From Vibrio astriarenae (GTDB taxonomy: Bacteria; Pseudomonadota; Gammaproteobacteria; Enterobacterales; Vibrionaceae), in assembly GCF_010587385.1 (NCBI RefSeq), contig NZ_CP047475.1, positions 310,001 through 374,000 of the forward strand: a stretch of 64,000 nucleotides of DNA, written 5' to 3'. The translations under genes were made by a program, and so were the position numbers. A model generated the notes under the pieces. It was not told the origin of the DNA and did no database searches. It was given only the letters and a program-made list of their open reading frames with translations. This document shows positions 1 to 64,000 of this stretch, piece by piece (the first letter of the stretch is position 1; every line of letters starts with the position of its first letter).

Positions 1-1075
1 CCTCGGAGGATTGTAGTTCTTGGTGATATAGTTGGGTGGCAAAGGAGTGCCTAAGATCGTGATAACTAAGTGCTTGGTTTAGATAGGGGACTAATGCTCT
101 TACTCGTCTAAAGGTTGTTGTGGCTTGCTTCGCACTTATAGGGAGCCCCTTTCCTACGTTATCATTACGAACAAATAAGGTTTGTGTACTTACCTGACTA
201 GAATCGTTTACGGTAGTTGCTCGCTCTCCGTCATGGTATATTTTCATACTCTCGAGTAGTTCTCGGTCAAAATAGATTACACCAGTTTTACCTCCCTTGG
301 TGTACTTCCCTCGTATTACGTACTCCCAAACCATCTTTTCAGGACGAGATTTCAACTCTTCAAATATTGATATTAGGCCTCGGTGCTTACCGTGGTCATT
401 AAGTTCCAATCCACAGTTTTCTTCTGCTCGTAGGCCAACTTCGTATCCCATTTGCAATATCAGTTTGTCACGAGCACAAGTACAATTGCGTAACAGGTCG
501 TTGTATTCATCAGTTGCGACATAACTAATTTTGAGAGGCCGAGTATCCTTTTCTGCCATCCATTGTATTGTCTTCTTGTAAATCGTTGTCGGCCTATTTT
601 GGTCTTTGGGCCAAACTCCAAGAGCACATAAAAAGTTACAATATGCTGCAATGCCCGACTGATGTGCCTTGAGAGAGGTTATGGATGATAGACTGTTTGG
701 TAATACCTGATTTAGGTAATGGTTTAGAAAGCGTGTGGTTATGTTTTCAGTGTGGTGAATACTCAGGTCGGGCAGGCTATTTATGTACTTAAGTAACTTG
801 TATACGTGCCCTATATAATTGACAAGTGTATTTTCTGTTGCGGGCTCTGCCTTGAAGGTAGTCTTTACGTTTCTTTGTCTTTTGCGTGTAATTGCATTGC
901 CATAAGAACTTCGGTTACCGGTAGTATGCCAACCCCACACTTCTTGTTTGATAGCAATATGTATTGACCATAAACAGGGCAAAACAATTGGTTCACGATT
1001 ATCGTCAGAAAATAGATATATCTTATCTATGTCGATACCGTCTAGTTTGAAATTATGAAAAAGGTCTTTGTACAT
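1..1075 (-). CDS. Tyrosine site-specific recombinase (integrase), partial, runs off left end
   Basis: Reading the minus strand from the ATG at 1075 gives 358 uninterrupted codons to the window edge, so the 3' end is missing. The N-terminal part (about 1-180) is unfamiliar apart from a SAM-like core-binding region. The catalytic domain follows: GYEVGLRAEE supplies the box I arginine (R216), the GKYTKGGK hairpin the active-site lysine (about K260), and YHDLRHSFATQ the box II H-x-x-R (H339, R342). The last histidine/tryptophan motif and the tyrosine nucleophile would lie beyond the edge. An in-frame TAA upstream limits the start to ATG 1075 or GTG 1087; no good ribosome binding site is seen. The gene starts about 100 bp from broken trmL and reads away from it, as an element's integrase often does near its attachment site. 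Family-level identity is sure, subfamily unknown. Confidence 0.88.
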   Translation of the reverse strand, partial: MYKDLFHNFKLDGIDIDKIYLFSDDNREPIVLPCLWSIHIAIKQEVWGWHTTGNRSSYGNAITRKRQRNVKTTFKAEPATENTLVNYIGHVYKLLKYINSLPDLSIHHTENITTRFLNHYLNQVLPNSLSSITSLKAHQSGIAAYCNFLCALGVWPKDQNRPTTIYKKTIQWMAEKDTRPLKISYVATDEYNDLLRNCTCARDKLILQMGYEVGLRAEENCGLELNDHGKHRGLISIFEELKSRPEKMVWEYVIRGKYTKGGKTGVIYFDRELLESMKIYHDGERATTVNDSSQVSTQTLFVRNDNVGKGLPISAKQATTTFRRVRALVPYLNQALSYHDLRHSFATQLYHQELQSSE

Positions 1076-1157
1076 GGCAAACCACACAGAGACAGCTTAC
1101 TAACTTTTTTAAGACTAGAGCTAATTGCTCCAATACGCCAAAAATACCCTAAAAAAA
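1076..1157. other. Element end between integrase start and trmL junction
   Basis: Short AT-rich, non-coding stretch between the integrase start and the end of the broken trmL frame. It should hold the integrase promoter and recombinase arm or core sites. I see A/T-rich runs but no clear repeat that I could call a recombinase binding site. Confidence 0.4.
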
Positions 1158-1232
1158 TTACAGTTCGGTATGGGTTTCTATTTTACCTGTGTTAGGCGCA
1201 ATCTCAGGTTCGTAAAGAGCAATGTCAAACAT
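1158..1232 (-). pseudogene. trmL: 5' fragment of trmL (tRNA Cm34/Um34 methyltransferase), cut by an insertion
   Basis: From the ATG at 1232 the frame reads MFDIALYEPEIAPNTG, which is the start of TrmL (YibK/CspR), the SPOUT enzyme that 2'-O-methylates the wobble base of tRNA-Leu. Family members continue N-I-I-R-L-C-A-N, but here the frame goes to KIETHTEL and a stop. The rest of the roughly 155-residue protein, including the SAM-binding knot, is absent. Homology ends at the conserved PNTG-N codons (about 1183-1200), so this is the likely crossover site of the element carrying the integrase at 1-1075. trmL is expected next to cpxA in vibrios, which supports the identification. Whether an intact copy is restored at the far end of the element cannot be seen. 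Confidence 0.8.
1180..1200. other. Inferred attachment-site region inside trmL codons 11-17
   Basis: On the minus strand the trmL-like sequence runs through CCTAACACAGGTAA and then stops matching the TrmL protein family. A tyrosine recombinase core site is therefore inferred here. The exact ends of the core cannot be set without the other junction or an uninterrupted trmL from a related strain. Confidence 0.5.
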
Positions 1233-1261
1233 AGTAGCCGGGTTCACCGTTGAATTGAGAA

Positions 1262-1283
1262 GGGGCACGATTTTCGTTGCCCC
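1262..1283 (-). terminator. Hairpin after cpxA, before trmL fragment
   Basis: GGGGCA-A-CGA / TCG-TGCCCC forms a nine-pair stem with one bulge and a three-base loop, 47 bp after the cpxA stop. There is no T-run, so it may stabilise the mRNA 3' end or act as a weak terminator rather than a strong one. Confidence 0.45.
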
Positions 1284-1329
1284 GAGATGCGAGAAGAATA
1301 GCACTGTCGCTGTTTTTGCTGCAAGTAAG

Positions 1330-2706
1330 CTAAGCCAGCGGCAGCGTGATGGTGACCTTGAGTCCGCCGAGATTGCTGCGCTGAGCGTGTATTTTTCCGC
1401 TGTGTTGTCTGACGGCATTTTCTGTAATGGCTAAACCAAGTCCCGTACCGCCCGAGTCTCTGTCGCGAGCGGTTGAGACGCGGTAGAAGGGCCGGAAAAT
1501 TTGATCGAGCTGTTCGTCGGGCACACCCGGGCCATCGTCATCCACCATAATAGTGACGCGCTCTCCTGTGATGCTGAAGCTGACCTCGATGGCTTGGTCG
1601 GCATAGCGAATGGCATTGCGAATGACATTTTCAACCGCGCTGATCAGCAATTTGGGACTCCCCGAGATACTCTTGTCGGGGATAGCATTGAAGCTAAGCG
1701 CTTTGCCAGATTGCTCCGCCTCAAACTGAGCGTCATCAAGCAGACCTTCCCATAGACTGCTCAAGGGCTGCAGTTCTCGACTTAGGTGAGAGTCCATTTG
1801 CATGCGAGAGAGCGACAGCAGCTCAGAGATCATCTGTTCGAGCCTCTGTGCTTCGGTATCAATACGTGTCAGTTCGCTGCTTTCACCTTGTTTGCGCTGC
1901 GCCAATGCTGAAGCCATTCTCAAGCGAGTAAGAGGAGAGCGCAGCTCATGAGAAATATCAGACAACAGACGCTGCTGACCCGAGATCATGGAATTCACAG
2001 CATCAACCATTTGGTTGAAGCTCTGGCCTGCCTGACGAAACTCGCGCGTTCCCTGCTCAAGCTTAGGGTCCTCAACAAATTCCCCTTTTGCAACGCGCCG
2101 CGCAGCTTGCTCTAGTCGGCGCGCTGGTTGACTGATTGCCCAAGCGAGCCACAGCAGCAGGGGTGTACTGACAACCATGACCACGATGAGTAACTGAAAA
2201 GGTTTATCGAACAGGCGAATTAGGTAGGGCGGTGGCTCATTCCAGCGTAACCCCATATACAGTTGCAGTGGTTGGTTGGCTAATTCAACCTTTACTGGGC
2301 CTGCAAGCATCCACTGTCCGTAGAGTTTTTGTTGCGCAGTGTTGGGAAAGTCGGTGCTAGAGACAAAGTTTTTGAGCACCTTGCGTTTGTAATCGGAACG
2401 GTCACCTTGAGTTAAGATATTGCCTTCACTGTCTGCCAGATAAAGCGACGGCTTTCGATGACGATTCTTGTTGAGCTCCTTATTGAAGTCATCAATGATC
2501 ACGTTAAGATCTTGGGTCATCCGATAGTGGTTCTCGACATTACGTGCCAATCGTTCTAAACGCTCAGCATGCTCAGTTGAGAGCTCACGCACTTTACGTG
2601 GATCTAGGTGAGGCAGAGAAAGCACGGCGATCACCACCAACATGATGGTGAACCAAAAGATGGCGAATATTCGCCCATACAGGCTACTGAACTTTGGAAG
2701 CTTCAT
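1330..2706 (-). CDS. cpxA: CpxA envelope-stress sensor histidine kinase
   Basis: Inner-membrane sensor kinase/phosphatase of the Cpx system, which detects misfolded envelope proteins and controls CpxR. The 458 residues match the family length. They show a membrane segment at about 13-33, a periplasmic domain to about 165, a second membrane segment at about 170-191, and a HAMP linker. The phosphoacceptor box is SDISHELRSPLTRL with H253. The ATPase shows the N box (VIRNAIRYA) and the glycine boxes DDDGPGVP and GTGLGLAI. Its ATG overlaps the cpxR stop by 4 bp (ATGA), so the two are translationally coupled. Downstream comes the interrupted trmL. Confidence 0.96.
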   Translation of the reverse strand: MKLPKFSSLYGRIFAIFWFTIMLVVIAVLSLPHLDPRKVRELSTEHAERLERLARNVENHYRMTQDLNVIIDDFNKELNKNRHRKPSLYLADSEGNILTQGDRSDYKRKVLKNFVSSTDFPNTAQQKLYGQWMLAGPVKVELANQPLQLYMGLRWNEPPPYLIRLFDKPFQLLIVVMVVSTPLLLWLAWAISQPARRLEQAARRVAKGEFVEDPKLEQGTREFRQAGQSFNQMVDAVNSMISGQQRLLSDISHELRSPLTRLRMASALAQRKQGESSELTRIDTEAQRLEQMISELLSLSRMQMDSHLSRELQPLSSLWEGLLDDAQFEAEQSGKALSFNAIPDKSISGSPKLLISAVENVIRNAIRYADQAIEVSFSITGERVTIMVDDDGPGVPDEQLDQIFRPFYRVSTARDRDSGGTGLGLAITENAVRQHSGKIHAQRSNLGGLKVTITLPLA

Positions 2707-3398
2707 GAATCGGCCTCAACTAACATATAGCCGCGACCTCGTAAGGTCTTGATCAGGGTACGTCCTTCTCCCGACTGAGTGAGCTTTTTACGTAAGTTAG
2801 ACACGTGCATGTCGACGGCTCGGTCAAAAGCAGAAAGGCGCTTGCCAAGTACTTCTAGGCTCAGCACTTCCTTGGTGAGAACATCGCCAGGATATTGCAG
2901 GAAGTAATCCAGTAGCGCGAACTCCGTCGTGGTGAGGTCAAGAAGTTGTTCGTCGAGATACGCCTCTAGCTTACCTGGGTAGGTGACAATATTGAGGTAC
3001 TCGTGACAGTCTTTCGTGCCACTTTTCTTTGCGGGCTCTTTTGCGGTTCGACGCAAAATCGCTTTGATACGTGCAAGTAGCTCACGGTCACTGAATGGCT
3101 TAGGTAAGTAGTCGTCTGCGCCAAGCTCGAGACCGATGACGCGATCGATCTCTTCCCCTTTTGCAGTCAGCATGAGTACCGGAGTTTCCCAATTCGCTCT
3201 AAGCTGCTTTAGAGTCTCGATGCCATTGAGTTTTGGCATCATCACATCGAGTAAGATTAAATCTATGTTCTCGTCCAAAAGCGCGAGCCCTGCTTCGCCA
3301 TCATTGGCCTCACTGATCTGAAAGCCTTCAAAGGTCAATACTTCAGTCAGTAGTGACGTTAGCTCAGTATCGTCATCAATCAAGAGAATATGGTTCAT
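2703..3398 (-). CDS. cpxR: CpxR response regulator
   Basis: OmpR-type DNA-binding regulator of envelope stress genes. The receiver domain has the acidic pocket (IDDD near residue 8), phosphoacceptor D51 in ILLDVMMPKLNG, the switch threonine in LTAKG, and K100 in DDYLPKPFSD. A winged-helix effector domain follows, ending RTLIKTLRGRGYMLVE. At 231 residues it is full length. It leads the cpxRA operon and is divergent from cpxP; TTTAC/GTAAA repeats in the shared 200-bp gap suggest autoregulation. Confidence 0.97.
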   Translation of the reverse strand: MNHILLIDDDTELTSLLTEVLTFEGFQISEANDGEAGLALLDENIDLILLDVMMPKLNGIETLKQLRANWETPVLMLTAKGEEIDRVIGLELGADDYLPKPFSDRELLARIKAILRRTAKEPAKKSGTKDCHEYLNIVTYPGKLEAYLDEQLLDLTTTEFALLDYFLQYPGDVLTKEVLSLEVLGKRLSAFDRAVDMHVSNLRKKLTQSGEGRTLIKTLRGRGYMLVEADS

Positions 3399-3485
3399 AG
3401 TGACTCGCCCTACACAGTGTTCGTCTAATACATCATTGCTGTCTACTACTTAGTTTACTGATAAACACGCTAACGTGTTGAGAGC

Positions 3486-3532
3486 TTTACGCTCTATTTA
3501 CTTTTCTTTACGTTCGCTAAACGTTGCTTTAC
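3486..3532. promoter_or_regulatory. CpxR-box cluster between cpxR and cpxP
   Basis: TTTAC occurs at 3486-3490, 3497-3501, 3507-3511 and 3528-3532. The pair at 3497 and 3507 is separated by exactly 5 bp, so on the minus strand it reads GTAAA-N5-GTAAA, the known CpxR consensus. The first pair has a 6-bp gap. The position between cpxR and cpxP fits control of both genes. Confidence 0.75.
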
Positions 3533-3600
3533 TTAGCAGGGGCTAATCTTAACTCAAGCGCCAAGGGGCGATAACTGAACAACAGAATGAGGACACAATG

Positions 3601-4104
3601 ATGAAAAAAGTAAATAAATGGTTGGTAGCTGCAGCTGTTCTTCCTTTATCTCTAAGCGCAGCGAGCGCGTGGGCTTTTGGCGGCCCAAATGGTGGACACG
3701 GTGGTAAGTGTGGTGGTGATAGAGCGGTGCTAAAACAGCTTGACCTGACTGAAGAGCAACAGGCTCAGCTAAAAGAACTTCGAGAAGCGAACAAAGCACA
3801 GCGTGAAGAGCGTAAAGCCAATCGTGACGTGAACCAAGCAGAGCGCGATGCGCACAAAGCACAAATGAAAGCCTTGATGCTTAGCGATAGCTTTGATCAA
3901 GCAGCAGCGCAAGAGCTTGCTTCAACTATGGTTGAAAAGCAGACTCAACGCCGCGTTGCGATGATGGAGAAAAAGCATGAGATGTTGCAAATCTTGACAC
4001 CTGAGCAGCGCGAGCAGTTCATTGACGCGCAAGAAGAGCGTATGCAAGAGTGCAAGGCGAAAATGGATAAGAAGAAACAACGCAAAGCTAAATCTAACGG
4101 CTAA
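3601..4104 (+). CDS. cpxP: CpxP/Spy-family periplasmic adaptor and chaperone
   Basis: Periplasmic inhibitor of CpxA and binder of misfolded proteins. A signal peptide covers about residues 1-26 (MKKVNKWLV start, ASAWA-F cleavage region). The mature part is a charged helical protein with the two LTxxQ motifs typical of the family: LTEEQQ near residue 50 and LTPEQR near 138. The start was set at the second of two adjacent ATGs because GAGGA then lies 7 bp upstream; 3598 is the alternative. It is divergent from cpxRA behind CpxR boxes, as in other bacteria with this system. The mature protein is unusually rich in K, R, E and Q, which is normal for the family. Confidence 0.92.
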   Translation: MKKVNKWLVAAAVLPLSLSAASAWAFGGPNGGHGGKCGGDRAVLKQLDLTEEQQAQLKELREANKAQREERKANRDVNQAERDAHKAQMKALMLSDSFDQAAAQELASTMVEKQTQRRVAMMEKKHEMLQILTPEQREQFIDAQEERMQECKAKMDKKKQRKAKSNG

Positions 4105-4133
4105 CTGCTCAATGTGATCGAAAGCTTGTTTGA

Positions 4134-4170
4134 ATGACCGATTTAACTGCGTTAAATCGGTCATTTTTTT
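4134..4170 (+). terminator. Rho-independent terminator after cpxP
   Basis: GACCGATTTAAC and GTTAAATCGGTC form a 12-bp perfect stem around TGC, followed by A and seven T. Confidence 0.92.
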
Positions 4171-4233
4171 AATAACAAGACATCACTTTAGGGGTATAAT
4201 CTTTCGTCAGGATACTTAACTCTGTTATGGATG

Positions 4234-5142
4234 ATGAAAAAAGAGTACGCCCGCCTGGTGACTATGGCGGCTTATGCAGCAACTGCGGTTGCGACTTTTC
4301 TACTGATTATCAAGGTAATCGTCTGGTGGATGACAGGCTCTGTCAGTTTACTAGCCTCGGTTATCGACTCTCTACTCGATATCGCCGCTTCCCTTGTCAA
4401 TCTATTGGTGGTTCGCTACGCGCTGCAACCCGCAGACAAAGAGCACACTTTTGGCCACGGCAAGGCAGAGTCTCTCGCCGCACTGGCGCAAGCGATGTTT
4501 ATTTCTGGCTCCGCATGTTTCTTGATACTGACTGGTATCGATCGTCTCTTTAGGCCCCATGAGCTTGACTCTCCTCAGCTCGGCGTTTACGTCAGCCTGT
4601 TTGCTATGATCATCACCCTTGGTTTGGTGCGCTTCCAGCAATATGTTGTCAAGGAAACAGGCAGCCAGGCGATCGCAGCAGACTCTTTACACTATCAGTC
4701 CGATCTCTATATGAATGCCGCGATCATGCTGGCGCTAGGATTAAGCTGGTTTGGCTTTACCCAAGCCGATGCGATTTTTGCTATCGGTATTGGTGCTTTT
4801 ATCTTATTTAGCGCATTCAAAATGGTGCGCGAGGCGATTCAGACCTTGCTGGATCATAAATTGCCGGATAGTGAGATTGAACAGATCCACGCAACCTGTC
4901 GTTTAGAGGAGGGAGTGCTTGGCGTACACCAAGTTCGCACGCGCTTGTCTGGGCCAACACGTTTTATTCAGCTTCACCTTGAGTTAGAAGACACCATGCC
5001 GCTTATTCAGGCACATGAAATTTCCGATCGAGTGGAAGAGAGACTGCTTGAGTTATTCCCCGAATCAGACATTATCATTCACCAAGATCCCTACTCGGTG
5101 GTGCTGAGTTCTGAACGAGAACAGAAAGCCAAGGGGTGGTAG
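4234..5142 (+). CDS. fieF: FieF (YiiP) cation-efflux transporter
   Basis: Cation diffusion facilitator that exports Zn2+/Fe2+ in exchange for protons across the inner membrane. Six membrane helices precede a cytoplasmic metal-binding domain. The transport-site aspartates sit in [11 protein letters not shown] and the partner His/Asp in SLHYQSD. The C-terminal domain ends [11 protein letters not shown] with its zinc-binding histidines. Starting at the second ATG (4234) puts the two aspartates at 45 and 49, the E. coli FieF numbering, so it is preferred to 4231. The ribosome binding site is weak. It lies between cpxP and pfkA, the same neighbourhood as in Enterobacteria. Confidence 0.95.
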
Positions 5143-5194
5143 AAACAAGGATGAGGTGTTTTATTACAAACATCTCTATACTGTGTGGAGAAAA

Positions 5195-5347
5195 ATTCAC
5201 GATTCTGATGTGAATCAACGAACTCAATGATGAGTTCAGTAATAATTTTACCAACAAAATTATAATGCTGGGTGCAACTGTATTTCGAACTAGTATTCAC
5301 AGTGCAACCGAGTAACATAGATATCATTACGTAAAGGATAACGTAAT
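5195..5347. repeat. Four successive short inverted repeats upstream of pfkA
   Basis: The fieF-pfkA gap holds ATTCAC/GTGAAT (5195-5215), GAACTCA/TGAGTTC with a 4-bp loop (5220-5237), ATAATTTT/AAAATTAT with a 6-bp loop (5242-5263), and ATTACGT/ACGTAAT with an 8-bp loop (5326-5347). None has a T-run typical of a terminator. They could be operators or a structured pfkA leader. Confidence 0.5.
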
Positions 5348-5386
5348 CGCTGAGGCCGAGGATTGTACTTAGCGAATACATAATAA

Positions 5387-6382
<996 letters not shown>

Positions 6383-6402
6383 AGCGGTGAGCTTTTGAGA
6401 TG

Positions 6403-6433
6403 AAAACGCAGACTTCGGTCTGCGTTTTTTTTT
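6403..6433 (+). terminator. Rho-independent terminator after pfkA
   Basis: AACGCAGAC and GTCTGCGTT pair around a UUCG tetraloop, followed by a run of about nine T. This is a textbook strong terminator. Confidence 0.96.
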
Positions 6434-6572
6434 GCGCCCTGTTTTGTCGTTATACAACTAAAGGCGCATGGTTTAGAGAACGAATAGGAGTCGTTGTTCT
6501 TTATCTGTGGAGGCATTGGCAAAGGAATGTTTTTAATTAAAAGCATTTGTCGAAATTATATTAAATATTTGT

Positions 6573-6599
6573 TTAAGTTCTGCATTCCGTTGCCGATAC
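6573..6599 (+). promoter_or_regulatory. Sigma-28 (FliA)-like promoter for the binding protein and chemoreceptor
   Basis: TTAAGTTC, exactly 11 bp, then GCCGATAC. This matches 13 of 16 positions of the FliA consensus TAAAGTTT-N11-GCCGATAA with the correct spacing, 42 bp upstream of the first gene. It would place the unit in the flagellar-chemotaxis regulon. Confidence 0.75.
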
Positions 6600-6640
6600 G
6601 GTAAAAAGTTACACTTTATTGTTTATCGGGGGGAGACAAG

Positions 6641-7492
6641 ATGAACAAAATAATAGGCTTGCTGTTGCTGTCATTGGCAGTATCAATACAAGCCGAGCCA
6701 TTGCTTGTTCCGGGAAAGCCGGGAGAAGATAAGTTGATGCAATCCGTATTTGAAGAAATTGTTCAACGTAGCGATCGTTTTGACAGTTTGAGTCATTACT
6801 ATGGTAATGCGGGTGACCCAAATACCACTAAGATGATAGAGGATTTGGATAGTGGTCACTTACATATCACCTATGTGGCGACGTCACTTGATAACGAAAG
6901 CAAAATGAGTCCGATTTACTTTCCAATTTATCGTGGCTTGCTAGGTATGCGGTTAGGTCTTGTTCGTTCTGATAAAACCAATACTTTTGCTGGCGTGACA
7001 CGCATCAATCAGCTTAAGTCATTGACCGCTTGTCAGGGACGTGCTTGGCCTGATACGGATATCCTCGAAGCGAATGGCATCAAAACCGCACAAAGCCTCA
7101 AATACCCAAACATGTTTCCTATGTTAGAAGGTGGCCGTTGCGATTACTTCCCTAGAGGGGTCTTTGAACCATTTACCGAAGTTGTTGCACAGAAAGAGTA
7201 CAACCTAGCGGTGGATGAGTATGTGATGCTGCGTTACACAATGCCGTTCTTCTTCTTTACGGCAAAGAGCAACCCAGAACTCGCTACCCATATCCAGGAT
7301 ATTCTGTACGAAATGTTTGAAGATGGCACGTATGAACGTTTGTTCTTCAATGACAACGAAGTCGCTCAGGCTCTGCGCCTGGCTAAGCTGCAAGATCGCA
7401 CCATTTTCGATTTAGACAATCCCAATGTTTCACCTGCAACACGAAATATCCCAAACCAGTTTTGGTATGACCCACTGAAAGGGGCACAGTAA
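6641..7492 (+). CDS. Periplasmic solute-binding (PBP2-like) protein paired with a chemoreceptor
   Basis: A signal peptide (about 1-18, cleavage after SIQA) is followed by a 265-residue domain resembling extracellular solute-binding family 3 proteins: a bilobed fold entered at [15 protein letters not shown], with [10 protein letters not shown] and the hinge region [12 protein letters not shown]. No transporter gene is adjacent. The stop is 2 bp before the start of an MCP gene, and a sigma-28-like promoter precedes it. I infer that it binds a ligand and presents it to that receptor. The ligand is not evident, and some such proteins degenerate into pure sensors. A strong GGGGGGAGA ribosome binding site is present. 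Confidence 0.75.
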
Positions 7493-7494
7493 CT

Positions 7495-8970
7495 ATGAAA
7501 TCTATTACCGCAAAAACATTAACTTTTCTTACTCTCTTGCTTGCCTTAGTTGGTGTGTTGGTCTCTGTTGTTCTTTACTCAGTCAACAGTGGTAACCTAA
7601 AACAAGAATTTGAACTAGAGAAAGCCAACCTAAGCCAGCAAATTGGCGTTATTTTGCAAGAGCCGGTCTACGTCTATGACCGTGCAGTGATTCAATCCAT
7701 TATAGATTCGTTCAAGGGCAATCAAATGGTGGCTTCAATGGAAGTGGTTGACCATCGTAACCGTGAGTTAGCGCGCACAGCGACGAAACAGACGGCGAGC
7801 GAAAGCCTATCTATCCCACTGAGTTGGGAAGGTGAGTCAATTGGTGAAGTGAAAGTCGGTATCTCAGATGGTTTGATTTCTGAGACACTAGAGCGCTCTA
7901 TGTGGCAAACGATTTTGACCATGATCGTCACCATTTCTTTGGTGGGGATAGCTTCGGTTGTCGTTCTGCAGCGCCTAGTTTTACAACCACTACAACGCGT
8001 AAACAACGTATTGGGTGACATCGCTTCAGGTGGCGGTGATCTTACTTCACGTATCCCCGTTGATCGTGAAGATGAGATTGGTCAGCTATCAACACGTTTT
8101 AATGCGTTTATTGAGACGATTCAGGCCATTATTCAAGATATGAGTGTGGCGTCTAACTCCCTTGATGCGGCTTCTTCAGAAGTGACAGCAATGATGGAAC
8201 GCAGTCGCACTGCCAACCGTCAGCAAATGGATCTAACAGGCAGCTCAGCGACCAATATTTCTCATTTAGACTTGGCAACGCAAGAGATTGCTAAGAGTAC
8301 CGAATCTACCGTGAGCAAAGCGAATGGGGCATGTGATGTTGCAGAGCAGAGTCGCCGAGCGATTGAGGATAACATCGGAAATATCGGCTTATTGGTGCGC
8401 AACCTAGAGCAGACGGCGGAAGAAGTGTCTGCACTAAAGCAAACCAGTGACAACATCGGTAGTGTGTTGGATGTGATCAAAGGCATTGCAGAACAAACGA
8501 ACCTATTAGCGCTTAACGCTGCGATTGAGGCTGCACGTGCAGGTGAAAGTGGCCGAGGCTTTGCTGTGGTTGCGGATGAGGTGCGTGCACTTGCAAGTAA
8601 GACGCATGACTCTACCACAGAGATAGAAAGCATCATTGAAGAGCTACAACAGCGTGCAGATGCCTCTTTTAATGTGACTCAGTCGAGCAAAGGCATGGTT
8701 GACCAAACGATGGAGCAAGCACAGCAGACGGGTGTTGCCCTAGAGCAAATCGCGACTGAAATGACCGGCATCAACGATATGGTGATCATGATTTCAAGTG
8801 CTTGTGAAGAGCAATCAAACGTGACTCAGCTAGTGAGTAATGATATGTCTGCGCTTAAGCAGGGCGCTGAGCAGTTAGAGCAAGACAGTGGTCATGCGGA
8901 AGAAGTCGTTGGTCAGTTGGTGGCGGTAGGTCGTCAGTTGTCTGGGCAAATTGAACGTTTTAAATACTGA
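7495..8970 (+). CDS. Methyl-accepting chemotaxis protein
   Basis: 491-residue transmembrane chemoreceptor. Membrane segment 1 covers about 8-30 and segment 2 about 137-160. The region between them is only about 105 residues, too small for a large dCache sensor. A HAMP domain follows ([24 protein letters not shown]), then a long coiled-coil signalling domain. The highly conserved tip is [21 protein letters not shown] continuing to [12 protein letters not shown] at about 325-370, which contacts CheA and CheW. It ends without a CheR-binding pentapeptide. It is translationally linked to the binding protein upstream (2-bp gap), so indirect ligand sensing is likely. Confidence 0.93.
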
Positions 8971-8990
8971 TTTTAGTCATTCCTAAGTGT

Positions 8991-9019
8991 AAGCCGGAGT
9001 ACATCGACTCCGGCTTTTT
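8991..9019 (+). terminator. Rho-independent terminator after the MCP gene
   Basis: AAGCCGGAGT and ACTCCGGCTT form a 10-bp stem around ACATCG, followed by TTT and C. Confidence 0.92.
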
Positions 9020-9120
9020 CGTTTTTGAGTTAAGTACCAGTAGGATAATTTACTTGCCTTTCACTTCAGAGATAGGACAATACCGCTGGTTAATCATCTG
9101 CACATTTATCTTGGCATATC

Positions 9121-9696
9121 ATGTTACTCATTATCGACAACTACGACTCTTTCACCTTCAACTTATATCAGTACTTTTGTGAGTTGGGTGCACAGGTTAA
9201 AGTGGTGCGAAATGATGAGATTTCCATCGCTGAGATTGAGGCGCTAGCGCCCACGCATCTGGTCATTTCTCCAGGGCCATGCACGCCAAATGAGGCGGGT
9301 ATCTCGCTTGAAGCGATTAAGCACTTTAGCGGTAAGTTGCCGATTTTAGGTGTGTGCCTTGGACATCAAGCCATCGCTCAAGCGTTCGGTGGTGAAGTGA
9401 TTCGAGCAAAGCAGGTGATGCATGGTAAAACCTCTCCGATCACTCACACCAATCAAAGTGTGTTTGCTGGTTTAAATAACCCGCTGACAGTCACTCGCTA
9501 CCACTCACTGGTTGTCAAAGCCGACTCGTTGCCTAACTGTTTTGATGTCACTGCTTGGACGCTCAATGAGCAGGGTGAGTTTGACGAAATCATGGGTTAT
9601 CAGCACAAGACCTTACCCATTCATGCGGTGCAGTTTCATCCAGAGTCAATTAAAACTGAGCAAGGTCATGCATTACTTGCGAATTTCTTGCAGTGA
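9121..9696 (+). CDS. pabA: PabA, glutamine amidotransferase of aminodeoxychorismate synthase
   Basis: Class I glutamine amidotransferase that releases ammonia for PabB in p-aminobenzoate (folate) synthesis. TrpG-type anthranilate synthase is a close relative and could share the subunit. The 191 residues start [18 protein letters not shown]. The catalytic triad is the cysteine of [11 protein letters not shown] (about 79) with the His and Glu of VQFHPESI near the C-terminus. PabA rather than TrpG is preferred because the gene stands apart from trp genes and lies just upstream of astC, its usual Vibrio position. No strong ribosome binding site is seen. Confidence 0.9.
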
Positions 9697-9700
9697 AAGT

Positions 9701-9716
9701 TGTGATTTATATCACT
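9701..9716. promoter_or_regulatory. CRP operator
   Basis: TGTGA-TTTATA-TCACT matches nine of ten conserved positions of the CRP consensus TGTGA-N6-TCACA. It overlaps nothing coding and starts 5 bp after the pabA stop. It is too far (about 380 bp) from the proposed astC promoter for ordinary activation, so a nearer transcript or looping is possible. Confidence 0.75.
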
Positions 9717-9742
9717 AATATTGACAAATCATAGGCTCAAAT

Positions 9743-9795
9743 TCCCCCCTTTCGGCGCTGCAAGTCTATGCGCCTTGCAAATAGTCCCCCCTTCG
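9743..9795 (+). repeat. C-rich direct repeat with alternative stems
   Basis: TCCCCCCTTTCG (9743-9754) recurs as TCCCCCCTTCG (9785-9795). Between the copies, GGCGC/GCGCC (9754-9758 and 9770-9774) and TGCAA/TTGCA (9759-9763 and 9775-9779) offer two mutually exclusive stems. The C-rich segments would be exposed in either. This resembles the pairing loops of a small RNA but is unproven. Confidence 0.4.
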
Positions 9796-9986
9796 TTACC
9801 AAGCGTTCCTAGTAGAAAAGCAGGTTTAGTGAGTTGCATAGAAATTCGCCATCTCTTTTCCAGTCGCGAAAGTGCATCACTTTTCTTAACCCATGGTCGC
9901 AGCTTTTATTCACAAATAATGTTTATGTATTAGTCGATGACAGTATTTGCATATTAACGCTATCCGAATAATAATGCAGGTAATAG

Positions 9987-10020
9987 TGAATATTTATGTT
10001 TAATTATTGAATTTATAGTA
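9987..10020. promoter_or_regulatory. Tandem ArgR-like boxes upstream of astC
   Basis: TGAATATTTATG and TGAATTTATAG start 21 bp apart. This is the spacing of paired 18-bp ARG boxes, whose consensus half is TGAAT followed by A/T. They lie just upstream of the proposed astC promoter, where ArgR acts as an activator of ast genes in enterobacteria. Confidence 0.5.
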
Positions 10021-10052
10021 ACCTGCAATAACTAAAACAGAATTATCCTCTA

Positions 10053-10082
10053 TTGAAAAGGTTAATTAAATGTAAATACAAT
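10053..10082 (+). promoter_or_regulatory. Sigma-70-like promoter for astC
   Basis: TTGAAA and TACAAT are separated by 18 bp, within AT-rich sequence about 147 bp upstream of the astC start. This is the best -35/-10 pair in the gap, judged by eye. Confidence 0.45.
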
Positions 10083-10228
10083 GCGGCATGTGTCGAAATG
10101 CAAAACATAATTCCCCAAGGTGGTATTGAACTAACACACTTGATTGCGACTATGATTAAAGTGAGGGTTCAAACGGGGTGGTTTGCTACGCAAGCGAATG
10201 CGCATGCGGTTTCTAAAAGGAATGTGCA

Positions 10229-11443
10229 ATGACAGTGGAAAAAAGCGTACAACGCAAAGATTTTGATCAAGTAATGGTGCCTTGTTATAACCCGATGGAG
10301 ATGATTCCAGTGAGAGGGGTAGGGGCACGAGTATGGGATCAGCAGGGCAATGAATACATCGACTTTGCTGGTGGTATCGCCGTAAGTTGCTTGGGGCATT
10401 GTCACCCCGTAATGGTAAAGGCACTGCAAGATCAGGGCAGTAAAATTTGGCATTTAAGTAATGTCATGACCAACGAGCCGGCGCTTCGTCTGGCGAGTAA
10501 ACTGACCAAAGTGAGCTTTGCGGATAAAGTCTTCTTCGCTAACTCTGGCGCAGAGGCCAATGAAGCAGCCCTTAAACTCGCTCGTCGTTATGCGGCCGAT
10601 GTGTATGGCGAAGAGAAGTCCGAGATTATTGCCTTTAAACAAGGCTTCCATGGTCGTACCTTCTTTACGGTCACTGTGGGTGGGCAAGCCTCCTACTCTG
10701 ACGGATTTGGTCCAAAGCCGGGCGATGTGACTCACCTGCCTTACAACGACATTGATGCGCTACAGGCTCATATCTCAGATCGTACTTGTGCAGTAATGAT
10801 GGAACCACTGCAAGGCGAGGGCGGGATTATTCCTCCGACGCCAGAGTTTGTTCAAGCGGTTCGAGAATTGTGTGATAAACATAATGCGCTACTTATCTTT
10901 GATGAAGTGCAAACGGGTAATGGTCGTACGGGTGATTTTTATGCGTACCAAGGATTAGGCATTACGCCGGATATTCTTAGCACTGCTAAATCACTGGGTG
11001 GCGGTTTCCCAATTGGTGCCATGCTCACCACTGAGAAGCTGGCAGAGCACATGAAAGTGGGTACCCACGGTTCAACCTATGGCGGTAACCCATTGGCGTG
11101 TGCAGTCGCAGAAGCCGTGGTAGATGTTGTCAGTGACCCACAGGTGCTTGCTGGCGTTAAAGAGCGCGAGGCATGGTTCCGTGAAGGCTTAGAAGCGCTT
11201 AACAATAAATACCATCTCTTCTCTGAAATCCGTGGCAAAGGCCTATTGCTTGGCGCGGCATTGAATGCAGATTGGCAAGGGCGCGCACGCGATGTATTAG
11301 TCGCGGCTGGCCAACAAGGCTTGATGGTATTGGTCGCTGGTGCGAATGTCGTGCGTTTCACACCATCACTGGTTATTACAAAAGAAGAAGTCGACGCAGG
11401 ATTAGCTCGACTTGATAAAGCTTTGGAGAGTTTGGTCTCCTAA
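10229..11443 (+). CDS. astC: Succinylornithine/acetylornithine aminotransferase
   Basis: PLP-dependent class III aminotransferase of 404 residues. Visible features are the substrate and cofactor elements [28 protein letters not shown] and [14 protein letters not shown], and the Schiff-base lysine in [15 protein letters not shown]. As the first gene before astA and astD it should transaminate N-succinylornithine in the arginine succinyltransferase (AST) pathway. In vibrios the same enzyme is often annotated ArgD and probably also works in arginine synthesis, because the two reactions share one fold and the sequences cannot be told apart by motif. AAGGA lies 8 bp upstream of the ATG. ArgR-like and CRP sites lie upstream. 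Confidence 0.94.
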
Positions 11444-11519
11444 AAATATCGCTTGTTCTGAGTGCGATGTGTTCTCATCGCACTCCTAAAGCGTTCAACA
11501 GCATCAGGAGGGAGTAACG

Positions 11520-12539
11520 ATGCTTGTAGTTCGTCCAATCAGTATGTCTGATTATGAGGCCCTGCACACTTGTGCCGTTGAGTCGGGTCATGGTTTCACG
11601 TCACTACCCGTTAACGAAGAGTTGCTGACGAATCGTATCACCCACTCGGAATACTCATTTGGTAAAGAGAGTGTGACGGAGCCGGGTGATGAAGGGTATC
11701 TCATGGTGGGCTTTGATAGTGAAACTGGAGAGGTGGCAGGTTGTACCGGGATAGAAGCCTCGATAGGGTGGGATGTCCCTTTCTATTCCTATCATATCAG
11801 CACCGTTGTCCACTCTTCACCTAAGCTCGGCGTCAATAATGTCGTTAAGCTTCTGACATTTGGAAACAACTACACTGGCTGCTCAGAGATCTGTACGCTG
11901 TTTTTGCGCCCTAGTTTTCGCCAAGGCCTTAATGGCCGCTTGATGTCGAAGTGTCGTTTTTTGATGATGGCGGAGCACCCAGAACGTTTTTCAAAGACGA
12001 TCTTCGCAGAGATGCGTGGTGTTTCTGATGATGACGGTAACTCTCCGTTTTGGAAATGGCTACAAGAGCACTTCTTCTCGATTGAATTTACGCTTGCCGA
12101 CTATCTGACGGGTATTGGTAAGAAGGGCTTTATTGCCGATTTAATGCCGAAGTTACCTATCTATATCAATCTGTTGAGTAAAGAAGCACAAGCGGTGATT
12201 GGCAAAGTGCATGAAAACACCAAGCCCGCACTGCGATTACTGGAGAAAGAGGGCTTCACCTGTCGTAACTATGTCGATATTTTCGATGCGGGTCCAACGG
12301 TTGAATGTGATTTGCAGCATATTGAAACGGTTCGTCACTCTTTCCGTGCCAAAGTGCATGTGGCTGAACACTCAAGCTCAAAGGATTTCTTAATTGCCAA
12401 TACCTCGTTTGAAAACTTCAGAGCCACTGCTGCTAAGGCGGCTTATGATCAAGAGGAATGCTCAGTCATTTTAGCCCCTAATGTTGCCCAAGCACTACAA
12501 GTGCAAGAGGGTGATTACGTCAGAATGCACGCGCAGTAA
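11520..12539 (+). CDS. astA: Arginine N-succinyltransferase
   Basis: First enzyme of the AST route, succinylating arginine with succinyl-CoA. It is a 339-residue GNAT-related protein starting [15 protein letters not shown], with the conserved [22 protein letters not shown] and [21 protein letters not shown] segments and a C-terminal [15 protein letters not shown] motif. A strong GGAGGGAG ribosome binding site precedes the ATG. It sits 76 bp after astC and 14 bp before astD, consistent with one transcript. Confidence 0.96.
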
Positions 12540-12553
12540 TAAGGAGTACGGCA

Positions 12554-14011
12554 ATGACACATTGGATAGCAGGTGAATGGATTGCAGGTCAAGGCGATGC
12601 AATGCAATCGGCGAGCCCTTATGATGGCGAGGTGATTTGGCAAGGGGATAGTGCCACACCAGCACAAGTAGAATCCGCGGTCACAGCCGCTCGCACGGCT
12701 TTTTTATCATGGAAGACATTGACTTTCTCACAGCGCGAAGCTGTGGTGCTGGCTTTTGCTAACAAACTAAAAGAGCGTGCAGAGCAGATAGCGGAAGTGA
12801 TCGCTCAAGAGACGGGTAAACCACTTTGGGAAACACGCACTGAAGCTGCTGCTATGGCGGGTAAGGTGGCGATTTCTATCCGAGCTTACCACGAGCGTAC
12901 AGGTGAGCAACAACGTGAGGCAAATGGCAATCAGATCGTTTTGCGTCATCGACCGTTGGGTGTTATGGCGGTATTCGGGCCTTACAACTTCCCGGGGCAC
13001 TTACCTAATGGCCATATTGTACCTTCGCTGCTTGCTGGTAATACCGTTGTGTTCAAGCCCTCAGATCTCACTCCGCTAACGGGCGAATTTGTCATGCGAT
13101 TGTGGCAAGAAGCTGGGTTGCCAGCAGGTGTGATTAACCTAGTACAGGGCGGTAAAGAGACGGGGGTAGCCTTGGCACAAGCGAAAGGGATTGATGGTTT
13201 ACTCTTTACTGGCAGTGCGAATACTGGCCACATTCTACATCGTCAGTTTGCTGGTCAACCTGATAAGATGCTGGCGCTTGAAATGGGGGGGAATAACCCT
13301 ATGGTTATTTCGCAGCACTACGGCGAGCTGGATGCTGCTGTGTATACCATTTTGCAGTCGGCCTTCATAAGTGCAGGCCAACGTTGTACATGTGCACGTC
13401 GCCTTTATGTTCCAGAAGGCGCTTCAGGGGATGCACTGCTTGATAAGCTGATAAGTGCCACTCAGGCGATAGCGATTGACGAGCCATTTGCTGAGCCAGC
13501 GCCATTTATGGGGCCACAGATTTCAGTGCAAGCTGCAGAGCATATCCTCGCAGCACAAGAGAGTTTGCTGTCACTGGGTGCTAAGTCACTGCTAGCAGCG
13601 AAATCGCTTGGTCATGCCTTTGTTACTCCCGCGATTCTTGATGTCACAGCTATCGATGACCTACCTGATGAAGAGTATTTCGGCCCGATACTGCAGGTGA
13701 TTCGTTATCAAACTCTAGAGCAAGCGGTCGAGCTTGCCAACGATACTCGATACGGCTTATCGGCAGGTCTTATCTCAACCGATGAGGGGGAATGGGCATA
13801 TTTTGTAGAGCACATTCGTGCGGGCATTGTTAACCGTAATCGTCAATTGACGGGGGCGAGTGGTGATGCACCATTTGGTGGGCCTGGTGCTTCCGGCAAC
13901 CTGCGTCCAAGCGCCTATTATGCCGCAGACTACTGCGCGTATCCTATGGCTTCAATGGAGGGCAGTGAGCCTCTTTTACCCGCGACATTGAGTCCTGGCC
14001 TAACACTATAA
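12554..14011 (+). CDS. astD: Succinylglutamate-semialdehyde dehydrogenase
   Basis: NAD-dependent aldehyde dehydrogenase that oxidises N-succinylglutamate semialdehyde. The 485 residues show the NAD-binding FGPYNFPGH and FTGSANTGH loops, the general-base glutamate E243 in LEMGGNNP, and the nucleophile C278 in [11 protein letters not shown]. Late conserved motifs are [13 protein letters not shown] and [14 protein letters not shown]. It follows astA closely. astB (succinylarginine dihydrolase) and astE are not in this window, so the pathway is split. Confidence 0.96.
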
Positions 14012-14085
14012 ATAACCAAACCGTCACACGCTGAGGGCAGTCAGTCGGCTGCCCAACCTTTCACCCTTCGATACAAGGAGAGAGT

Positions 14086-14889
14086 ATGACCCCCGCTTTC
14101 ACTGTCGAGCAGTTATTTGCCGAGCTTTGGCAAGACTACATCACTCGCCTTTGTCCTTCAGCGCAGCAAGTTCATCAACTGCTTGAAGAAGAGACGCCGC
14201 TGATCAATGATCATATTGCTTTGCGAACCTTTAATATCGCCCCTTTAGGGATAGAAACCCTAGCGAAGCCCTTTCTTGCTCTAGGCTATAAAGAAGGGGG
14301 AGACTACGTATTTGAGAGCAAAAAGTTGCTGGCCAAGCATTATGAACACACTGATCCCGCACTCCCTAAAGTGTTTATTAGTGAGCTAAAAGTGGAAGAG
14401 TGTTCCACTCAGTTGCAAGCCATCGTTGCACGTTTGGTGGCGCAATTAGACGCCAATCAGTTACTTAGCCCAGCGTTTCTTTTTGCCGGTCGATTATGGA
14501 GCCTTTCACATCAAGATTATCTTGAGCTTGCGAAAGAGAGTGAGTACGCCTCTTGGTTTGCCGCTCATGGCTATGGTGCCAACCACTTTACGGTCAGCGT
14601 CAATCAGCTCAATGCGTTTGAAGAGGTGGTTGAGGTTAATAATCAACTCAGAGAATCTGGCTTTGTTATCAATGAATCTGGTGGTGAGGTAAAAGGAACA
14701 CCCGAAGTGCTGCTAGAGCAGTCATCAACGATGGCGGATAGAGTCCGTGTCGCCTTTACTGATGGTGAGTTTGAGATCCCCGGGGGCTTTTATGAGTTTG
14801 CCAAGCGCTACCCGACAGCGAGTGGAGAGCTTTATTCTGGTTTTGTGGCGGCCTCAGCCGATAAAATCTTTGAGAGTACGAATAGCTAG
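14086..14889 (+). CDS. DUF1338-family protein (short 2-oxoadipate dioxygenase/decarboxylase-like)
   Basis: 267-residue member of the DUF1338 (HglS/YdcJ-like) family. Characterised members are non-haem iron enzymes acting on 2-oxoadipate. Visible candidate metal ligands are the histidine in NDHIALRTF (about 44), the histidine in YGANHFTVSVN (about 168) and the glutamate in IPGGFYEFAKRYP (near 243). It is much shorter than the 440-460-residue YdcJ/HglS form. It lies 74 bp after astD with its own AAGGAGAG ribosome binding site and ends at a terminator, so it is probably the last gene of the ast transcript. Its substrate here is unknown; a 2-oxoacid related to arginine or lysine breakdown is an inference. 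Confidence 0.8.
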   Translation: MTPAFTVEQLFAELWQDYITRLCPSAQQVHQLLEEETPLINDHIALRTFNIAPLGIETLAKPFLALGYKEGGDYVFESKKLLAKHYEHTDPALPKVFISELKVEECSTQLQAIVARLVAQLDANQLLSPAFLFAGRLWSLSHQDYLELAKESEYASWFAAHGYGANHFTVSVNQLNAFEEVVEVNNQLRESGFVINESGGEVKGTPEVLLEQSSTMADRVRVAFTDGEFEIPGGFYEFAKRYPTASGELYSGFVAASADKIFESTNS

Positions 14890-14918
14890 GTTAGTGAAGT
14901 TGTGTCGCACAGATAAAA

Positions 14919-14950
14919 AAAAACACCAAGCCGAGGCTTGGTGTTTTTAT
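14919..14950. terminator. Bidirectional terminator between ast genes and crp
   Basis: AACACCAAGC and GCTTGGTGTT pair around CGAG, with an A-run on the left and a T-run on the right, so it can end transcription from both directions. Confidence 0.93.
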
Positions 14951-14981
14951 TGATACTTTGCTGTTCGCAATTCGATGAGAA

Positions 14982-15614
14982 TTAACGAGTACCGTAGACC
15001 ACGATAGTTTTACCGTGTGCAGAAATTAGGTTCTGCTCTTCTAGCATCTTCAGGATACGACCAACGGTTTCACGTGAACAACCTACAATCTGACCGATCT
15101 CTTGACGAGTGATCTTGATTTGCATGCCGTCTGGGTGAGTCATTGCGTCAGGCTGTTTTGCTAGGTTTAGTAGCGTCTGAGCGATACGACCAGTTACGTC
15201 TAGGAATGCTAAGTCACCCACTTTTTGGCTAGTCACTTGTAGGCGGCTTGCCATCTGCGCTGAAAGGCGCATTAGGATATCTGGGTTAACTTGGATAAGT
15301 TGACGGAACTTCTTAAATGAAATCTCAGCTACTTCACATGGCGATTTTGCACGTACCCAAGCAGTACGCTCTTGGTCTTCTTCGAAAAGACCGAGTTCAC
15401 CAATGAAGTCACCTTGGTTAAGGTAAGAAAGGATCATTTCCTTACCTTCTTCGTCTTTAATAAGTACTGCTACAGAGCCTTTGACGATGTAGTACAAAGT
15501 CTCAGCTTTTTCACCTGCGTGAATTAGCGTGCTCTTTGATGGGTACTTATGAATATGACAGTGTGAAAGAAACCACTCTAACGTTGGATCGGTTTGAGGT
15601 TTACCTAGAACCAT
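14982..15614 (-). CDS. crp: cAMP receptor protein (CRP)
   Basis: Global regulator of carbon use that binds DNA when loaded with cAMP. At 210 residues it is nearly the same as enterobacterial CRP. The cyclic-nucleotide pocket has E73 and R83 in [15 protein letters not shown]. The recognition helix lies in [21 protein letters not shown]. It is single, with a CRP-like site about 190 bp upstream and a terminator downstream. Possible targets in this window include the site at 9701. Confidence 0.98.
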
Positions 15615-15673
15615 AAATATATCTTCCTCTGCAGGGTACGCTTGCTGCTTTCCTTATTGCGCTAAGCGCTTTA

Positions 15674-15685
15674 ACTAGGCCTAGT
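15674..15685. repeat. 12-bp perfect palindrome in the crp upstream region
   Basis: ACTAGGCCTAGT lies about 60 bp upstream of the crp ATG, next to a second short palindrome, AGCGCT. A protein-binding role is possible but untested. Confidence 0.35.
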
Positions 15686-15805
15686 AGCATAAGTGCTGAA
15701 GACACATGCTGCAAGCTATCTCGTAATTCAGACAAGATAGTAACGTGTTTCTTGTGCGATTTCTTGATTTTAACGGGGTAATACGACCGAAATTTACTCA
15801 GATTC

Positions 15806-15821
15806 TGTGCACCTGATCACG
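15806..15821. promoter_or_regulatory. Candidate CRP site upstream of crp
   Basis: TGTGC-ACCTGA-TCACG matches eight of ten conserved positions of TGTGA-N6-TCACA. Autoregulation of crp from upstream sites is known in E. coli. Confidence 0.5.
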
Positions 15822-15853
15822 TACTGACAAGGTTCTCTGGTTATCGGTCGCAG

Positions 15854-16723
15854 TTAACCTATTTTCCCGGTTTCTATTAGCTGTTGTAGGATGGGTCTGA
15901 CGATCAATTCCATCGCAAAACTCATCTTGCCTCCGGGTACAACAAGTGTGTTGTGACGCGACATAAATGAGCCATCAATCATGGCGAGCAGGTAAGGGAA
16001 ATCGACGTTTTTTATCCCACGTAAACGAATCACCACAAAACTTTCATCCAGACTTGGAATGCCCTTCGCATTGAGCGGGTTTGACGTGTCGACGGTTGGG
16101 ACACGCTGAAAGTTGATGTGAGTACGAGAGAACTGTGGGGTGATGTAGTTAAGATAATCGTCCATCGAGCGCACGATAGAGTCCATCACCGCCTCTCGCG
16201 AGTGGCCTCTATCTCGGGTATCACGCACAAACTTCTGGATCCACTCCAGGTTAACAATCGGCACCATGCCGATCAGAAAGTCGACGTGTTTAGAGACATT
16301 CACGTCACCATCGACGACTCCCCCATGTAACCCCTCGTAAAACAAAACATCAGTATCATCAGGGAGCTGCTGCCAAGGAGTGAACGTGCCGGGCATCTGG
16401 TTGTACGGTACCGCCTCATCAAAAGAGTGCAGGTAGCGACGCACCTCACCTTGCCCCTCCTCGCCATAGCGAGCAAAGAACTGTTCCAGCGCTTTAAAGT
16501 CGTTGGCTTGTGGCCCGAAGTAACTGATGTGTTTGCCTTGCTCACGCGCTTTGCGAATCTCTACGTCCATCTCAGGGCGAGTAAAACGGTGGAAGCTATC
16601 GCCTTCCACCCACGCGGGCTTGACGTCCATCATATTGAACATCTTTCTAAAGGCTTCTGACGTTGTGGTGGTTCCTGCACCAGAGGAGCCGGTCACCGCG
16701 ATAATCGGATGCTTGGCTGACAT
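15854..16723 (-). CDS. prkB: Phosphoribulokinase-like protein PrkB
   Basis: 289-residue P-loop kinase of the phosphoribulokinase/uridine kinase family. The nucleotide loop is GSSGAGTTTTS at 12-22, followed by EGDSFHRFTRPEMD and LFYEGLHGG. Non-photosynthetic gammaproteobacteria keep this gene next to crp and yheU although they lack RuBisCO, so the true substrate is not known. It lies between crp and yheU and is transcribed with the minus-strand block. Confidence 0.9.
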   Translation of the reverse strand: MSAKHPIIAVTGSSGAGTTTTSEAFRKMFNMMDVKPAWVEGDSFHRFTRPEMDVEIRKAREQGKHISYFGPQANDFKALEQFFARYGEEGQGEVRRYLHSFDEAVPYNQMPGTFTPWQQLPDDTDVLFYEGLHGGVVDGDVNVSKHVDFLIGMVPIVNLEWIQKFVRDTRDRGHSREAVMDSIVRSMDDYLNYITPQFSRTHINFQRVPTVDTSNPLNAKGIPSLDESFVVIRLRGIKNVDFPYLLAMIDGSFMSRHNTLVVPGGKMSFAMELIVRPILQQLIETGKIG

Positions 16724-16804
16724 GACGTACCTGTCTATTTAATAGTTATGATTTTTAAGAAAATTAACCTTAGCGCACCAAAGTCCAAATGGCGAGGTCA
16801 GGGA

Positions 16805-17014
16805 TTAGAATTTTCGAGTTTGGATATCGATTGTTTCATGCAGTTCAGAAAAGACGATAACCGCGTCGCCCGCTTCAATTTGTTTGCGAACTTGCTCGAT
16901 TTTCTCGGTTAAAGAAACCTCATACTCACCGTAATCCGTCCCTTCACGAAGAATGAACTCTTTAATCAGGTTATCGAGAGTATCTGACTCAATTTCTTGC
17001 CATGGGATGATCAT
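16805..17014 (-). CDS. yheU: YheU family protein (UPF0270)
   Basis: A 69-residue cytoplasmic protein with the family core [10 protein letters not shown], then [17 protein letters not shown]. Function is unknown. The ATG at 17014 gives the MIIPWQ start seen in relatives and has GGAG 8 bp upstream. The TTG one codon earlier is unlikely. It sits between prkB and yheT in the conserved order. Confidence 0.9.
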
Positions 17015-17055
17015 CAATACTTCTCCACTTCATGATCAAACTGTATTGACAGCTA

Positions 17056-18033
17056 TTATGCCGATTTTGACAGACATTCGTAATAGGCTGGTAGCGCTTC
17101 TTCAAGCCAGAATGTCGGTTTTAGCAAGCTGCCACTGAGAAAGCCGACATGACCACCATGCTCAAACAGGCGATAGTCGATATTGTCTGGCAGGATAAAT
17201 TTTGGGATCACATCTTCGGTCATAAAGGGATCATCCTTGGCGTGAATGATCAACGTTGGTGTGGTGATCTCTTTGAGGTGATTGATCCCGGAACATTGCT
17301 GATAATAGTCTTGAGCGTCTTTGAATCCATGCAGAGGCGCAGTGATCAAGTCATCAAACTCCTGCAGGCGAGTCACTCGCTTAATGTTCTGGTAAGTGAT
17401 CTTTAACTCGCCTTTGATCAAGTGGTGCTTGCGCATTGCATTACGCTTAAGGGAGCCTAAAAGATAATTTCGGTAGAGCTTAGAGAAGCCTTGTTCGATT
17501 CGATTTGAGCAGGCGGCGAGATCAAGGGGAGCAGAAATAATACTTGCCGCGTCAATCAAAGACTCGTCCTGGTATTTGGCAAGATAGTTAGCCAGCATGT
17601 TACCACCAAGCGAGATGCCTACCGCAACAAGCTTATTATCGGGGAATTGAGTGCGTAGGTGCTTGAGAAAAAAGCGCGCATCGTCAGTTTCACCAGAGTG
17701 GTAAGCGCGAGCCTGTAGGTTGGGTTTACCGCTACAGCCGCGAAAATGCATCATCACCGACAGCCATCCATCATCAGCAAAGGCTTTCATTAGGCCGTTT
17801 GCGTAGGGGCTATAAAAACACCCTTCGAGGCCATGAAACAGCACAAACAGCGGTTTATTTTTCACCTCATTTGAGTGAGGGTCTTCGCTCCAAGCGAGGT
17901 CAAGAAAATCACCGTCTGGTGTGTCTAAGGTTTGCCATTGCGGCTCGAATAAGGCTTTCTTTCGAATCATTCGAGGGAATAGCGTTTGAGCGTGAGGGTT
18001 CTTGAGACCCGTTGCGGCGATAAATTGTGGCAT
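17056..18033 (-). CDS. yheT: YheT-family alpha/beta hydrolase
   Basis: 325-residue AB-hydrolase of the YheT/EMB8 group. The oxyanion-hole motif is FVLFHGLEG. The nucleophile elbow is VGISLGGNM. The acid lies in IIHAKDDPFM, and the last catalytic histidine in EHGGHVGFLSG. The substrate is unknown. It is predicted cytoplasmic with no signal peptide. It follows the TIGR02444 gene by 29 bp. Confidence 0.92.
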   Translation of the reverse strand: MPQFIAATGLKNPHAQTLFPRMIRKKALFEPQWQTLDTPDGDFLDLAWSEDPHSNEVKNKPLFVLFHGLEGCFYSPYANGLMKAFADDGWLSVMMHFRGCSGKPNLQARAYHSGETDDARFFLKHLRTQFPDNKLVAVGISLGGNMLANYLAKYQDESLIDAASIISAPLDLAACSNRIEQGFSKLYRNYLLGSLKRNAMRKHHLIKGELKITYQNIKRVTRLQEFDDLITAPLHGFKDAQDYYQQCSGINHLKEITTPTLIIHAKDDPFMTEDVIPKFILPDNIDYRLFEHGGHVGFLSGSLLKPTFWLEEALPAYYECLSKSA

Positions 18034-18062
18034 ATACTACAGTCCTTGCTTCTATCGGTTGC

Positions 18063-18539
18063 TCAGTTGAGCAACACATCCACTGGCTTAGCAAAGGCCG
18101 CTTGTAAATGATCGGCACCGAGTAGGTGGCAGTACATCTGGGTTAGGCTGTGTTCATCTCTCGACTTTAAAGAGAGGTGATTGATACAGTCTACAAGGTC
18201 GGCTTGCTGTTGTTTTTCTAGTTGTAATTCAAACTGTAGGGCTTCTCTGTACAGTGTATCGCTAACGGCGATTTTGAGCTTTCTACGTAGCTCTCGATAG
18301 TGATGGAGCAGTGCCTCGGTGCGACCAAGGGACTGCTCGACTCGATGCCAATCTTTCTCTTGAATCGAAAAGTGATGTTCATCGAGCCATTTCAGTAATA
18401 TGAGAAGATTCACATTACCGTGATACTGGTTCTGCAGGGTTAGGCAGGCATCTTTCACTTCTCGGCTTGAGTAGTACTCAAGGCTAAATTGCCACAGTTG
18501 CTCCATGGTGAGAAGTTGATGTGCCTGCTGATTGGTCAT
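18063..18539 (-). CDS. TIGR02444-family protein
   Basis: 158-residue, mostly helical cytoplasmic protein of unknown function, recognised by its N-terminal LWQFSLEYYSSREVKDACL-type segment and its place between yheS and yheT. Its ATG overlaps the yheS stop by 4 bp, so translation is coupled. No catalytic motif is seen. Confidence 0.8.
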   Translation of the reverse strand: MTNQQAHQLLTMEQLWQFSLEYYSSREVKDACLTLQNQYHGNVNLLILLKWLDEHHFSIQEKDWHRVEQSLGRTEALLHHYRELRRKLKIAVSDTLYREALQFELQLEKQQQADLVDCINHLSLKSRDEHSLTQMYCHLLGADHLQAAFAKPVDVLLN

Positions 18540-20458
18540 ACTGCGTTGAATTCCTGTTCCATCTGCTCAAGCGTCTCTTGCTGCTCCATCCATTCCATCT
18601 CGATCTCTTCAAGTTGAGATTTTGCGCTGGCCTGATCAGCAAGTACTTGGTTAAGTTTAGCTTTGTTTTCCGCTTCATACAGGCTGTTGTCTAATAATTG
18701 TTGTTCAGCTTGTGCGACAGCGGTGCCTAACTTATCCATTTTCTCCTCGAGTTTTGTCAAGGTTTTGCGAATAGGTGCCGTCTGTTTACGGAATTCTGCT
18801 TCACGACGCTTCTGCTCCTTCTTCGCGGCAGCACTTTGGCTGCTGTCTTTGGCGGGTTGAGCCGATTGCGCCTCTTTTTTCTCTATTTTTTGCTGTTCCG
18901 TCAGCCATTTATAATAATCCGTCAGATCGCCATTAAAGGGGGCCACTTGCTTATCGTGCACCAGATATAAGTCATCCGTGGTCGCACGTAGCAGGTAACG
19001 ATCGTGGCTGACAATCACCATTGCACCCTCGAAGGTTTGCAATGCAAGCGTTAGCGCCTGACGCATATCGAGATCAAGGTGGTTGGTGGGTTCATCGAGT
19101 AGCAGTAGGTTTGGCTTTTGCCATACGATCAGAGCCAATACGAGGCGCGCTTTTTCGCCGCCGGAAAACGGCGCCACTTTGTCCAGCGCTTTGTCTCCTT
19201 GGAAGCCAAAGCTACCAAGGTAATCACGCAGTTGTTGCTCGGTGTGATTAGGGGCGATCTGCATCATATGCTGCAGTGGCGTCTCTTCCGGGTGTAGAGT
19301 TTCGAGTTGATGCTGGGCGAAGTAACCAATTTTCACCCCTTGCGAGTAAGTCAGCTCACCACCTTGTGGCTTAAGCTCTCCAGAAAGGAGCTTAATAAGC
19401 GTTGATTTACCTGCGCCGTTACGACCCAGCAGACCGATACGGCTTCCCGGTACTAGGTTAAGTCTGATCTTTTCAAGGATCAGATTGTCATCGTAACCCG
19501 CCGCGACTTCGTCCATCATCATAATTGGGTTAGGTAGCGCTGCAGGTTCACGAAACTCGAAACTGAATGGGTTATCAAACTGTGCGGGTAGCACTTTTTC
19601 AAGTTTCTCCAATGCTTTGATACGACTCTGTGCTTGGCGAGCTTTTGAGGCTTTGTAGCGGAAGCGATCGATATAGCTTTGCATGTGCGCCATCTGTTTC
19701 TGCTGCTTCTGGAACATCGCTTGTTGCAGAACGAGCTTCTGCGCACGCTGATCTTCAAACGAAGAGTAGTTACCCGTGTACTCGTTAAGCTTTTCATTCT
19801 CGATGTGAATGATGCGTGTCACGATAGGGTCGAGGAAATCACGGTCGTGCGAGATCAGTACAAGTGTGCCAGGATAGCTTTGTAGCCAGCGCTCGAGCCA
19901 CATCACAGCGTCAAGGTCCAAGTGGTTGGTTGGCTCATCGAGCAAGAGTAAGTCAGAGCGACACAGCAGCGCTTGCGCCAAGTTAAGACGCATACGCCAA
20001 CCACCAGAGAACTGGGTTAGGTTCCACAGCATCTGGTCTTGGCTAAAACCAAGACCGTCGAGTAGCTCTGCTGCGCGGGCGCGAATCGTGTAGCCACCAA
20101 TCGTTTCTATTTGCCCGTGTAAGTCTGCGACAAGTGTACCGTTGTCCGCTTGCTCTGCTTCGGCAAGGCGTTTTTCTAATAGACGATATTCGCGATCACC
20201 ATCGATAACATATTCAATAGCACTGCGATCGAGTGCCGGCGTTTCCTGCGCAACCCATGCTAACTCCCAGTGCTTAGGCTGTACAAAGTTGCCAGCATCG
20301 ATAGAAAGTTCATCTTTCATTAAGGCAAAGAGGGTCGACTTACCACAGCCGTTTTTGCCAACCAGGCCTATTTTATCTCCCGGGTGGATAGTGGCAGATG
20401 CTTGGTCTAGAAGTGGTTTTCCACCACGGAGTAGTTGAATATCAGTAAAGGTGATCAT
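18536..20458 (-). CDS. yheS: YheS, ABC-F ATPase
   Basis: 640-residue soluble protein with two ABC domains. Walker A motifs are GKNGCGKST and GRNGAGKST. Signatures are FSGGWRMRL and FSGGEKARL. Two LLLDEPTNHLDLD Walker B motifs are present. A linker rich in K, Q and R lies between the domains, and a long charged coiled coil follows residue 530. ABC-F proteins act on the ribosome; YheS is a housekeeping member linked to translation of difficult peptides. Its start lies opposite the kefG upstream region. Confidence 0.95.
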   Translation of the reverse strand: MITFTDIQLLRGGKPLLDQASATIHPGDKIGLVGKNGCGKSTLFALMKDELSIDAGNFVQPKHWELAWVAQETPALDRSAIEYVIDGDREYRLLEKRLAEAEQADNGTLVADLHGQIETIGGYTIRARAAELLDGLGFSQDQMLWNLTQFSGGWRMRLNLAQALLCRSDLLLLDEPTNHLDLDAVMWLERWLQSYPGTLVLISHDRDFLDPIVTRIIHIENEKLNEYTGNYSSFEDQRAQKLVLQQAMFQKQQKQMAHMQSYIDRFRYKASKARQAQSRIKALEKLEKVLPAQFDNPFSFEFREPAALPNPIMMMDEVAAGYDDNLILEKIRLNLVPGSRIGLLGRNGAGKSTLIKLLSGELKPQGGELTYSQGVKIGYFAQHQLETLHPEETPLQHMMQIAPNHTEQQLRDYLGSFGFQGDKALDKVAPFSGGEKARLVLALIVWQKPNLLLLDEPTNHLDLDMRQALTLALQTFEGAMVIVSHDRYLLRATTDDLYLVHDKQVAPFNGDLTDYYKWLTEQQKIEKKEAQSAQPAKDSSQSAAAKKEQKRREAEFRKQTAPIRKTLTKLEEKMDKLGTAVAQAEQQLLDNSLYEAENKAKLNQVLADQASAKSQLEEIEMEWMEQQETLEQMEQEFNAV

Positions 20459-20579
20459 GGCGTTTTCGTTCTTAATGGCAACCAGAATACAGACTGCCTG
20501 GATGGGCAGGAGAAAAGTCGATTCTATCTCAAATTCGGGTATGATGAGAGCGATAAAGGAAAAAGAAGCAGGGCAAGGA

Positions 20580-21194
20580 ATGACCCACCAGAGTAAAGAT
20601 CTCAGTCTATCGTCTCAACAAGATTCAAATACACCCCAGTCACCGCTGAGGGTGCTTGTCATTTATGCCCATCCAGAATCTGATCAATCTATTGCTAATC
20701 AGGCCGCAATAGAGGCGATTCAAGATCTAGAACACGTCACGATTCACGATCTCTATGCCGTCTATCCAGATTTTTTCATCGACGTTAAAGCCGAACATCA
20801 GTTGGTGTCTACGCATGACGTGATTGTGTTTCAGCACCCTCTCTATATGTATTCTTGTCCAGCACTCATGAAGGAGTGGCTGGATCGCGTGCTGGGTAAA
20901 GGATTTGCCTTTGGCGGAGATTGTGCCTTGAAAGGCAAAGTGTGGCGCAATGTGATTACCACTGGTGGTAAAGAGGAGGCGTTTGGTGTCAAAGGTTACA
21001 ACAAGTACCCGCTAGAACAGATCCTCCAACCCTTTGAGCTGGTGGCCGCTCTTTGTTTGATGGAGTGGATCGATCCTCTGGTTTTATATTGGTCGCATAA
21101 TGTTTCAGACCAAGAGCGGTATGCCCATGGGCAAGCCTACCGACAGTGGCTAGTTGATGTCAGTCAATGGGCGGGAGGTCAGCATGGCGCTTGA
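20580..21194 (+). CDS. kefG: KefG, ancillary quinone oxidoreductase-like subunit of KefB
   Basis: Flavodoxin-like NAD(P)H-quinone oxidoreductase needed for full KefB activity. The conserved core starts at LRVLVIYAHPESDQS (about residue 22 from this start) and includes DLYAVYPDFFID, FQHPLYMYSCPALMKEWLD and the VITTGG loop. The start is uncertain. ATG 20580 is the last before the core, but its AAGGA abuts the codon; upstream in-frame ATGs at 20541 and 20544 and 20451 are possible, giving a non-conserved extension. Its end overlaps the kefB start by 11 bp. Confidence 0.85.
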   Translation: MTHQSKDLSLSSQQDSNTPQSPLRVLVIYAHPESDQSIANQAAIEAIQDLEHVTIHDLYAVYPDFFIDVKAEHQLVSTHDVIVFQHPLYMYSCPALMKEWLDRVLGKGFAFGGDCALKGKVWRNVITTGGKEEAFGVKGYNKYPLEQILQPFELVAALCLMEWIDPLVLYWSHNVSDQERYAHGQAYRQWLVDVSQWAGGQHGA

Positions 21195-22989
21195 GAGTGA
21201 ATTTTTAACAAGTAGCGTTGTGTTTTTGTCGGCTGCCGTGGTTATGGTGCCGCTCGCACAGCGCTTAGGGTTAGGCTCGGTTCTTGGTTATCTCTTAGCG
21301 GGGGGCATGATCGGTCCATGGGGACTTGGGCTGATCAGTGACGTTGACGCTATTTTGCACTTCTCAGAGTTTGGTGTGGTGCTGCTGCTGTTCTTGATTG
21401 GTCTTGAGCTTAATCCCAAGAAGCTGTGGCAGATGCGCGGTCCTATTGTTGGATTAGGGGGAGCCCAAGTGGGTGTCACCTCTGCGGTGATTGCGATGAT
21501 TGGTCTGGCTTGCGGTTTAAGTTGGCAAACGAGCCTAGCCATTGGTATGGGATTGGCACTGTCTTCTACCGCGATTGCGCTGCGAGTGATAGAAGAGCAA
21601 GAGCTGACAGCAAAAGAGGCTGGGCAATCAGGCTTTGCCGTACTGCTATTTCAAGATATTGCGGTGATCCCTATGTTGGCTCTGCTGCCACTGTTGGCAG
21701 GCAATACATCAGGTAACTGGCTGGACGCATTGTGGGTGTTCGCAAGCGTGGTAGCCCTGGTTGTCGGCGGTCATTTTCTCCTGCGCCCCTTGTTTCGTTA
21801 TGTGGTTTTAAGTGGTGTAAAAGAGCTCTTTACCGTTGCCGCTCTTTTAGTCGTCGTTGGTATCGCGCTCACCATGCAAAAGCTTGGGCTTTCGATGGCG
21901 CTTGGCACCTTCTTGGCGGGGGTGCTGCTGGCAGAAAGTGAGTACCGTCATGAGCTAGAGATAGCCATCGATCCTTTTAAGGGGCTGCTACTCGGTCTGT
22001 TCTTCATTGCAGTGGGCATGGCTGTGAATCTCGGGTTACTGTTTGAGATGCCACTGCAAGTGCTGTTGGCGGTGGCAGTGTTGGTTTGCGCGAAGGCGCT
22101 GATTACTTATTGGCTTGCACGTCTATCGGGTGTGAGCTCAAAAGCTCGCAGTAAAATGGCCGTGATCCTCAGTCAAGGTGGTGAGTTCGCATTTGTTATT
22201 TTCACTGCGGCGAGTGTGCAAGGGTTATTGGATGCTAATTTGATGGCATTTTTGCTATTGGTGGTCAGTATCTCAATGGTAACGACACCGTTAGCGTTAA
22301 TGGCTCAAAGTTATTGGTATGCGCGTCGACTGAACGCCAACAGTGAAGAGCAGGAAGCGCCTGGTGTCATTAATAAGCAGCCGCGCGTCATCATCGCTGG
22401 CTTTGGTCGATTTGGCCAAGTGGTCGGTCGTTTGATGTACGCAAACAAAATTAAGATAACGGTATTGGAGAGTGATGCCAGCCAAATCCAGCTTTTGCGG
22501 CGTTTTGGTTATAAAGTATTTTACGGTGATGCGACTCAGCTTGATTTGTTGCGCGCAGCTGGAGCTGAAACGGCAGAAGCCATGATCGTCTGTACCGACT
22601 CGCCAGATGAAATCTTACAGGTTGTGGAGCTGTGCAAACATCATTTCCCTAATCTAAAAATCATGGCTCGTGCCCGCAGTCGTGTTGAAGCTTATCAATT
22701 GCTCAACGCTGGCGTGACTGGCTATTCACGAGAGACCTTCCATAGTGCTCTGGATTTAGGTAGACAGACGCTGATAGAGCTTGGGATGCACCCTTATCAA
22801 GCCAAGCGCGCTGAGGCTCACTTTCGGAAGCTCGATAACGCCATGCTCAAAGAATTACTCCCCCAGCATAACGATGAGCAGCAACTTGCGCTAAGAGCCA
22901 AAGAGGCTCGTAAAGAGCTAGAAGAGATATTTGGTCGTGAGATGGATGATGACAAACACTCGCGCCATTATTGGAAAAGTGAAGAGTAG
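21184..22989 (+). CDS. kefB: KefB glutathione-regulated K+/H+ antiporter
   Basis: K+ efflux system gated by glutathione adducts, protecting against electrophiles by acidifying the cytoplasm. With the ATG at 21184 (GGGAGGT ribosome binding site) it has 601 residues, the E. coli KefB length. About twelve membrane segments (CPA2 fold; LFLIGLELNP and LLFQDIAVIP conserved) precede a Rossmann KTN domain beginning RVIIAGFGRFGQVVGRLM near residue 390. A charged C-terminal helix ends the protein. It is paired with kefG upstream. Confidence 0.95.
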   Translation: MALESEFLTSSVVFLSAAVVMVPLAQRLGLGSVLGYLLAGGMIGPWGLGLISDVDAILHFSEFGVVLLLFLIGLELNPKKLWQMRGPIVGLGGAQVGVTSAVIAMIGLACGLSWQTSLAIGMGLALSSTAIALRVIEEQELTAKEAGQSGFAVLLFQDIAVIPMLALLPLLAGNTSGNWLDALWVFASVVALVVGGHFLLRPLFRYVVLSGVKELFTVAALLVVVGIALTMQKLGLSMALGTFLAGVLLAESEYRHELEIAIDPFKGLLLGLFFIAVGMAVNLGLLFEMPLQVLLAVAVLVCAKALITYWLARLSGVSSKARSKMAVILSQGGEFAFVIFTAASVQGLLDANLMAFLLLVVSISMVTTPLALMAQSYWYARRLNANSEEQEAPGVINKQPRVIIAGFGRFGQVVGRLMYANKIKITVLESDASQIQLLRRFGYKVFYGDATQLDLLRAAGAETAEAMIVCTDSPDEILQVVELCKHHFPNLKIMARARSRVEAYQLLNAGVTGYSRETFHSALDLGRQTLIELGMHPYQAKRAEAHFRKLDNAMLKELLPQHNDEQQLALRAKEARKELEEIFGREMDDDKHSRHYWKSEE

Positions 22990-22990
22990 A

Positions 22991-23185
22991 ATGAAAAAAA
23001 GATTTATCGCAGGAGCGGCATGTCCGGAGTGTAAAGAGACCGATACTTTACGTTGGTGGATCGACAACAATATTGAGTGGGTAGAGTGTGTTGAGTGTCA
23101 GCACACCCAACAGCGCAAGCCAAAATCACTGGAGCAGAGCTCGCAACCAGAACAACAAATGATCGGTATTTTTAAGCCAGACTGA
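22991..23185 (+). CDS. yheV: YheV-family small zinc-ribbon protein
   Basis: 64 residues with two CxxC pairs, CPEC and CVEC, framing a zinc ribbon, and the family ending QMIGIFKPD. Function is unknown. The start is 1 bp after the kefB stop, and the tight coupling suggests it belongs to the kefGB transcript. Confidence 0.9.
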   Translation: MKKRFIAGAACPECKETDTLRWWIDNNIEWVECVECQHTQQRKPKSLEQSSQPEQQMIGIFKPD

Positions 23186-23274
23186 TTGAGTTTCCATTTT
23201 TGATCCCCATAATAGCGGGGAATCTAAATTTTATGTCTGAGCGATGTGTTCAGTCTAACCGCCTTGGAGCAGTT

Positions 23275-23844
23275 ATGAATATCGAAAAGAACGTGGTAGT
23301 AAGCCTAGCTTATCAAGTAAAAACAGAAGACGGTGTGGTTGTTGATCAGTCGACAGTTGATGCGCCGCTTGATTACCTGCACGGTCACAACAACCTAATC
23401 ACAGGTCTTGAAAAAGAGCTAGAAGGTAAAGTTGCTGGTGACAAGTTCTCAGCAACGGTTGCACCTGAAGATGCTTACGGTGAGCACAACGAAGGTCTTG
23501 TTCAGCGCGTTCCTGCAAACGTATTCCAAGGTGTGGATCAAATCGAAGTTGGCATGCGTTTCCTTGCTGATACGGATCAAGGTCCAATCCCTGTAGAAGT
23601 GACTGAAGTTGACGGTGACGAAGTGGTTGTTGATGGTAACCACATGCTAGCTGGTCAAACTCTAACATTTGACGTTGAAGTTGTTGCAACTCGCGCAGCA
23701 ACAGAAGAAGAAGTGGCTCACGGCCATATTCACAAAGAAGGTGGCTGCTGTGGCGGTCACGGCCATGATCACGAAGATGATCATGAGTGCTGTGGTGGCA
23801 AAGGTGATTGTGGTAACGGTGACGACTGCTGCGGCGGTCACTAA
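23275..23844 (+). CDS. slyD: SlyD, FKBP-type peptidyl-prolyl isomerase and metallochaperone
   Basis: Cytoplasmic prolyl isomerase and chaperone that also delivers nickel to hydrogenase in enterobacteria. The FKBP core (about 1-70 and 130-150) holds an inserted IF flap. The C-terminal 40 residues are a His/Cys-rich metal-binding tail with repeated CCGG and HGHDH motifs. At 189 residues it is close to the family length. The start follows GGAG by 7 bp; upstream in-frame ATGs are not conserved. Confidence 0.95.
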   Translation: MNIEKNVVVSLAYQVKTEDGVVVDQSTVDAPLDYLHGHNNLITGLEKELEGKVAGDKFSATVAPEDAYGEHNEGLVQRVPANVFQGVDQIEVGMRFLADTDQGPIPVEVTEVDGDEVVVDGNHMLAGQTLTFDVEVVATRAATEEEVAHGHIHKEGGCCGGHGHDHEDDHECCGGKGDCGNGDDCCGGH

Positions 23845-23866
23845 TCTCACGCTAAACCAAATCTCA

Positions 23867-23897
23867 AACGCAAGCCAAACGGCTTGCGTTTTTTTTA
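23867..23897 (+). terminator. Rho-independent terminator after slyD
   Basis: AACGCAAGCC and GGCTTGCGTT pair around AAAC, followed by a run of T. Confidence 0.94.
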
Positions 23898-23948
23898 TCT
23901 ATCGCTTCATAATCAAAGCTCATTTCTAATTTTCTCTTAGGAGTCACT

Positions 23949-24887
23949 ATGCCTTTTTCTATCGCTATCCATGGTGGCGCCGGAACTATTTTGCGTGAAC
24001 AGATGACACCGGAACTGCAGCGAGAGATTGAGGCTGCACTAGAGAAGTCAGTGCGCGCAGGGCAAGATATTCTGTCCTCTGGTGGCAGCGCCGTTGATGC
24101 TGTCACCGCTGCGGTTAAGGTGCTAGAAGACAGCCCTCACTTTAATGCTGGACGAGGCTCTGTACTCACCCATAGAGAAATGGTTGAGATGGATGCATCG
24201 ATTATGAGTGGTAAAGGTAAAAACGCTGGGGCGATTGCAGGGGTAAAACACATCCGTAATCCCATTGAACTTGCTAAGGCGGTGATGGAGGACAGTGAAC
24301 ACGTATTCTTGATTGGCGAAGGGGCTGAGAGCTTTGCTTTCGAGCATGACTTTTTATATACCGAACAAGACTATTTCTATACAGACCGTCGATACGATCA
24401 GCTACAGAGTATGAAAGAGAAAGGACTGTTTGCGTTATCGGAGTTCCGGTACCCTGATGATAACAAGTATGGAACAGTCGGTGCCGTCGCTCTCGATCAA
24501 TACGGTGATCTTGCTGCCGCAACCAGTACGGGGGGAATTACCAATAAACAATATGGTCGCGTGGGCGACTCGGCTGTCATTGGCGCTGGAACTTGGGCTG
24601 AAAACCAAGTCGTAGCGGTATCAACCACAGGGATGGGGGAGTACTTCTTACAAGAGAATGTCGCAGCGGATCTTGCCGCTAGAGTTCGCTACTTAAATGA
24701 AACGGTAGGACAAGCTGCCGACCATATTATCCAAGGAGAGCTGAAAGATCGTGGTGGTGAAGGGGGCTTAATCGCAATGGATAAGTCCGGAAATGCTTAC
24801 TTTGCGATGAACAGTTCAGGTATGTACAGAGCGAGCATTGACCCTCGCGGAAAATGTAAGATTAGGATCTACGCAGATCAAGATTAA
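23949..24887 (+). CDS. iaaA: Isoaspartyl peptidase / L-asparaginase (Ntn hydrolase)
   Basis: Plant-type asparaginase that removes isoaspartyl residues from dipeptides. It is made as a proenzyme cleaved before the catalytic threonine. The protein begins PFSIAIHGGAGT, has NAGRGSVLT, and shows the cleavage site DNKYGTVGAVALD with T176 as the new N-terminus. The substrate loop RVGDSAVIGAGTWA follows. The 312 residues fit the family. TTAGGAG lies 7-8 bp before the ATG. No signal peptide is seen, so it is cytoplasmic. Confidence 0.93.
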   Translation: MPFSIAIHGGAGTILREQMTPELQREIEAALEKSVRAGQDILSSGGSAVDAVTAAVKVLEDSPHFNAGRGSVLTHREMVEMDASIMSGKGKNAGAIAGVKHIRNPIELAKAVMEDSEHVFLIGEGAESFAFEHDFLYTEQDYFYTDRRYDQLQSMKEKGLFALSEFRYPDDNKYGTVGAVALDQYGDLAAATSTGGITNKQYGRVGDSAVIGAGTWAENQVVAVSTTGMGEYFLQENVAADLAARVRYLNETVGQAADHIIQGELKDRGGEGGLIAMDKSGNAYFAMNSSGMYRASIDPRGKCKIRIYADQD

Positions 24888-24983
24888 TGATCATACAAGA
24901 TCAACGATTTAGACAAAGATTGCAGTTCTATGATTAAAAAATGACTGCATAGTCACCGATTCAATGCTAGAATCCTTTTTTAA

Positions 24984-26321
<1,338 letters not shown>

Positions 26322-26343
26322 TTTCTAAGACGTTCAGTATGTT

Positions 26344-26375
26344 CAAAGCCAGCGTTATGCTGGCTTTGTTGTTTT
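26344..26375 (+). terminator. Rho-independent terminator after purA
   Basis: CAAAGCCAGC and GCTGGCTTTG pair around GTTAT, followed by TTGTTTT. Confidence 0.9.
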
Positions 26376-26454
26376 CGTATCTATCCTTTTTCTCACTTCT
26401 TATTTCTTTCGTGACTGTAATGGCAATTTATTGCCGCACATGGCAAATTTTGTT

Positions 26455-26481
26455 TAAAGCTTTGCTAGCATCAGTCGATAA
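26455..26481 (+). promoter_or_regulatory. Sigma-28 (FliA) promoter of motX
   Basis: TAAAGCTT, exactly 11 bp, then GTCGATAA. This matches 14 of 16 consensus positions with correct spacing, 61 bp upstream of the motX ATG. motX is a late flagellar gene, so the context agrees. Confidence 0.85.
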
Positions 26482-26542
26482 ACTGATCAAACCTTGCTTT
26501 ATTAATAGCAATGACAACAGTGACAGAATGAGAGAGTAGGCG

Positions 26543-27178
26543 ATGAAGCTACGAAGGGTAGCCGCTTCTCTGTTGTTGGCCTTGAGTAGTCAGTGGGCGC
26601 TCGCGAATAGTAGTGACATTGGCGAGCCAGTGCCAATATACAGTGAAGCTGAGCTGATTAAACTGATCGAACAGAACAAGCACCTTGAACGCGTCAAGGC
26701 TGACAACTGTCAGCTTGTGGAAGATATTGTCGCGCGAGCAACGCGTATTAGCTTGCCTTCTTACGAGTTTCTCTATGGCGATATGCTGGCATGGGGCGTA
26801 TGTGTAAACCAGGATGTTGAGCTTGGTTTGTACTATATGGAAAACGCAGCTCATCAAGGCTTGCCAACAGCGCTTGAACAGCTAGGTCGTTATTACTCTC
26901 GTGGCACTCTAGTGCAGCAGGATCGAGAGCGGGCGATTCCCTACCTAAGAGAGGCGGCTTCGATGGGCAATCTCAATGCGCGGATCCAGCTCGCTGAGTT
27001 ACTTTTGCGTGACTTTGGTAGTCCACTTGACTATGAAGACGCCTATCGCTGGCTATATAATTCGGTGACTGCCGATCAACGAACTCACCGACGCATTTCA
27101 ATGTTGAGGCAAGGACTAGAGCAGCGCATGCCCGACAATGTTATTGCGCGAGCAAAAATGCGCGAAACACGCTGGTGA
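26543..27178 (+). CDS. motX: MotX, T-ring protein of the Na+-driven polar flagellar motor
   Basis: Periplasmic protein that, with MotY, forms the T ring holding the PomA/PomB stators around the motor. At 211 residues it has the known Vibrio MotX length. A signal peptide (cleavage after WALA) is followed by Sel1-like helical repeats: GLYYMENAAHQGLPTALEQLG and AIPYLREAASMGNLNARIQLA. The pair C57 and C93 could form the disulphide reported for MotX. It is a lone gene with a sigma-28 promoter and its own terminator, away from motY, as is usual in vibrios. Confidence 0.94.
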   Translation: MKLRRVAASLLLALSSQWALANSSDIGEPVPIYSEAELIKLIEQNKHLERVKADNCQLVEDIVARATRISLPSYEFLYGDMLAWGVCVNQDVELGLYYMENAAHQGLPTALEQLGRYYSRGTLVQQDRERAIPYLREAASMGNLNARIQLAELLLRDFGSPLDYEDAYRWLYNSVTADQRTHRRISMLRQGLEQRMPDNVIARAKMRETRW

Positions 27179-27215
27179 CACGGCGTAGTTGCCAATAGAA
27201 ACCTGTGATTTGTTA

Positions 27216-27250
27216 AAAGCCCCCGCTAGGCTCTGCCTAGCGGGGGCTTT
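27216..27250. terminator. Strong hairpin between convergent motX and hmp
   Basis: A perfect 15-bp inverted repeat (AAAGCCCCCGCTAGG and its complement) with a 5-bp loop CTCTG. It serves both converging genes. Confidence 0.92.
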
Positions 27251-27285
27251 GCTTATTGGCGAATTTCGCGTACTGGTCACTAAAG

Positions 27286-28485
27286 CTAGATGATTTTATG
27301 TGGACCGAAGCATTCGTAGTGAATTTGATCTGTTGTCAGTCCTATTTCTAGCAGTTGGCTCGCGATGTTTTGCATAAAGCCGACAGGACCACAGAAATAG
27401 ACCTGCGTATTCTCTTGTCGCAATGTGTCTTTTAGATGTGCAATATCCATTAAGCCTAAAGTGTCAAAATCTTCACCCGCCTTGTCTGCCTCTTTTGGGT
27501 TGTTATACCAAATGTGGCTAGAGCCTTGATCGAGCGTGTCAATTACGTGCATGACTTCATTTTTGAATGCATGCTGTTGACCGTCTTCAGTAGCATGCAG
27601 CCAAGTCACTGATGCTTGGTGGCTTTTCAAACTCTCCAACATCGACAGCATTGGGGTTAAGCCGACACCAGCTGAAATAAGAGCAACCGGAGTGTCAGGT
27701 GTCACATCCATAAAGAAATCACCCGCAGGTGGAGCAAGCATGACTTTGTCTCCAACCTTTAAGTGCTCATGTAGGAAGTTAGAGACCTTGCCATCACCTT
27801 CACGTTTGACTGAGATTCGGTATTGGTCAGCGTGAGGAGCGGATGAAAGGCTATATTGGCGGATTTCTTGGTTCTCTAGTAAATAAGAGTTGATGTAAAT
27901 ACCGATGTACTGGCCTGGTTTGTACTCAACAACTTGACCGCCATCAGTCGGTTTGAAGACAAAGCTGGTAATAAATTCTGCTTCAACGATTTTTTCCGCC
28001 AGTTCAAATTCTCTTTGACCACGCCAGCCACCATGACGCTGCTCGTTTTCTTGATAGATTTGCTCTTCGCGCTGAATGAAAATGTCGGCAAGCAGCCCAT
28101 AAGCTTCTCCCCACGCGTCTAGGACCTCTTGCCCTGGCGAGAACAGCTCATCAATCGTTGCAAGTAAATGTTGGCCAACGATCGCATACTGCTCTTGAGT
28201 AATGAGGAAACTTGTATGCTTCTGGGCAATCTTTTCAACCGCTGGCAGCAGCGCTTCTAAATTGTCGATGTTGTTGGCGTAAGCGCAGACGGCATTAAAT
28301 AGAGCCTCACGTTGAGCACCGCTGCTTGCGTCACTCTCTCGCTGGTGGCTCATGTTAAAGGTATCTTTGAGTTCGGGGTGGTGACGAAACATTCGCTCGT
28401 AGAAGTGAGCAGTGAGTTTAGGGCCGGTTTGAGCTAAAAGTGGCGCGGTTGACTTAACGATACTAATGGTGTTGTTGCTAAGCAT
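27286..28485 (-). CDS. hmp: Flavohaemoglobin Hmp, nitric oxide dioxygenase
   Basis: Detoxifies NO to nitrate aerobically using NAD(P)H. The 399 residues comprise an N-terminal globin (proximal histidine H90 in AQKHTSFL), an FAD-binding domain with RQYSLSSAP, and an NAD-binding domain with [11 protein letters not shown] and CGPVGFMQ. It is transcribed divergently from nsrR, with repeated NsrR-like half sites in the shared promoter. This is the known repressor-target pairing. Confidence 0.97.
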
Positions 28486-28521
28486 GATGGCTTCCTCTGT
28501 AAATTTATAAGACTGCTTTAA

Positions 28522-28567
28522 ACGTGTATCTTTAATATATGTTATACTTGCATCTTACATATATCTT
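28522..28567. promoter_or_regulatory. NsrR-like half-site repeats between hmp and nsrR
   Basis: On the minus strand AAGAT starts at 28567, 28556 and 28532, reading AAGATATATG, AAGATGCAAG and AAGATACACG. Each resembles the 11-bp NsrR half site AAGATGCATTT. They are direct, not inverted, repeats, so the assignment rests on context as well. Confidence 0.5.
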
Positions 28568-28614
28568 TTACGTAAGAAAAGCTTTAATATCTCGCCCCTA
28601 TTGAGGAAAGCGAT

Positions 28615-29037
28615 ATGCACTTAACCAGTTTTACTGACTACTCCCTAAGAACCCTGATTTACCTTGCTTCATTACCGCAGGGTGAACTGACCAATATTAC
28701 TCGTGTCACTGAGCTTTTCGGTGTTTCGCGTAATCATATGGTCAAAGTGATCAATCGTTTAGGGCAGCTGGAGTACATCGAAACCGTTCGTGGTAAAAAT
28801 GGTGGTATCCGATTGCTCAAGCCAGCAAATCAAATCACTGTGGGTGGTGTTGTGAGAGATATGGAACCGATGAAGCTGGTGGACTGCTCCGGTGATTTTT
28901 GTCATATCACCCCTGCCTGCCGTCTTAAAGATAGATTAAATCAAGCAAAGTTAGCTTTTCTTGCTGAGCTCGATGATTGCACCATTAAATCTCTTATTTC
29001 TGACAACGCTGAGCTCATTACTCTGCTAGAGTTGTAA
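28615..29037 (+). CDS. nsrR: NsrR, nitric oxide-sensing repressor
   Basis: Rrf2-family repressor with a [Fe-S] cluster destroyed by NO. The winged-helix DNA-binding part is at 1-65 ([15 protein letters not shown]). Cluster ligands are C91, C96 and C102, the same positions as in E. coli NsrR. At 140 residues it has normal length. TTGAGGAAAG provides the ribosome binding site. It is divergent from hmp. Upstream of rnr, as in E. coli (nsrR-rnr-rlmB). Confidence 0.95.
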
Positions 29038-29138
29038 CCATTGAGTCTGCGCTTTGTGGACGTGACTTTCCTAAATCATTTCTGGGAGTTAGCTATGTTA
29101 TACTAGCTCCATATCCCCCTAACTAATTAGGCCTGCCT

Positions 29139-31613
29139 ATGTCTGATAATAATAACCATCAAGACCCTTTTGCTGATCGTGAATCGCAGAATTATGAAAA
29201 CCCAGTTCCAAGTCGAGAGTACATTCTAGAGTTCCTTGAGCGTGCTGGTGTACCGATGAATCGTAATGATCTTTTCGATGCCCTAGAGCTTCATGGTGAA
29301 GAGCAATACGAAGGCCTACGCCGTCGTCTGCGAGCCATGGAACGAGATGGTCAATTGGTCTTCACTCGCCGCCAGTGCTACGCATTGCCAGAGAAGCTAG
29401 AGATGGTAAAAGGTTATGTTATCGGCCACAAAGATGGTCATGGCTGGGTGAGGCCAGATGGTAGTGTCGGTAAAGATAATGACGTCGTTCTGCCGCATCA
29501 TCAGATGAAGAACCTCATTCATGGTGACTATGTTCTAGTACAACCAACAGACAACAGTAAACGTGGACGTCGTGAAGGCCGTTTAGTACGAGTGTTAGAA
29601 GAGCGTAACACGCAAATTGTCGGTCGTTTCTTCCTTGAGTATGGCTACTCGTACGTCGTGCCAGATGATTCGCGCATCAGCCAAGATATTTTAATCCCAA
29701 ATGAGCACAAGGCAGGCGCTCGTATGGGTAATGTTGTTGTCATCGAAATTACCGACCGTGGTTCTCGCTCTCGAGGCATGATGGGCAAAGTCGTTGAAGT
29801 TCTGGGGGAAAACATGGCGCCGGGTATGGAAACGCAAATCGCGATTCGTACTCACCAAATTCCTCATGAGTGGCCTCAAGAAGTAGAAAAGCAGATTGCT
29901 AACTTGGGGGAAGAAGTTCCAGAGGAAGCGAAAGTCGGGCGTGTCGATCTCCGTGAGCTGCCATTAGTCACGATCGATGGTGAAGATGCTCGAGACTTTG
30001 ATGATGCAGTTTACTGCGAAGCTAAAAAAAGTGGCGGCTGGCGCTTATGGGTGGCCATCGCTGATGTGAGTTACTACGTCCGTCCGGATACGGCACTGGA
30101 TAAAGAAGCGGTAGAGCGGGGCAACTCGGTTTATTTTCCGTCGCAAGTTGTGCCAATGCTGCCAGAAGTTCTTTCTAATGGCTTGTGTTCGCTAAACCCA
30201 CAAGTGGATCGCTTGTGTATGGTATGTGAGATGACCATTTCATCAACGGGTAAGTTGTCCGGCTATAAGCATTATGAAGCGGTAATGAACTCGCATGCCC
30301 GTCTCACTTACAACAAAGTGAATGCGATATTAGAGGGTGATGAAGAGCTTGCAACTCGCTATGAGCCACTCGTTCCGCACCTACAAGAGCTCCACAAAAT
30401 GTATAAGGTGCTCAAACATGCGCGCGATAACCGCGGGGCGATTGAGTTTGAGACGATTGAAACCAAGTTTATCTTTAATGCAGAGCGTAAGATCGACCGT
30501 ATTGAGCCTGTCATTCGTAATGACGCGCACAAGATCATCGAAGAGTGTATGATTCTCGCCAACATCGCTTCGGCTTCGTTGGTGGAGAAAGCAAAAGAGC
30601 CTGCGCTGTATCGTATCCACGAATCTCCTGGTGAATTGAAGCTCCAGGGATTCCGAGACTTCTTGGGTGAGCTTGGACTTGAATTGAAAGGCGGATTGGA
30701 GCCTTCTCCGACAGATTATGCCGAGCTGGTACACAAAATCAGCGAGCGACAAGACAAAGAGCTTATTCAAACCATGCTGCTTCGTTCACTCAAGCAAGCA
30801 GTGTATAACGCTGATAACGCAGGTCACTTTGGTTTGGCTCTAAAGCGATATGCCCACTTCACATCGCCAATTCGTCGTTACCCCGACTTGTTGTTGCACC
30901 GAGCGATTAAGTATCTCATTGCTAAACAAGCAGGAACGAACAAAGACCGTTGGACGCCTACTGGGGGCTTCCATTACTCATTCGACGATATGGATGTGTT
31001 TGGTGAGCAGTGCTCAATGACAGAGCGTCGAGCTGATGATGCGACTCGAGAAGTGGCGGATTGGCTTAAGTGTGAATACATGCAAGACCATGTGGGTGAA
31101 GAGCTAGAGGGTGTGATTGCCAATGTCACCAGCTTCGGCTTCTTTGTTCGACTGAGTGACCTACATATCGATGGATTAGTGCATATATCTAACCTAGCCA
31201 ATGACTACTATCAGTATGATCCAATCGGCCAGCGTCTTATTGGCGAGAGTTTTGGCTTGATATACCGTCTTGGCGATGCGGTGAAAGTGAAAGTGCTATC
31301 GGTCAACTTAAACGATAAGCAAATTGACTTTGAATTAGTTGAGACAAGTCGTAAGCTACGCGGCAAAGGAAAAACTGCGAAGAAACGCGCAGCTGATGCG
31401 CAGAAAAAAGCGAAAGCGAAAAAACGCGCTGCGACCAAGGCAGGTTCACGCACCAAAGCTGTCCCTTTGATTGAGCCGACGATCAGACCTGATGGTTCCA
31501 AGGCGAATGATAGTAAGGGACGAGCAGAGAAAGCGAAGAAAAAGAGCAAGGGCAAAAAGGTACGTCAGAAAAAGGCGAGCAAGCCGAACCCTAATAGCCG
31601 TGGTCAGAAATAG
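29139..31613 (+). CDS. rnr: Ribonuclease R
   Basis: Processive 3'-5' exoribonuclease able to degrade structured RNA, active in RNA quality control and cold adaptation. The 824 residues comprise an N-terminal helix-turn-helix and cold-shock domains, an RNB catalytic domain with the metal-binding aspartates in [14 protein letters not shown] and [12 protein letters not shown], an S1 domain ([16 protein letters not shown]), and a very basic C-terminal tail from about residue 740. It is followed by rlmB after 15 bp. Confidence 0.97.
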
Positions 31614-31628
31614 TTTAGAGAGCAGAAC

Positions 31629-32366
31629 ATGAGTAACGAGTTTATATATGGTATTCACGCGGTTAAGGCAGTCCTTGCGCGTGAGCCAGAGCGTTTAATT
31701 GAAGCGTTTGTCTTAAAAGGTCGTCAAGATGACCGTTTGATGCCAATCCTTAACGAGCTTCAGGTTTGTGGTGTTTCAATTCAACAGATGACACGCAAAA
31801 CGCTAGATGACAAAGCCCGAGGGGCAAACCACCAAGGGATTATGGCCCGAGTTAAGCCGGCGAAACAGCTTAACGAGAATGATCTTGATGCTATTTTAGC
31901 CAGCCAAGAGCAGCCGCTACTGCTTATCCTGGATGGTGTGACTGATCCACATAACCTGGGTGCCTGTCTGCGAAATGCAGATGCGGCAGGTGTTGCAGCC
32001 GTGATTGTTCCTAAGGACAAGTCTGCACCAATGACTGCCACGGTCAGTAAAGTGGCGTGCGGCGCAGCAGAAACGGTGCCACTGGTTCGTGTCACTAACC
32101 TAGCTCGAACGATGCGCGCTCTGCAAGAGCAAGGGGTATGGATTGCGGGCACTGCAGGTGAAGCAAAGCACGATATCTACCAGGCGAAGCTCACTGGCCC
32201 ACTCGCTATCGTGATGGGCGCTGAAGGGGATGGCATGCGCCGTCTTACGCGCGAAACGTGTGATGACTTAATTAAGATCCCGATGGCGGGCAGTGTTTCC
32301 AGTCTGAACGTATCGGTAGCGTCGGGTATTTGTCTATTCGAAGCGGTACGTCAGCGCTCGGCTTAA
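31629..32366 (+). CDS. rlmB: 23S rRNA (guanosine-2'-O)-methyltransferase RlmB
   Basis: SPOUT methyltransferase modifying G2251 of 23S rRNA near the peptidyl-transferase centre. It has 245 residues: an N-terminal L30e-like RNA-binding domain ([12 protein letters not shown]), then the SPOUT fold with [34 protein letters not shown] and the knot motif [18 protein letters not shown]. It is cotranscribed with rnr, with GAGAGCAG upstream. Confidence 0.96.
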
Positions 32367-32394
32367 ACACCAGGTATTACCATACCCACTATTA

Positions 32395-32439
32395 GCGCCG
32401 ACTTATTTCGACTCTCAGTAATAAAGTCGGCGTATTTTT
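32395..32439 (+). terminator. Terminator after rlmB
   Basis: CGCCGACTT and AAGTCGGCG pair around a longer loop, followed by TATTTTT. Confidence 0.85.
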
Positions 32440-32512
32440 CCTGTTAAGACCACTATCAAAACCCCACCTAAACAAGCACTAAAATTTGTTCCGTTTAATT
32501 TTCAAACAGTGC

Positions 32513-32540
32513 TTGCATGCCAAAGTGTGATCTGTATAAT
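32513..32540 (+). promoter_or_regulatory. S10-operon promoter
   Basis: TTGCAT and a perfect TATAAT are separated by 16 bp, behind an A/T-rich stretch that could act as an UP element. It lies about 275 bp upstream of rpsJ, leaving a long leader. Confidence 0.85.
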
Positions 32541-32547
32541 ACGCCCC

Positions 32548-33127
<580 letters not shown>

Positions 33128-33141
33128 GGGAGATTAGAAGA

Positions 33142-33771
33142 ATGATTGGTCTAATCGGTCGTAAAGTGGGTATGACCCGCGTATTTACTGAAGAAGGCGT
33201 TTCTATCCCAGTAACTGTTGTTGAAGTAGAATCAAACCGTGTTTCTCAAGTTCGTACACTTGAAACTGACGGCTACTCAGCAATCCAGGTAACTACTGGT
33301 GCTAAGAAAGCTAACCGCGTATCTAAGCCAGAAGCAGGTCACTTCGCGAAAGCAGGTGTTGAAGCTGGTCGTGGTCTTTGGGAATTCCGTTTGGAAAACG
33401 GTGAAGAGTTCGAAGTTGGCGCTGAGCTAACAGTTGAACTATTCAACGAAACTAAGAAAGTAGACGTTACTGGTACATCTAAAGGTAAAGGCTTCCAAGG
33501 CGCTGTTAAGCGTTGGAACTTCTCTACTCAAGATATGACTCACGGTAACTCATTGTCTCACCGTGCACCGGGTTCAATTGGCCAATGTCAAACTCCAGGT
33601 CGCGTGTTCAAAGGCAAGAAAATGGCAGGTCACATGGGTGCTGAGCGTGTAACGACTCAAAACCTAGAGATCGTACGTGTTGACGCTGAGCGCAACTTGC
33701 TTCTTATTAAAGGTGCAGTTCCAGGCTCAACTGGCGGCAACGTGATCGTTAAACCAGCTGTTAAAGCATAA
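33142..33771 (+). CDS. rplC: 50S ribosomal protein L3
   Basis: 209 residues. It is an early 50S assembly protein whose extension reaches the peptidyl-transferase centre. The central finger carries [20 protein letters not shown], whose glutamine is the PrmB methylation target in relatives. It lies 14 bp after rpsJ with a GGGAG-type ribosome binding site. Confidence 0.98.
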
Positions 33772-33788
33772 CGTCTCAGGAGTAAGTA

Positions 33789-34391
33789 ATGGAACTAATG
33801 GTTAAAGGTGCTGATGCACTAACTGTTTCCGAAGCTACTTTCGGACGTGAGTTTAACGAAGCTCTTGTACACCAAGTAGTTGTTGCATATGCAGCAGGTG
33901 CTCGTCAAGGTACTCGTGCTCAAAAAACACGTTCAGAAGTTTCTGGCGGTGGCGCTAAGCCATGGCGCCAAAAAGGTACTGGCCGTGCACGTGCTGGTAC
34001 AATCCGTAGCCCAATCTGGCGTACAGGTGGTGTTACTTTTGCTGCGAAACCACAAGATCACAGCCAAAAAGTAAACAAGAAAATGTACCGTGGTGCTATG
34101 AAGAGCATTCTTTCTGAGCTTGTTCGTCAAGAGCGTCTAATCGTTGTTGATAACTTCTCAGTAGAAGCACCAAAGACTAAAGAGCTTGTAGCTAAGCTTA
34201 AAGAGCTTGAGCTAACAGACGCGCTTATCGTGACTAGCGAAGTAGATGAGAATCTATTCCTAGCTGCTCGTAACCTATACAAAGTTGACGCACGTGACGT
34301 TGCTGGTATCGACCCAGTTTCTCTAATCGCGTTCGACAAAGTTGTTATTACTGCAGAAGCAGTTAAGCAAGTTGAGGAGATGCTAGCATGA
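33789..34391 (+). CDS. rplD: 50S ribosomal protein L4
   Basis: 200 residues. L4 lines the exit tunnel through its loop around RSPIWRTGG and [14 protein letters not shown]. In gammaproteobacteria free L4 also represses its own operon through the S10 leader. Its end overlaps the rplW start by 4 bp (ATGA), which couples their translation. Confidence 0.98.
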
Positions 34392-34690
34392 TCACTGAAG
34401 AGCGTATCCTAAAAGTTCTACGTGCCCCGCACATCTCTGAAAAAGCAACTATGGCAGCTGAGAAAGCGAACACTATCGTTTTCAAAGTAGCTAAAGATGC
34501 AACTAAGAAAGAGATCAAAGCAGCTGTAGAAAAGCTATTTGAAGTTGAAGTTAAGTCTGTAAATACTCTTATCACTAAGGGTAAGACCAAACGTCAAGGT
34601 CTACGCCAAGGTCGCCGCAGCGACGTTAAGAAAGCGTACGTTACTTTGGCTGAAGGTCAAGATCTTGACTTCGTTGGCGGCGCGGAATAA
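34388..34690 (+). CDS. rplW: 50S ribosomal protein L23
   Basis: 100 residues with the family features [10 protein letters not shown] and [14 protein letters not shown]23 sits at the tunnel exit and is the docking site for trigger factor and SRP. It starts within the rplD stop codon. Confidence 0.98.
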
Positions 34691-34706
34691 CAGGAGTAGT
34701 TAAACA

Positions 34707-35531
34707 ATGGCTATTGTTAAATGTAAGCCGACTTCCCCTGGTCGTCGTCACGTAGTTAAAGTTGTTAACGCTGACCTTCACAAAGGTAAGCCATACGCAC
34801 CACTTCTAGAGAAAAACTCTAAGAACGGTGGTCGTAACAACAACGGTCGTATCACAGTACGTCACATCGGCGGTGGTCACAAGCACCACTACCGTGTAAT
34901 TGACTTCAAACGTACTAAAGATGGCATCCCAGCGAAAGTTGAGCGTCTAGAATACGATCCAAACCGTAGCGCAAACATTGCTCTAGTTCTGTACGCAGAC
35001 GGTGAGCGCCGCTACATCATCGCACCTAAAGGCATTGCTGCTGGTGACCAAATTCAATCTGGTGTTGATGCACCGATTAAAGCTGGTAACACACTTCCAA
35101 TGCGCAACATCCCAGTAGGTTCAACTGTACACTGTGTTGAACTTAAGCCTGGTAAAGGTGCACAAATTGCTCGTTCTGCAGGTGCATACGCACAGATCGT
35201 CGCTCGCGACGGTGCATATGTAACTCTACGCCTACGTTCAGGTGAGATGCGCAAAGTACTATCAGAAGGCCGTGCAACAATCGGTGAAGTTGGTAATGCT
35301 GAGCACATGCTACGTGAACTAGGTAAAGCTGGTGCTAACCGCTGGCGCGGTGTTCGTCCAACCGTTCGTGGTGTTGTGATGAACCCAGTAGACCACCCAC
35401 ACGGTGGTGGTGAAGGCCGTACTTCTGGTGGTCGTCATCCAGTATCTCCTTGGGGTCAGCCAACTAAAGGCTTTAAGACTCGTAAGAACAAGCGCACTGA
35501 CAAGTACATCGTACGTCGTCGTAACAAGTAA
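34707..35531 (+). CDS. rplB: 50S ribosomal protein L2
   Basis: 274 residues, the largest primary rRNA-binding protein of the 50S subunit. The C-terminal region carries [13 protein letters not shown], whose histidine (about 230) is needed for peptidyl transfer, and ends in a basic [14 protein letters not shown] tail. It lies 16 bp after rplW. Confidence 0.98.
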
Positions 35532-35540
35532 TCTATTTAA

Positions 35541-35831
<291 letters not shown>

Positions 35832-35841
35832 GGAGTAGATA

Positions 35842-36174
35842 ATGGAAGCTTTAGCTAAACATAACTTTGCTCGCATTTCTCCACAGAAAGCTCGCCTTGT
35901 AGCGGATCAAATCCGTGGCAAGTCAGTTGATCAAGCTCTAGAAATCTTGACTTTCAGCAACAAAAAAGCTGCTGAACTAATCAAGAAAGTTCTTGAATCA
36001 GCAATCGCGAACGCTGAGCACAACGAAGGTGCAGATATCGACGATCTAAATGTCGCTAAAATCTTCGTAGATGAAGGCCCTATCATGAAGCGTATTATGC
36101 CTCGTGCTAAAGGCCGTGCGGACCGTATCTTGAAGCGTTCTTGCCACATCACTGTTGTTGTTGCAGACGCTTAA
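35842..36174 (+). CDS. rplV: 50S ribosomal protein L22
   Basis: 110 residues with [16 protein letters not shown] near the start. The beta-hairpin that narrows the exit tunnel, around [16 protein letters not shown], is the place of macrolide-resistance changes in other bacteria. The loop is complete here with no sign of deletion. Confidence 0.98.
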
Positions 36175-36190
36175 GACTAGGAGATAAGCA

Positions 36191-36889
36191 ATGGGTCAGA
36201 AAGTACATCCTAATGGTATTCGTCTTGGCATCGTTAAGCCTTGGAATGCTACATGGTTTGCTAACACCAAAGATTTCGCTGACAACCTAGACGGCGACTT
36301 CAAGGTACGTCAGTTCCTTACTAAGGAACTAGCGAAAGCGTCACTATCACGTATCGTTATCGAGCGTCCTGCTAAGAGCATTCGTGTGACTATTCACACT
36401 GCTCGTCCAGGCGTAGTAATCGGTAAGAAAGGTGAAGACGTTGAGAAACTACGTGCAGCTGTAGCTAAAATTGCAGGTGTACCAGCTCAAATCAACATCG
36501 CTGAAGTACGCAAGCCTGAGCTTGATGCACAGCTAGTTGGTGATAGCATCGCGTCTCAACTAGAGCGTCGTGTTATGTTCCGTCGTGCTATGAAGCGCGC
36601 GGTACAAAACGCAATGCGTCTAGGCGCTAAAGGTATCAAAGTGGAAGTAAGTGGTCGTCTAGGCGGCGCTGAAATTGCACGTTCAGAGTGGTACCGTGAA
36701 GGCCGTGTGCCTCTACACACTCTACGTGCTGACATTGATTACGCAACTTCTTCGGCTCACACTCAATACGGTGTGATCGGCATTAAGACTTGGATCTTCA
36801 AAGGTGAGATTCTTGGCGGTATGCCTGCAGCTAACGCTGTAGAGCCTAAAGGCGATAAGCCTAAGAAGCAGCGTAAAGGCCGTAAGTAA
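36191..36889 (+). CDS. rpsC: 30S ribosomal protein S3
   Basis: 232 residues with an N-terminal [13 protein letters not shown], a KH domain with the [14 protein letters not shown] loop (RNA-binding GxxG), and the C-terminal [14 protein letters not shown]. It is part of the mRNA entry site and helicase with S4 and S5. Basic C-terminal tail. Confidence 0.98.
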
Positions 36890-36900
36890 GGAGTCGAACG

Positions 36901-37311
36901 ATGCTACAACCAAAACGTACTAAGTTCCGCAAGGTTCAGACTGGTCGTAACCGTGGTCTAGCTAAAGGTACTGAAGTAAGCTTCGGCGAATTCGGTCTTA
37001 AAGCTGTTGGCCGTGGCCGTATTACTGCTCGTCAAATCGAAGCGGCACGTCGTGCTATGACACGTCACATCAAACGTCAAGGCCAAATCTGGATTCGTAT
37101 CTTCCCAGACAAGCCGATTACTGAAAAACCTCTTGAAGTTCGTCAAGGTAAAGGTAAAGGTAACGTTGAGTACTGGGTTGCACAAATCCAGCCAGGTAAG
37201 GTTATGTACGAAATGAACGGCGTATCTGAAGAGTTGGCACGTGAAGCGTTCCGCCTAGCGGCTCGTAAACTGCCTATCAAAACAACATTTGTAACTAAGC
37301 AGGTGATGTAA
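36901..37311 (+). CDS. rplP: 50S ribosomal protein L16
   Basis: 136 residues starting [21 protein letters not shown]. It contacts the elbow of A-site tRNA. The arginine in [25 protein letters not shown] is the likely RoxA hydroxylation region in relatives. Its TAA overlaps the rpmC ATG by one base. Confidence 0.98.
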
Positions 37312-37502
37312 TGAAAGCACAAGAGCTACGCGAAAAAAGCGTTGAAGAACTTAACGCTGAGCTATTGAATTTGCTACGTGAGCAGTTCAACTTGCGCATG
37401 CAAGCTGCAACTGGTCAGCTACAGCAAACTCACACTCTTAAAGCTGTACGTCGTGATATCGCACGTGTTAAAACCGTATTGACTGAGAAGGCAGGCGCAT
37501 AA
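37311..37502 (+). CDS. rpmC: 50S ribosomal protein L29
   Basis: 63 residues, two long helices with the family motif [17 protein letters not shown]. It lies near the tunnel exit next to L23. Both ends overlap neighbours by one base (TAATG), so rplP, rpmC and rpsQ are translationally coupled. Confidence 0.97.
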
Positions 37503-37756
37503 TGAGCGACAAAATCCGTACTTCATTTGGTCGTGTAGTTAGCAACAAGGCAGACAAGTCTATCACTGTTGCTATCGAGCGCATGGTTAAGCACCCAATT
37601 TACGGTAAATTCGTAAAGCGCACGACTAAAGTTCACGCACATGACGAGAACAACGAGTGTGGCCTAGGCGATACTGTTGAAATTCGTGAGTGTCGTCCAA
37701 TGTCTAAGACTAAGTCTTGGACTTTGGTAAAAGTTGTAGAAAAAGCGAAGATTTAA
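37502..37756 (+). CDS. rpsQ: 30S ribosomal protein S17
   Basis: 84 residues with [18 protein letters not shown] and a C-terminal [18 protein letters not shown]. It is a primary 16S rRNA-binding protein of the 30S body and the last gene of the S10 operon, followed at once by a terminator. Confidence 0.98.
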
Positions 37757-37778
37757 TCTTGCTAATTCTATGATATTT

Positions 37779-37817
37779 AAGCGGCTCCAAATATTTTTTT
37801 GGGGCCGCTTATTTTTT
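37779..37817 (+). terminator. S10-operon terminator
   Basis: AAGCGGC and GCCGCTT, extended by CC/GG pairs, enclose an A/T-rich loop, followed by ATTTTTT. It separates S10 from the spc operon. Confidence 0.9.
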
Positions 37818-37819
37818 GT

Positions 37820-37918
37820 CTACCCAATCACAAAAAAGGGTGGTACAATTCGCGTCCCTTTTAAAGAGGCAGCCCGACCCGAGAGGGTCTAGTTTTAATA
37901 TTTAGCGGAGCACTAACA
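37820..37918 (+). promoter_or_regulatory. spc-operon promoter and leader
   Basis: A TACAAT -10 element (37844-37849) follows the S10 terminator; the -35 is not clear. A CCCGACCCGAGAGGGTC-type short hairpin lies in the leader before the AGCGGAGCA ribosome binding site of rplN. A separate promoter here is the known arrangement in E. coli. Confidence 0.6.
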
Positions 37919-38290
37919 ATGATCCAAATGCAAAGTACACTTGACGCTGCAGATAACTCTGGCGCGCGCAAGGTAATGTGTATTAAGGTTCTGGGTGGCT
38001 CACACCGTCGTTACGCACACATCGGCGACATCATCAAAGTTACTGTGAAAGAAGCAATTCCTCGCGGTAAAGTTAAAAAAGGTGATGTTCTGAAGGCGGT
38101 AGTAGTTCGCACCCGTAAAGGCGTACGTCGTCCAGACGGTTCTGTCATTCGCTTCGACCGTAATGCTTGTGTATTGTTGAACGACACTACTGAGCAACCA
38201 GTCGGCACTCGTATCTTTGGCCCAGTGACTCGTGAACTTCGTAACGCGAAATTCATGAAGATTGTATCACTGGCTCCAGAAGTACTATAA
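37919..38290 (+). CDS. rplN: 50S ribosomal protein L14
   Basis: 123 residues starting [19 protein letters not shown]. It forms part of the intersubunit bridge B8 and the binding surface of the silencing factor RsfS. It is the first gene of the spc operon, with a GCGGAG ribosome binding site. Confidence 0.98.
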
Positions 38291-38302
38291 GGAGCACTAA
38301 AG

Positions 38303-38620
38303 ATGGCAGCTAAAATCCGTCGTGATGACGAAGTAATCGTTCTTGCTGGTAAAGATAAAGGCAAGAAAGGTAAAGTAACTAAGGTTCTAGCAACTGGTAA
38401 AGTTATCGTAGAAGGTATCAACCTAGTTAAGAAGCACCAGAAACCTGTTCCAGCTATGGGTATCCAAGGCGGTATCGTAGAGCAGGAAGCAGCAATCGAC
38501 GCTTCTAACGTGGCAATCTTCAACGCAGCTACTGGTAAAGCTGACCGTATTGGTTTCCGTATTGAAGACGGCAAGAAAGTTCGTTTCTTCAAGTCTAACG
38601 GCGAAACCATTTCTAATTAA
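38303..38620 (+). CDS. rplX: 50S ribosomal protein L24
   Basis: 105 residues with a KOW motif, [17 protein letters not shown], near the start. It nucleates 50S assembly at the 5' end of 23S rRNA. It lies 12 bp after rplN with an AAGGAG ribosome binding site. Confidence 0.98.
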
Positions 38621-38646
38621 TTATAGAAGTAATTTGGAGTTCTACT

Positions 38647-39186
38647 ATGGCGAAACTGCATGATTACTACAAGTCGTCTGTAGTCGCTGAGCTTACCAAA
38701 GAGTTCGGCTACACAAGCGTCATGCAAGTCCCTAGAATCGAAAAGATCACCCTTAACATGGGTGTGGGTGAAGCAATCAACGATAAGAAACTTCTAGAAA
38801 ACGCAGCTGCGGATATGGCAACGATCTCTGGTCAAAAGCCACTTATCACTAAAGCGCGTAAATCTGTTGCAGGTTTCAAAATTCGTGAAGGCTACCCAAT
38901 CGGTTGTAAAGTAACCTTGCGTGGCGAACGTATGTGGGATTTTCTTGAGCGTTTGATTAACATCGCTCTTCCACGTGTACGTGACTTCCGTGGTGTTAGC
39001 GCTAAGTCTTTTGACGGTCGCGGTAACTACAGCATGGGCGTTCGCGAGCAAATCATCTTCCCGGAAATCGACTTTGATAAAGTTGATCGAGTACGCGGTC
39101 TAGACATCACTGTTACGACGTCTGCTGGTACTGATGCGGAAGGCCGTGCTCTGCTGGCTGCCTTTAACTTCCCATTCCGTAAGTAA
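38647..39186 (+). CDS. rplE: 50S ribosomal protein L5
   Basis: 179 residues. L5 binds 5S rRNA and contacts P-site tRNA. The start region of the mRNA, including CTACA and TGTAG around 38665-38685, can fold like the S8-binding site that controls the spc operon in E. coli. That control is inferred from the nearly identical 5' coding sequence. Confidence 0.97.
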
Positions 39187-39203
39187 GGTGAAGGGTTACT
39201 GTT

Positions 39204-39509
39204 ATGGCTAAAAATTCTATGAAGGCACGCGAAGCAAAGCGTGCAAAGCTTGTAGCTAAGTACGCTGAAAAGCGTGCGGCTCTTAAAGCTATCATCAGCG
39301 ATGTAAATGCATCTGAAGAAGATCGTTGGAATGCGGTTCTTACACTGCAATCTCTTCCTCGTGATTCAAGTGCTGCACGTCAGCGCAACCGTTGTAACCA
39401 AACTGGTCGCCCACACGGTTACCTACGTAAGTTCGGTTTGAGCCGTATCAAAGTTCGTGAAGCTTGCATGAAAGGCGAGATTCCTGGACTTCGTAAGGCT
39501 AGCTGGTAA
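39204..39509 (+). CDS. rpsN: 30S ribosomal protein S14 (zinc-free type)
   Basis: 101 residues with the C-terminal [23 protein letters not shown] region. It lacks the paired CxxC zinc ligands of the short form, so it is the long zinc-independent type. It is late-assembling in the 30S head near S3, S10 and S19. Confidence 0.97.
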
Positions 39510-39538
39510 TTGCCACTTAATCATTTGGAGTAAATCAT

Positions 39539-39931
39539 ATGAGCATGCAAGATCCGATTTCGGATATGCTGACCCGTATTCGTAACGGTCAGGCAGCAAA
39601 CAAAGTTGCTGTTAAAATGCCTTCTTCAAAGCTTAAAGTTGCAATTGCTGCACTACTTAAAGCTGAAGGTTACATCGTTGACTTCGCTGTTGAAGGCGGA
39701 GCAAAACCTGAGCTAGAAGTTACTCTTAAGTACTTCCAAGCTAAACCAGTTATCGAGCAACTTAAACGTGTTTCTCGTCCAGGCCTACGTGTTTACAAGA
39801 AGAAAGATCAACTTCCTTCTGTAATGGGTGGTCTTGGTGTTGCTGTTGTTTCAACTTCCAAGGGTCTTATGTCAGACCGTGCTGCTCGCAAAGCAGGTCT
39901 TGGTGGTGAAATCATCTGCTACGTAGCGTAA
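39539..39931 (+). CDS. rpsH: 30S ribosomal protein S8
   Basis: 130 residues starting [18 protein letters not shown] and ending [11 protein letters not shown]. It is a primary 16S rRNA binder and, in E. coli, the translational repressor of the spc operon through a site at rplE. The ATG follows TTTGGAG. Confidence 0.98.
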
Positions 39932-39943
39932 TAGGAGTAGAAT

Positions 39944-40477
39944 ATGTCTCGTGTTGCTAAAGCACCTGTCGCTATTCCAGCTGGCGTAGAGGTGAAACTA
40001 AACGGCCAAGAAGTTACTGTAAAAGGTGCTAAAGGCGAACTATCACGCGTTCTTAACGACGCAGTAGTTATCGCTCAGGAAGAAAACAACCTTACTTTTG
40101 GTCCTAAAGAAGGTGTTGCTAACGCATGGGCTCAAGCAGGTACTGCTCGCGCTCTAGTTAACAACATGGTTGTTGGTGTTACTGAAGGGTTCACTAAGAA
40201 GCTAACACTTAAGGGTGTAGGTTACCGTGCTGCTATCAAAGGCAAAGCTGTAGCTCTAACTCTAGGCTTCTCTCACCCTGTTGAGCACGAACTTCCAGAA
40301 GGTATCAAAGCAGAGTGTCCAAGCCAAACTGAAATCGTTATCACTGGTTGTGACAAGCAACTAGTTGGTCAAGTTGCGGCTGACATTCGTTCTTACCGTG
40401 AGCCTGAGCCTTACAAAGGTAAAGGTGTTCGTTACGCAGATGAAAATGTGCGTACTAAAGAAGCTAAGAAGAAGTAA
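39944..40477 (+). CDS. rplF: 50S ribosomal protein L6
   Basis: 177 residues, two repeated alpha/beta domains. The C-terminal signature [14 protein letters not shown] is clear. L6 sits near the sarcin-ricin loop at the factor-binding site. It is 12 bp after rpsH. Confidence 0.98.
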
Positions 40478-40486
40478 GGTAACACT

Positions 40487-40840
40487 ATGGATAAGAAAGC
40501 ATCTCGCATCCGTCGTGCTACACGCGCACGTCGTAAGATTGCAGAACTTGGTGCAACTCGCCTGGTAGTACACCGTACTCCTCGCCACGTTTACGCACAA
40601 GTTATCGCGGCAAACGGCTCTGAGGTTATCGCAGCTGCTTCTACTGTAGAAAAAGCGATCCGTGAGCAAGTGAAATACACTGGTAACATCGACGCAGCTA
40701 AGGCAGTAGGTAAAGCTGTTGCTGAGCGCGCTCTTGAAAAAGGCGTTTCTGCTGTTGCATTCGATCGTTCTGGTTTCCAATACCACGGCCGTGTGGCTGC
40801 GCTAGCAGAAGCTGCTCGCGAAGCTGGTCTGAAATTCTAA
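40487..40840 (+). CDS. rplR: 50S ribosomal protein L18
   Basis: 117 residues with a basic N-terminus ([15 protein letters not shown]) and the C-terminal [24 protein letters not shown]. It binds 5S rRNA together with L5. It lies 9 bp after rplF. Confidence 0.98.
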
Positions 40841-40854
40841 GGTAGGGTTGGAAG

Positions 40855-41358
40855 ATGGCTAAAGAACAACAAGTTCAAGCGAATGATTTGCAAGAAAAGC
40901 TAATCGCAGTTAACCGTGTTTCTAAAACGGTTAAAGGTGGTCGAATCATGAGCTTTACTGCACTAACTGTAGTTGGTGACGGTAACGGTCGCGTAGGTTT
41001 CGGTTACGGCAAAGCTCGTGAAGTACCTGCAGCGATTCAAAAAGCAATGGAAAAAGCACGTCGTAACATGACTACGATCGCGCTTAACGAAGGCACACTT
41101 CACCACCCAGTGAAAGGTCGCCACTCGGGCTCTAAAGTTTACATGCAGCCTGCTGCTGAAGGTACTGGTGTTATCGCAGGTGGTGCGATGCGTGCAGTAC
41201 TAGAAGTTGCTGGTGTACACAACGTACTATCTAAAGCATACGGTTCTACGAACCCTATCAACATCGTTCGTGCTACGATCGATGCACTAGGTAGCGTTAA
41301 GTCTCCAGAAATGGTTGCTGCTAAACGTGGTCTAACTGTTGAATCTATTTCGGAGTAA
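40855..41358 (+). CDS. rpsE: 30S ribosomal protein S5
   Basis: 167 residues with the double-stranded RNA-binding-like N-domain ([20 protein letters not shown]) and [19 protein letters not shown]. It helps form the mRNA entry channel and affects accuracy. The loop near residues 20-30, where spectinomycin-resistance changes occur, is intact. Confidence 0.98.
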
Positions 41359-41365
41359 GAACACA

Positions 41366-41542
41366 ATGGCAACTATTAAAGTAACTCAGACTAAAAGCTC
41401 AATTGGTCGCCTACCTAAGCACAAACTGTGTCTTAAAGGTCTTGGCCTTCGTAAAATCAACCACACAGTAGAACTTGAAGACACGCCTGCAGTACGCGGC
41501 ATGATCAACAAGGTTTACTACATGGTTAAAGTTGAGGAGTAA
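41366..41542 (+). CDS. rpmD: 50S ribosomal protein L30
   Basis: 58 residues from the ATG at 41366 ([20 protein letters not shown]). CGGAG lies about 10 bp upstream, inside the rpsE stop region. The longer in-frame start at 41339 lies in rpsE and is not conserved. Ferredoxin-like fold on the 50S surface. Confidence 0.97.
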
Positions 41543-41547
41543 TCAGA

Positions 41548-41982
41548 ATGCGTTTGAATACTCTATCACCGGCTGCGGGTTCTAAGCCTTCTAAGAAGCG
41601 CGTAGGTCGTGGTATCGGTTCTGGCCTTGGTAAAACAGGTGGCCGTGGTCACAAAGGTCAAAAGTCACGCTCTGGCGGTTCAGTTCGTCCAGGTTTTGAA
41701 GGCGGTCAGATGCCTCTGAAACAGCGTCTACCTAAATTCGGTTTCACTTCTCGTAAGAGCCTAGTGTCTGCTGAAGTTCGTCTAGCTGAGCTAGCGAAAG
41801 TAACAGGTGACGTAGTTGATCTTAACAGCCTTAAAGCAGCTAACATCATCACTAAGAACATCGAATTTGTAAAAGTTGTTCTTTCTGGTGAAATTAACAA
41901 AGCTGTGACTGTTAAAGGTCTACGCGTGACTAAAGGCGCTAAAGCTGCAATCGAAGCTGCTGGCGGTAAAATCGAAGAATAA
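41548..41982 (+). CDS. rplO: 50S ribosomal protein L15
   Basis: 144 residues with the glycine/arginine-rich N-terminal extension ([20 protein letters not shown]) that enters the rRNA core, and [17 protein letters not shown]. Late assembly protein. It ends 20 bp before secY, an arrangement linking ribosome supply to secretion. Confidence 0.98.
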
Positions 41983-42002
41983 TCTTCGTAGGAAAGGTAC
42001 AG

Positions 42003-43337
42003 ATGGCTAAAAAACCAGGACAAGATTTTAGTAGTGCGAAAAATGGATTAGCGGAGTTGAAGTCGCGTCTTCTATTCGTATTAGGGGCTCTTCTAGTATT
42101 CCGTGCAGGTTCTTTCGTACCACTACCTGGTATTGATGCGGCTGTACTTGCCGATTTGTTCGAACAGCAAAAAGGTACCATCGTTGAAATGTTTAACATG
42201 TTCTCCGGTGGTGCTCTTGAGCGTGCATCTATATTCGCGTTGGGCATCATGCCGTATATTTCGGCTTCGATTGTTGTCCAACTGTTGACTGTAGTTCACC
42301 CAGCGTTAGCTGAACTCAAGAAAGAGGGTGAAGCTGGCCGTCGTAAGATTAGCCAATATACACGCTACGGCACGCTCGTACTTGCAACATTCCAAGCTAT
42401 TGGTATTGCAACTGGCCTACCAAACATGGTCAACAATCTGGTTGTTATCAACCAAACCATGTTTACGCTAATTGCTACCGTAAGTTTAGTAACCGGCACC
42501 ATGTTCCTGATGTGGTTAGGTGAACAAATTACAGAGCGCGGAATCGGTAATGGTATTTCCATTCTGATCTTTGCAGGTATTGTTGCTGGATTGCCATCGG
42601 CAATCGGTCAAACAATCGAGCAGGCGCGTCAAGGTGAATTGCATGTACTTCTTCTGTTGTTGATTGCAGTACTCGCTTTTGCTGTTATCTACTTCGTTGT
42701 TTTCATGGAGCGTGGTCAACGTCGAATCGTTGTTAACTACGCGAAGCGTCAACAAGGTCGTAAGGTATTTGCAGCACAAAGCACTCACTTGCCATTGAAA
42801 ATTAATATGGCTGGTGTAATTCCTGCAATCTTCGCATCGAGCATTATTTTGTTCCCAGGAACATTGGCTCAGTGGTTTGGTCAAAACGGTGAGAGCAGCG
42901 CGTTCGGTTGGTTAACTGACGTGTCATTGGCTCTTAGCCCAGGTCAACCGTTGTATGTTATGCTTTATGCAGCAGCAATTATCTTCTTCTGCTTCTTCTA
43001 CACGGCGTTGGTTTTCAACCCGCGTGAAACTGCAGATAATTTGAAGAAGTCAGGTGCATTCGTACCCGGTATCCGCCCAGGTGAGCAGACAGCTAAGTAC
43101 ATTGATAAAGTAATGACTAGACTAACCCTTGCGGGTGCGTTATACATTACCTTTATCTGTCTGATTCCCGAGTTCATGATGGTCGCGTGGAACGTACGTT
43201 TCTACTTCGGCGGTACATCTCTACTAATCGTAGTAGTTGTTATCATGGACTTTATGGCACAGGTACAGACTCATATGATGTCACAACAATATGATTCTGT
43301 GTTGAAAAAAGCGAATCTGAAAGGTTACGGCCGTTAA
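42003..43337 (+). CDS. secY: SecY, channel subunit of the Sec translocon
   Basis: 444-residue inner-membrane protein with ten membrane helices that forms the protein-conducting channel with SecE and SecG. Recognised by [21 protein letters not shown] (helix 1), the plug and helix 2 region, [19 protein letters not shown], and the cytoplasmic loop with [21 protein letters not shown] that contacts ribosome and SecA. It sits in the spc operon between rplO and rpmJ, its standard place. Confidence 0.98.
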
Positions 43338-43376
43338 TCCGGCGGTAACTTCAGAGTTCAATTACGGAGTTTAGCA

Positions 43377-43490
43377 ATGAAAGTTCGTGCTTCCGTTAAA
43401 AAAATCTGCCGTAACTGTAAAGTAATCAAGCGCAACGGTGTTGTTCGCGTGATTTGCAGTGAGCCAAAGCACAAACAGCGCCAAGGCTAA
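43377..43490 (+). CDS. rpmJ: 50S ribosomal protein L36 (zinc-binding type)
   Basis: 37 codons starting [16 protein letters not shown]11, C14, C27 and H32 are the zinc ligands, so this is the C+ form. Paralogues without zinc replace it during zinc starvation under Zur in many bacteria. It is easily missed because of its length. It lies 39 bp after secY and is the last gene of the spc operon; TTACGGAG precedes the ATG. Confidence 0.97.
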
Positions 43491-43567
43491 TTAGCAGAAA
43501 TTTTTACTTGAAATGTAAGGTAGCGACGAGTATATTACTCGCCCTACCTTTTGCGTGCAAAAGAAGT

Positions 43568-43646
43568 AGTATCCCGCAGCGTATCCATAACGGGCTTTGC
43601 TGCGGCTAATTCTTTTATGAAACACTAGGAGTGAATAATGGCCCGT
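43568..43646 (+). promoter_or_regulatory. Alpha-operon leader pseudoknot (S4-binding regulator)
   Basis: CCGCAGC (43574-43580) pairs with GCTGCGG (43599-43605). The loop segment ACGGGC (43590-43595) pairs with GCCCGT (43641-43646) inside the rpsM start, forming a pseudoknot over the ribosome binding site. In E. coli the same GGGC/GCCC pairing is bound by S4 (rpsD), the third gene of this operon, to shut off translation. Confidence 0.8.
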
Positions 43647-43994
43647 ATAGCAGGCATTAACATTCCTGATCAAAAACATGCTGTAATCGCACTAACTGCG
43701 ATCTACGGTATCGGTAAGACTCGCTCTCAAGCTATCCTAGCTGAAGTGGGTATTGCTGAAGATGTTAAGATCAGTGAACTATCTGATGAGCAGATCGATC
43801 AACTGCGTGATGGTGTAGCTAAATACACTGTAGAAGGTGATCTACGTCGTGAAGTATCAATGAACATCAAGCGTCTTATGGACCTTGGCTGTTACCGTGG
43901 TCTTCGTCATCGTCGCAGTCTACCACTACGTGGACAGCGTACTAAAACCAACGCTCGCACCCGTAAGGGTCCGCGTAAGCCGATCAAGAAATAA
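43638..43994 (+). CDS. rpsM: 30S ribosomal protein S13
   Basis: 118 residues starting [19 protein letters not shown], with a basic C-terminus ([21 protein letters not shown]) that reaches the P site. It is the first gene of the alpha operon and overlaps the S4-responsive pseudoknot. TAGGAG lies 8 bp before the ATG. Confidence 0.98.
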
Positions 43995-44006
43995 TCGGGA
44001 AGGTAG

Positions 44007-44402
<396 letters not shown>

Positions 44403-44429
44403 CGTTTCTAGGATAATTGGAGAAGAATC

Positions 44430-45050
44430 ATGGCAAGATATTTGGGTCCTAAGCTGAAGCTTAGCCGTCGCGAAGGTACTGACTTATTCCTTAAGTCTGG
44501 TGTACGCGCGATCGATACCAAGTGTAAAATTGATAACGCACCAGGTGTACACGGCGCTCGTCGCGGTCGTCTATCTGAGTATGGCGTTCAGCTTCGTGAG
44601 AAGCAAAAAGTTCGTCGTATCTACGGCGTTCTAGAAAAACAATTCCGTAACTACTACAAAGAAGCAGCTCGCCTTAAAGGTAACACTGGTGAGAACCTAC
44701 TTCAGCTTCTAGAAGGTCGTCTAGACAACGTAGTTTACCGTATGGGCTTTGGTGCTACTCGCGCTGAATCTCGTCAGCTAGTTAGCCACAAAGCTATCCT
44801 AGTTAACGGTAACGTTGTAAATGTTCCTTCTTTCAAAGTTGCGGCTAACGACGTTGTATCTATTCGCGAGAAGGCTAAAAAGCAAGCTCGCGTTAAAGCG
44901 GCTCTAGAAGTTGCTGAACAACGTGAAAAACCAACTTGGATTGAAGTAGATGCTGGTAAGATGGAAGGTACATTCAAGCGTATGCCTGAGCGTTCAGATC
45001 TATCTGCTGACATCAACGAACAATTGATCGTCGAGCTTTACTCTAAGTAA
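44430..45050 (+). CDS. rpsD: 30S ribosomal protein S4
   Basis: 206 residues starting [20 protein letters not shown], with the S4 RNA-binding domain at about 95-160 ([25 protein letters not shown]). It is a primary 16S rRNA binder and the translational repressor of the alpha operon. Changes in its interface with S5 affect accuracy in other bacteria; none can be judged here. Confidence 0.98.
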
Positions 45051-45074
45051 GGTTTAAACTAAAGAGAGGACACA

Positions 45075-46067
45075 ATGCAGGGTTCTGTAACAGAATTTCT
45101 TAAGCCACGTCTTGTTGATATCGAACAAATCAGCACGACTCACGCAAAAGTAACTCTTGAGCCATTAGAGCGTGGTTTCGGCCATACTCTTGGTAATGCA
45201 CTTCGCCGTATTCTACTATCTTCTATGCCAGGTTGTGCTGTAACAGAAGTAGAGATTGAAGGCGTACTACACGAATACAGCACTAAAGAAGGTGTTCAGG
45301 AAGATATTCTTGAAGTTCTTCTTAACCTTAAAGGTCTTGCTGTTCGCGTTGCCGAAGGCAAAGATGAAGTGTTTATTACGTTGAACAAATCAGGCTCAGG
45401 CCCTGTGGTTGCAGGTGACATCACCCATGATGGTGATGTAGAGATCGTAAACCCTGAACACGTAATTTGTCACTTAACTGATGACAATGCTGAGATCGCT
45501 ATGCGCATCAAAGTAGAACGTGGTCGTGGTTACGTTCCAGCTTCAGCTCGTATCCATACTGAAGAAGATGAGCGTCCAATTGGTCGTCTGCTAGTAGACG
45601 CGACTTACAGCCCAGTAGACAAAATTGCCTACGCGGTTGAAGCAGCTCGTGTTGAACAGCGTACTGACTTGGACAAGCTTGTTATCGATATGGAAACGAA
45701 CGGTACTCTTGAGCCTGAGGAAGCTATCCGTCGCGCAGCAACTATTCTTGCTGAGCAATTGGATGCGTTCGTAGATCTTCGTGATGTACGTGTACCTGAG
45801 GAGAAGGAAGAGAAGCCAGAATTCGATCCGATCCTACTGCGTCCTGTAGACGATCTTGAACTAACAGTTCGCTCTGCTAACTGTCTGAAAGCAGAAGCGA
45901 TTCACTACATCGGTGATCTTGTACAGCGCACTGAGGTTGAGCTACTTAAAACGCCAAACCTTGGTAAAAAATCTCTTACTGAGATTAAAGACGTACTTGC
46001 ATCACGTGGTCTTTCTCTGGGCATGCGCCTAGAAAACTGGCCACCAGCGTCTATCGCTGAAGATTAA
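45075..46067 (+). CDS. rpoA: RNA polymerase alpha subunit
   Basis: 330 residues. The N-terminal domain (about 1-235) dimerises and recruits beta and beta'. A flexible linker leads to the C-terminal domain (about 250-325) with [20 protein letters not shown], holding the arginine and other residues that bind UP elements and contact CRP. GAGAGGA precedes the ATG. It lies between rpsD and rplQ, so polymerase and ribosome synthesis are linked. Confidence 0.98.
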
Positions 46068-46093
46068 TCGATACTAGTTAGAAGGATTAGGTC

Positions 46094-46480
46094 ATGCGCC
46101 ATCGTAAGAGTGGTCGTCAACTCAACCGCAACAGCTCACATCGCAAAGCGATGTTCAGCAATATGGCTAGCTCTCTAGTACGTCATGAAGTTATCAAGAC
46201 TACTTTGCCAAAAGCAAAAGAGCTACGTCGTGTAGTTGAGCCTTTGATTACACTAGCTAAGACTGACAGTGTTGCTAACCGTCGTCTAGCATTTGCACGT
46301 ACTCGTGATAACGAAGTAGTTGCAAAACTATTTAACGAATTAGGTCCACGTTTTGCTGCTCGTCAGGGCGGTTACACTCGTATCCTAAAAGCTGGTTTCC
46401 GTGCTGGTGATAAAGCTCCAATGGCTTACATTGAGCTTGTAGATCGCCCAGAAGCATCTGAAGAAGCAGCAGCTGAGTAA
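46094..46480 (+). CDS. rplQ: 50S ribosomal protein L17
   Basis: 128 residues starting [21 protein letters not shown], with the conserved [25 protein letters not shown] and an alanine/glutamate tail. It lies near the tunnel exit. It is the last gene of the alpha operon, with a terminator 20 bp downstream. Confidence 0.98.
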
Positions 46481-46500
46481 TCTCAGTTTCGTTTAGCTAA

Positions 46501-46529
46501 AAAGCCGAGCATTTATGCTCGGCTTTTTT
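46501..46529 (+). terminator. Alpha-operon terminator
   Basis: AAAGCCGAGC and GCTCGGCTTT pair around ATTTAT, followed by TTT. Confidence 0.93.
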
Positions 46530-46569
46530 GTATCCTGTGAATGATGAAGAAATTTATCAGCAAGATACA

Positions 46570-47049
46570 CTATTGCCATAAGCCCCCTAACGCACTCAGC
46601 AATCCTTCACTTGCCCCTTGTTCTGTCAGATAACTTAGAATCACCGGCGCAAACTGACTGACCATTGATGAATCTAAGCCTACCGCTTCAAACGCACTAT
46701 TCACCGCATCGAGGTTCTCAATCGAACCCAGCATATTGGTGATACCACCCATATCTGATAAGCCAGGGATCAAAGACATGAGCTCACTGCTGTTCTCTGA
46801 CGAGAGTTGGCTCTGTGCCAGAGAGAGTAACGCGCCTGAACCAGAGACGGCTTGTTCTGGAGAAACAGACAGTTGATCGGATAATAGATCGGCGAGGGGG
46901 GATGACGCACTATCGGACATTGCACTGCTGGCCATGCCCATTAAATCGCTGGTGCTGTCTTCATCGCTGCTCTCAAGAGAATCGAGAAATGCAAAACTGT
47001 TGGTTGATACAATGAGCAGGGATGCACACAGGTAAGTTGTCTTCTTCAT
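46570..47049 (-). CDS. DUF2780 (VcgC/VcgE-type) exported protein
   Basis: 159 residues. A signal peptide (about 1-20, cleavage after NSFA) is followed by a serine- and aspartate-rich acidic segment, then a hydrophobic helical domain with SPEQAVSGSGALLSLAQSQLS, GLSDMGGITNMLGSI and a C-terminal GLLSALGGLW. The pattern fits the DUF2780 family, first named from V. cholerae VcgC/VcgE, of unknown function. It is a lone gene between the alpha operon and fklB with its own GAGAG ribosome binding site. Location is periplasm or beyond. Confidence 0.8.
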   Translation of the reverse strand: MKKTTYLCASLLIVSTNSFAFLDSLESSDEDSTSDLMGMASSAMSDSASSPLADLLSDQLSVSPEQAVSGSGALLSLAQSQLSSENSSELMSLIPGLSDMGGITNMLGSIENLDAVNSAFEAVGLDSSMVSQFAPVILSYLTEQGASEGLLSALGGLWQ

Positions 47050-47124
47050 GGTCTCTCCTTGATGGCTTACGCCTATGATTTTTGTCTGACGCTGTTGTTG
47101 TTAGAGTTGTTTCTACAGTTTAGA

Positions 47125-47153
47125 CAAAAAAAAGCGACGCAATAGCGTCGCTT
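47125..47153 (-). terminator. Terminator after fklB
   Basis: AAAGCGACGC and GCGTCGCTTT pair around a 4-base loop. Read on the minus strand they are followed by a T-run. Confidence 0.92.
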
Positions 47154-47172
47154 TAGAAAGACCTGTGAATGA

Positions 47173-47793
47173 TTACAGGATGTCTAGTAGTTCAACTTCG
47201 AATACTAGAGCTGCAAATGGAGGGATAGCAGCACCTGCGCCACGCTCGCCGTATGCTAGGTCTTGAGGAATGTATAGTTTCCACTTAGAACCAACAGGCA
47301 TTAGTTGTAGAGCTTCAACCCAACCTTTGATAACACCCGTTACTGGGAACTCTGCAGGTTGACCGCGAGAAACTGAGCTGTCGAAAACAGTACCGTCAGT
47401 TAGCTCACCGTGGTAGTGAACACGTACTTGCTTGTCAGAAGTTGGGATTTCACCTGTACCTTCAGTGATGATTTCGTATTGAAGGCCTGACTCCAGTACT
47501 GTTACTTCTGGACGTAGAGCGTTGTCTTTTAGGAACGCTTCACCGTCAGCAGACGCTGCTTTTGCTGCTTCTTGACGTGCTGCTTCTACGCGAGTGTGAA
47601 GCTCTTGAAGTGCATTGTTGATCTCATCGATTTCGATTGCTGGCATGTCACCAGTTAGCGCAGTAGCGATACCTGCTGCGATTGCATCAACGTTTAGACC
47701 TTCTAGACCTGAACCAGCAAGTTGTTGGCCCATTTGAAGACCGATACCGTAGCTAGCTTTTTGCTCTACAGTTTCAAATTTAACTTCAGACAT
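47173..47793 (-). CDS. fklB: FklB, FKBP-type peptidyl-prolyl isomerase
   Basis: 206 residues. An N-terminal helical dimerisation domain (about 1-95) precedes an FKBP catalytic domain with [37 protein letters not shown] and [16 protein letters not shown]. No signal peptide is present, which favours the cytoplasmic FklB over the periplasmic FkpA. It is divergent from the OapA/YtfB-like gene, the same pairing as ytfB-fklB in E. coli. Confidence 0.94.
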
Positions 47794-47966
47794 TCTGTCA
47801 CTCTCTTTGTTAGTTGAACCGAAAAGGATAACAGGTATCTTGTGTCAATCAAGCGTGAAACAGTGCTAAGTTCAAACTATCAGAGGTGACTTTGATGATT
47901 ATCTTTGGATATACTGACAGGATATAAGCCGATTTGGTTTGGCGGTAGTTTTAGGGAAAAGATGGG

Positions 47967-48545
47967 ATGAATCGTCGTCGCAAAAAGCGCCAACAGCAAG
48001 ATCCATTAGAATCAGTAAAGCAAAGGCTTCAATCGTTTGATTGGCGCTCTAAGTTGGTATCGACTAAACAGCGTATAGAGCCTCTATGGATGCGTTTGCC
48101 ACTCTTACATCGTCGAGTATTGATGGTTTTGGTACCGTTCGTGGTTGTCCTGTTGTTATTGCCATCAGGCTCAAAGGATGCTTCTGAAACGGTGGTGATG
48201 CCCGCAGCAAGTCGTATGGAGATCCCCATAAATACCCAGAGTTTAAGCACCAGAGAGCAAGCGACTGCAGAGCAAGGTGTTGAGCCCGCTTGGCAGGACT
48301 ATACGGTGAAGCAGGGGGATACTCTCGCTGCGGTGTTCCGTAATCAAGGGTTTCCAATGGCTGACCTCAACGCGTTGGTAAAAATCGAGGGTGAAGATCA
48401 GCCTCTAAGTCGTTTGAGACAAGGGCAGTTGGTTCGCTTTAAACGCACGCCAGAGGGTGAGCTCGATATTATTCAGCTTGATTCATCAAAGGGGGCGGTG
48501 ATCTTTTTCCGGCTTTCTGATGGCGGCTTTGGTCGCAGCAAGTAG
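47967..48545 (+). CDS. OapA/YtfB-like membrane-anchored LysM-type protein
   Basis: 192 residues. A basic cytoplasmic N-terminus and amphipathic helix with RLPLLHRRVLMVL precede a single membrane segment at about 49-66, then a periplasmic linker and a LysM-like OapA domain (WQDYTVKQGDTLAAVFRNQG) at about 110-190. Relatives (YtfB, Haemophilus OapA) bind cell-wall glycan and localise to the division site. It is shorter than full cell-wall peptidases and has no M23 peptidase domain. It is divergent from fklB. Confidence 0.85.
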   Translation: MNRRRKKRQQQDPLESVKQRLQSFDWRSKLVSTKQRIEPLWMRLPLLHRRVLMVLVPFVVVLLLLPSGSKDASETVVMPAASRMEIPINTQSLSTREQATAEQGVEPAWQDYTVKQGDTLAAVFRNQGFPMADLNALVKIEGEDQPLSRLRQGQLVRFKRTPEGELDIIQLDSSKGAVIFFRLSDGGFGRSK

Positions 48546-48553
48546 ACATCCAA

Positions 48554-49033
48554 TTACCCCTGGTGTTTCACCATGTCAATGTGTGGGATACCGTCTTCGA
48601 AATACATTTCACTGCACCGCTTGAAACCGTGCTTTTGGTAATATGCCTCTAAGTGCTGCTGCGCTCCTATCTCGATGGTGTTGCATTGCGGCCATAGCAG
48701 GCCAATAGCGTTGATTGCTTTTTCTAATAGGCTATGGCCAAGTTTAAACTCACGATATTTTTCTGCGACAATCACTCTGCCAATGCTTGGAGAGGGATAG
48801 CTCACCCCTGCTGGTAATATTCGGCAGTAAGCCGCAATCTCATCGTCTATCCTGCCTATCAGGTGTCTTACCTCAGAATGGTGGTCTTTGTCATCCAGTT
48901 CTGGGTAAGGGCAGTTCTGCTCTACAACAAATACATCAACTCTTAATTTTAAAAGGTTATATAGGGAGTGTGTGTCGAGCTGTTCAAAACTTAACGTTTG
49001 CCACTTGAGGTTAATTTTTTTTTCCATCTTCAT
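48554..49033 (-). CDS. elaA: ElaA-like GNAT N-acetyltransferase
   Basis: 159 residues with the ElaA-type start (LYNLLKLRVDVFVVEQNCPYPELDDKD) and the acetyl-CoA-binding GRVIVAEKYREFKLGHSLLEKA. It ends EDGIPHIDMVK. The acceptor substrate is unknown. The start is uncertain: two ATGs (MKM) with no clear ribosome binding site. Its 3' end faces the OapA-like gene. Confidence 0.88.
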   Translation of the reverse strand: MKMEKKINLKWQTLSFEQLDTHSLYNLLKLRVDVFVVEQNCPYPELDDKDHHSEVRHLIGRIDDEIAAYCRILPAGVSYPSPSIGRVIVAEKYREFKLGHSLLEKAINAIGLLWPQCNTIEIGAQQHLEAYYQKHGFKRCSEMYFEDGIPHIDMVKHQG

Positions 49034-49065
49034 TAGGTACCAAGAAGTTTAAATTCAGGGTAATA

Positions 49066-49098
49066 AAAAAAGCAGTTCGACAAAAGCCGAACTGCTTT
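49066..49098. terminator. Hairpin between elaA and cpdB
   Basis: AAAGCAGTTCG and CGAACTGCTTT pair around a short loop, with an A-run on the left that gives T on the minus strand, so it ends the minus-strand cpdB transcript. Confidence 0.88.
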
Positions 49099-49142
49099 CG
49101 ATTTAGCTTCTTTGACAGAAGAAACTACGACATGTAGCGGAT

Positions 49143-51107
49143 TTACTCTTTCGTCAGGTCGATACTGTAGATAGCGAAACCGACTTCATCAGTTGCAACA
49201 CGCTTGGTAGGGTAGACGCTGCGCTCTTTAATGAACTTCGCAGCTTTTTCACTTGGTGAAGTTTCAAAGCGGATATCAAGTGTGGTATCGGTCTTAATTG
49301 GCGCAAATGACCAGTTGTTATCGGCACTTGGTACCACCTCACTTTTTTCTGCACTCACGCGAGAAATGTAGTTTGACAATACAGTGCGGTTCTCATCTGG
49401 CGCTTCAAAGGCTATGAACTCTTCTCCGGTGCCAGGGAATGCATTGCTGAACGCACGGTAGTTATTGGTCGCAATGATGAAGTCCTGTTTAGTATCGATA
49501 GGCTTACCCTGGAAGGTCAGATTTACGATACGCTCAGAGGCTTCGTTAATGACATTACAGCCACCGTCGTACTTTGCAGGCTGCGTCACATCAATTTGAT
49601 ACTCAACACCATCAATGACATCGAAGTTGTAGGTTCTGAAATCATCCCAGTTGATCAGATTTTGTGGATCTCTAGAGTTAGCATCAATGGTATTGAACTG
49701 ACCTGCACTACACTCTAGCCACTCCTTTACCTCGTGACCCGTCACTTTTAGTGCGACTAGTGTATTTGGGTAGAGGTAAAGGTCCGCCGCATTGCGGAAA
49801 GTCAGCTGACCTGACTCAACCTCGGTAAAGTTATTTGGATCATTTTTACGTCCGCCCACTTTGAATGGTGCGGCAGCAGAGAGAACAGGAATACCATCGA
49901 GATCTGGGTCGCCTTGGATCATTCTCTCAACATAATCTGTTTGAGCAAGGTTAACAATTTGAATGGTAGGATCGTCTTGAACTAGTGCTAGGAAGCTGTA
50001 CATGACATCACTTGCCTTACCGATAGGTTGGTTCACAAAATCACGTGTACCTTTATGATCATCAGCAACTGCTGCAACGATCGCTTGATCAGCGGCAGCC
50101 AATGATTTTTGCTCAGACTTATTGTAGATAGCACGTGCTTCTGCGCGACCATCGACCACAGACCAGCTGCCATCAGACTGTTTCAATACGAGATCCATGA
50201 TACCCACATGGCTACCCCAACGACCAGGCATTACCGCAGTGACGCCGTTAACTTGTCCTTTTTCAACATCAATGCCTTGAATATTGGCAAAGTCGCTGCT
50301 TGGGAATACGGCATGCGCGTGGCCAAAGGCGATCGCATCGATCCCTTCCACTTCAGACAAGTAGAAGGTCGAGTTTTCAGCCCCTTGCTTGTAAGGATCT
50401 GTCGAAATACCAGAGTGCGGGATCGCGATGATGACATCAGCGCCTTGCGCTTTCATTTCAGGAACAAGCTGCTCAGCACTCTCTTTAATATCCTGAGCGA
50501 GCACTTGGCCTTCCAAGTTCGCCTTATCCCAAACCATAATTTGTGGTGGTACGAAACCGATGTAACCAACGTTTACCTTGTGCTCTTTACCATTCTCATC
50601 TTTGAACTGGTATGGCTGAATGAGGTAAGGTTTAAAATAGTGCTCCCCAGTCTTTTTATCGTAAACGTTAGCACTGATGTATGGGAAGTTCGCGCCTTCA
50701 AGCGTTGCTGCCAAGAAGTCTAGACCAAAGTTGAACTCGTGGTTACCGATGTTTGCCACATCGTAGTCCATCAAGTTCATCGCTTTATATACTGGGTGGA
50801 TGTCGCCAGGTTTTACCCCTTTAGCCGCCATGTAGTCACCCATTGGGCTGCCTTGAATAAGGTCTCCATTATCTACTAAGACACTGTTTTCTACTTCTGC
50901 TCTTGCTTCTTTTACCAATGTCGCTGCGCGAGATAAACCGATCTGTTTTGATGGAGCATCACGATAATAGTCGTAGTCCATAACGTTGGTATGGATGTCA
51001 GTCGTTTCGATAATACGCAGTTTGATCGTATCTGCCATCGCAGGGCCAGCCATAGTCAGCATACCGGTCAAGACCGCGATAGAAAGAGGTTTTGCTGCAA
51101 GTGTCAT
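49143..51107 (-). CDS. cpdB: CpdB, periplasmic 2',3'-cyclic-nucleotide phosphodiesterase/3'-nucleotidase
   Basis: Bifunctional enzyme that recovers nucleosides and phosphate outside the cytoplasm. A signal peptide (about 1-26, cleavage after GPAMA) precedes a metallophosphatase domain with [22 protein letters not shown] and [10 protein letters not shown], and a C-terminal 5'-nucleotidase domain. The start was set at ATG 51107 because GGAGG lies 6 bp upstream; a TTG four codons earlier is part of that site. 654 residues, the family length. Confidence 0.95.
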
Positions 51108-51295
51108 TATTGCCTCCAAGCAAAATAAGAAGGGAAGGGTTTGGAACGCGTGTAATGTACCAATTTTAGTGCTGGATCTGTGTCTATTGCAGTTTTTATT
51201 GTGAACAAGATCGTCTTGAAGGCAAAAATTTGTGAATTAAATGAAGAACATTTATCTCTATCTCTCTTCTCTTATCATCTTTATGTATAAAAAAT

Positions 51296-51311
51296 GAAAT
51301 TTTAGAATTTC
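51296..51311. repeat. Inverted repeat upstream of cobA
   Basis: GAAATT and AATTTC flank TTAG, 60 bp before the cobA start in an AT-rich promoter region. It is a candidate operator for the sulfur operon; no regulator can be named from it. Confidence 0.3.
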
Positions 51312-51370
51312 AGGTAATATAAAGACATCGCCATAATGAGAGCCATTCTTGAGCAACGGATCGCAATTAC

Positions 51371-52231
51371 ATGGCAACGGAACAGTCGAGTATCTCTTCT
51401 GGCTTATTAAAGCTGGTATCTAATCATGAGCAGCCGCGCATTGCTGCTACTCAATTACAGCCCGGAGAGGTCGCCCTTATCGGGGCGGGACCAGGTGACC
51501 CAGAGCTGTTAACAATAAAAGCAATGAATTTGCTTCAGCAAGCGGATGTCGTGCTTTATGACTATCTCGTTTCGAATGAGATCATGGGGCTTGTGCCCAG
51601 TGACGCTATTTTGGTCTGTGTTGGAAAACGAGCCGGGCATCATAGTGTGCCTCAAGAGAGAACCAATCAGCTGTTGGTTGACTTTGCCGAGCAGAATTAT
51701 CGAGTCGTTCGGATTAAAGGCGGTGACCCCTTCATCTTCGGTCGTGGTGGAGAAGAGCTAGAAGTGTTAGCTGACGCTGGAATCTCTTTCCAAGTCGTCC
51801 CTGGTATTACCGCAGCGGCCGGTGCGACGGCCTATGCAGGGATCCCGTTAACTCATCGAGACTATGCCCAATCGGCGATGTTTATTACGGGACATCTCAA
51901 AGACAAAGATGATCAGTTGGATTGGTCGACGCTAGCTCGAGGCAATCAAACTCTGGTGATCTACATGGGATTGATGAAATCTGACTATATCTCACAACAG
52001 TTAATAGAGTATGGCCGCAGTGCAAGTACACCGATTGCCATTATAGAAAGGGGGACTCAAAAAGAGCAGAGAGTTTGGGTCAGCACGCTCGACCAACTTT
52101 CAACAACGGCAAAAAATGCGGCCTCTCCAGCCCTGATTGTGGTGGGTGAGGTGGTCAGTCTGTCTCAAAAGTTGGACTGGTTTTTATTTGGTACTCGCTT
52201 CAGCAATAGTGCGATTGCCAACTCATTATAA
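51371..52231 (+). CDS. cobA: Uroporphyrinogen-III C-methyltransferase (siroheme synthesis)
   Basis: SAM-dependent double methylation of uroporphyrinogen III to precorrin-2, the precursor of siroheme for sulfite reductase. The tetrapyrrole methylase domain starts at [18 protein letters not shown] (about 33) and continues with DRLVS-like [28 protein letters not shown] and the [20 protein letters not shown] loop. It has no N-terminal Met8/CysG dehydrogenase domain, so the oxidation and chelation steps are elsewhere. 58 bp upstream of cysD and presumably in the same operon. Confidence 0.94.
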
Positions 52232-52289
52232 TTTTTGACTAACGATTTAGAGAGTCACTAGGCCTTTTGGCTTACAAGGAAGAAACGTT

Positions 52290-53198
52290 ATGGATCAACA
52301 ACGCTTAACACACCTCAAACAGCTCGAGGCAGAGAGCATTCACATCATTCGTGAAGTTGCTGCAGAGTTCGACAACCCGGTCATGATGTACTCGATAGGT
52401 AAGGACTCATCAGTGATGCTTCACTTGGCGCGCAAGGCCTTCTATCCGGGGAAAATCCCTTTCCCACTGCTGCATGTCGACACGGACTGGAAATTCCGTG
52501 AAATGATCGAGTTTCGAGATCGCACCGCGAAGAAATATGGTTTTGATCTTTTGGTACATAAAAACCCTGAAGGCTTAGCACTTGGCATCAACCCTTTTGA
52601 TCATGGCTCATCAAAGCACACGGATGTCATGAAAACTCAGGGCTTGAAACAAGCATTAAATAAGTATGGCTTCGATGCAGCCTTTGGTGGTGCTCGCCGT
52701 GATGAAGAGAAATCTCGTGCAAAAGAACGAGTTTATTCATTCCGTGATAAGAACCACACCTGGGATCCAAAAAATCAGCGACCAGAGTTATGGCGCACTT
52801 ATAACGGTCAGGTTAACAAGGGAGAGAGTATTCGTGTCTTCCCATTATCAAACTGGACCGAGTTGGATATTTGGCAATACATCTATCTTGAGAACATTGA
52901 AATCGTGCCGCTGTACCTTGCTGCACCACGCCCTGTGGTCGAGCGCGACGGCATGCTGATTATGGTTGATGACGATCGAATGAAGCTTCAACCAGATGAA
53001 AAAGTGGAGAACAAGAGCGTGCGCTTTAGAACGCTTGGCTGTTATCCATTAACTGGCGCGATTGAATCTGAGGCTGACACCCTGACAGAGATAATTGAAG
53101 AGATGTTAGTCGCCACGTCCAGTGAACGACAGGGGCGAGCGATCGACCACGATCAATCAGGATCAATGGAACTGAAAAAACGTCAAGGTTACTTCTAA
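52290..53198 (+). CDS. cysD: Sulfate adenylyltransferase small subunit CysD
   Basis: 302 residues. With CysN it makes APS from sulfate and ATP. The PP-loop is [13 protein letters not shown] near residue 34. The conserved [16 protein letters not shown] and [13 protein letters not shown] segments follow. The C-terminus ends KKRQGYF. It lies 18 bp before cysN with good ribosome binding sites. Confidence 0.97.
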
Positions 53199-53215
53199 GG
53201 ATCTAAGGAAAGACA

Positions 53216-54646
53216 ATGAACAGTGCTGTAGAAGCTCAGCTAGCCGAGCTAGGAATTGAAGGCTATCTTACCCAACACCAACACAAATCGCTGCTGCGTT
53301 TTCTGACCTGTGGTTCCGTCGATGATGGCAAGAGTACGTTAATTGGCCGCTTGCTCCACGATTCAAAGCAGATTTATGAAGATCAATTAGCGGCGGTTCA
53401 CTCTGACTCACAACGCGTGGGAACCACGGGTGAAAGGCCGGACCTTGCGTTGTTGGTTGATGGTTTGCAAGCAGAGCGAGAGCAGGGGATCACGATTGAT
53501 GTCGCGTATCGCTACTTCTCTACACAAAAACGTAAATTTATTATCGCCGATACGCCCGGACACGAGCAGTACACCCGTAATATGGCGACAGGTGCTTCAA
53601 CGTGTGATCTTGCGGTTATCCTGATTGATGCGCGTAAAGGGATTTTGGATCAAACACGCCGTCACTCTTTCATCTCTGATTTACTCGGAATTAAGCACTT
53701 TGTTGTTGCGGTAAACAAGATGGATTTGGTGGACTACGCTCAAGAAACTTTTGAGCAGATCAAGCGTGACTACTTGGCCTTTGCTGAAAACTTGAGTGGC
53801 AATATTGATATTCAGATCATTCCTATTTCAGCGTTAGAGGGCGACAACGTGGTGGATAAAAGCCATAAGATGGCTTGGTATCAGGACGCATCACTACTCG
53901 ATCTGCTTGAAAAGGTTGAAGTGAACAAATCACTCGAGCAGGGTGCGTTCCGCTTCCCTGTACAATATGTGAATCGACCAAACCTCGATTTTCGTGGCTT
54001 TGCTGGCACGATTGCATCAGGTTCAGTCAAAGTTGGTGATGCCATCAAAGCACTGCCATCAGGCAAAGAGTCTAAGGTGGCACGTATCGTAACGTTTGAT
54101 GGTGACCTTGAGCAGGCTTATGCAGGTCAAGCGGTCACAATCACACTGGAAGATGAGATCGATATTAGTCGTGGTGATCTGATTGTTCTTGATAAGGCGC
54201 AAGTGACGTCAACCAACCATCTGCTAGCGGATGTTGTTTGGATGACCGAAAGTGCTTTAGAGCCAGGGCGTGAGTATGACCTTAAGATTGCCGGCAAAAA
54301 AACGGTGGGTCAGCTTATTGAAGTCCGTCATCAATACGATATTAATAACCTGTCGAGCTTTGATGCCCAGAAGCTGCCGCTCAATGGTATCGGCTTGTGC
54401 GAATGGACACTCACTGAGCCAGTGGCGCTGGATGCTTATCAGTCTTGCGCAGACACAGGTGGCTTTATCGTTATTGATCGCTTGACCAATGTGACAGTCG
54501 GTGCGGGTCTTGTTCGTGAAAGTTTGGATGCAGTGACGCAACAAGCAGGTGACGTTTCAGCTTTTGAAGTCGAACTCAATACTCTGATTCGTAAACACTT
54601 CCCTCATTGGGGCGCACAAGACATCAGCAAGCTGTTGAAGTCTTAG
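53216..54646 (+). CDS. cysN: Sulfate adenylyltransferase large subunit CysN (GTPase)
   Basis: 476-residue EF-Tu-like GTPase driving APS synthesis. G1 is [12 protein letters not shown] (about 33), G3 [13 protein letters not shown]4 VNKMDLV. Beta-barrel domains 2 and 3 follow. It is not fused to an APS kinase domain; that activity is the separate cysC at 56413. It sits between cysD and an SLC13 carrier. Confidence 0.97.
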
Positions 54647-54672
54647 TAAAGGTGCATGGCGAGGGATAGCTA

Positions 54673-56397
54673 ATGTGGGAGCAAGGATTTGTACTATCAG
54701 TATTACTGGGGATTGTCACCTGCCTATTAGTGACTCGTATCAAACCAAGTTATATATTCGCTGGGGCAGCGTTCCTAGCGTTTATCTTCGGTTTGATCGA
54801 TGTGGAGTCGTTGGCAGCCAACTTTACCAACCCCTCTTTGCTCACACTTGTGTTGTTGATTCTCTCGTCGGTTGCACTAGAGAAAACGCGGCTAATCAGT
54901 TGGGTTAGCCACAGTATCTCTGAAGGAGGGCTAGGCACCGTTGTCGCTAAGCTTGGCGTGTCAACCGCACTGCTCTCTTCGTTTACTAATAATACAGCGG
55001 TGGTTGTCTCTCTTATTGGGGCAATTAAACGCAACCGCAAACATGCGCCTTCGAAGCTACTGATTCCACTTTCCTACGCTGCAATCTTGGGTGGAACTCT
55101 GACGTTGATAGGGACTTCAACCAATCTAATTATTAATAGTTTTGTTGAAGATGCAGGCTTGCCGAGCTTAGGCTTTTTTTCGCCGACCATCATTGGTTTA
55201 GCAGTATTGGTAGGTGGCGTTGGTATCTTAATTCCGTTGAGCTATTTATTGCCTGATTACGATGAGTACAGTCAAGATGATTTGCCCTACTTTTTGGAAG
55301 CGAGAGTCGAGCCTGGCTCACCACTGGTTGGGCGTAGCATTAGCGAAAATAACCTACGAGCTTTGCGCAAGCTTTTCCTTGCGGAGGTGATTCGCGACGG
55401 GAAAAGCGTGCCTTCGGTTAACCCTGAGTTCATCTTAGAGGCTAGGGATAGGTTGCTGTTTTGTGGTGATGTAGAGAGCGTTGCCACACTGACGGAAATT
55501 CCTGGTATGACACTGTTTGGCCAACACCACCTGAATGGTCAGAACTTCAATGAATTGGTGGTAAGTTCGTCAGCAAGCTTTTGTGGTAAAACGCTAAAAT
55601 CCAGTCGATTTCGTGATCGTTTTGACGCGGTCGTTGTTGCGATTCGTCGTGGCCATGAAAGGTTGGAGGGCGGTCTTGGCTCTGTGGAGCTTACCGCTGG
55701 TGATACCTTAATCGTGGTACCTGGAAAACGCTTTGAGAGTGAGATCAAGGCTCACCGTAAAGAGTTTGTTTTTGTTCAAGAGCTTGGTTCATCTGCAAAG
55801 ATGGACGGAAATAAGTCTGCAATGGTGCTATTGGGCTTTGCTGGAGTTATTGCCGCTGCACTGCTTAATGTTCTGCCCATTATTAAGGGGTTGAGTGTTT
55901 ATCTCATCGCTTTGTTACTGACTAAAACCATTCAGGTCAGTGATATTCGTCGCCGTTTTCCTAGTGACATTGTGATCATTGTGGGGGCGGCACTATCAAT
56001 CGCGCAATTAATGCTATCAACCGGATTGTCGGAACGTATTGGTGAAATGTTCATTGAAGTATTTAATGGATATGGAGCGATGGGGGCATTGGTTGCCACC
56101 TATCTGGTGACCATGATACTGACTGAATTAATCACGAATAATGCGGCTGCGGCATTGGCTTTTCCATTTGGGTATAGCCTGGCTCTTGGCTATGGCGTTG
56201 ATCCAATGCCTTTTATTATGGCGGTATTATTTGGTGCGAGTGCCAGCTTTATTTCTCCGTATGGCTATCAAACGAATCTATTAGTGTATAGCGTTGGCAG
56301 TTATAAGTTGACTGATTACGTAAAAATAGGGCTTCCCATCTCGCTGGTGTATTCCGTGCTGGTGTTAGCGTTGATCCCTATGTTTTTCCCATTTTAA
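54673..56397 (+). CDS. SLC13/DASS-family carrier with two RCK_C domains, likely sulfate uptake
   Basis: 574-residue membrane protein. Membrane segments cover about 1-200. A cytoplasmic insert at about 205-375 holds two RCK_C (TrkA-C) modules: LVGRSISENNLRALRKLFLAEV and CGKTLKSSRFRDRFDAVVVAIRR. More membrane segments follow to the C-terminus. The paired helix hairpins carry SSFTNNTAVV / GGTLTLIGTSTNLI and TELITNNAAAAL / GASASFISPYGYQTN, the substrate and Na+ sites of this family. Its location between cysN and cysC strongly suggests sulfate as substrate (inference). Confidence 0.9.
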   Translation: MWEQGFVLSVLLGIVTCLLVTRIKPSYIFAGAAFLAFIFGLIDVESLAANFTNPSLLTLVLLILSSVALEKTRLISWVSHSISEGGLGTVVAKLGVSTALLSSFTNNTAVVVSLIGAIKRNRKHAPSKLLIPLSYAAILGGTLTLIGTSTNLIINSFVEDAGLPSLGFFSPTIIGLAVLVGGVGILIPLSYLLPDYDEYSQDDLPYFLEARVEPGSPLVGRSISENNLRALRKLFLAEVIRDGKSVPSVNPEFILEARDRLLFCGDVESVATLTEIPGMTLFGQHHLNGQNFNELVVSSSASFCGKTLKSSRFRDRFDAVVVAIRRGHERLEGGLGSVELTAGDTLIVVPGKRFESEIKAHRKEFVFVQELGSSAKMDGNKSAMVLLGFAGVIAAALLNVLPIIKGLSVYLIALLLTKTIQVSDIRRRFPSDIVIIVGAALSIAQLMLSTGLSERIGEMFIEVFNGYGAMGALVATYLVTMILTELITNNAAAALAFPFGYSLALGYGVDPMPFIMAVLFGASASFISPYGYQTNLLVYSVGSYKLTDYVKIGLPISLVYSVLVLALIPMFFPF

Positions 56398-56412
56398 AAG
56401 GATTTAAGATAA

Positions 56413-57033
56413 ATGAGTGCAACTGTTGAAACTCAAGATGCAAACATCGTGTGGCATCAGCATGCTATCGACAAGGCATTTAGATCAGGCCTTAAAAAAC
56501 AGAAACCTGCTGTACTTTGGTTTACTGGCCTCTCAGGAGCGGGCAAGTCGACCGTTGCTGGTGCGCTAGAAACCAAGCTCGCCCAACTGGGTTATCACAC
56601 ATACTTACTGGATGGCGACAATGTGCGTCATGGCTTATGTAAAGACCTGAGTTTTTCAGACAGTGACCGCAAAGAGAACATCCGCCGAATAGGTGAGTTG
56701 GCTAAGCTTATGGCTGATGCTGGTCTTATTGTTCTTTCAGCCTTTATCTCACCTCATCGCAGTGAACGTCAGATGGTGCGAGAGTTGCTGCCAGAGGGGG
56801 AGTTCATTGAAGTGTTTGTTAATGTACCGCTTGAGATTTGCGAGCAGCGCGACCCGAAAGGCTTGTATAAAAAAGCACGAGCGGGCGAGATAAAAAATTT
56901 CACCGGTATTGATTCGCTGTATGAAGCGCCAGAGTCTCCTGAAATTGACCTACCGGCCGGTGAGCTCGATGTTGCCCTGCTGGTGGACTTGATGATTGAG
57001 TCATTGGATCAAAAAGGCATTATTAGACTTTAA
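56413..57033 (+). CDS. cysC: Adenylylsulfate kinase CysC
   Basis: 206 residues. It phosphorylates APS to PAPS for reduction to sulfite. P-loop [17 protein letters not shown] at about 35-51, then [27 protein letters not shown] and the lid [15 protein letters not shown]. Last gene of the cobA-cysDN-carrier-cysC run. It converges on the minus-strand TIGR03899 gene with a 9-bp gap. Confidence 0.97.
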
Positions 57034-57042
57034 TAGCGCCAA

Positions 57043-57933
57043 TTAGGCGCTGTGGTTTACGCTACCTTTGTTATCTGAATGGATAGCAAAGGTCTGCTGC
57101 AATAGCAAAGTGACCTGTTCCCAATAATCGTTATTAGGTTTGTTACCTAATAGACGGCACAGCTCATTTCCGGTTGGAGTGAAGCGATAGTAGAGCAAGG
57201 TAGTCGACTTTTGATGTGTTTGAAGGGTCATTTGTCGCCCCTGGTAGAGGATTGGGAGCGGAGCTGCCATCTCTATTTCACCAGACTCCAGTTCGCTAGC
57301 ATGAACTAAACCAAGCTCCATTAACACGAGCAGGCTGGAGTAGGGAAGTTGATGTGCCCCTAAACTGACAGTGTGGGTTGAAATACGCTTACCAAGAGTA
57401 AAAATGCTCCCCTTAGTTTTTACCCCGATGAATAACTTTTTGCTCGAGTCACTGCCAAAGCTGCAAGCGAGCGATGCGGCTCGTTGAAGGATTTGCGCTT
57501 CTTTCGGGCTCATGTCGTGCAAGATTTGCAGTGCCTTCATCGATGTCGATCCTGGATTTGTTACCTCGCGCTTTAGCACTTGAGCCCATAACTTCTGCAT
57601 CATAGGGCTATGTATTTCTTGTGCCATGTCGAAGAAACGGTGTAACCAATCAGGGTCAGGCTGCCCAGCACTTTCATTTTTACAGCTACCGTAGGCTGCT
57701 TTCATGATACTTTCGAGGTTCTTTTGACGCAGTTCTCTGCGCTTTCTTTCTCTTTGCAAAGCACGTTCAAGTGCTGTTGTGTCAATTTGCTCGTTGTTCA
57801 ACTGAGCATCAAGCCCATGCTCCTCTGCAATAGCCAGGATCTGCTTACCACTCTCTTTGATATAACTTTTCTTTTTATCTTGGGCTTTGGTTTCTTCAAC
57901 CACCACGGTGATATTTTTGCTGTCTTGGCTCAT
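57043..57933 (-). CDS. TIGR03899-family protein (DUF2806-like), unknown function
   Basis: 296 residues, soluble, no signal peptide. The N-terminal third is highly charged and helical (EETKAQDKKKSYIKESGKQ, then an arginine-rich RALQRERKRRELRQKNLE coiled coil). The middle shows DPDWLHRFFDMAQEIHSPMMQKLWAQVLKRE and PKEAQILQRAASLACSF, the pattern I recognise from TIGR03899. The C-terminal part has LTPTGNELCRLL-like sequence resembling a winged helix. No catalytic motif is seen. Gene is monocistronic next to cysC. Confidence 0.75.
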   Translation of the reverse strand: MSQDSKNITVVVEETKAQDKKKSYIKESGKQILAIAEEHGLDAQLNNEQIDTTALERALQRERKRRELRQKNLESIMKAAYGSCKNESAGQPDPDWLHRFFDMAQEIHSPMMQKLWAQVLKREVTNPGSTSMKALQILHDMSPKEAQILQRAASLACSFGSDSSKKLFIGVKTKGSIFTLGKRISTHTVSLGAHQLPYSSLLVLMELGLVHASELESGEIEMAAPLPILYQGRQMTLQTHQKSTTLLYYRFTPTGNELCRLLGNKPNNDYWEQVTLLLQQTFAIHSDNKGSVNHSA

Positions 57934-58242
57934 TGGTGCCTTCTCGTTGAGCTATCGACCCGGATGGGCAATTATGCTTCATGTTGAACAATTGAGCACC
58001 AGTATATCGCTATTTGCTCTATCGGTGCATCTAAAGGTGAATCTGGGCTAACGATACAAAACTGCACTTATAACAGCCATTTAACATTGGTGTAGAGTGA
58101 AGTGTGCGGAAGAACATTCTCAGGTTACTCAGATTTGCACTCAGGCCTTTTGCTCCATGGTTTGATAGATCATGTTATGCAAAATTACGGCTGGCTCAAA
58201 TGATAACATTTTGTTAAAATTTAACAGGATTGAGGGGGCGAT
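57934..58242 (+). other. Gap of about 310 bp upstream of the small membrane protein
   Basis: No gene or strong hairpin was seen. It is AT-rich toward the right, with GTTAAA-A-TTTAAC, a perfect 13-bp palindrome, at 58213-58225. This lies 18 bp before the start of the next small gene and just before its GAGGGGG ribosome binding site. Confidence 0.5.
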
Positions 58243-58353
58243 ATGAATATACCGAGTATGCATAAGGTGCGCCGCTCTATGTCAGTGGCGCTATTAATCA
58301 TTGGCTATGTACTGGTGTTAGCATTTCTGTCTCAGTACTTATTTAGTAAGTGA
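58243..58353 (+). CDS. Small single-pass membrane protein, 36 residues
   Basis: A 36-codon frame starting MNIPSMHKVRRSMSVA behind an unusually strong ribosome binding site (GAGGGGG, 4 bp before the ATG). Residues 14-32 form one hydrophobic segment (ALLIIGYVLVLAFLSQYLF), preceded by basic residues, so the N-terminus should be cytoplasmic. It is followed within 50 bp by a good terminator, so it looks like a complete transcription unit. I do not recognise the family. The match of ribosome binding site, positive-inside charge and terminator makes a real gene likely. Confidence 0.65.
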   Translation: MNIPSMHKVRRSMSVALLIIGYVLVLAFLSQYLFSK

Positions 58354-58400
58354 ACGATCACTAAATATGACTAGACGCAACAGCACTAGCACCAGACAGC

Positions 58401-58429
58401 AAAAAGCCTCATTTTGATGAGGCTTTTTA
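58401..58429. terminator. Bidirectional terminator between the small gene and the zinc operon
   Basis: AAAAAGCCTCA and TGAGGCTTTTT pair around TTTTGA, with A and T runs on both sides. Confidence 0.93.
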
Positions 58430-58455
58430 GGTTTCAGGTTGACAGTTACTGAGAT

Positions 58456-58974
58456 TTAATACATGTCGTCGTACTCTTCAATACCCATCCCTTCAATCAC
58501 ATACGCCGTTTCTGCTAACTCATGGTCGACGGTTTCAGTTTTTAACGTGCCAACCACATAAATGACATCCCATAGTTGCTGAACAGGTGCCCCTTCAGGA
58601 TAGTTTACGTAGATGATTTGGTTTGGTGGTGGTGGTGGTACGTGAATACAAGCCCCAAAATAAGGAACGAGTAAAAACTCTGTCACCTTATTGGCATCTC
58701 CCTCAAGTGGGATGACAAAGCCAGGGATGCGTACCTTACTACCATTCAGTTCAGGGCGAACGCTACCAATTTTTTGTTGTTGGGCTGCCAATGGTGACGA
58801 CTCGTCGTGTGCAGGCAGTGGCATGCCCATATTTGAAAACTGTTGGCGCTCATCCTCTGGAACCAGATCAAGCCAGTCTAGGGTCAGTGCTTCTTCACTA
58901 CTTGCAGCAGAAGCTAAGCCGGGAACGAACAGTATTGTTAGAGACAGCAGAGCTGCAGATATTTGTTTAAGCAT
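58456..58974 (-). CDS. DUF3299 exported protein of the zinc operon
   Basis: 172 residues. A signal peptide (about 1-23, cleavage after GLASA) leads to a periplasmic DUF3299 domain with VRIPGFVIPLEGDANKVTEFLLVPYFGACIHVPPPPPNQ-type core: the cysteine and histidine of GACIHVPP are candidate metal ligands, followed by a five-proline run. Function unknown. Last gene of a five-gene unit with an ABC transporter and His-rich proteins under a Zur-like operator. It corresponds in content to the zrg operon of V. cholerae. Confidence 0.85.
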   Translation of the reverse strand: MLKQISAALLSLTILFVPGLASAASSEEALTLDWLDLVPEDERQQFSNMGMPLPAHDESSPLAAQQQKIGSVRPELNGSKVRIPGFVIPLEGDANKVTEFLLVPYFGACIHVPPPPPNQIIYVNYPEGAPVQQLWDVIYVVGTLKTETVDHELAETAYVIEGMGIEEYDDMY

Positions 58975-58977
58975 TTT

Positions 58978-60237
58978 CTATACCTTTATAGTCATACCAT
59001 CACTGAGTGATTGACGATATGCACGAATAGCTGGGATGAACCCAATAATCACACCTGCAAGTTGAACAAAGCCTAATAGCATCCATTCGTAACTTGAGAT
59101 CATGGTCAGTTCGATAGCGATTCCATATTGCTGTTGGATAATCGGTCCCGCAATCGCGAGAAGGGCATAAAGACCCGCAAGGCCAGTCGCGATGCCCACG
59201 AACGTTAGCGCACTTGCTTCACTGACCAGCAGCATCAAAATATGGCGTGGTCTTGCGCCCATTGCTCGAAGAATGGCCATTTCACGACGTCGCTCTTGTA
59301 AGCTAGTAAGCAAACTGCTCAGCATACCCAATAAACCGGCAACGACAACAAACACGGATACTACCATTAATGCCTGTTCAGCTACAGACATCATTCCCCA
59401 TAGCTCATGTAAGGCGACACCAGGCATAATAGCGCTGAGCGGTTCAAGTGGGTATGTATTGATCTCTCTTTGCAGAGCAAAGGTCTGAATTCGTGACTTT
59501 AGACCCACAAGCATCGCGGTAATTTGATTGGGTTGAAAATCTAAGGTTTCTAGCTCTGCTTTAGTTGGCGTTGGACCAAGAAGGGCCCCAGACTCCCAAC
59601 CAACATGAATCGCTTCAATCGACTCTAATGAGACATGTATGGTTTTGTCTACCGGCGTGCCTGTTGGTTTGAATATACCGACGATCTTAAATGGAAGGTT
59701 ATCGTGGCGACTAAACGCGACATCGCTGAGTCCATGGGCAATGATAATCTCATCATCGATTTTGTAGCCGAGACTGCGCGCCACATCAACGCCAATAACG
59801 GCCTCAAATAAACCATCGAACTCTCTGCCCTCGGCTAGTTCAAGGTGTTGACGGCTACCAAATTGGTAGTGGGTAAAGTAGTCATGATTGGTGCCCATGA
59901 CACGAAAACCTCGATGAGAATCGCCAAGAGAAATGGGGATGGTCCAGTCTACTGCGCGGTGTTGACTGAACTCTTCATAGCTACGCCAGTCAATATTGTT
60001 GGTGGCATTACCAATGCGAAATACAGAATAGAGGAGAAGGTTAACTTGCCCAGAACGTCCCCCAACGATGAGATCGGTACCCGAAATCGTATTGGCAAAA
60101 CTGGTTTTTGCTTGAGTACGAATACGCTCGACCCCCATCAACAGAATAACCGAGATGGCGACTGTTAATACGGTGAGAAGGGCCGTTGCTTTACGATTTT
60201 TTAGGCTTTTCCAAGCAAGAGTGCTGATTGCTAGCAT
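58978..60237 (-). CDS. FtsX/MacB-type ABC transporter permease
   Basis: 419 residues. One membrane segment at about 16-35 (ALLTVLTVAISVILLM), a large extracytoplasmic MacB-PCD-like domain, then three membrane segments in the last 140 residues around LLGMLSSLLTSLQERRREMAILRAMGARP, the FtsX signature. Such permeases usually do mechanical work or extract lipoproteins rather than import solutes. With zinc-linked neighbours the role may be to work on a metal-binding envelope protein (inference). Its start overlaps the ATPase stop by 7 bp. Confidence 0.92.
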   Translation of the reverse strand: MLAISTLAWKSLKNRKATALLTVLTVAISVILLMGVERIRTQAKTSFANTISGTDLIVGGRSGQVNLLLYSVFRIGNATNNIDWRSYEEFSQHRAVDWTIPISLGDSHRGFRVMGTNHDYFTHYQFGSRQHLELAEGREFDGLFEAVIGVDVARSLGYKIDDEIIIAHGLSDVAFSRHDNLPFKIVGIFKPTGTPVDKTIHVSLESIEAIHVGWESGALLGPTPTKAELETLDFQPNQITAMLVGLKSRIQTFALQREINTYPLEPLSAIMPGVALHELWGMMSVAEQALMVVSVFVVVAGLLGMLSSLLTSLQERRREMAILRAMGARPRHILMLLVSEASALTFVGIATGLAGLYALLAIAGPIIQQQYGIAIELTMISSYEWMLLGFVQLAGVIIGFIPAIRAYRQSLSDGMTIKV

Positions 60238-60950
60238 GTGCGTTCTCCTGCTGTGTTGATATCTTGCAATTGAATAGATCGTTTGAATAGTGGCTCTAGT
60301 GTTGGGTCATGACTGACAAACACCAGTGTGGATTGTGCTTCGGTCGCTTGTTCCATCAATAGCTCGATAAAGGCGGTGCGATTTTCAAAGTCGAGGGCTG
60401 AGGTTGGCTCATCTGCGATAATGAGCTTTGGTTCGCCGATAAGTGCACGCGCTGCCGCGACTCTCTGTTGTTGGCCAATGCTGAGCTCAATGACGGGCTT
60501 ATTGAGTAATTCATTCGGCAGGTGCAGCCTTTCAAGCAGGTGTCGTGCTGTTGCGTCAAGAGAGCCTTGAATATTGCTCTTTCGGTGCGCTGAAAACTGA
60601 CATGGAAGCACCACGTTTTCTACCACACTCAAATAAGGAAGAAGATTAAACTGTTGAAATATATAGCCGATATGATCTGCACGGAAGCGATCTCTTTGAC
60701 GTGAACTTTGTTGAGTTAGGTCATTATCAAGTACCGCGACCTTACCTGATTCCGCAGCATTAATGCCCGTCAGTAAGGAGAGTAGAGTGGATTTACCGCA
60801 TCCACTTGGGCCTTTGATAAAGGTATGCTCAGCCTGAGTTATGGCCAATTGATCGATTTGGAGTGTCGGTTTTGCGTCCGGAGACCAGCGAAAGGTCACA
60901 TTTTCCAGATCGATGACATTGGATAGGTCAGTGGTTGTTTGTGGCATCAT
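60231..60950 (-). CDS. ABC transporter ATP-binding protein (LolD/MacB type)
   Basis: 239 residues with Walker A GPSGCGKST, Q-loop region YIFQQFNLLPYLSV, signature LSIGQQQRVAAARAL and Walker B LIIADEPTSALD. It partners the FtsX-like permease just downstream. Matches the ATPase of the V. cholerae zinc-regulated zrg operon in context. Two adjacent ATGs are possible starts. Confidence 0.94.
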   Translation of the reverse strand: MMPQTTTDLSNVIDLENVTFRWSPDAKPTLQIDQLAITQAEHTFIKGPSGCGKSTLLSLLTGINAAESGKVAVLDNDLTQQSSRQRDRFRADHIGYIFQQFNLLPYLSVVENVVLPCQFSAHRKSNIQGSLDATARHLLERLHLPNELLNKPVIELSIGQQQRVAAARALIGEPKLIIADEPTSALDFENRTAFIELLMEQATEAQSTLVFVSHDPTLEPLFKRSIQLQDINTAGERTC

Positions 60951-60982
60951 TGAGTTACTTATACACAGAGCAATGAGAAGAA

Positions 60983-61001
60983 GGGTGGCGTAGTGCCACC
61001 C
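60983..61001 (-). other. Hairpin between the His-rich gene and the ATPase gene
   Basis: GGGTGGC and GCCACCC form a 7-bp perfect stem with a GTAGT loop, followed on the minus strand by a pyrimidine-rich TTCTTCTC. It could partly terminate or protect the upstream mRNA so that the binding protein is made in excess over the ABC subunits. Confidence 0.5.
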
Positions 61002-61022
61002 ATTTATAGCGACTGATGGCGA

Positions 61023-61688
61023 TTAAAGTGAGAAACGGTTAGAAGAGCCTTCTAACGTTGCACCACCTTGAACACGGTCAGTTAAGATATTGACCGAAAT
61101 TTTATGTGTTTGTTCAAACTTCTCCATCCAGCTTGTTTCAAGTTGGGTTAGATTCTCGATGTTTCCACATTCGAAGTGATATTCAATTGTGAATTCACCG
61201 TGTCCGTCGTGAGCATGGTCATGGTCATGGTCATGGTCATGGTCATGATGGTCGTGATGCTTATGCTCATCGTGGTCGTGATGTTTGTGTTCATCGTGGT
61301 CGTGATGTTTGTGCTCATCATGATCGTGACCATCATGCTCATCGCCACCCAATGTATGAGATACCGATTTGTATTCTAGAGCACAGTTTGCATTGGCAGG
61401 GAAACTAAATAGCTGCTCTGGTTGCTCTAGTGTCGCAATCGCTTGTTGCAGAGCTTGTTTCTCTGCATCGGTTTCTGGTGCACGTTCAAAACCGACAACG
61501 TCTGCTCCTGGGGCGACAATTTCAATTAGGAGCTCATTGGCATCTTGTGCGACGTTAAACTCAACTTCACCATGAACATGTGCACCATGTTGGCGAAATT
61601 CATCGTTGGCTTGTGCTGCTACTGAAAACAGTGCACAAGAAGATAGCGTTGCTAGTGTAATTGCGTTGAGTTTTTTCATCTTCATCAT
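61023..61688 (-). CDS. DUF2796 His-rich periplasmic zinc-binding protein
   Basis: About 221 residues from the ATG at 61688 (other in-frame ATGs at 61748, 61712, 61697 and 61679; no clear ribosome binding site separates them). Signal peptide with cleavage after VAAQA. The mature protein begins NDEFRQHGAHVHGEVEFN. The centre is a histidine/aspartate stretch of about 45 residues built of HDEHKHHD repeats followed by (HD)n. The DUF2796 family is zinc-regulated in vibrios (ZrgA-type). It is second in the operon and is the probable metal-capturing component. Confidence 0.88.
   Translation of the reverse strand: MMKMKKLNAITLATLSSCALFSVAAQANDEFRQHGAHVHGEVEFNVAQDANELLIEIVAPGADVVGFERAPETDAEKQALQQAIATLEQPEQLFSFPANANCALEYKSVSHTLGGDEHDGHDHDEHKHHDHDEHKHHDHDEHKHHDHHDHDHDHDHDHAHDGHGEFTIEYHFECGNIENLTQLETSWMEKFEQTHKISVNILTDRVQGGATLEGSSNRFSL
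61203..61334 (-). repeat. Tandem repeats encoding the His-rich segment
   Basis: Near-identical 24-bp units (encoding HDEHKHHD) occur three times, next to five 6-bp CATGGT-type units encoding HD. Such in-frame repeats can change number by slippage without breaking the frame. Confidence 0.85.
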
Positions 61689-61744
61689 TTTTAAATCCAT
61701 AATTTTATTCATAAATATAGTGCAGAATTGCGGATAATATCCGC

Positions 61745-62041
61745 TCAAGTCATAAAGAGGTAAAAATGAGGCGGCGCTCTGGCAACAGAGTCTGGAACAA
61801 CGATTGCGTCAGAGTGTTGAAGTAGTGATGGCCCAATCGGCGGATTGGTCGGGGGGGTAAACAGGGTATAGTGACTGGCGACAAGGTTTTTGACGCAGTG
61901 TAAAAGCTCACAATGGTGGTGATCGTGGTCCTCTAGGTGAGCATGGTGCTCTATCACCAAAGCGGTGAGACCAAACACGATCGAGAGACACAATACGACA
62001 AACAGCTTTGTACGCAAGGTTACAAATTGTCGATGTGGCAT
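61745..62041 (-). CDS. DUF2607-like small His-rich membrane protein
   Basis: 98 residues. A basic N-terminus (MPHRQFVTLRTK) and one membrane segment at about 13-33 are followed by IEHHAHLEDHDHHHCELLHC, a metal-binding-like cluster with seven or more histidines and two cysteines. First gene of the zinc operon, about 30 bp from the Zur-like operator. Recognised as DUF2607-like; role unknown, possibly zinc binding at the membrane. Confidence 0.8.
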   Translation of the reverse strand: MPHRQFVTLRTKLFVVLCLSIVFGLTALVIEHHAHLEDHDHHHCELLHCVKNLVASHYTLFTPPTNPPIGPSLLQHSDAIVVPDSVARAPPHFYLFMT

Positions 62042-62060
62042 AGTGAGTTATCTCAAAAAG

Positions 62061-62097
62061 AAGGCGCTAACGTTATATTATAACGATAGCGCCTTTT
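62061..62097 (-). terminator. ytfJ terminator hairpin that contains the Zur-like operator
   Basis: AAGGCGCTA and TAGCGCCTT form the base, CGTTATA and TATAACG the upper part, with a single A-A mismatch between them. On the minus strand the stem is followed by CTTTTT-like sequence, so it can end ytfJ transcription. Confidence 0.8.
62071..62085. promoter_or_regulatory. Zur-like operator of the zinc operon
   Basis: CGTTATA-T-TATAACG is a perfect palindrome matching the core of the Zur consensus GTTATA-N-TATAAC. It lies 30 bp upstream of the first gene and contains a TATAAT that can serve as -10 on the minus strand, so binding would block polymerase directly. Confidence 0.85.
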
Positions 62098-62163
62098 CAA
62101 TACACTAAGATGAAAGTCTGATATTAATTCTATTCATATAGTCGATTAAATTGTCAGGAGGTG

Positions 62164-62721
62164 TTAACCCTCGAGATTTTCTCGAATCAGTGTCAACACC
62201 GTGCTAATTTCTGCTTCGCTCAATGCGCCTTCTTTGACAAACAGGATTTGACCAGACTTGTCTTGAACAATAATTGCTGAAGATTTCTCTTCCAGTTGCC
62301 AGGCCGCAGCCGCTAAACCATCCGTGTCTAAAACCATAGATGACCAAGGAAACTCCTTTTTGCTGTCCTCAGCCGATGATTTGACAAATGACCCGGTCCC
62401 CCAAAGCGCATCATCTTGGTTGATAATGGTGGTGGTTTGGTAGCTATTTTCAGGGAAGTCAGCCGCTGTGATTGCTGCCATGAGTGGGGCATTCATCTCT
62501 TTAGCCGCACTACGGCCAGCAATTGCCTGAATCACGCGTACTTTTCCTAGCATCTGTTCCGTGTTCCAACTCTGGTACTTGATCTTATCCTGATCGAGTA
62601 GGAGCTCACCCACTTTATTGATCTTTACAGCATGCAATGTTCCATCAACTTCAAGGTTGTGAGCAGCGACAGAAAGTGGGGCTGCGATCAAAAGGGTAGA
62701 GAGCAAAGATTTGATTTTCAT
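62164..62721 (-). CDS. ytfJ: YtfJ-family periplasmic protein
   Basis: 185 residues. Signal peptide to about residue 19 (SVAA-H), then a thioredoxin-like fold of the YtfJ type with LLLDQDKIKYQSWNTEQMLGKVRVIQAIAGR and LFVKEGALSEAEISTVLTLI. No CxxC redox motif is visible, so it is probably not an oxidoreductase. Function unknown. Divergent from ytfK and directly upstream of the zinc operon, separated from it by the hairpin at 62061-62097. Confidence 0.9.
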   Translation of the reverse strand: MKIKSLLSTLLIAAPLSVAAHNLEVDGTLHAVKINKVGELLLDQDKIKYQSWNTEQMLGKVRVIQAIAGRSAAKEMNAPLMAAITAADFPENSYQTTTIINQDDALWGTGSFVKSSAEDSKKEFPWSSMVLDTDGLAAAAWQLEEKSSAIIVQDKSGQILFVKEGALSEAEISTVLTLIRENLEG

Positions 62722-62767
62722 TCTTTTCTTCCTTTAATTAAAGAAATGCTATTGTTTTGTTAAATCT

Positions 62768-62790
62768 GATAACATCCGTCTGGTGTTATC
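62768..62790. promoter_or_regulatory. Inverted repeat in the ytfJ-ytfK promoter region
   Basis: GATAACA and TGTTATC with a 9-bp spacer, in the divergent promoter region. It looks like an operator for a dimeric regulator; which one is unknown. Confidence 0.4.
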
Positions 62791-62944
62791 TTTAAAATAG
62801 TAGAAAAATAAAAACTGGCATTATTAATGCACAATGATTTTTGAATAGTTTGACAGGTCCGGCAGGAGTTGTCGCTGGATGTTTCAATGGTCAGTCCATC
62901 TGCACATGCAAGATGCAGAGGCAATAAGGAAGTTGAGGTTAGTC

Positions 62945-63139
62945 ATGTTGCGCGAGTTTGTACAATATAGACCGATTCAGGTCGCAAGGTTTGTTAAGAC
63001 ACTGTTCAAAGGACAGTTTGTTATCCAAGGTGTGGGTGGATTTGAGTTTGATAACGGTAAAGTGCTGCTGCCTGATGTCAAAAACTCCCACAAACTAGCG
63101 GTATACAAAGAGATCAACGGAGTGATTGCTGACATGTAG
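62945..63139 (+). CDS. ytfK: YtfK-family (DUF1107) stringent-response modulator
   Basis: 64 residues from the ATG at 62945 (GAGG 8 bp upstream): MLREFVQYRPIQVARFVKTL, then FVIQGVGGFEFDNGKVLLP. E. coli YtfK has the same layout and promotes (p)ppGpp accumulation by SpoT. The longer frame from 62879 adds 22 non-conserved residues. The stop lies in the loop of a perfect hairpin. Confidence 0.9.
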   Translation: MLREFVQYRPIQVARFVKTLFKGQFVIQGVGGFEFDNGKVLLPDVKNSHKLAVYKEINGVIADM

Positions 63140-63151
63140 TCAGCAATCACT
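63121..63151. terminator. Perfect hairpin spanning the ytfK stop codon
   Basis: Two 13-bp arms (AGTGATTGCTGAC and its complement) enclose ATGTA. The ytfK stop codon is formed at the loop-stem border. The tail is CTTCTC, not a full T-run, so it may stabilise or weakly terminate both ytfK and msrA transcripts. Confidence 0.75.
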
Positions 63152-63167
63152 CTTCTCAAATTGAGAA

Positions 63168-63806
63168 TTAATTTGCGAGCGAAGGCGGGAAGCAAACACC
63201 AGTGCCGCCTAAACCACAGTATCCTTCTGGATTCTTAGCGAGATATTGCTGGTGGTAGGTTTCGGCAAAAAAATACTTCCCAGCGGGCAATATTTCAGTA
63301 GTGATTTGCTTAGTGGCATCTGAACCAAGCAGAGATTGGTACTCATCTTTAGAATCACACGCTTCGTTCATTTGATTCTGGTCGTATACATAAAGCGCAC
63401 TGCGGTATTGTGTACCCACGTCATTACCTTGCTGCATGCCCTGTGTTGGGTCATGCCTTTCCCAAAAATGGGTAAGAAGCTGTTTGAGCGATAACGTTGA
63501 AGGCTCATAAATCACCCTAACCACTTCCGCATGGCCAGTTTGGCCTGAGCACACTTCTTCATAAGTTGGGTTTTCAGTATAACCGCCGCTGTAACCCACG
63601 GATGTCGATACCACGCCATCTAAATTCCAGAACAGGCGCTCAGCCCCCCAAAAACAGCCCATACCCACCAGAACCTCTGCTTGTTCTGCTGTAGGATCTG
63701 CACTCATACTGCTCTGATTTACAAAGTGAATATCCTCGATTTTCAGCGGGGTTGGGCGCCCAGGGAGTGCTTTCTCTGGGCTGATCATTACTGTTTTGTC
63801 CGACAT
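63168..63806 (-). CDS. msrA: Peptide methionine-(S)-S-oxide reductase MsrA
   Basis: Repairs oxidised methionine in proteins. 212 residues with the active-site GMGCFWGAE (C51) near the start, GYSGG, TGHAEVV and YRSALYV, and the C-terminal cysteines in EGYCGLGGTGVCFP that regenerate the enzyme. ATG 63806 follows AAGGAAG; the TTG at 63830 is less likely. Converges with ytfK at the hairpin above. Upstream is the right edge of the window, where the AT-rich promoter region (63807-64000) holds no further gene start that I can support. Confidence 0.96.
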   Translation of the reverse strand: MSDKTVMISPEKALPGRPTPLKIEDIHFVNQSSMSADPTAEQAEVLVGMGCFWGAERLFWNLDGVVSTSVGYSGGYTENPTYEEVCSGQTGHAEVVRVIYEPSTLSLKQLLTHFWERHDPTQGMQQGNDVGTQYRSALYVYDQNQMNEACDSKDEYQSLLGSDATKQITTEILPAGKYFFAETYHQQYLAKNPEGYCGLGGTGVCFPPSLAN

Positions 63807-64000
63807 AGTGCTTCCTTGTGCGAGTCGCAAGCTTAATGGCTGATAGTGAAACTCGGTTGAATATTTTTATTATTACCTATTTATAAAAACAATAAGTTAC
63901 TACCGAATGTTACTTGTTTGAGGCCTGTTTACTACAGACTTCTCATGTTATAGACGATACTATATTACGCGCTCAGTGCAACTCATGTTGCTGTTGATGT

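Follow-up and report, generated by a model that had tools for sequence, protein, structure and literature searches.

The strand-biased circularizing elements (SEs) are among the closest described systems to the element reported here. A fingerprint at attL and a footprint at attR have been described for them (PMC10214605, PMC9345347), their median size is given as 15,688 bp, and very distant members have been reported by the SE authors (PMC10214605). SE-6283 and related elements of Vibrio occupy bcp and bring a bcp gene with them as though to substitute for the target (PMC9345347), and Tn552-II carries tgl, a gene resembling its target, for which the authors suggest target rescue (PMC12486829); both may serve as precedents for the mechanism proposed below. 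Here we describe an element of 16,786 bp that very probably is SE-like, was inserted by tyrosine recombination in codons 15-16 of trmL and brought a complete foreign substitute for the gene.

By its design, seen in five elements, it resembles SEs in the operon order (a recombinase, then the non-catalytic protein of recombinase fold, then a large recombinase and a small protein), in the 6-bp footprint at the far end, in the use of few chosen sites and in the absence of mobilization genes from 12 element ORFs. It differs in its target, trmL, and in a third protein of 919-933 aa compared with 720 in SE-6945, and 5-7 of 12 bases match between its inverted ends, whereas SEs have imperfect terminal inverted repeats of 13-19 bp. 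SEs form a strand-biased circle and leave no empty site. GInts also have a four-gene operon of recombinase-type and small proteins, cargo and site specificity, and a 6-nt staggered exchange has been proposed for them (PMC5385486); in GInts, however, it is the third protein, next to ginD, that lacks the first arginine, whereas here it is the second and the third has the full catalytic set (PMC5385486, PMC10214605). The Tn554 family and Tn552-II are similar in bringing the left flank block to the new right end (PMC12486829) but have three genes (tnpABC), belong to Firmicutes, have no counterpart of gene 2 (Tfp) and are set apart by description (PMC10214605). RIT elements have three recombinases of 315-410 aa, all catalytic (PMC10214605), compared with 408, 697 and 927 aa for the first three operon proteins of this genome, the second of which lacks the first arginine. 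Islands in dusA and trmE, by description with other integrases, use tRNA-modification genes as targets too (PMC4482086, PMC8409611). Our literature searches on trmL/yibK with integrative elements, integrase insertion sites and genomic islands returned nothing on the subject by title, and an SE in trmL may stand in the published SE site tables.

The window is the stretch of 64 kb analysed here (C1:310001-374000, from a genome of two contigs and 4,799,333 bases), and the element runs over its left edge (Table 1). Based on the window alone, the first-pass annotation had claimed an integrative element that left 16 codons of trmL and eight foreign codons up to a stop, with a recombinase gene about 100 bp past the junction and reading away from it. 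We confirmed this on the minus strand, where 1158-1232 reads MFDIALYEPEIAPNTG (the 16 trmL codons), then KIETHTEL and a stop. The likeness to the TrmL family ends after PNTG, and the trmL frame, starting at 1232, agrees with the relatives' intact trmL through CRGGTA and departs one base later. The block at attL is CAGGTA here, compared with CGGGTA in the elements of four relatives. The tyrosine recombinase of 408 aa starts at 1087, some 96 bp from the junction, and is directed away from it, continuing past the left window edge. By eye, cpxA and cpxR can be recognised in the ORFs 1330-2706 and 2703-3398, which resemble them, and ARAGORN detected no tRNA gene in the 64-kb window.

Table 1. Positions of the element, the interrupted genes and the carried genes; plain numbers refer to the window, C1 to the contig and L to loci.
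Feature	Position	Strand	Basis or remark
Host trmL head, first 16 codons	1185..1232	-	frame reading and relatives' intact trmL
Foreign eight codons and stop, continuing from trmL head into element	1158..1184	-	frame reading
Target's 6-bp block CAGGTA retained at attL	1184..1189	-	equals uninterrupted trmL up to wobble base
Element end, first 24 bases, motif C-like	1160..1183	-	start AAATAR or TAATAG alike in five elements
intA-proximal element end	1..1183	-	boundaries: five elements compared with intact trmL loci
IntA-like tyrosine recombinase, 5' part	1..1087	-	PF00589 (Phage_integrase), E 1e-15
IntA-like gene, whole	C1:309861-311087
Element, whole	C1:294398-311183		16,786 bp
Spare trmL, complete	C1:294585-295040	+	TIGR00185, profile positions 1-152
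Host trmL remainder, headless	C1:293970-294392	-	TIGR00185, profile positions 17-153
Olokun-like pair, two overlapping genes	L002:5258-9227 (C1:295258-299227)		OloA E 1.1e-45, OloB E 1.9e-46
Carried dGTPase in dgt-splitting element	L077:12676-14148
Carried dGTPase in dgt-splitting element	L088:12683-14155
Carried dGTPase in dgt-splitting element	L099:12701-14173
Split comM/yifB	L066:5440-6705
dinB interrupted near start	L062:5367-6410
dinB interrupted near start	L065:4860-5909

The far end was located to the left of the window, and the cargo lies outside the window as had been claimed. The GC content was 0.403 in the element compared with 0.467 in the rest of the window and 0.480 in the left flank. 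When the whole genome was searched with the TrmL profile (TIGR00185), five matches were obtained. Two were strong and side by side, and the other three were weaker (E >= 9.4e-15). One of the strong matches is the host trmL remainder, which lacks the conserved NTGN start of the domain and confirms that a tRNA-modification gene is the target. The other is a spare trmL that starts 187 bp inside the far end, differs in sequence from the host gene, lies in the opposite orientation and was the sole full-length trmL found in the genome. The annotation had expected TrmL to be lost, or to be regained from the other end. The host gene is still headless there and the element carries a complete substitute. 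The insertion thus did not simply cost the cell TrmL, nor was the gene repaired at the other end; going by the sequence, the cell probably keeps the TrmL function that the insertion destroyed.

A repeat of the CCTAACACAGGTAA region, also expected at the far end, was absent, and a 6-bp footprint was found at the junctions instead. No other copy of this junction 14-mer with 0 or 1 mismatch was present in C1:250001-374000, and we rejected a simple island with direct repeats. When both element flanks were compared with nine 3.5-kb Vibrio loci with uninterrupted trmL, in eight cases the two aligned to one locus, one flank to each side of the break; at L037 the left flank alone aligned. As the same trmL codon is interrupted in five Vibrio genomes and the flanks are contiguous in 8/9 element-free loci, an assembly join, which the annotation had named as a possible refutation, is excluded.

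The recurrence of the element was determined with IntA as query in 296 genomes of the family (E 1e-20) and 227 of the genus (E 1e-60). The family search gave nine matches, five at 60-100% identity and four at 27-32%, and the genus search found the element in the same five genomes. In all five, trmL is interrupted at an identical codon and the spare is present, with varying cargo. A TrmL search covered 14 genomes, nine of which had matched IntA and five of which had not. The five element genomes each had two TrmLs, a whole copy 84-100% identical to the query and a headless copy at 60-61%, whereas each of the other nine had a single whole TrmL at 61-64%. The pair of whole and headless trmL was thus present in 5/5 genomes with this IntA and in 0/9 without it.

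At attL all five elements keep CRGGTA, followed by a similar element end, and at attR all have ATAA, six variable bases and host ACATYATY. The attR blocks all differ from each other (TTGCTG in this genome, and GTGCGT, TTGCCG, GTTTCC and TAAAAG). A 6-bp block as in SEs, the target's own at attL and a foreign one at attR, was therefore seen in 5/5, the empty site of this genome being deduced from relatives. The terminal inverted repeats were weak. If the SE rule holds, the attR block would represent the previous donor site, none of the five copies would have come from trmL, and the spare would be the chromosome entry ticket of an element travelling elsewhere. No close plasmid copy was found by tblastn of IntA and gene 3 in 72,556 plasmids, which we counted against the donor-site reading; each query matched three records, at 28-49% identity for IntA and 33-39% for gene 3.

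The claimed tyrosine recombinase is present, though not as a lone integrase: it opens an operon of four genes that runs from attL inwards as IntA (400-408 aa in five elements), gene 2 (693-697 aa in four), gene 3 (919-933 aa in four) and gene 4 (172-174 aa in five). The catalytic set R464, H708, R711, H736 and Y745 (R-H-R-H-Y) of gene 3 was invariant in 8/8 aligned rows. By eye, gene 2 lacks the first (catalytic) arginine in the four rows shown, and with its predicted model the ranks 1-26 were all tyrosine recombinases or relatives of their fold. In the G278 element genes 2 and 3 are each split into two frames (L024:2078-6956), and this copy is therefore probably stuck. Scanning contigs with IntA alone gave nine stretches, none of which was confirmed. 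The scan of named genomes with the gene 3 alignment gave 49 confirmed loci, mostly in marine Gammaproteobacteria.

We compared the operon proteins with profiles of five SEs, namely SE-6945 (located in pSEA1 through the Tfp accession given in the SE paper) and those of pAQU1, Alteromonas, V. pectenicida and Shewanella LC6. With hhalign, gene 1 gave 97% against IntA, and gene 3 gave 6% against IntB, a weak match of the catalytic end. Gene 2 against Tfp (0.3%) and gene 4 against Srap (0.2%) had no detectable similarity in these five SEs, which leaves room for more distant kinship. For the GInts the type was a single E. coli element that lies at ssb, has avs4 as cargo and was taken as GInt by its location and the order of its genes. 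Against it, 87% was obtained for gene 1 and at most 2.6% for the other genes with each Gin protein, although GInts are diverse and one type element is a thin test. We do not claim membership of the GInts, since only gene 1 aligned and the arginine-less protein is in another place. Another E. coli record, H132, first considered a possible GInt, was set aside because its insert was metabolic and had no recombinases. Membership of the SEs, first taken from the gene order alone, was abandoned when the protein comparison spoke against it. As genes 2 and 4 have no detectable similarity to either system, we call the element SE-like and not an SE.

It is possible, if doubtful, that the element is nevertheless a genuine SE from a clade that has diverged very far, sharing ancestor and mechanism with the others, with sequences too distant for these tests. 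The gene order, the arginine-less recombinase-fold protein in second place, the 6-bp footprint, a size near the SE median, the occurrence mostly in marine Gammaproteobacteria and the alignments of gene 1 and, weakly, gene 3 would all fit such a clade, as would the distant members mentioned above. However, genes 2 and 4 stay below 1% against the Tfp and Srap profiles, and neither IntA nor gene 3 had a match at E 1e-5 in pSEA1, which is said to carry SE-6283 (PMC9345347). We therefore keep the SE-like element as our reading.

The spare has 154 aa in the five elements and starts 177-187 bp from attR, reading inwards, at the same place despite the differing cargo. In a tree of 34 TrmL sequences, the nine intact Vibrio host copies and the five remnants fell on one side of a 100/100 branch and the five spares on the other, indicating that the spare is foreign to the Vibrio line. 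Six database TrmLs join the spares in a set of 11; they come from Vibrio sp. MM46, V. vulnificus, Vibrio sp. Y20_XG_PY13, Halopseudomonas, Motiliproteus and Pseudoalteromonas. Seven distant pairs, each of the spare of this genome or of G279 with another spare, had a pN of 0.05-0.12 and a saturated pS of 0.79-0.85; dN/dS was 0.07 and 0.09 in two of three close pairs, and the third had no silent difference. Judged by these values, the spare is under strong purifying selection. Its alignment with solved TrmL chains covers the full length (best 7e3s, residues 1-153, E 2.1e-65), and it matches SpoU_methylase at 106.6 bits. It scored below the curated NCBIfam cut-offs (176 of 190.6 and 208 of 282 bits), the first of which was exceeded by two of 13 matching control genomes. 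TATAAT lies 63-65 bases before the spare ATG in four of the five elements, and G279 has boxes of the TATAAA type at 91 and 77. No plus-strand promoter before the spare was scored by the consensus scan. The idea that the spare is self-immune through an altered att block was dropped, because the L035 and L036 spares differ from CGGGTA by just one base.

Relatives of the element were found at other targets. The host side was read at 50 loci (L029 and L077 being the same place), with some targets named by NCBIfam, and genomes were searched for chosen targets. The gene dgt was split in 5/5 genomes searched, and three of the five elements carry, directly behind gene 4, a whole dGTPase of the E. coli type (NF003429; the V. 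salinus copy scores 589 bits). The product of the broken host dgt belongs to another subfamily, with 22-23% identity to the carried dGTPase. No such dGTPase was found in the genomes of the dgt-split elements L080 and L086. The dUTPase-like gene was broken in 4/4 genomes searched, with a second copy matched in none of the four, and comM/yifB was split in the one genome searched, also with no spare. In the two genomes with dinB interrupted near its start (2/2), a second near-complete dinB lies on another contig. A spare is thus the rule for trmL (5/5), is frequent for dgt (3/5) and was not seen for two targets.

Some minor observations were made on these relatives. The 3.2-kb contig L076 carries a relative of gene 3 together with the end of a dGTPase resembling these (L076:2847-3122, 92 residues, 54%). 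In Alteromonas L093 a match of 113 codons at 71% identity connects the host side before intA (5498-5860) with the region after the operon (about 13436-13774), and is either a third spare or a simple repeat. On a Marinobacter conjugative plasmid (L052:19974-31223) a relative of the operon lies beside an annotated integron integrase with bla and qnrVC1.

The varied cargo of the element, and the relatives in the dUTPase-like gene and comM without a spare, would agree with the second trmL being ordinary cargo whose likeness to the target is accidental and whose retention is unrelated to the broken host gene. We consider this unlikely, as the spare has the same place and orientation in 5/5 elements while the other cargo differs, and no TrmL match was found in 49 named loci of the group with flanks of at most 10 kb, which sometimes fell short of the far end (L058). 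Alternatively, the headless host gene could be translated from a start supplied by the element and work, with the spare having another task. The remnant frame is open in 5/5 elements (144-163 aa), and in this genome the element end at attR provides an ATG in frame with the remnant (MKSFLVAIIADIIRL), which matches SpoU_methylase at 97 bits. However, the remnant lacks the first strand and the NTGN stretch, a clear ATG was seen in this genome only, and recent insertion explains the open frames equally well, so that this appears very unlikely. The tyrosine recombinase beside the junction would suit an ICE or IME of the ordinary kind, which has one integrase. This is hardly credible given three recombinase-type genes in the operon, the 6-bp footprint and a Pfam scan of 12 element ORFs that detected neither relaxase nor transfer domains.

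For the SE-like element with its own target gene, we propose that the four proteins would exchange strands at the 6-bp block and form a circle as in SEs. The circle would enter trmL at its 6-bp block, in the conserved NTG-N stretch. The native promoter would then drive a 24-codon stub, and the spare would take over from its own promoter. We infer that the spare would methylate position 34 of host tRNAs and make the insertion nearly harmless, and a recipient cell would lose little on receiving the element.

The spare target gene has a precedent in SE-6283 and bcp; new are the target trmL, the fixed place of the spare, and the dgt relatives, 3/5 of which have a non-orthologous dGTPase. It is quite possible, and we suggest it tentatively, that these elements make up a further group, the third and perhaps an undescribed one, of tyrosine-recombinase transposons with four genes, mostly of marine Gammaproteobacteria, that insert in genes of nucleotide and tRNA metabolism (trmL, dgt, dinB, dUTPase-like and comM) and evolved bringing their own target more than once; the substitute would be an orthologue of foreign origin in the case of trmL and, for dgt, an isofunctional enzyme that is not orthologous. 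This would add a recombinase group that resembles SEs and GInts in design and not in detectable sequence. It makes testable how elements landing in protein-coding genes keep their cost low: the substitute recurs as regularly as the recombination genes, whereas the other cargo changes, and selection for harmless insertion can thus be compared between targets. A plain gene count would score the genome as trmL-positive and miss the broken native gene.

The cargo of this element includes the Olokun-like pair and, further in, a candidate defence protein with an FRG domain, an nSTAND-like ATPase and a helicase. In G262, G243 and G278 the cargo looks by eye like a sialic acid catabolism set, a mobile sugar-use cluster with nanA-, nagA-, nanE- and nanK-like genes, a transporter and a porin (L020/L021, L022/L023 and L024/L025), and in G279 it is different again. 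A trio of an HTH protein, a 183-aa protein and a 459-aa helicase is shared by elements at different targets (L024:7692-10011, L030:8818-11169 and L031:8684-11035) and is possibly a shared defence or maintenance module; genes related to this trio are also present in the element described here (L002:9296-11513).
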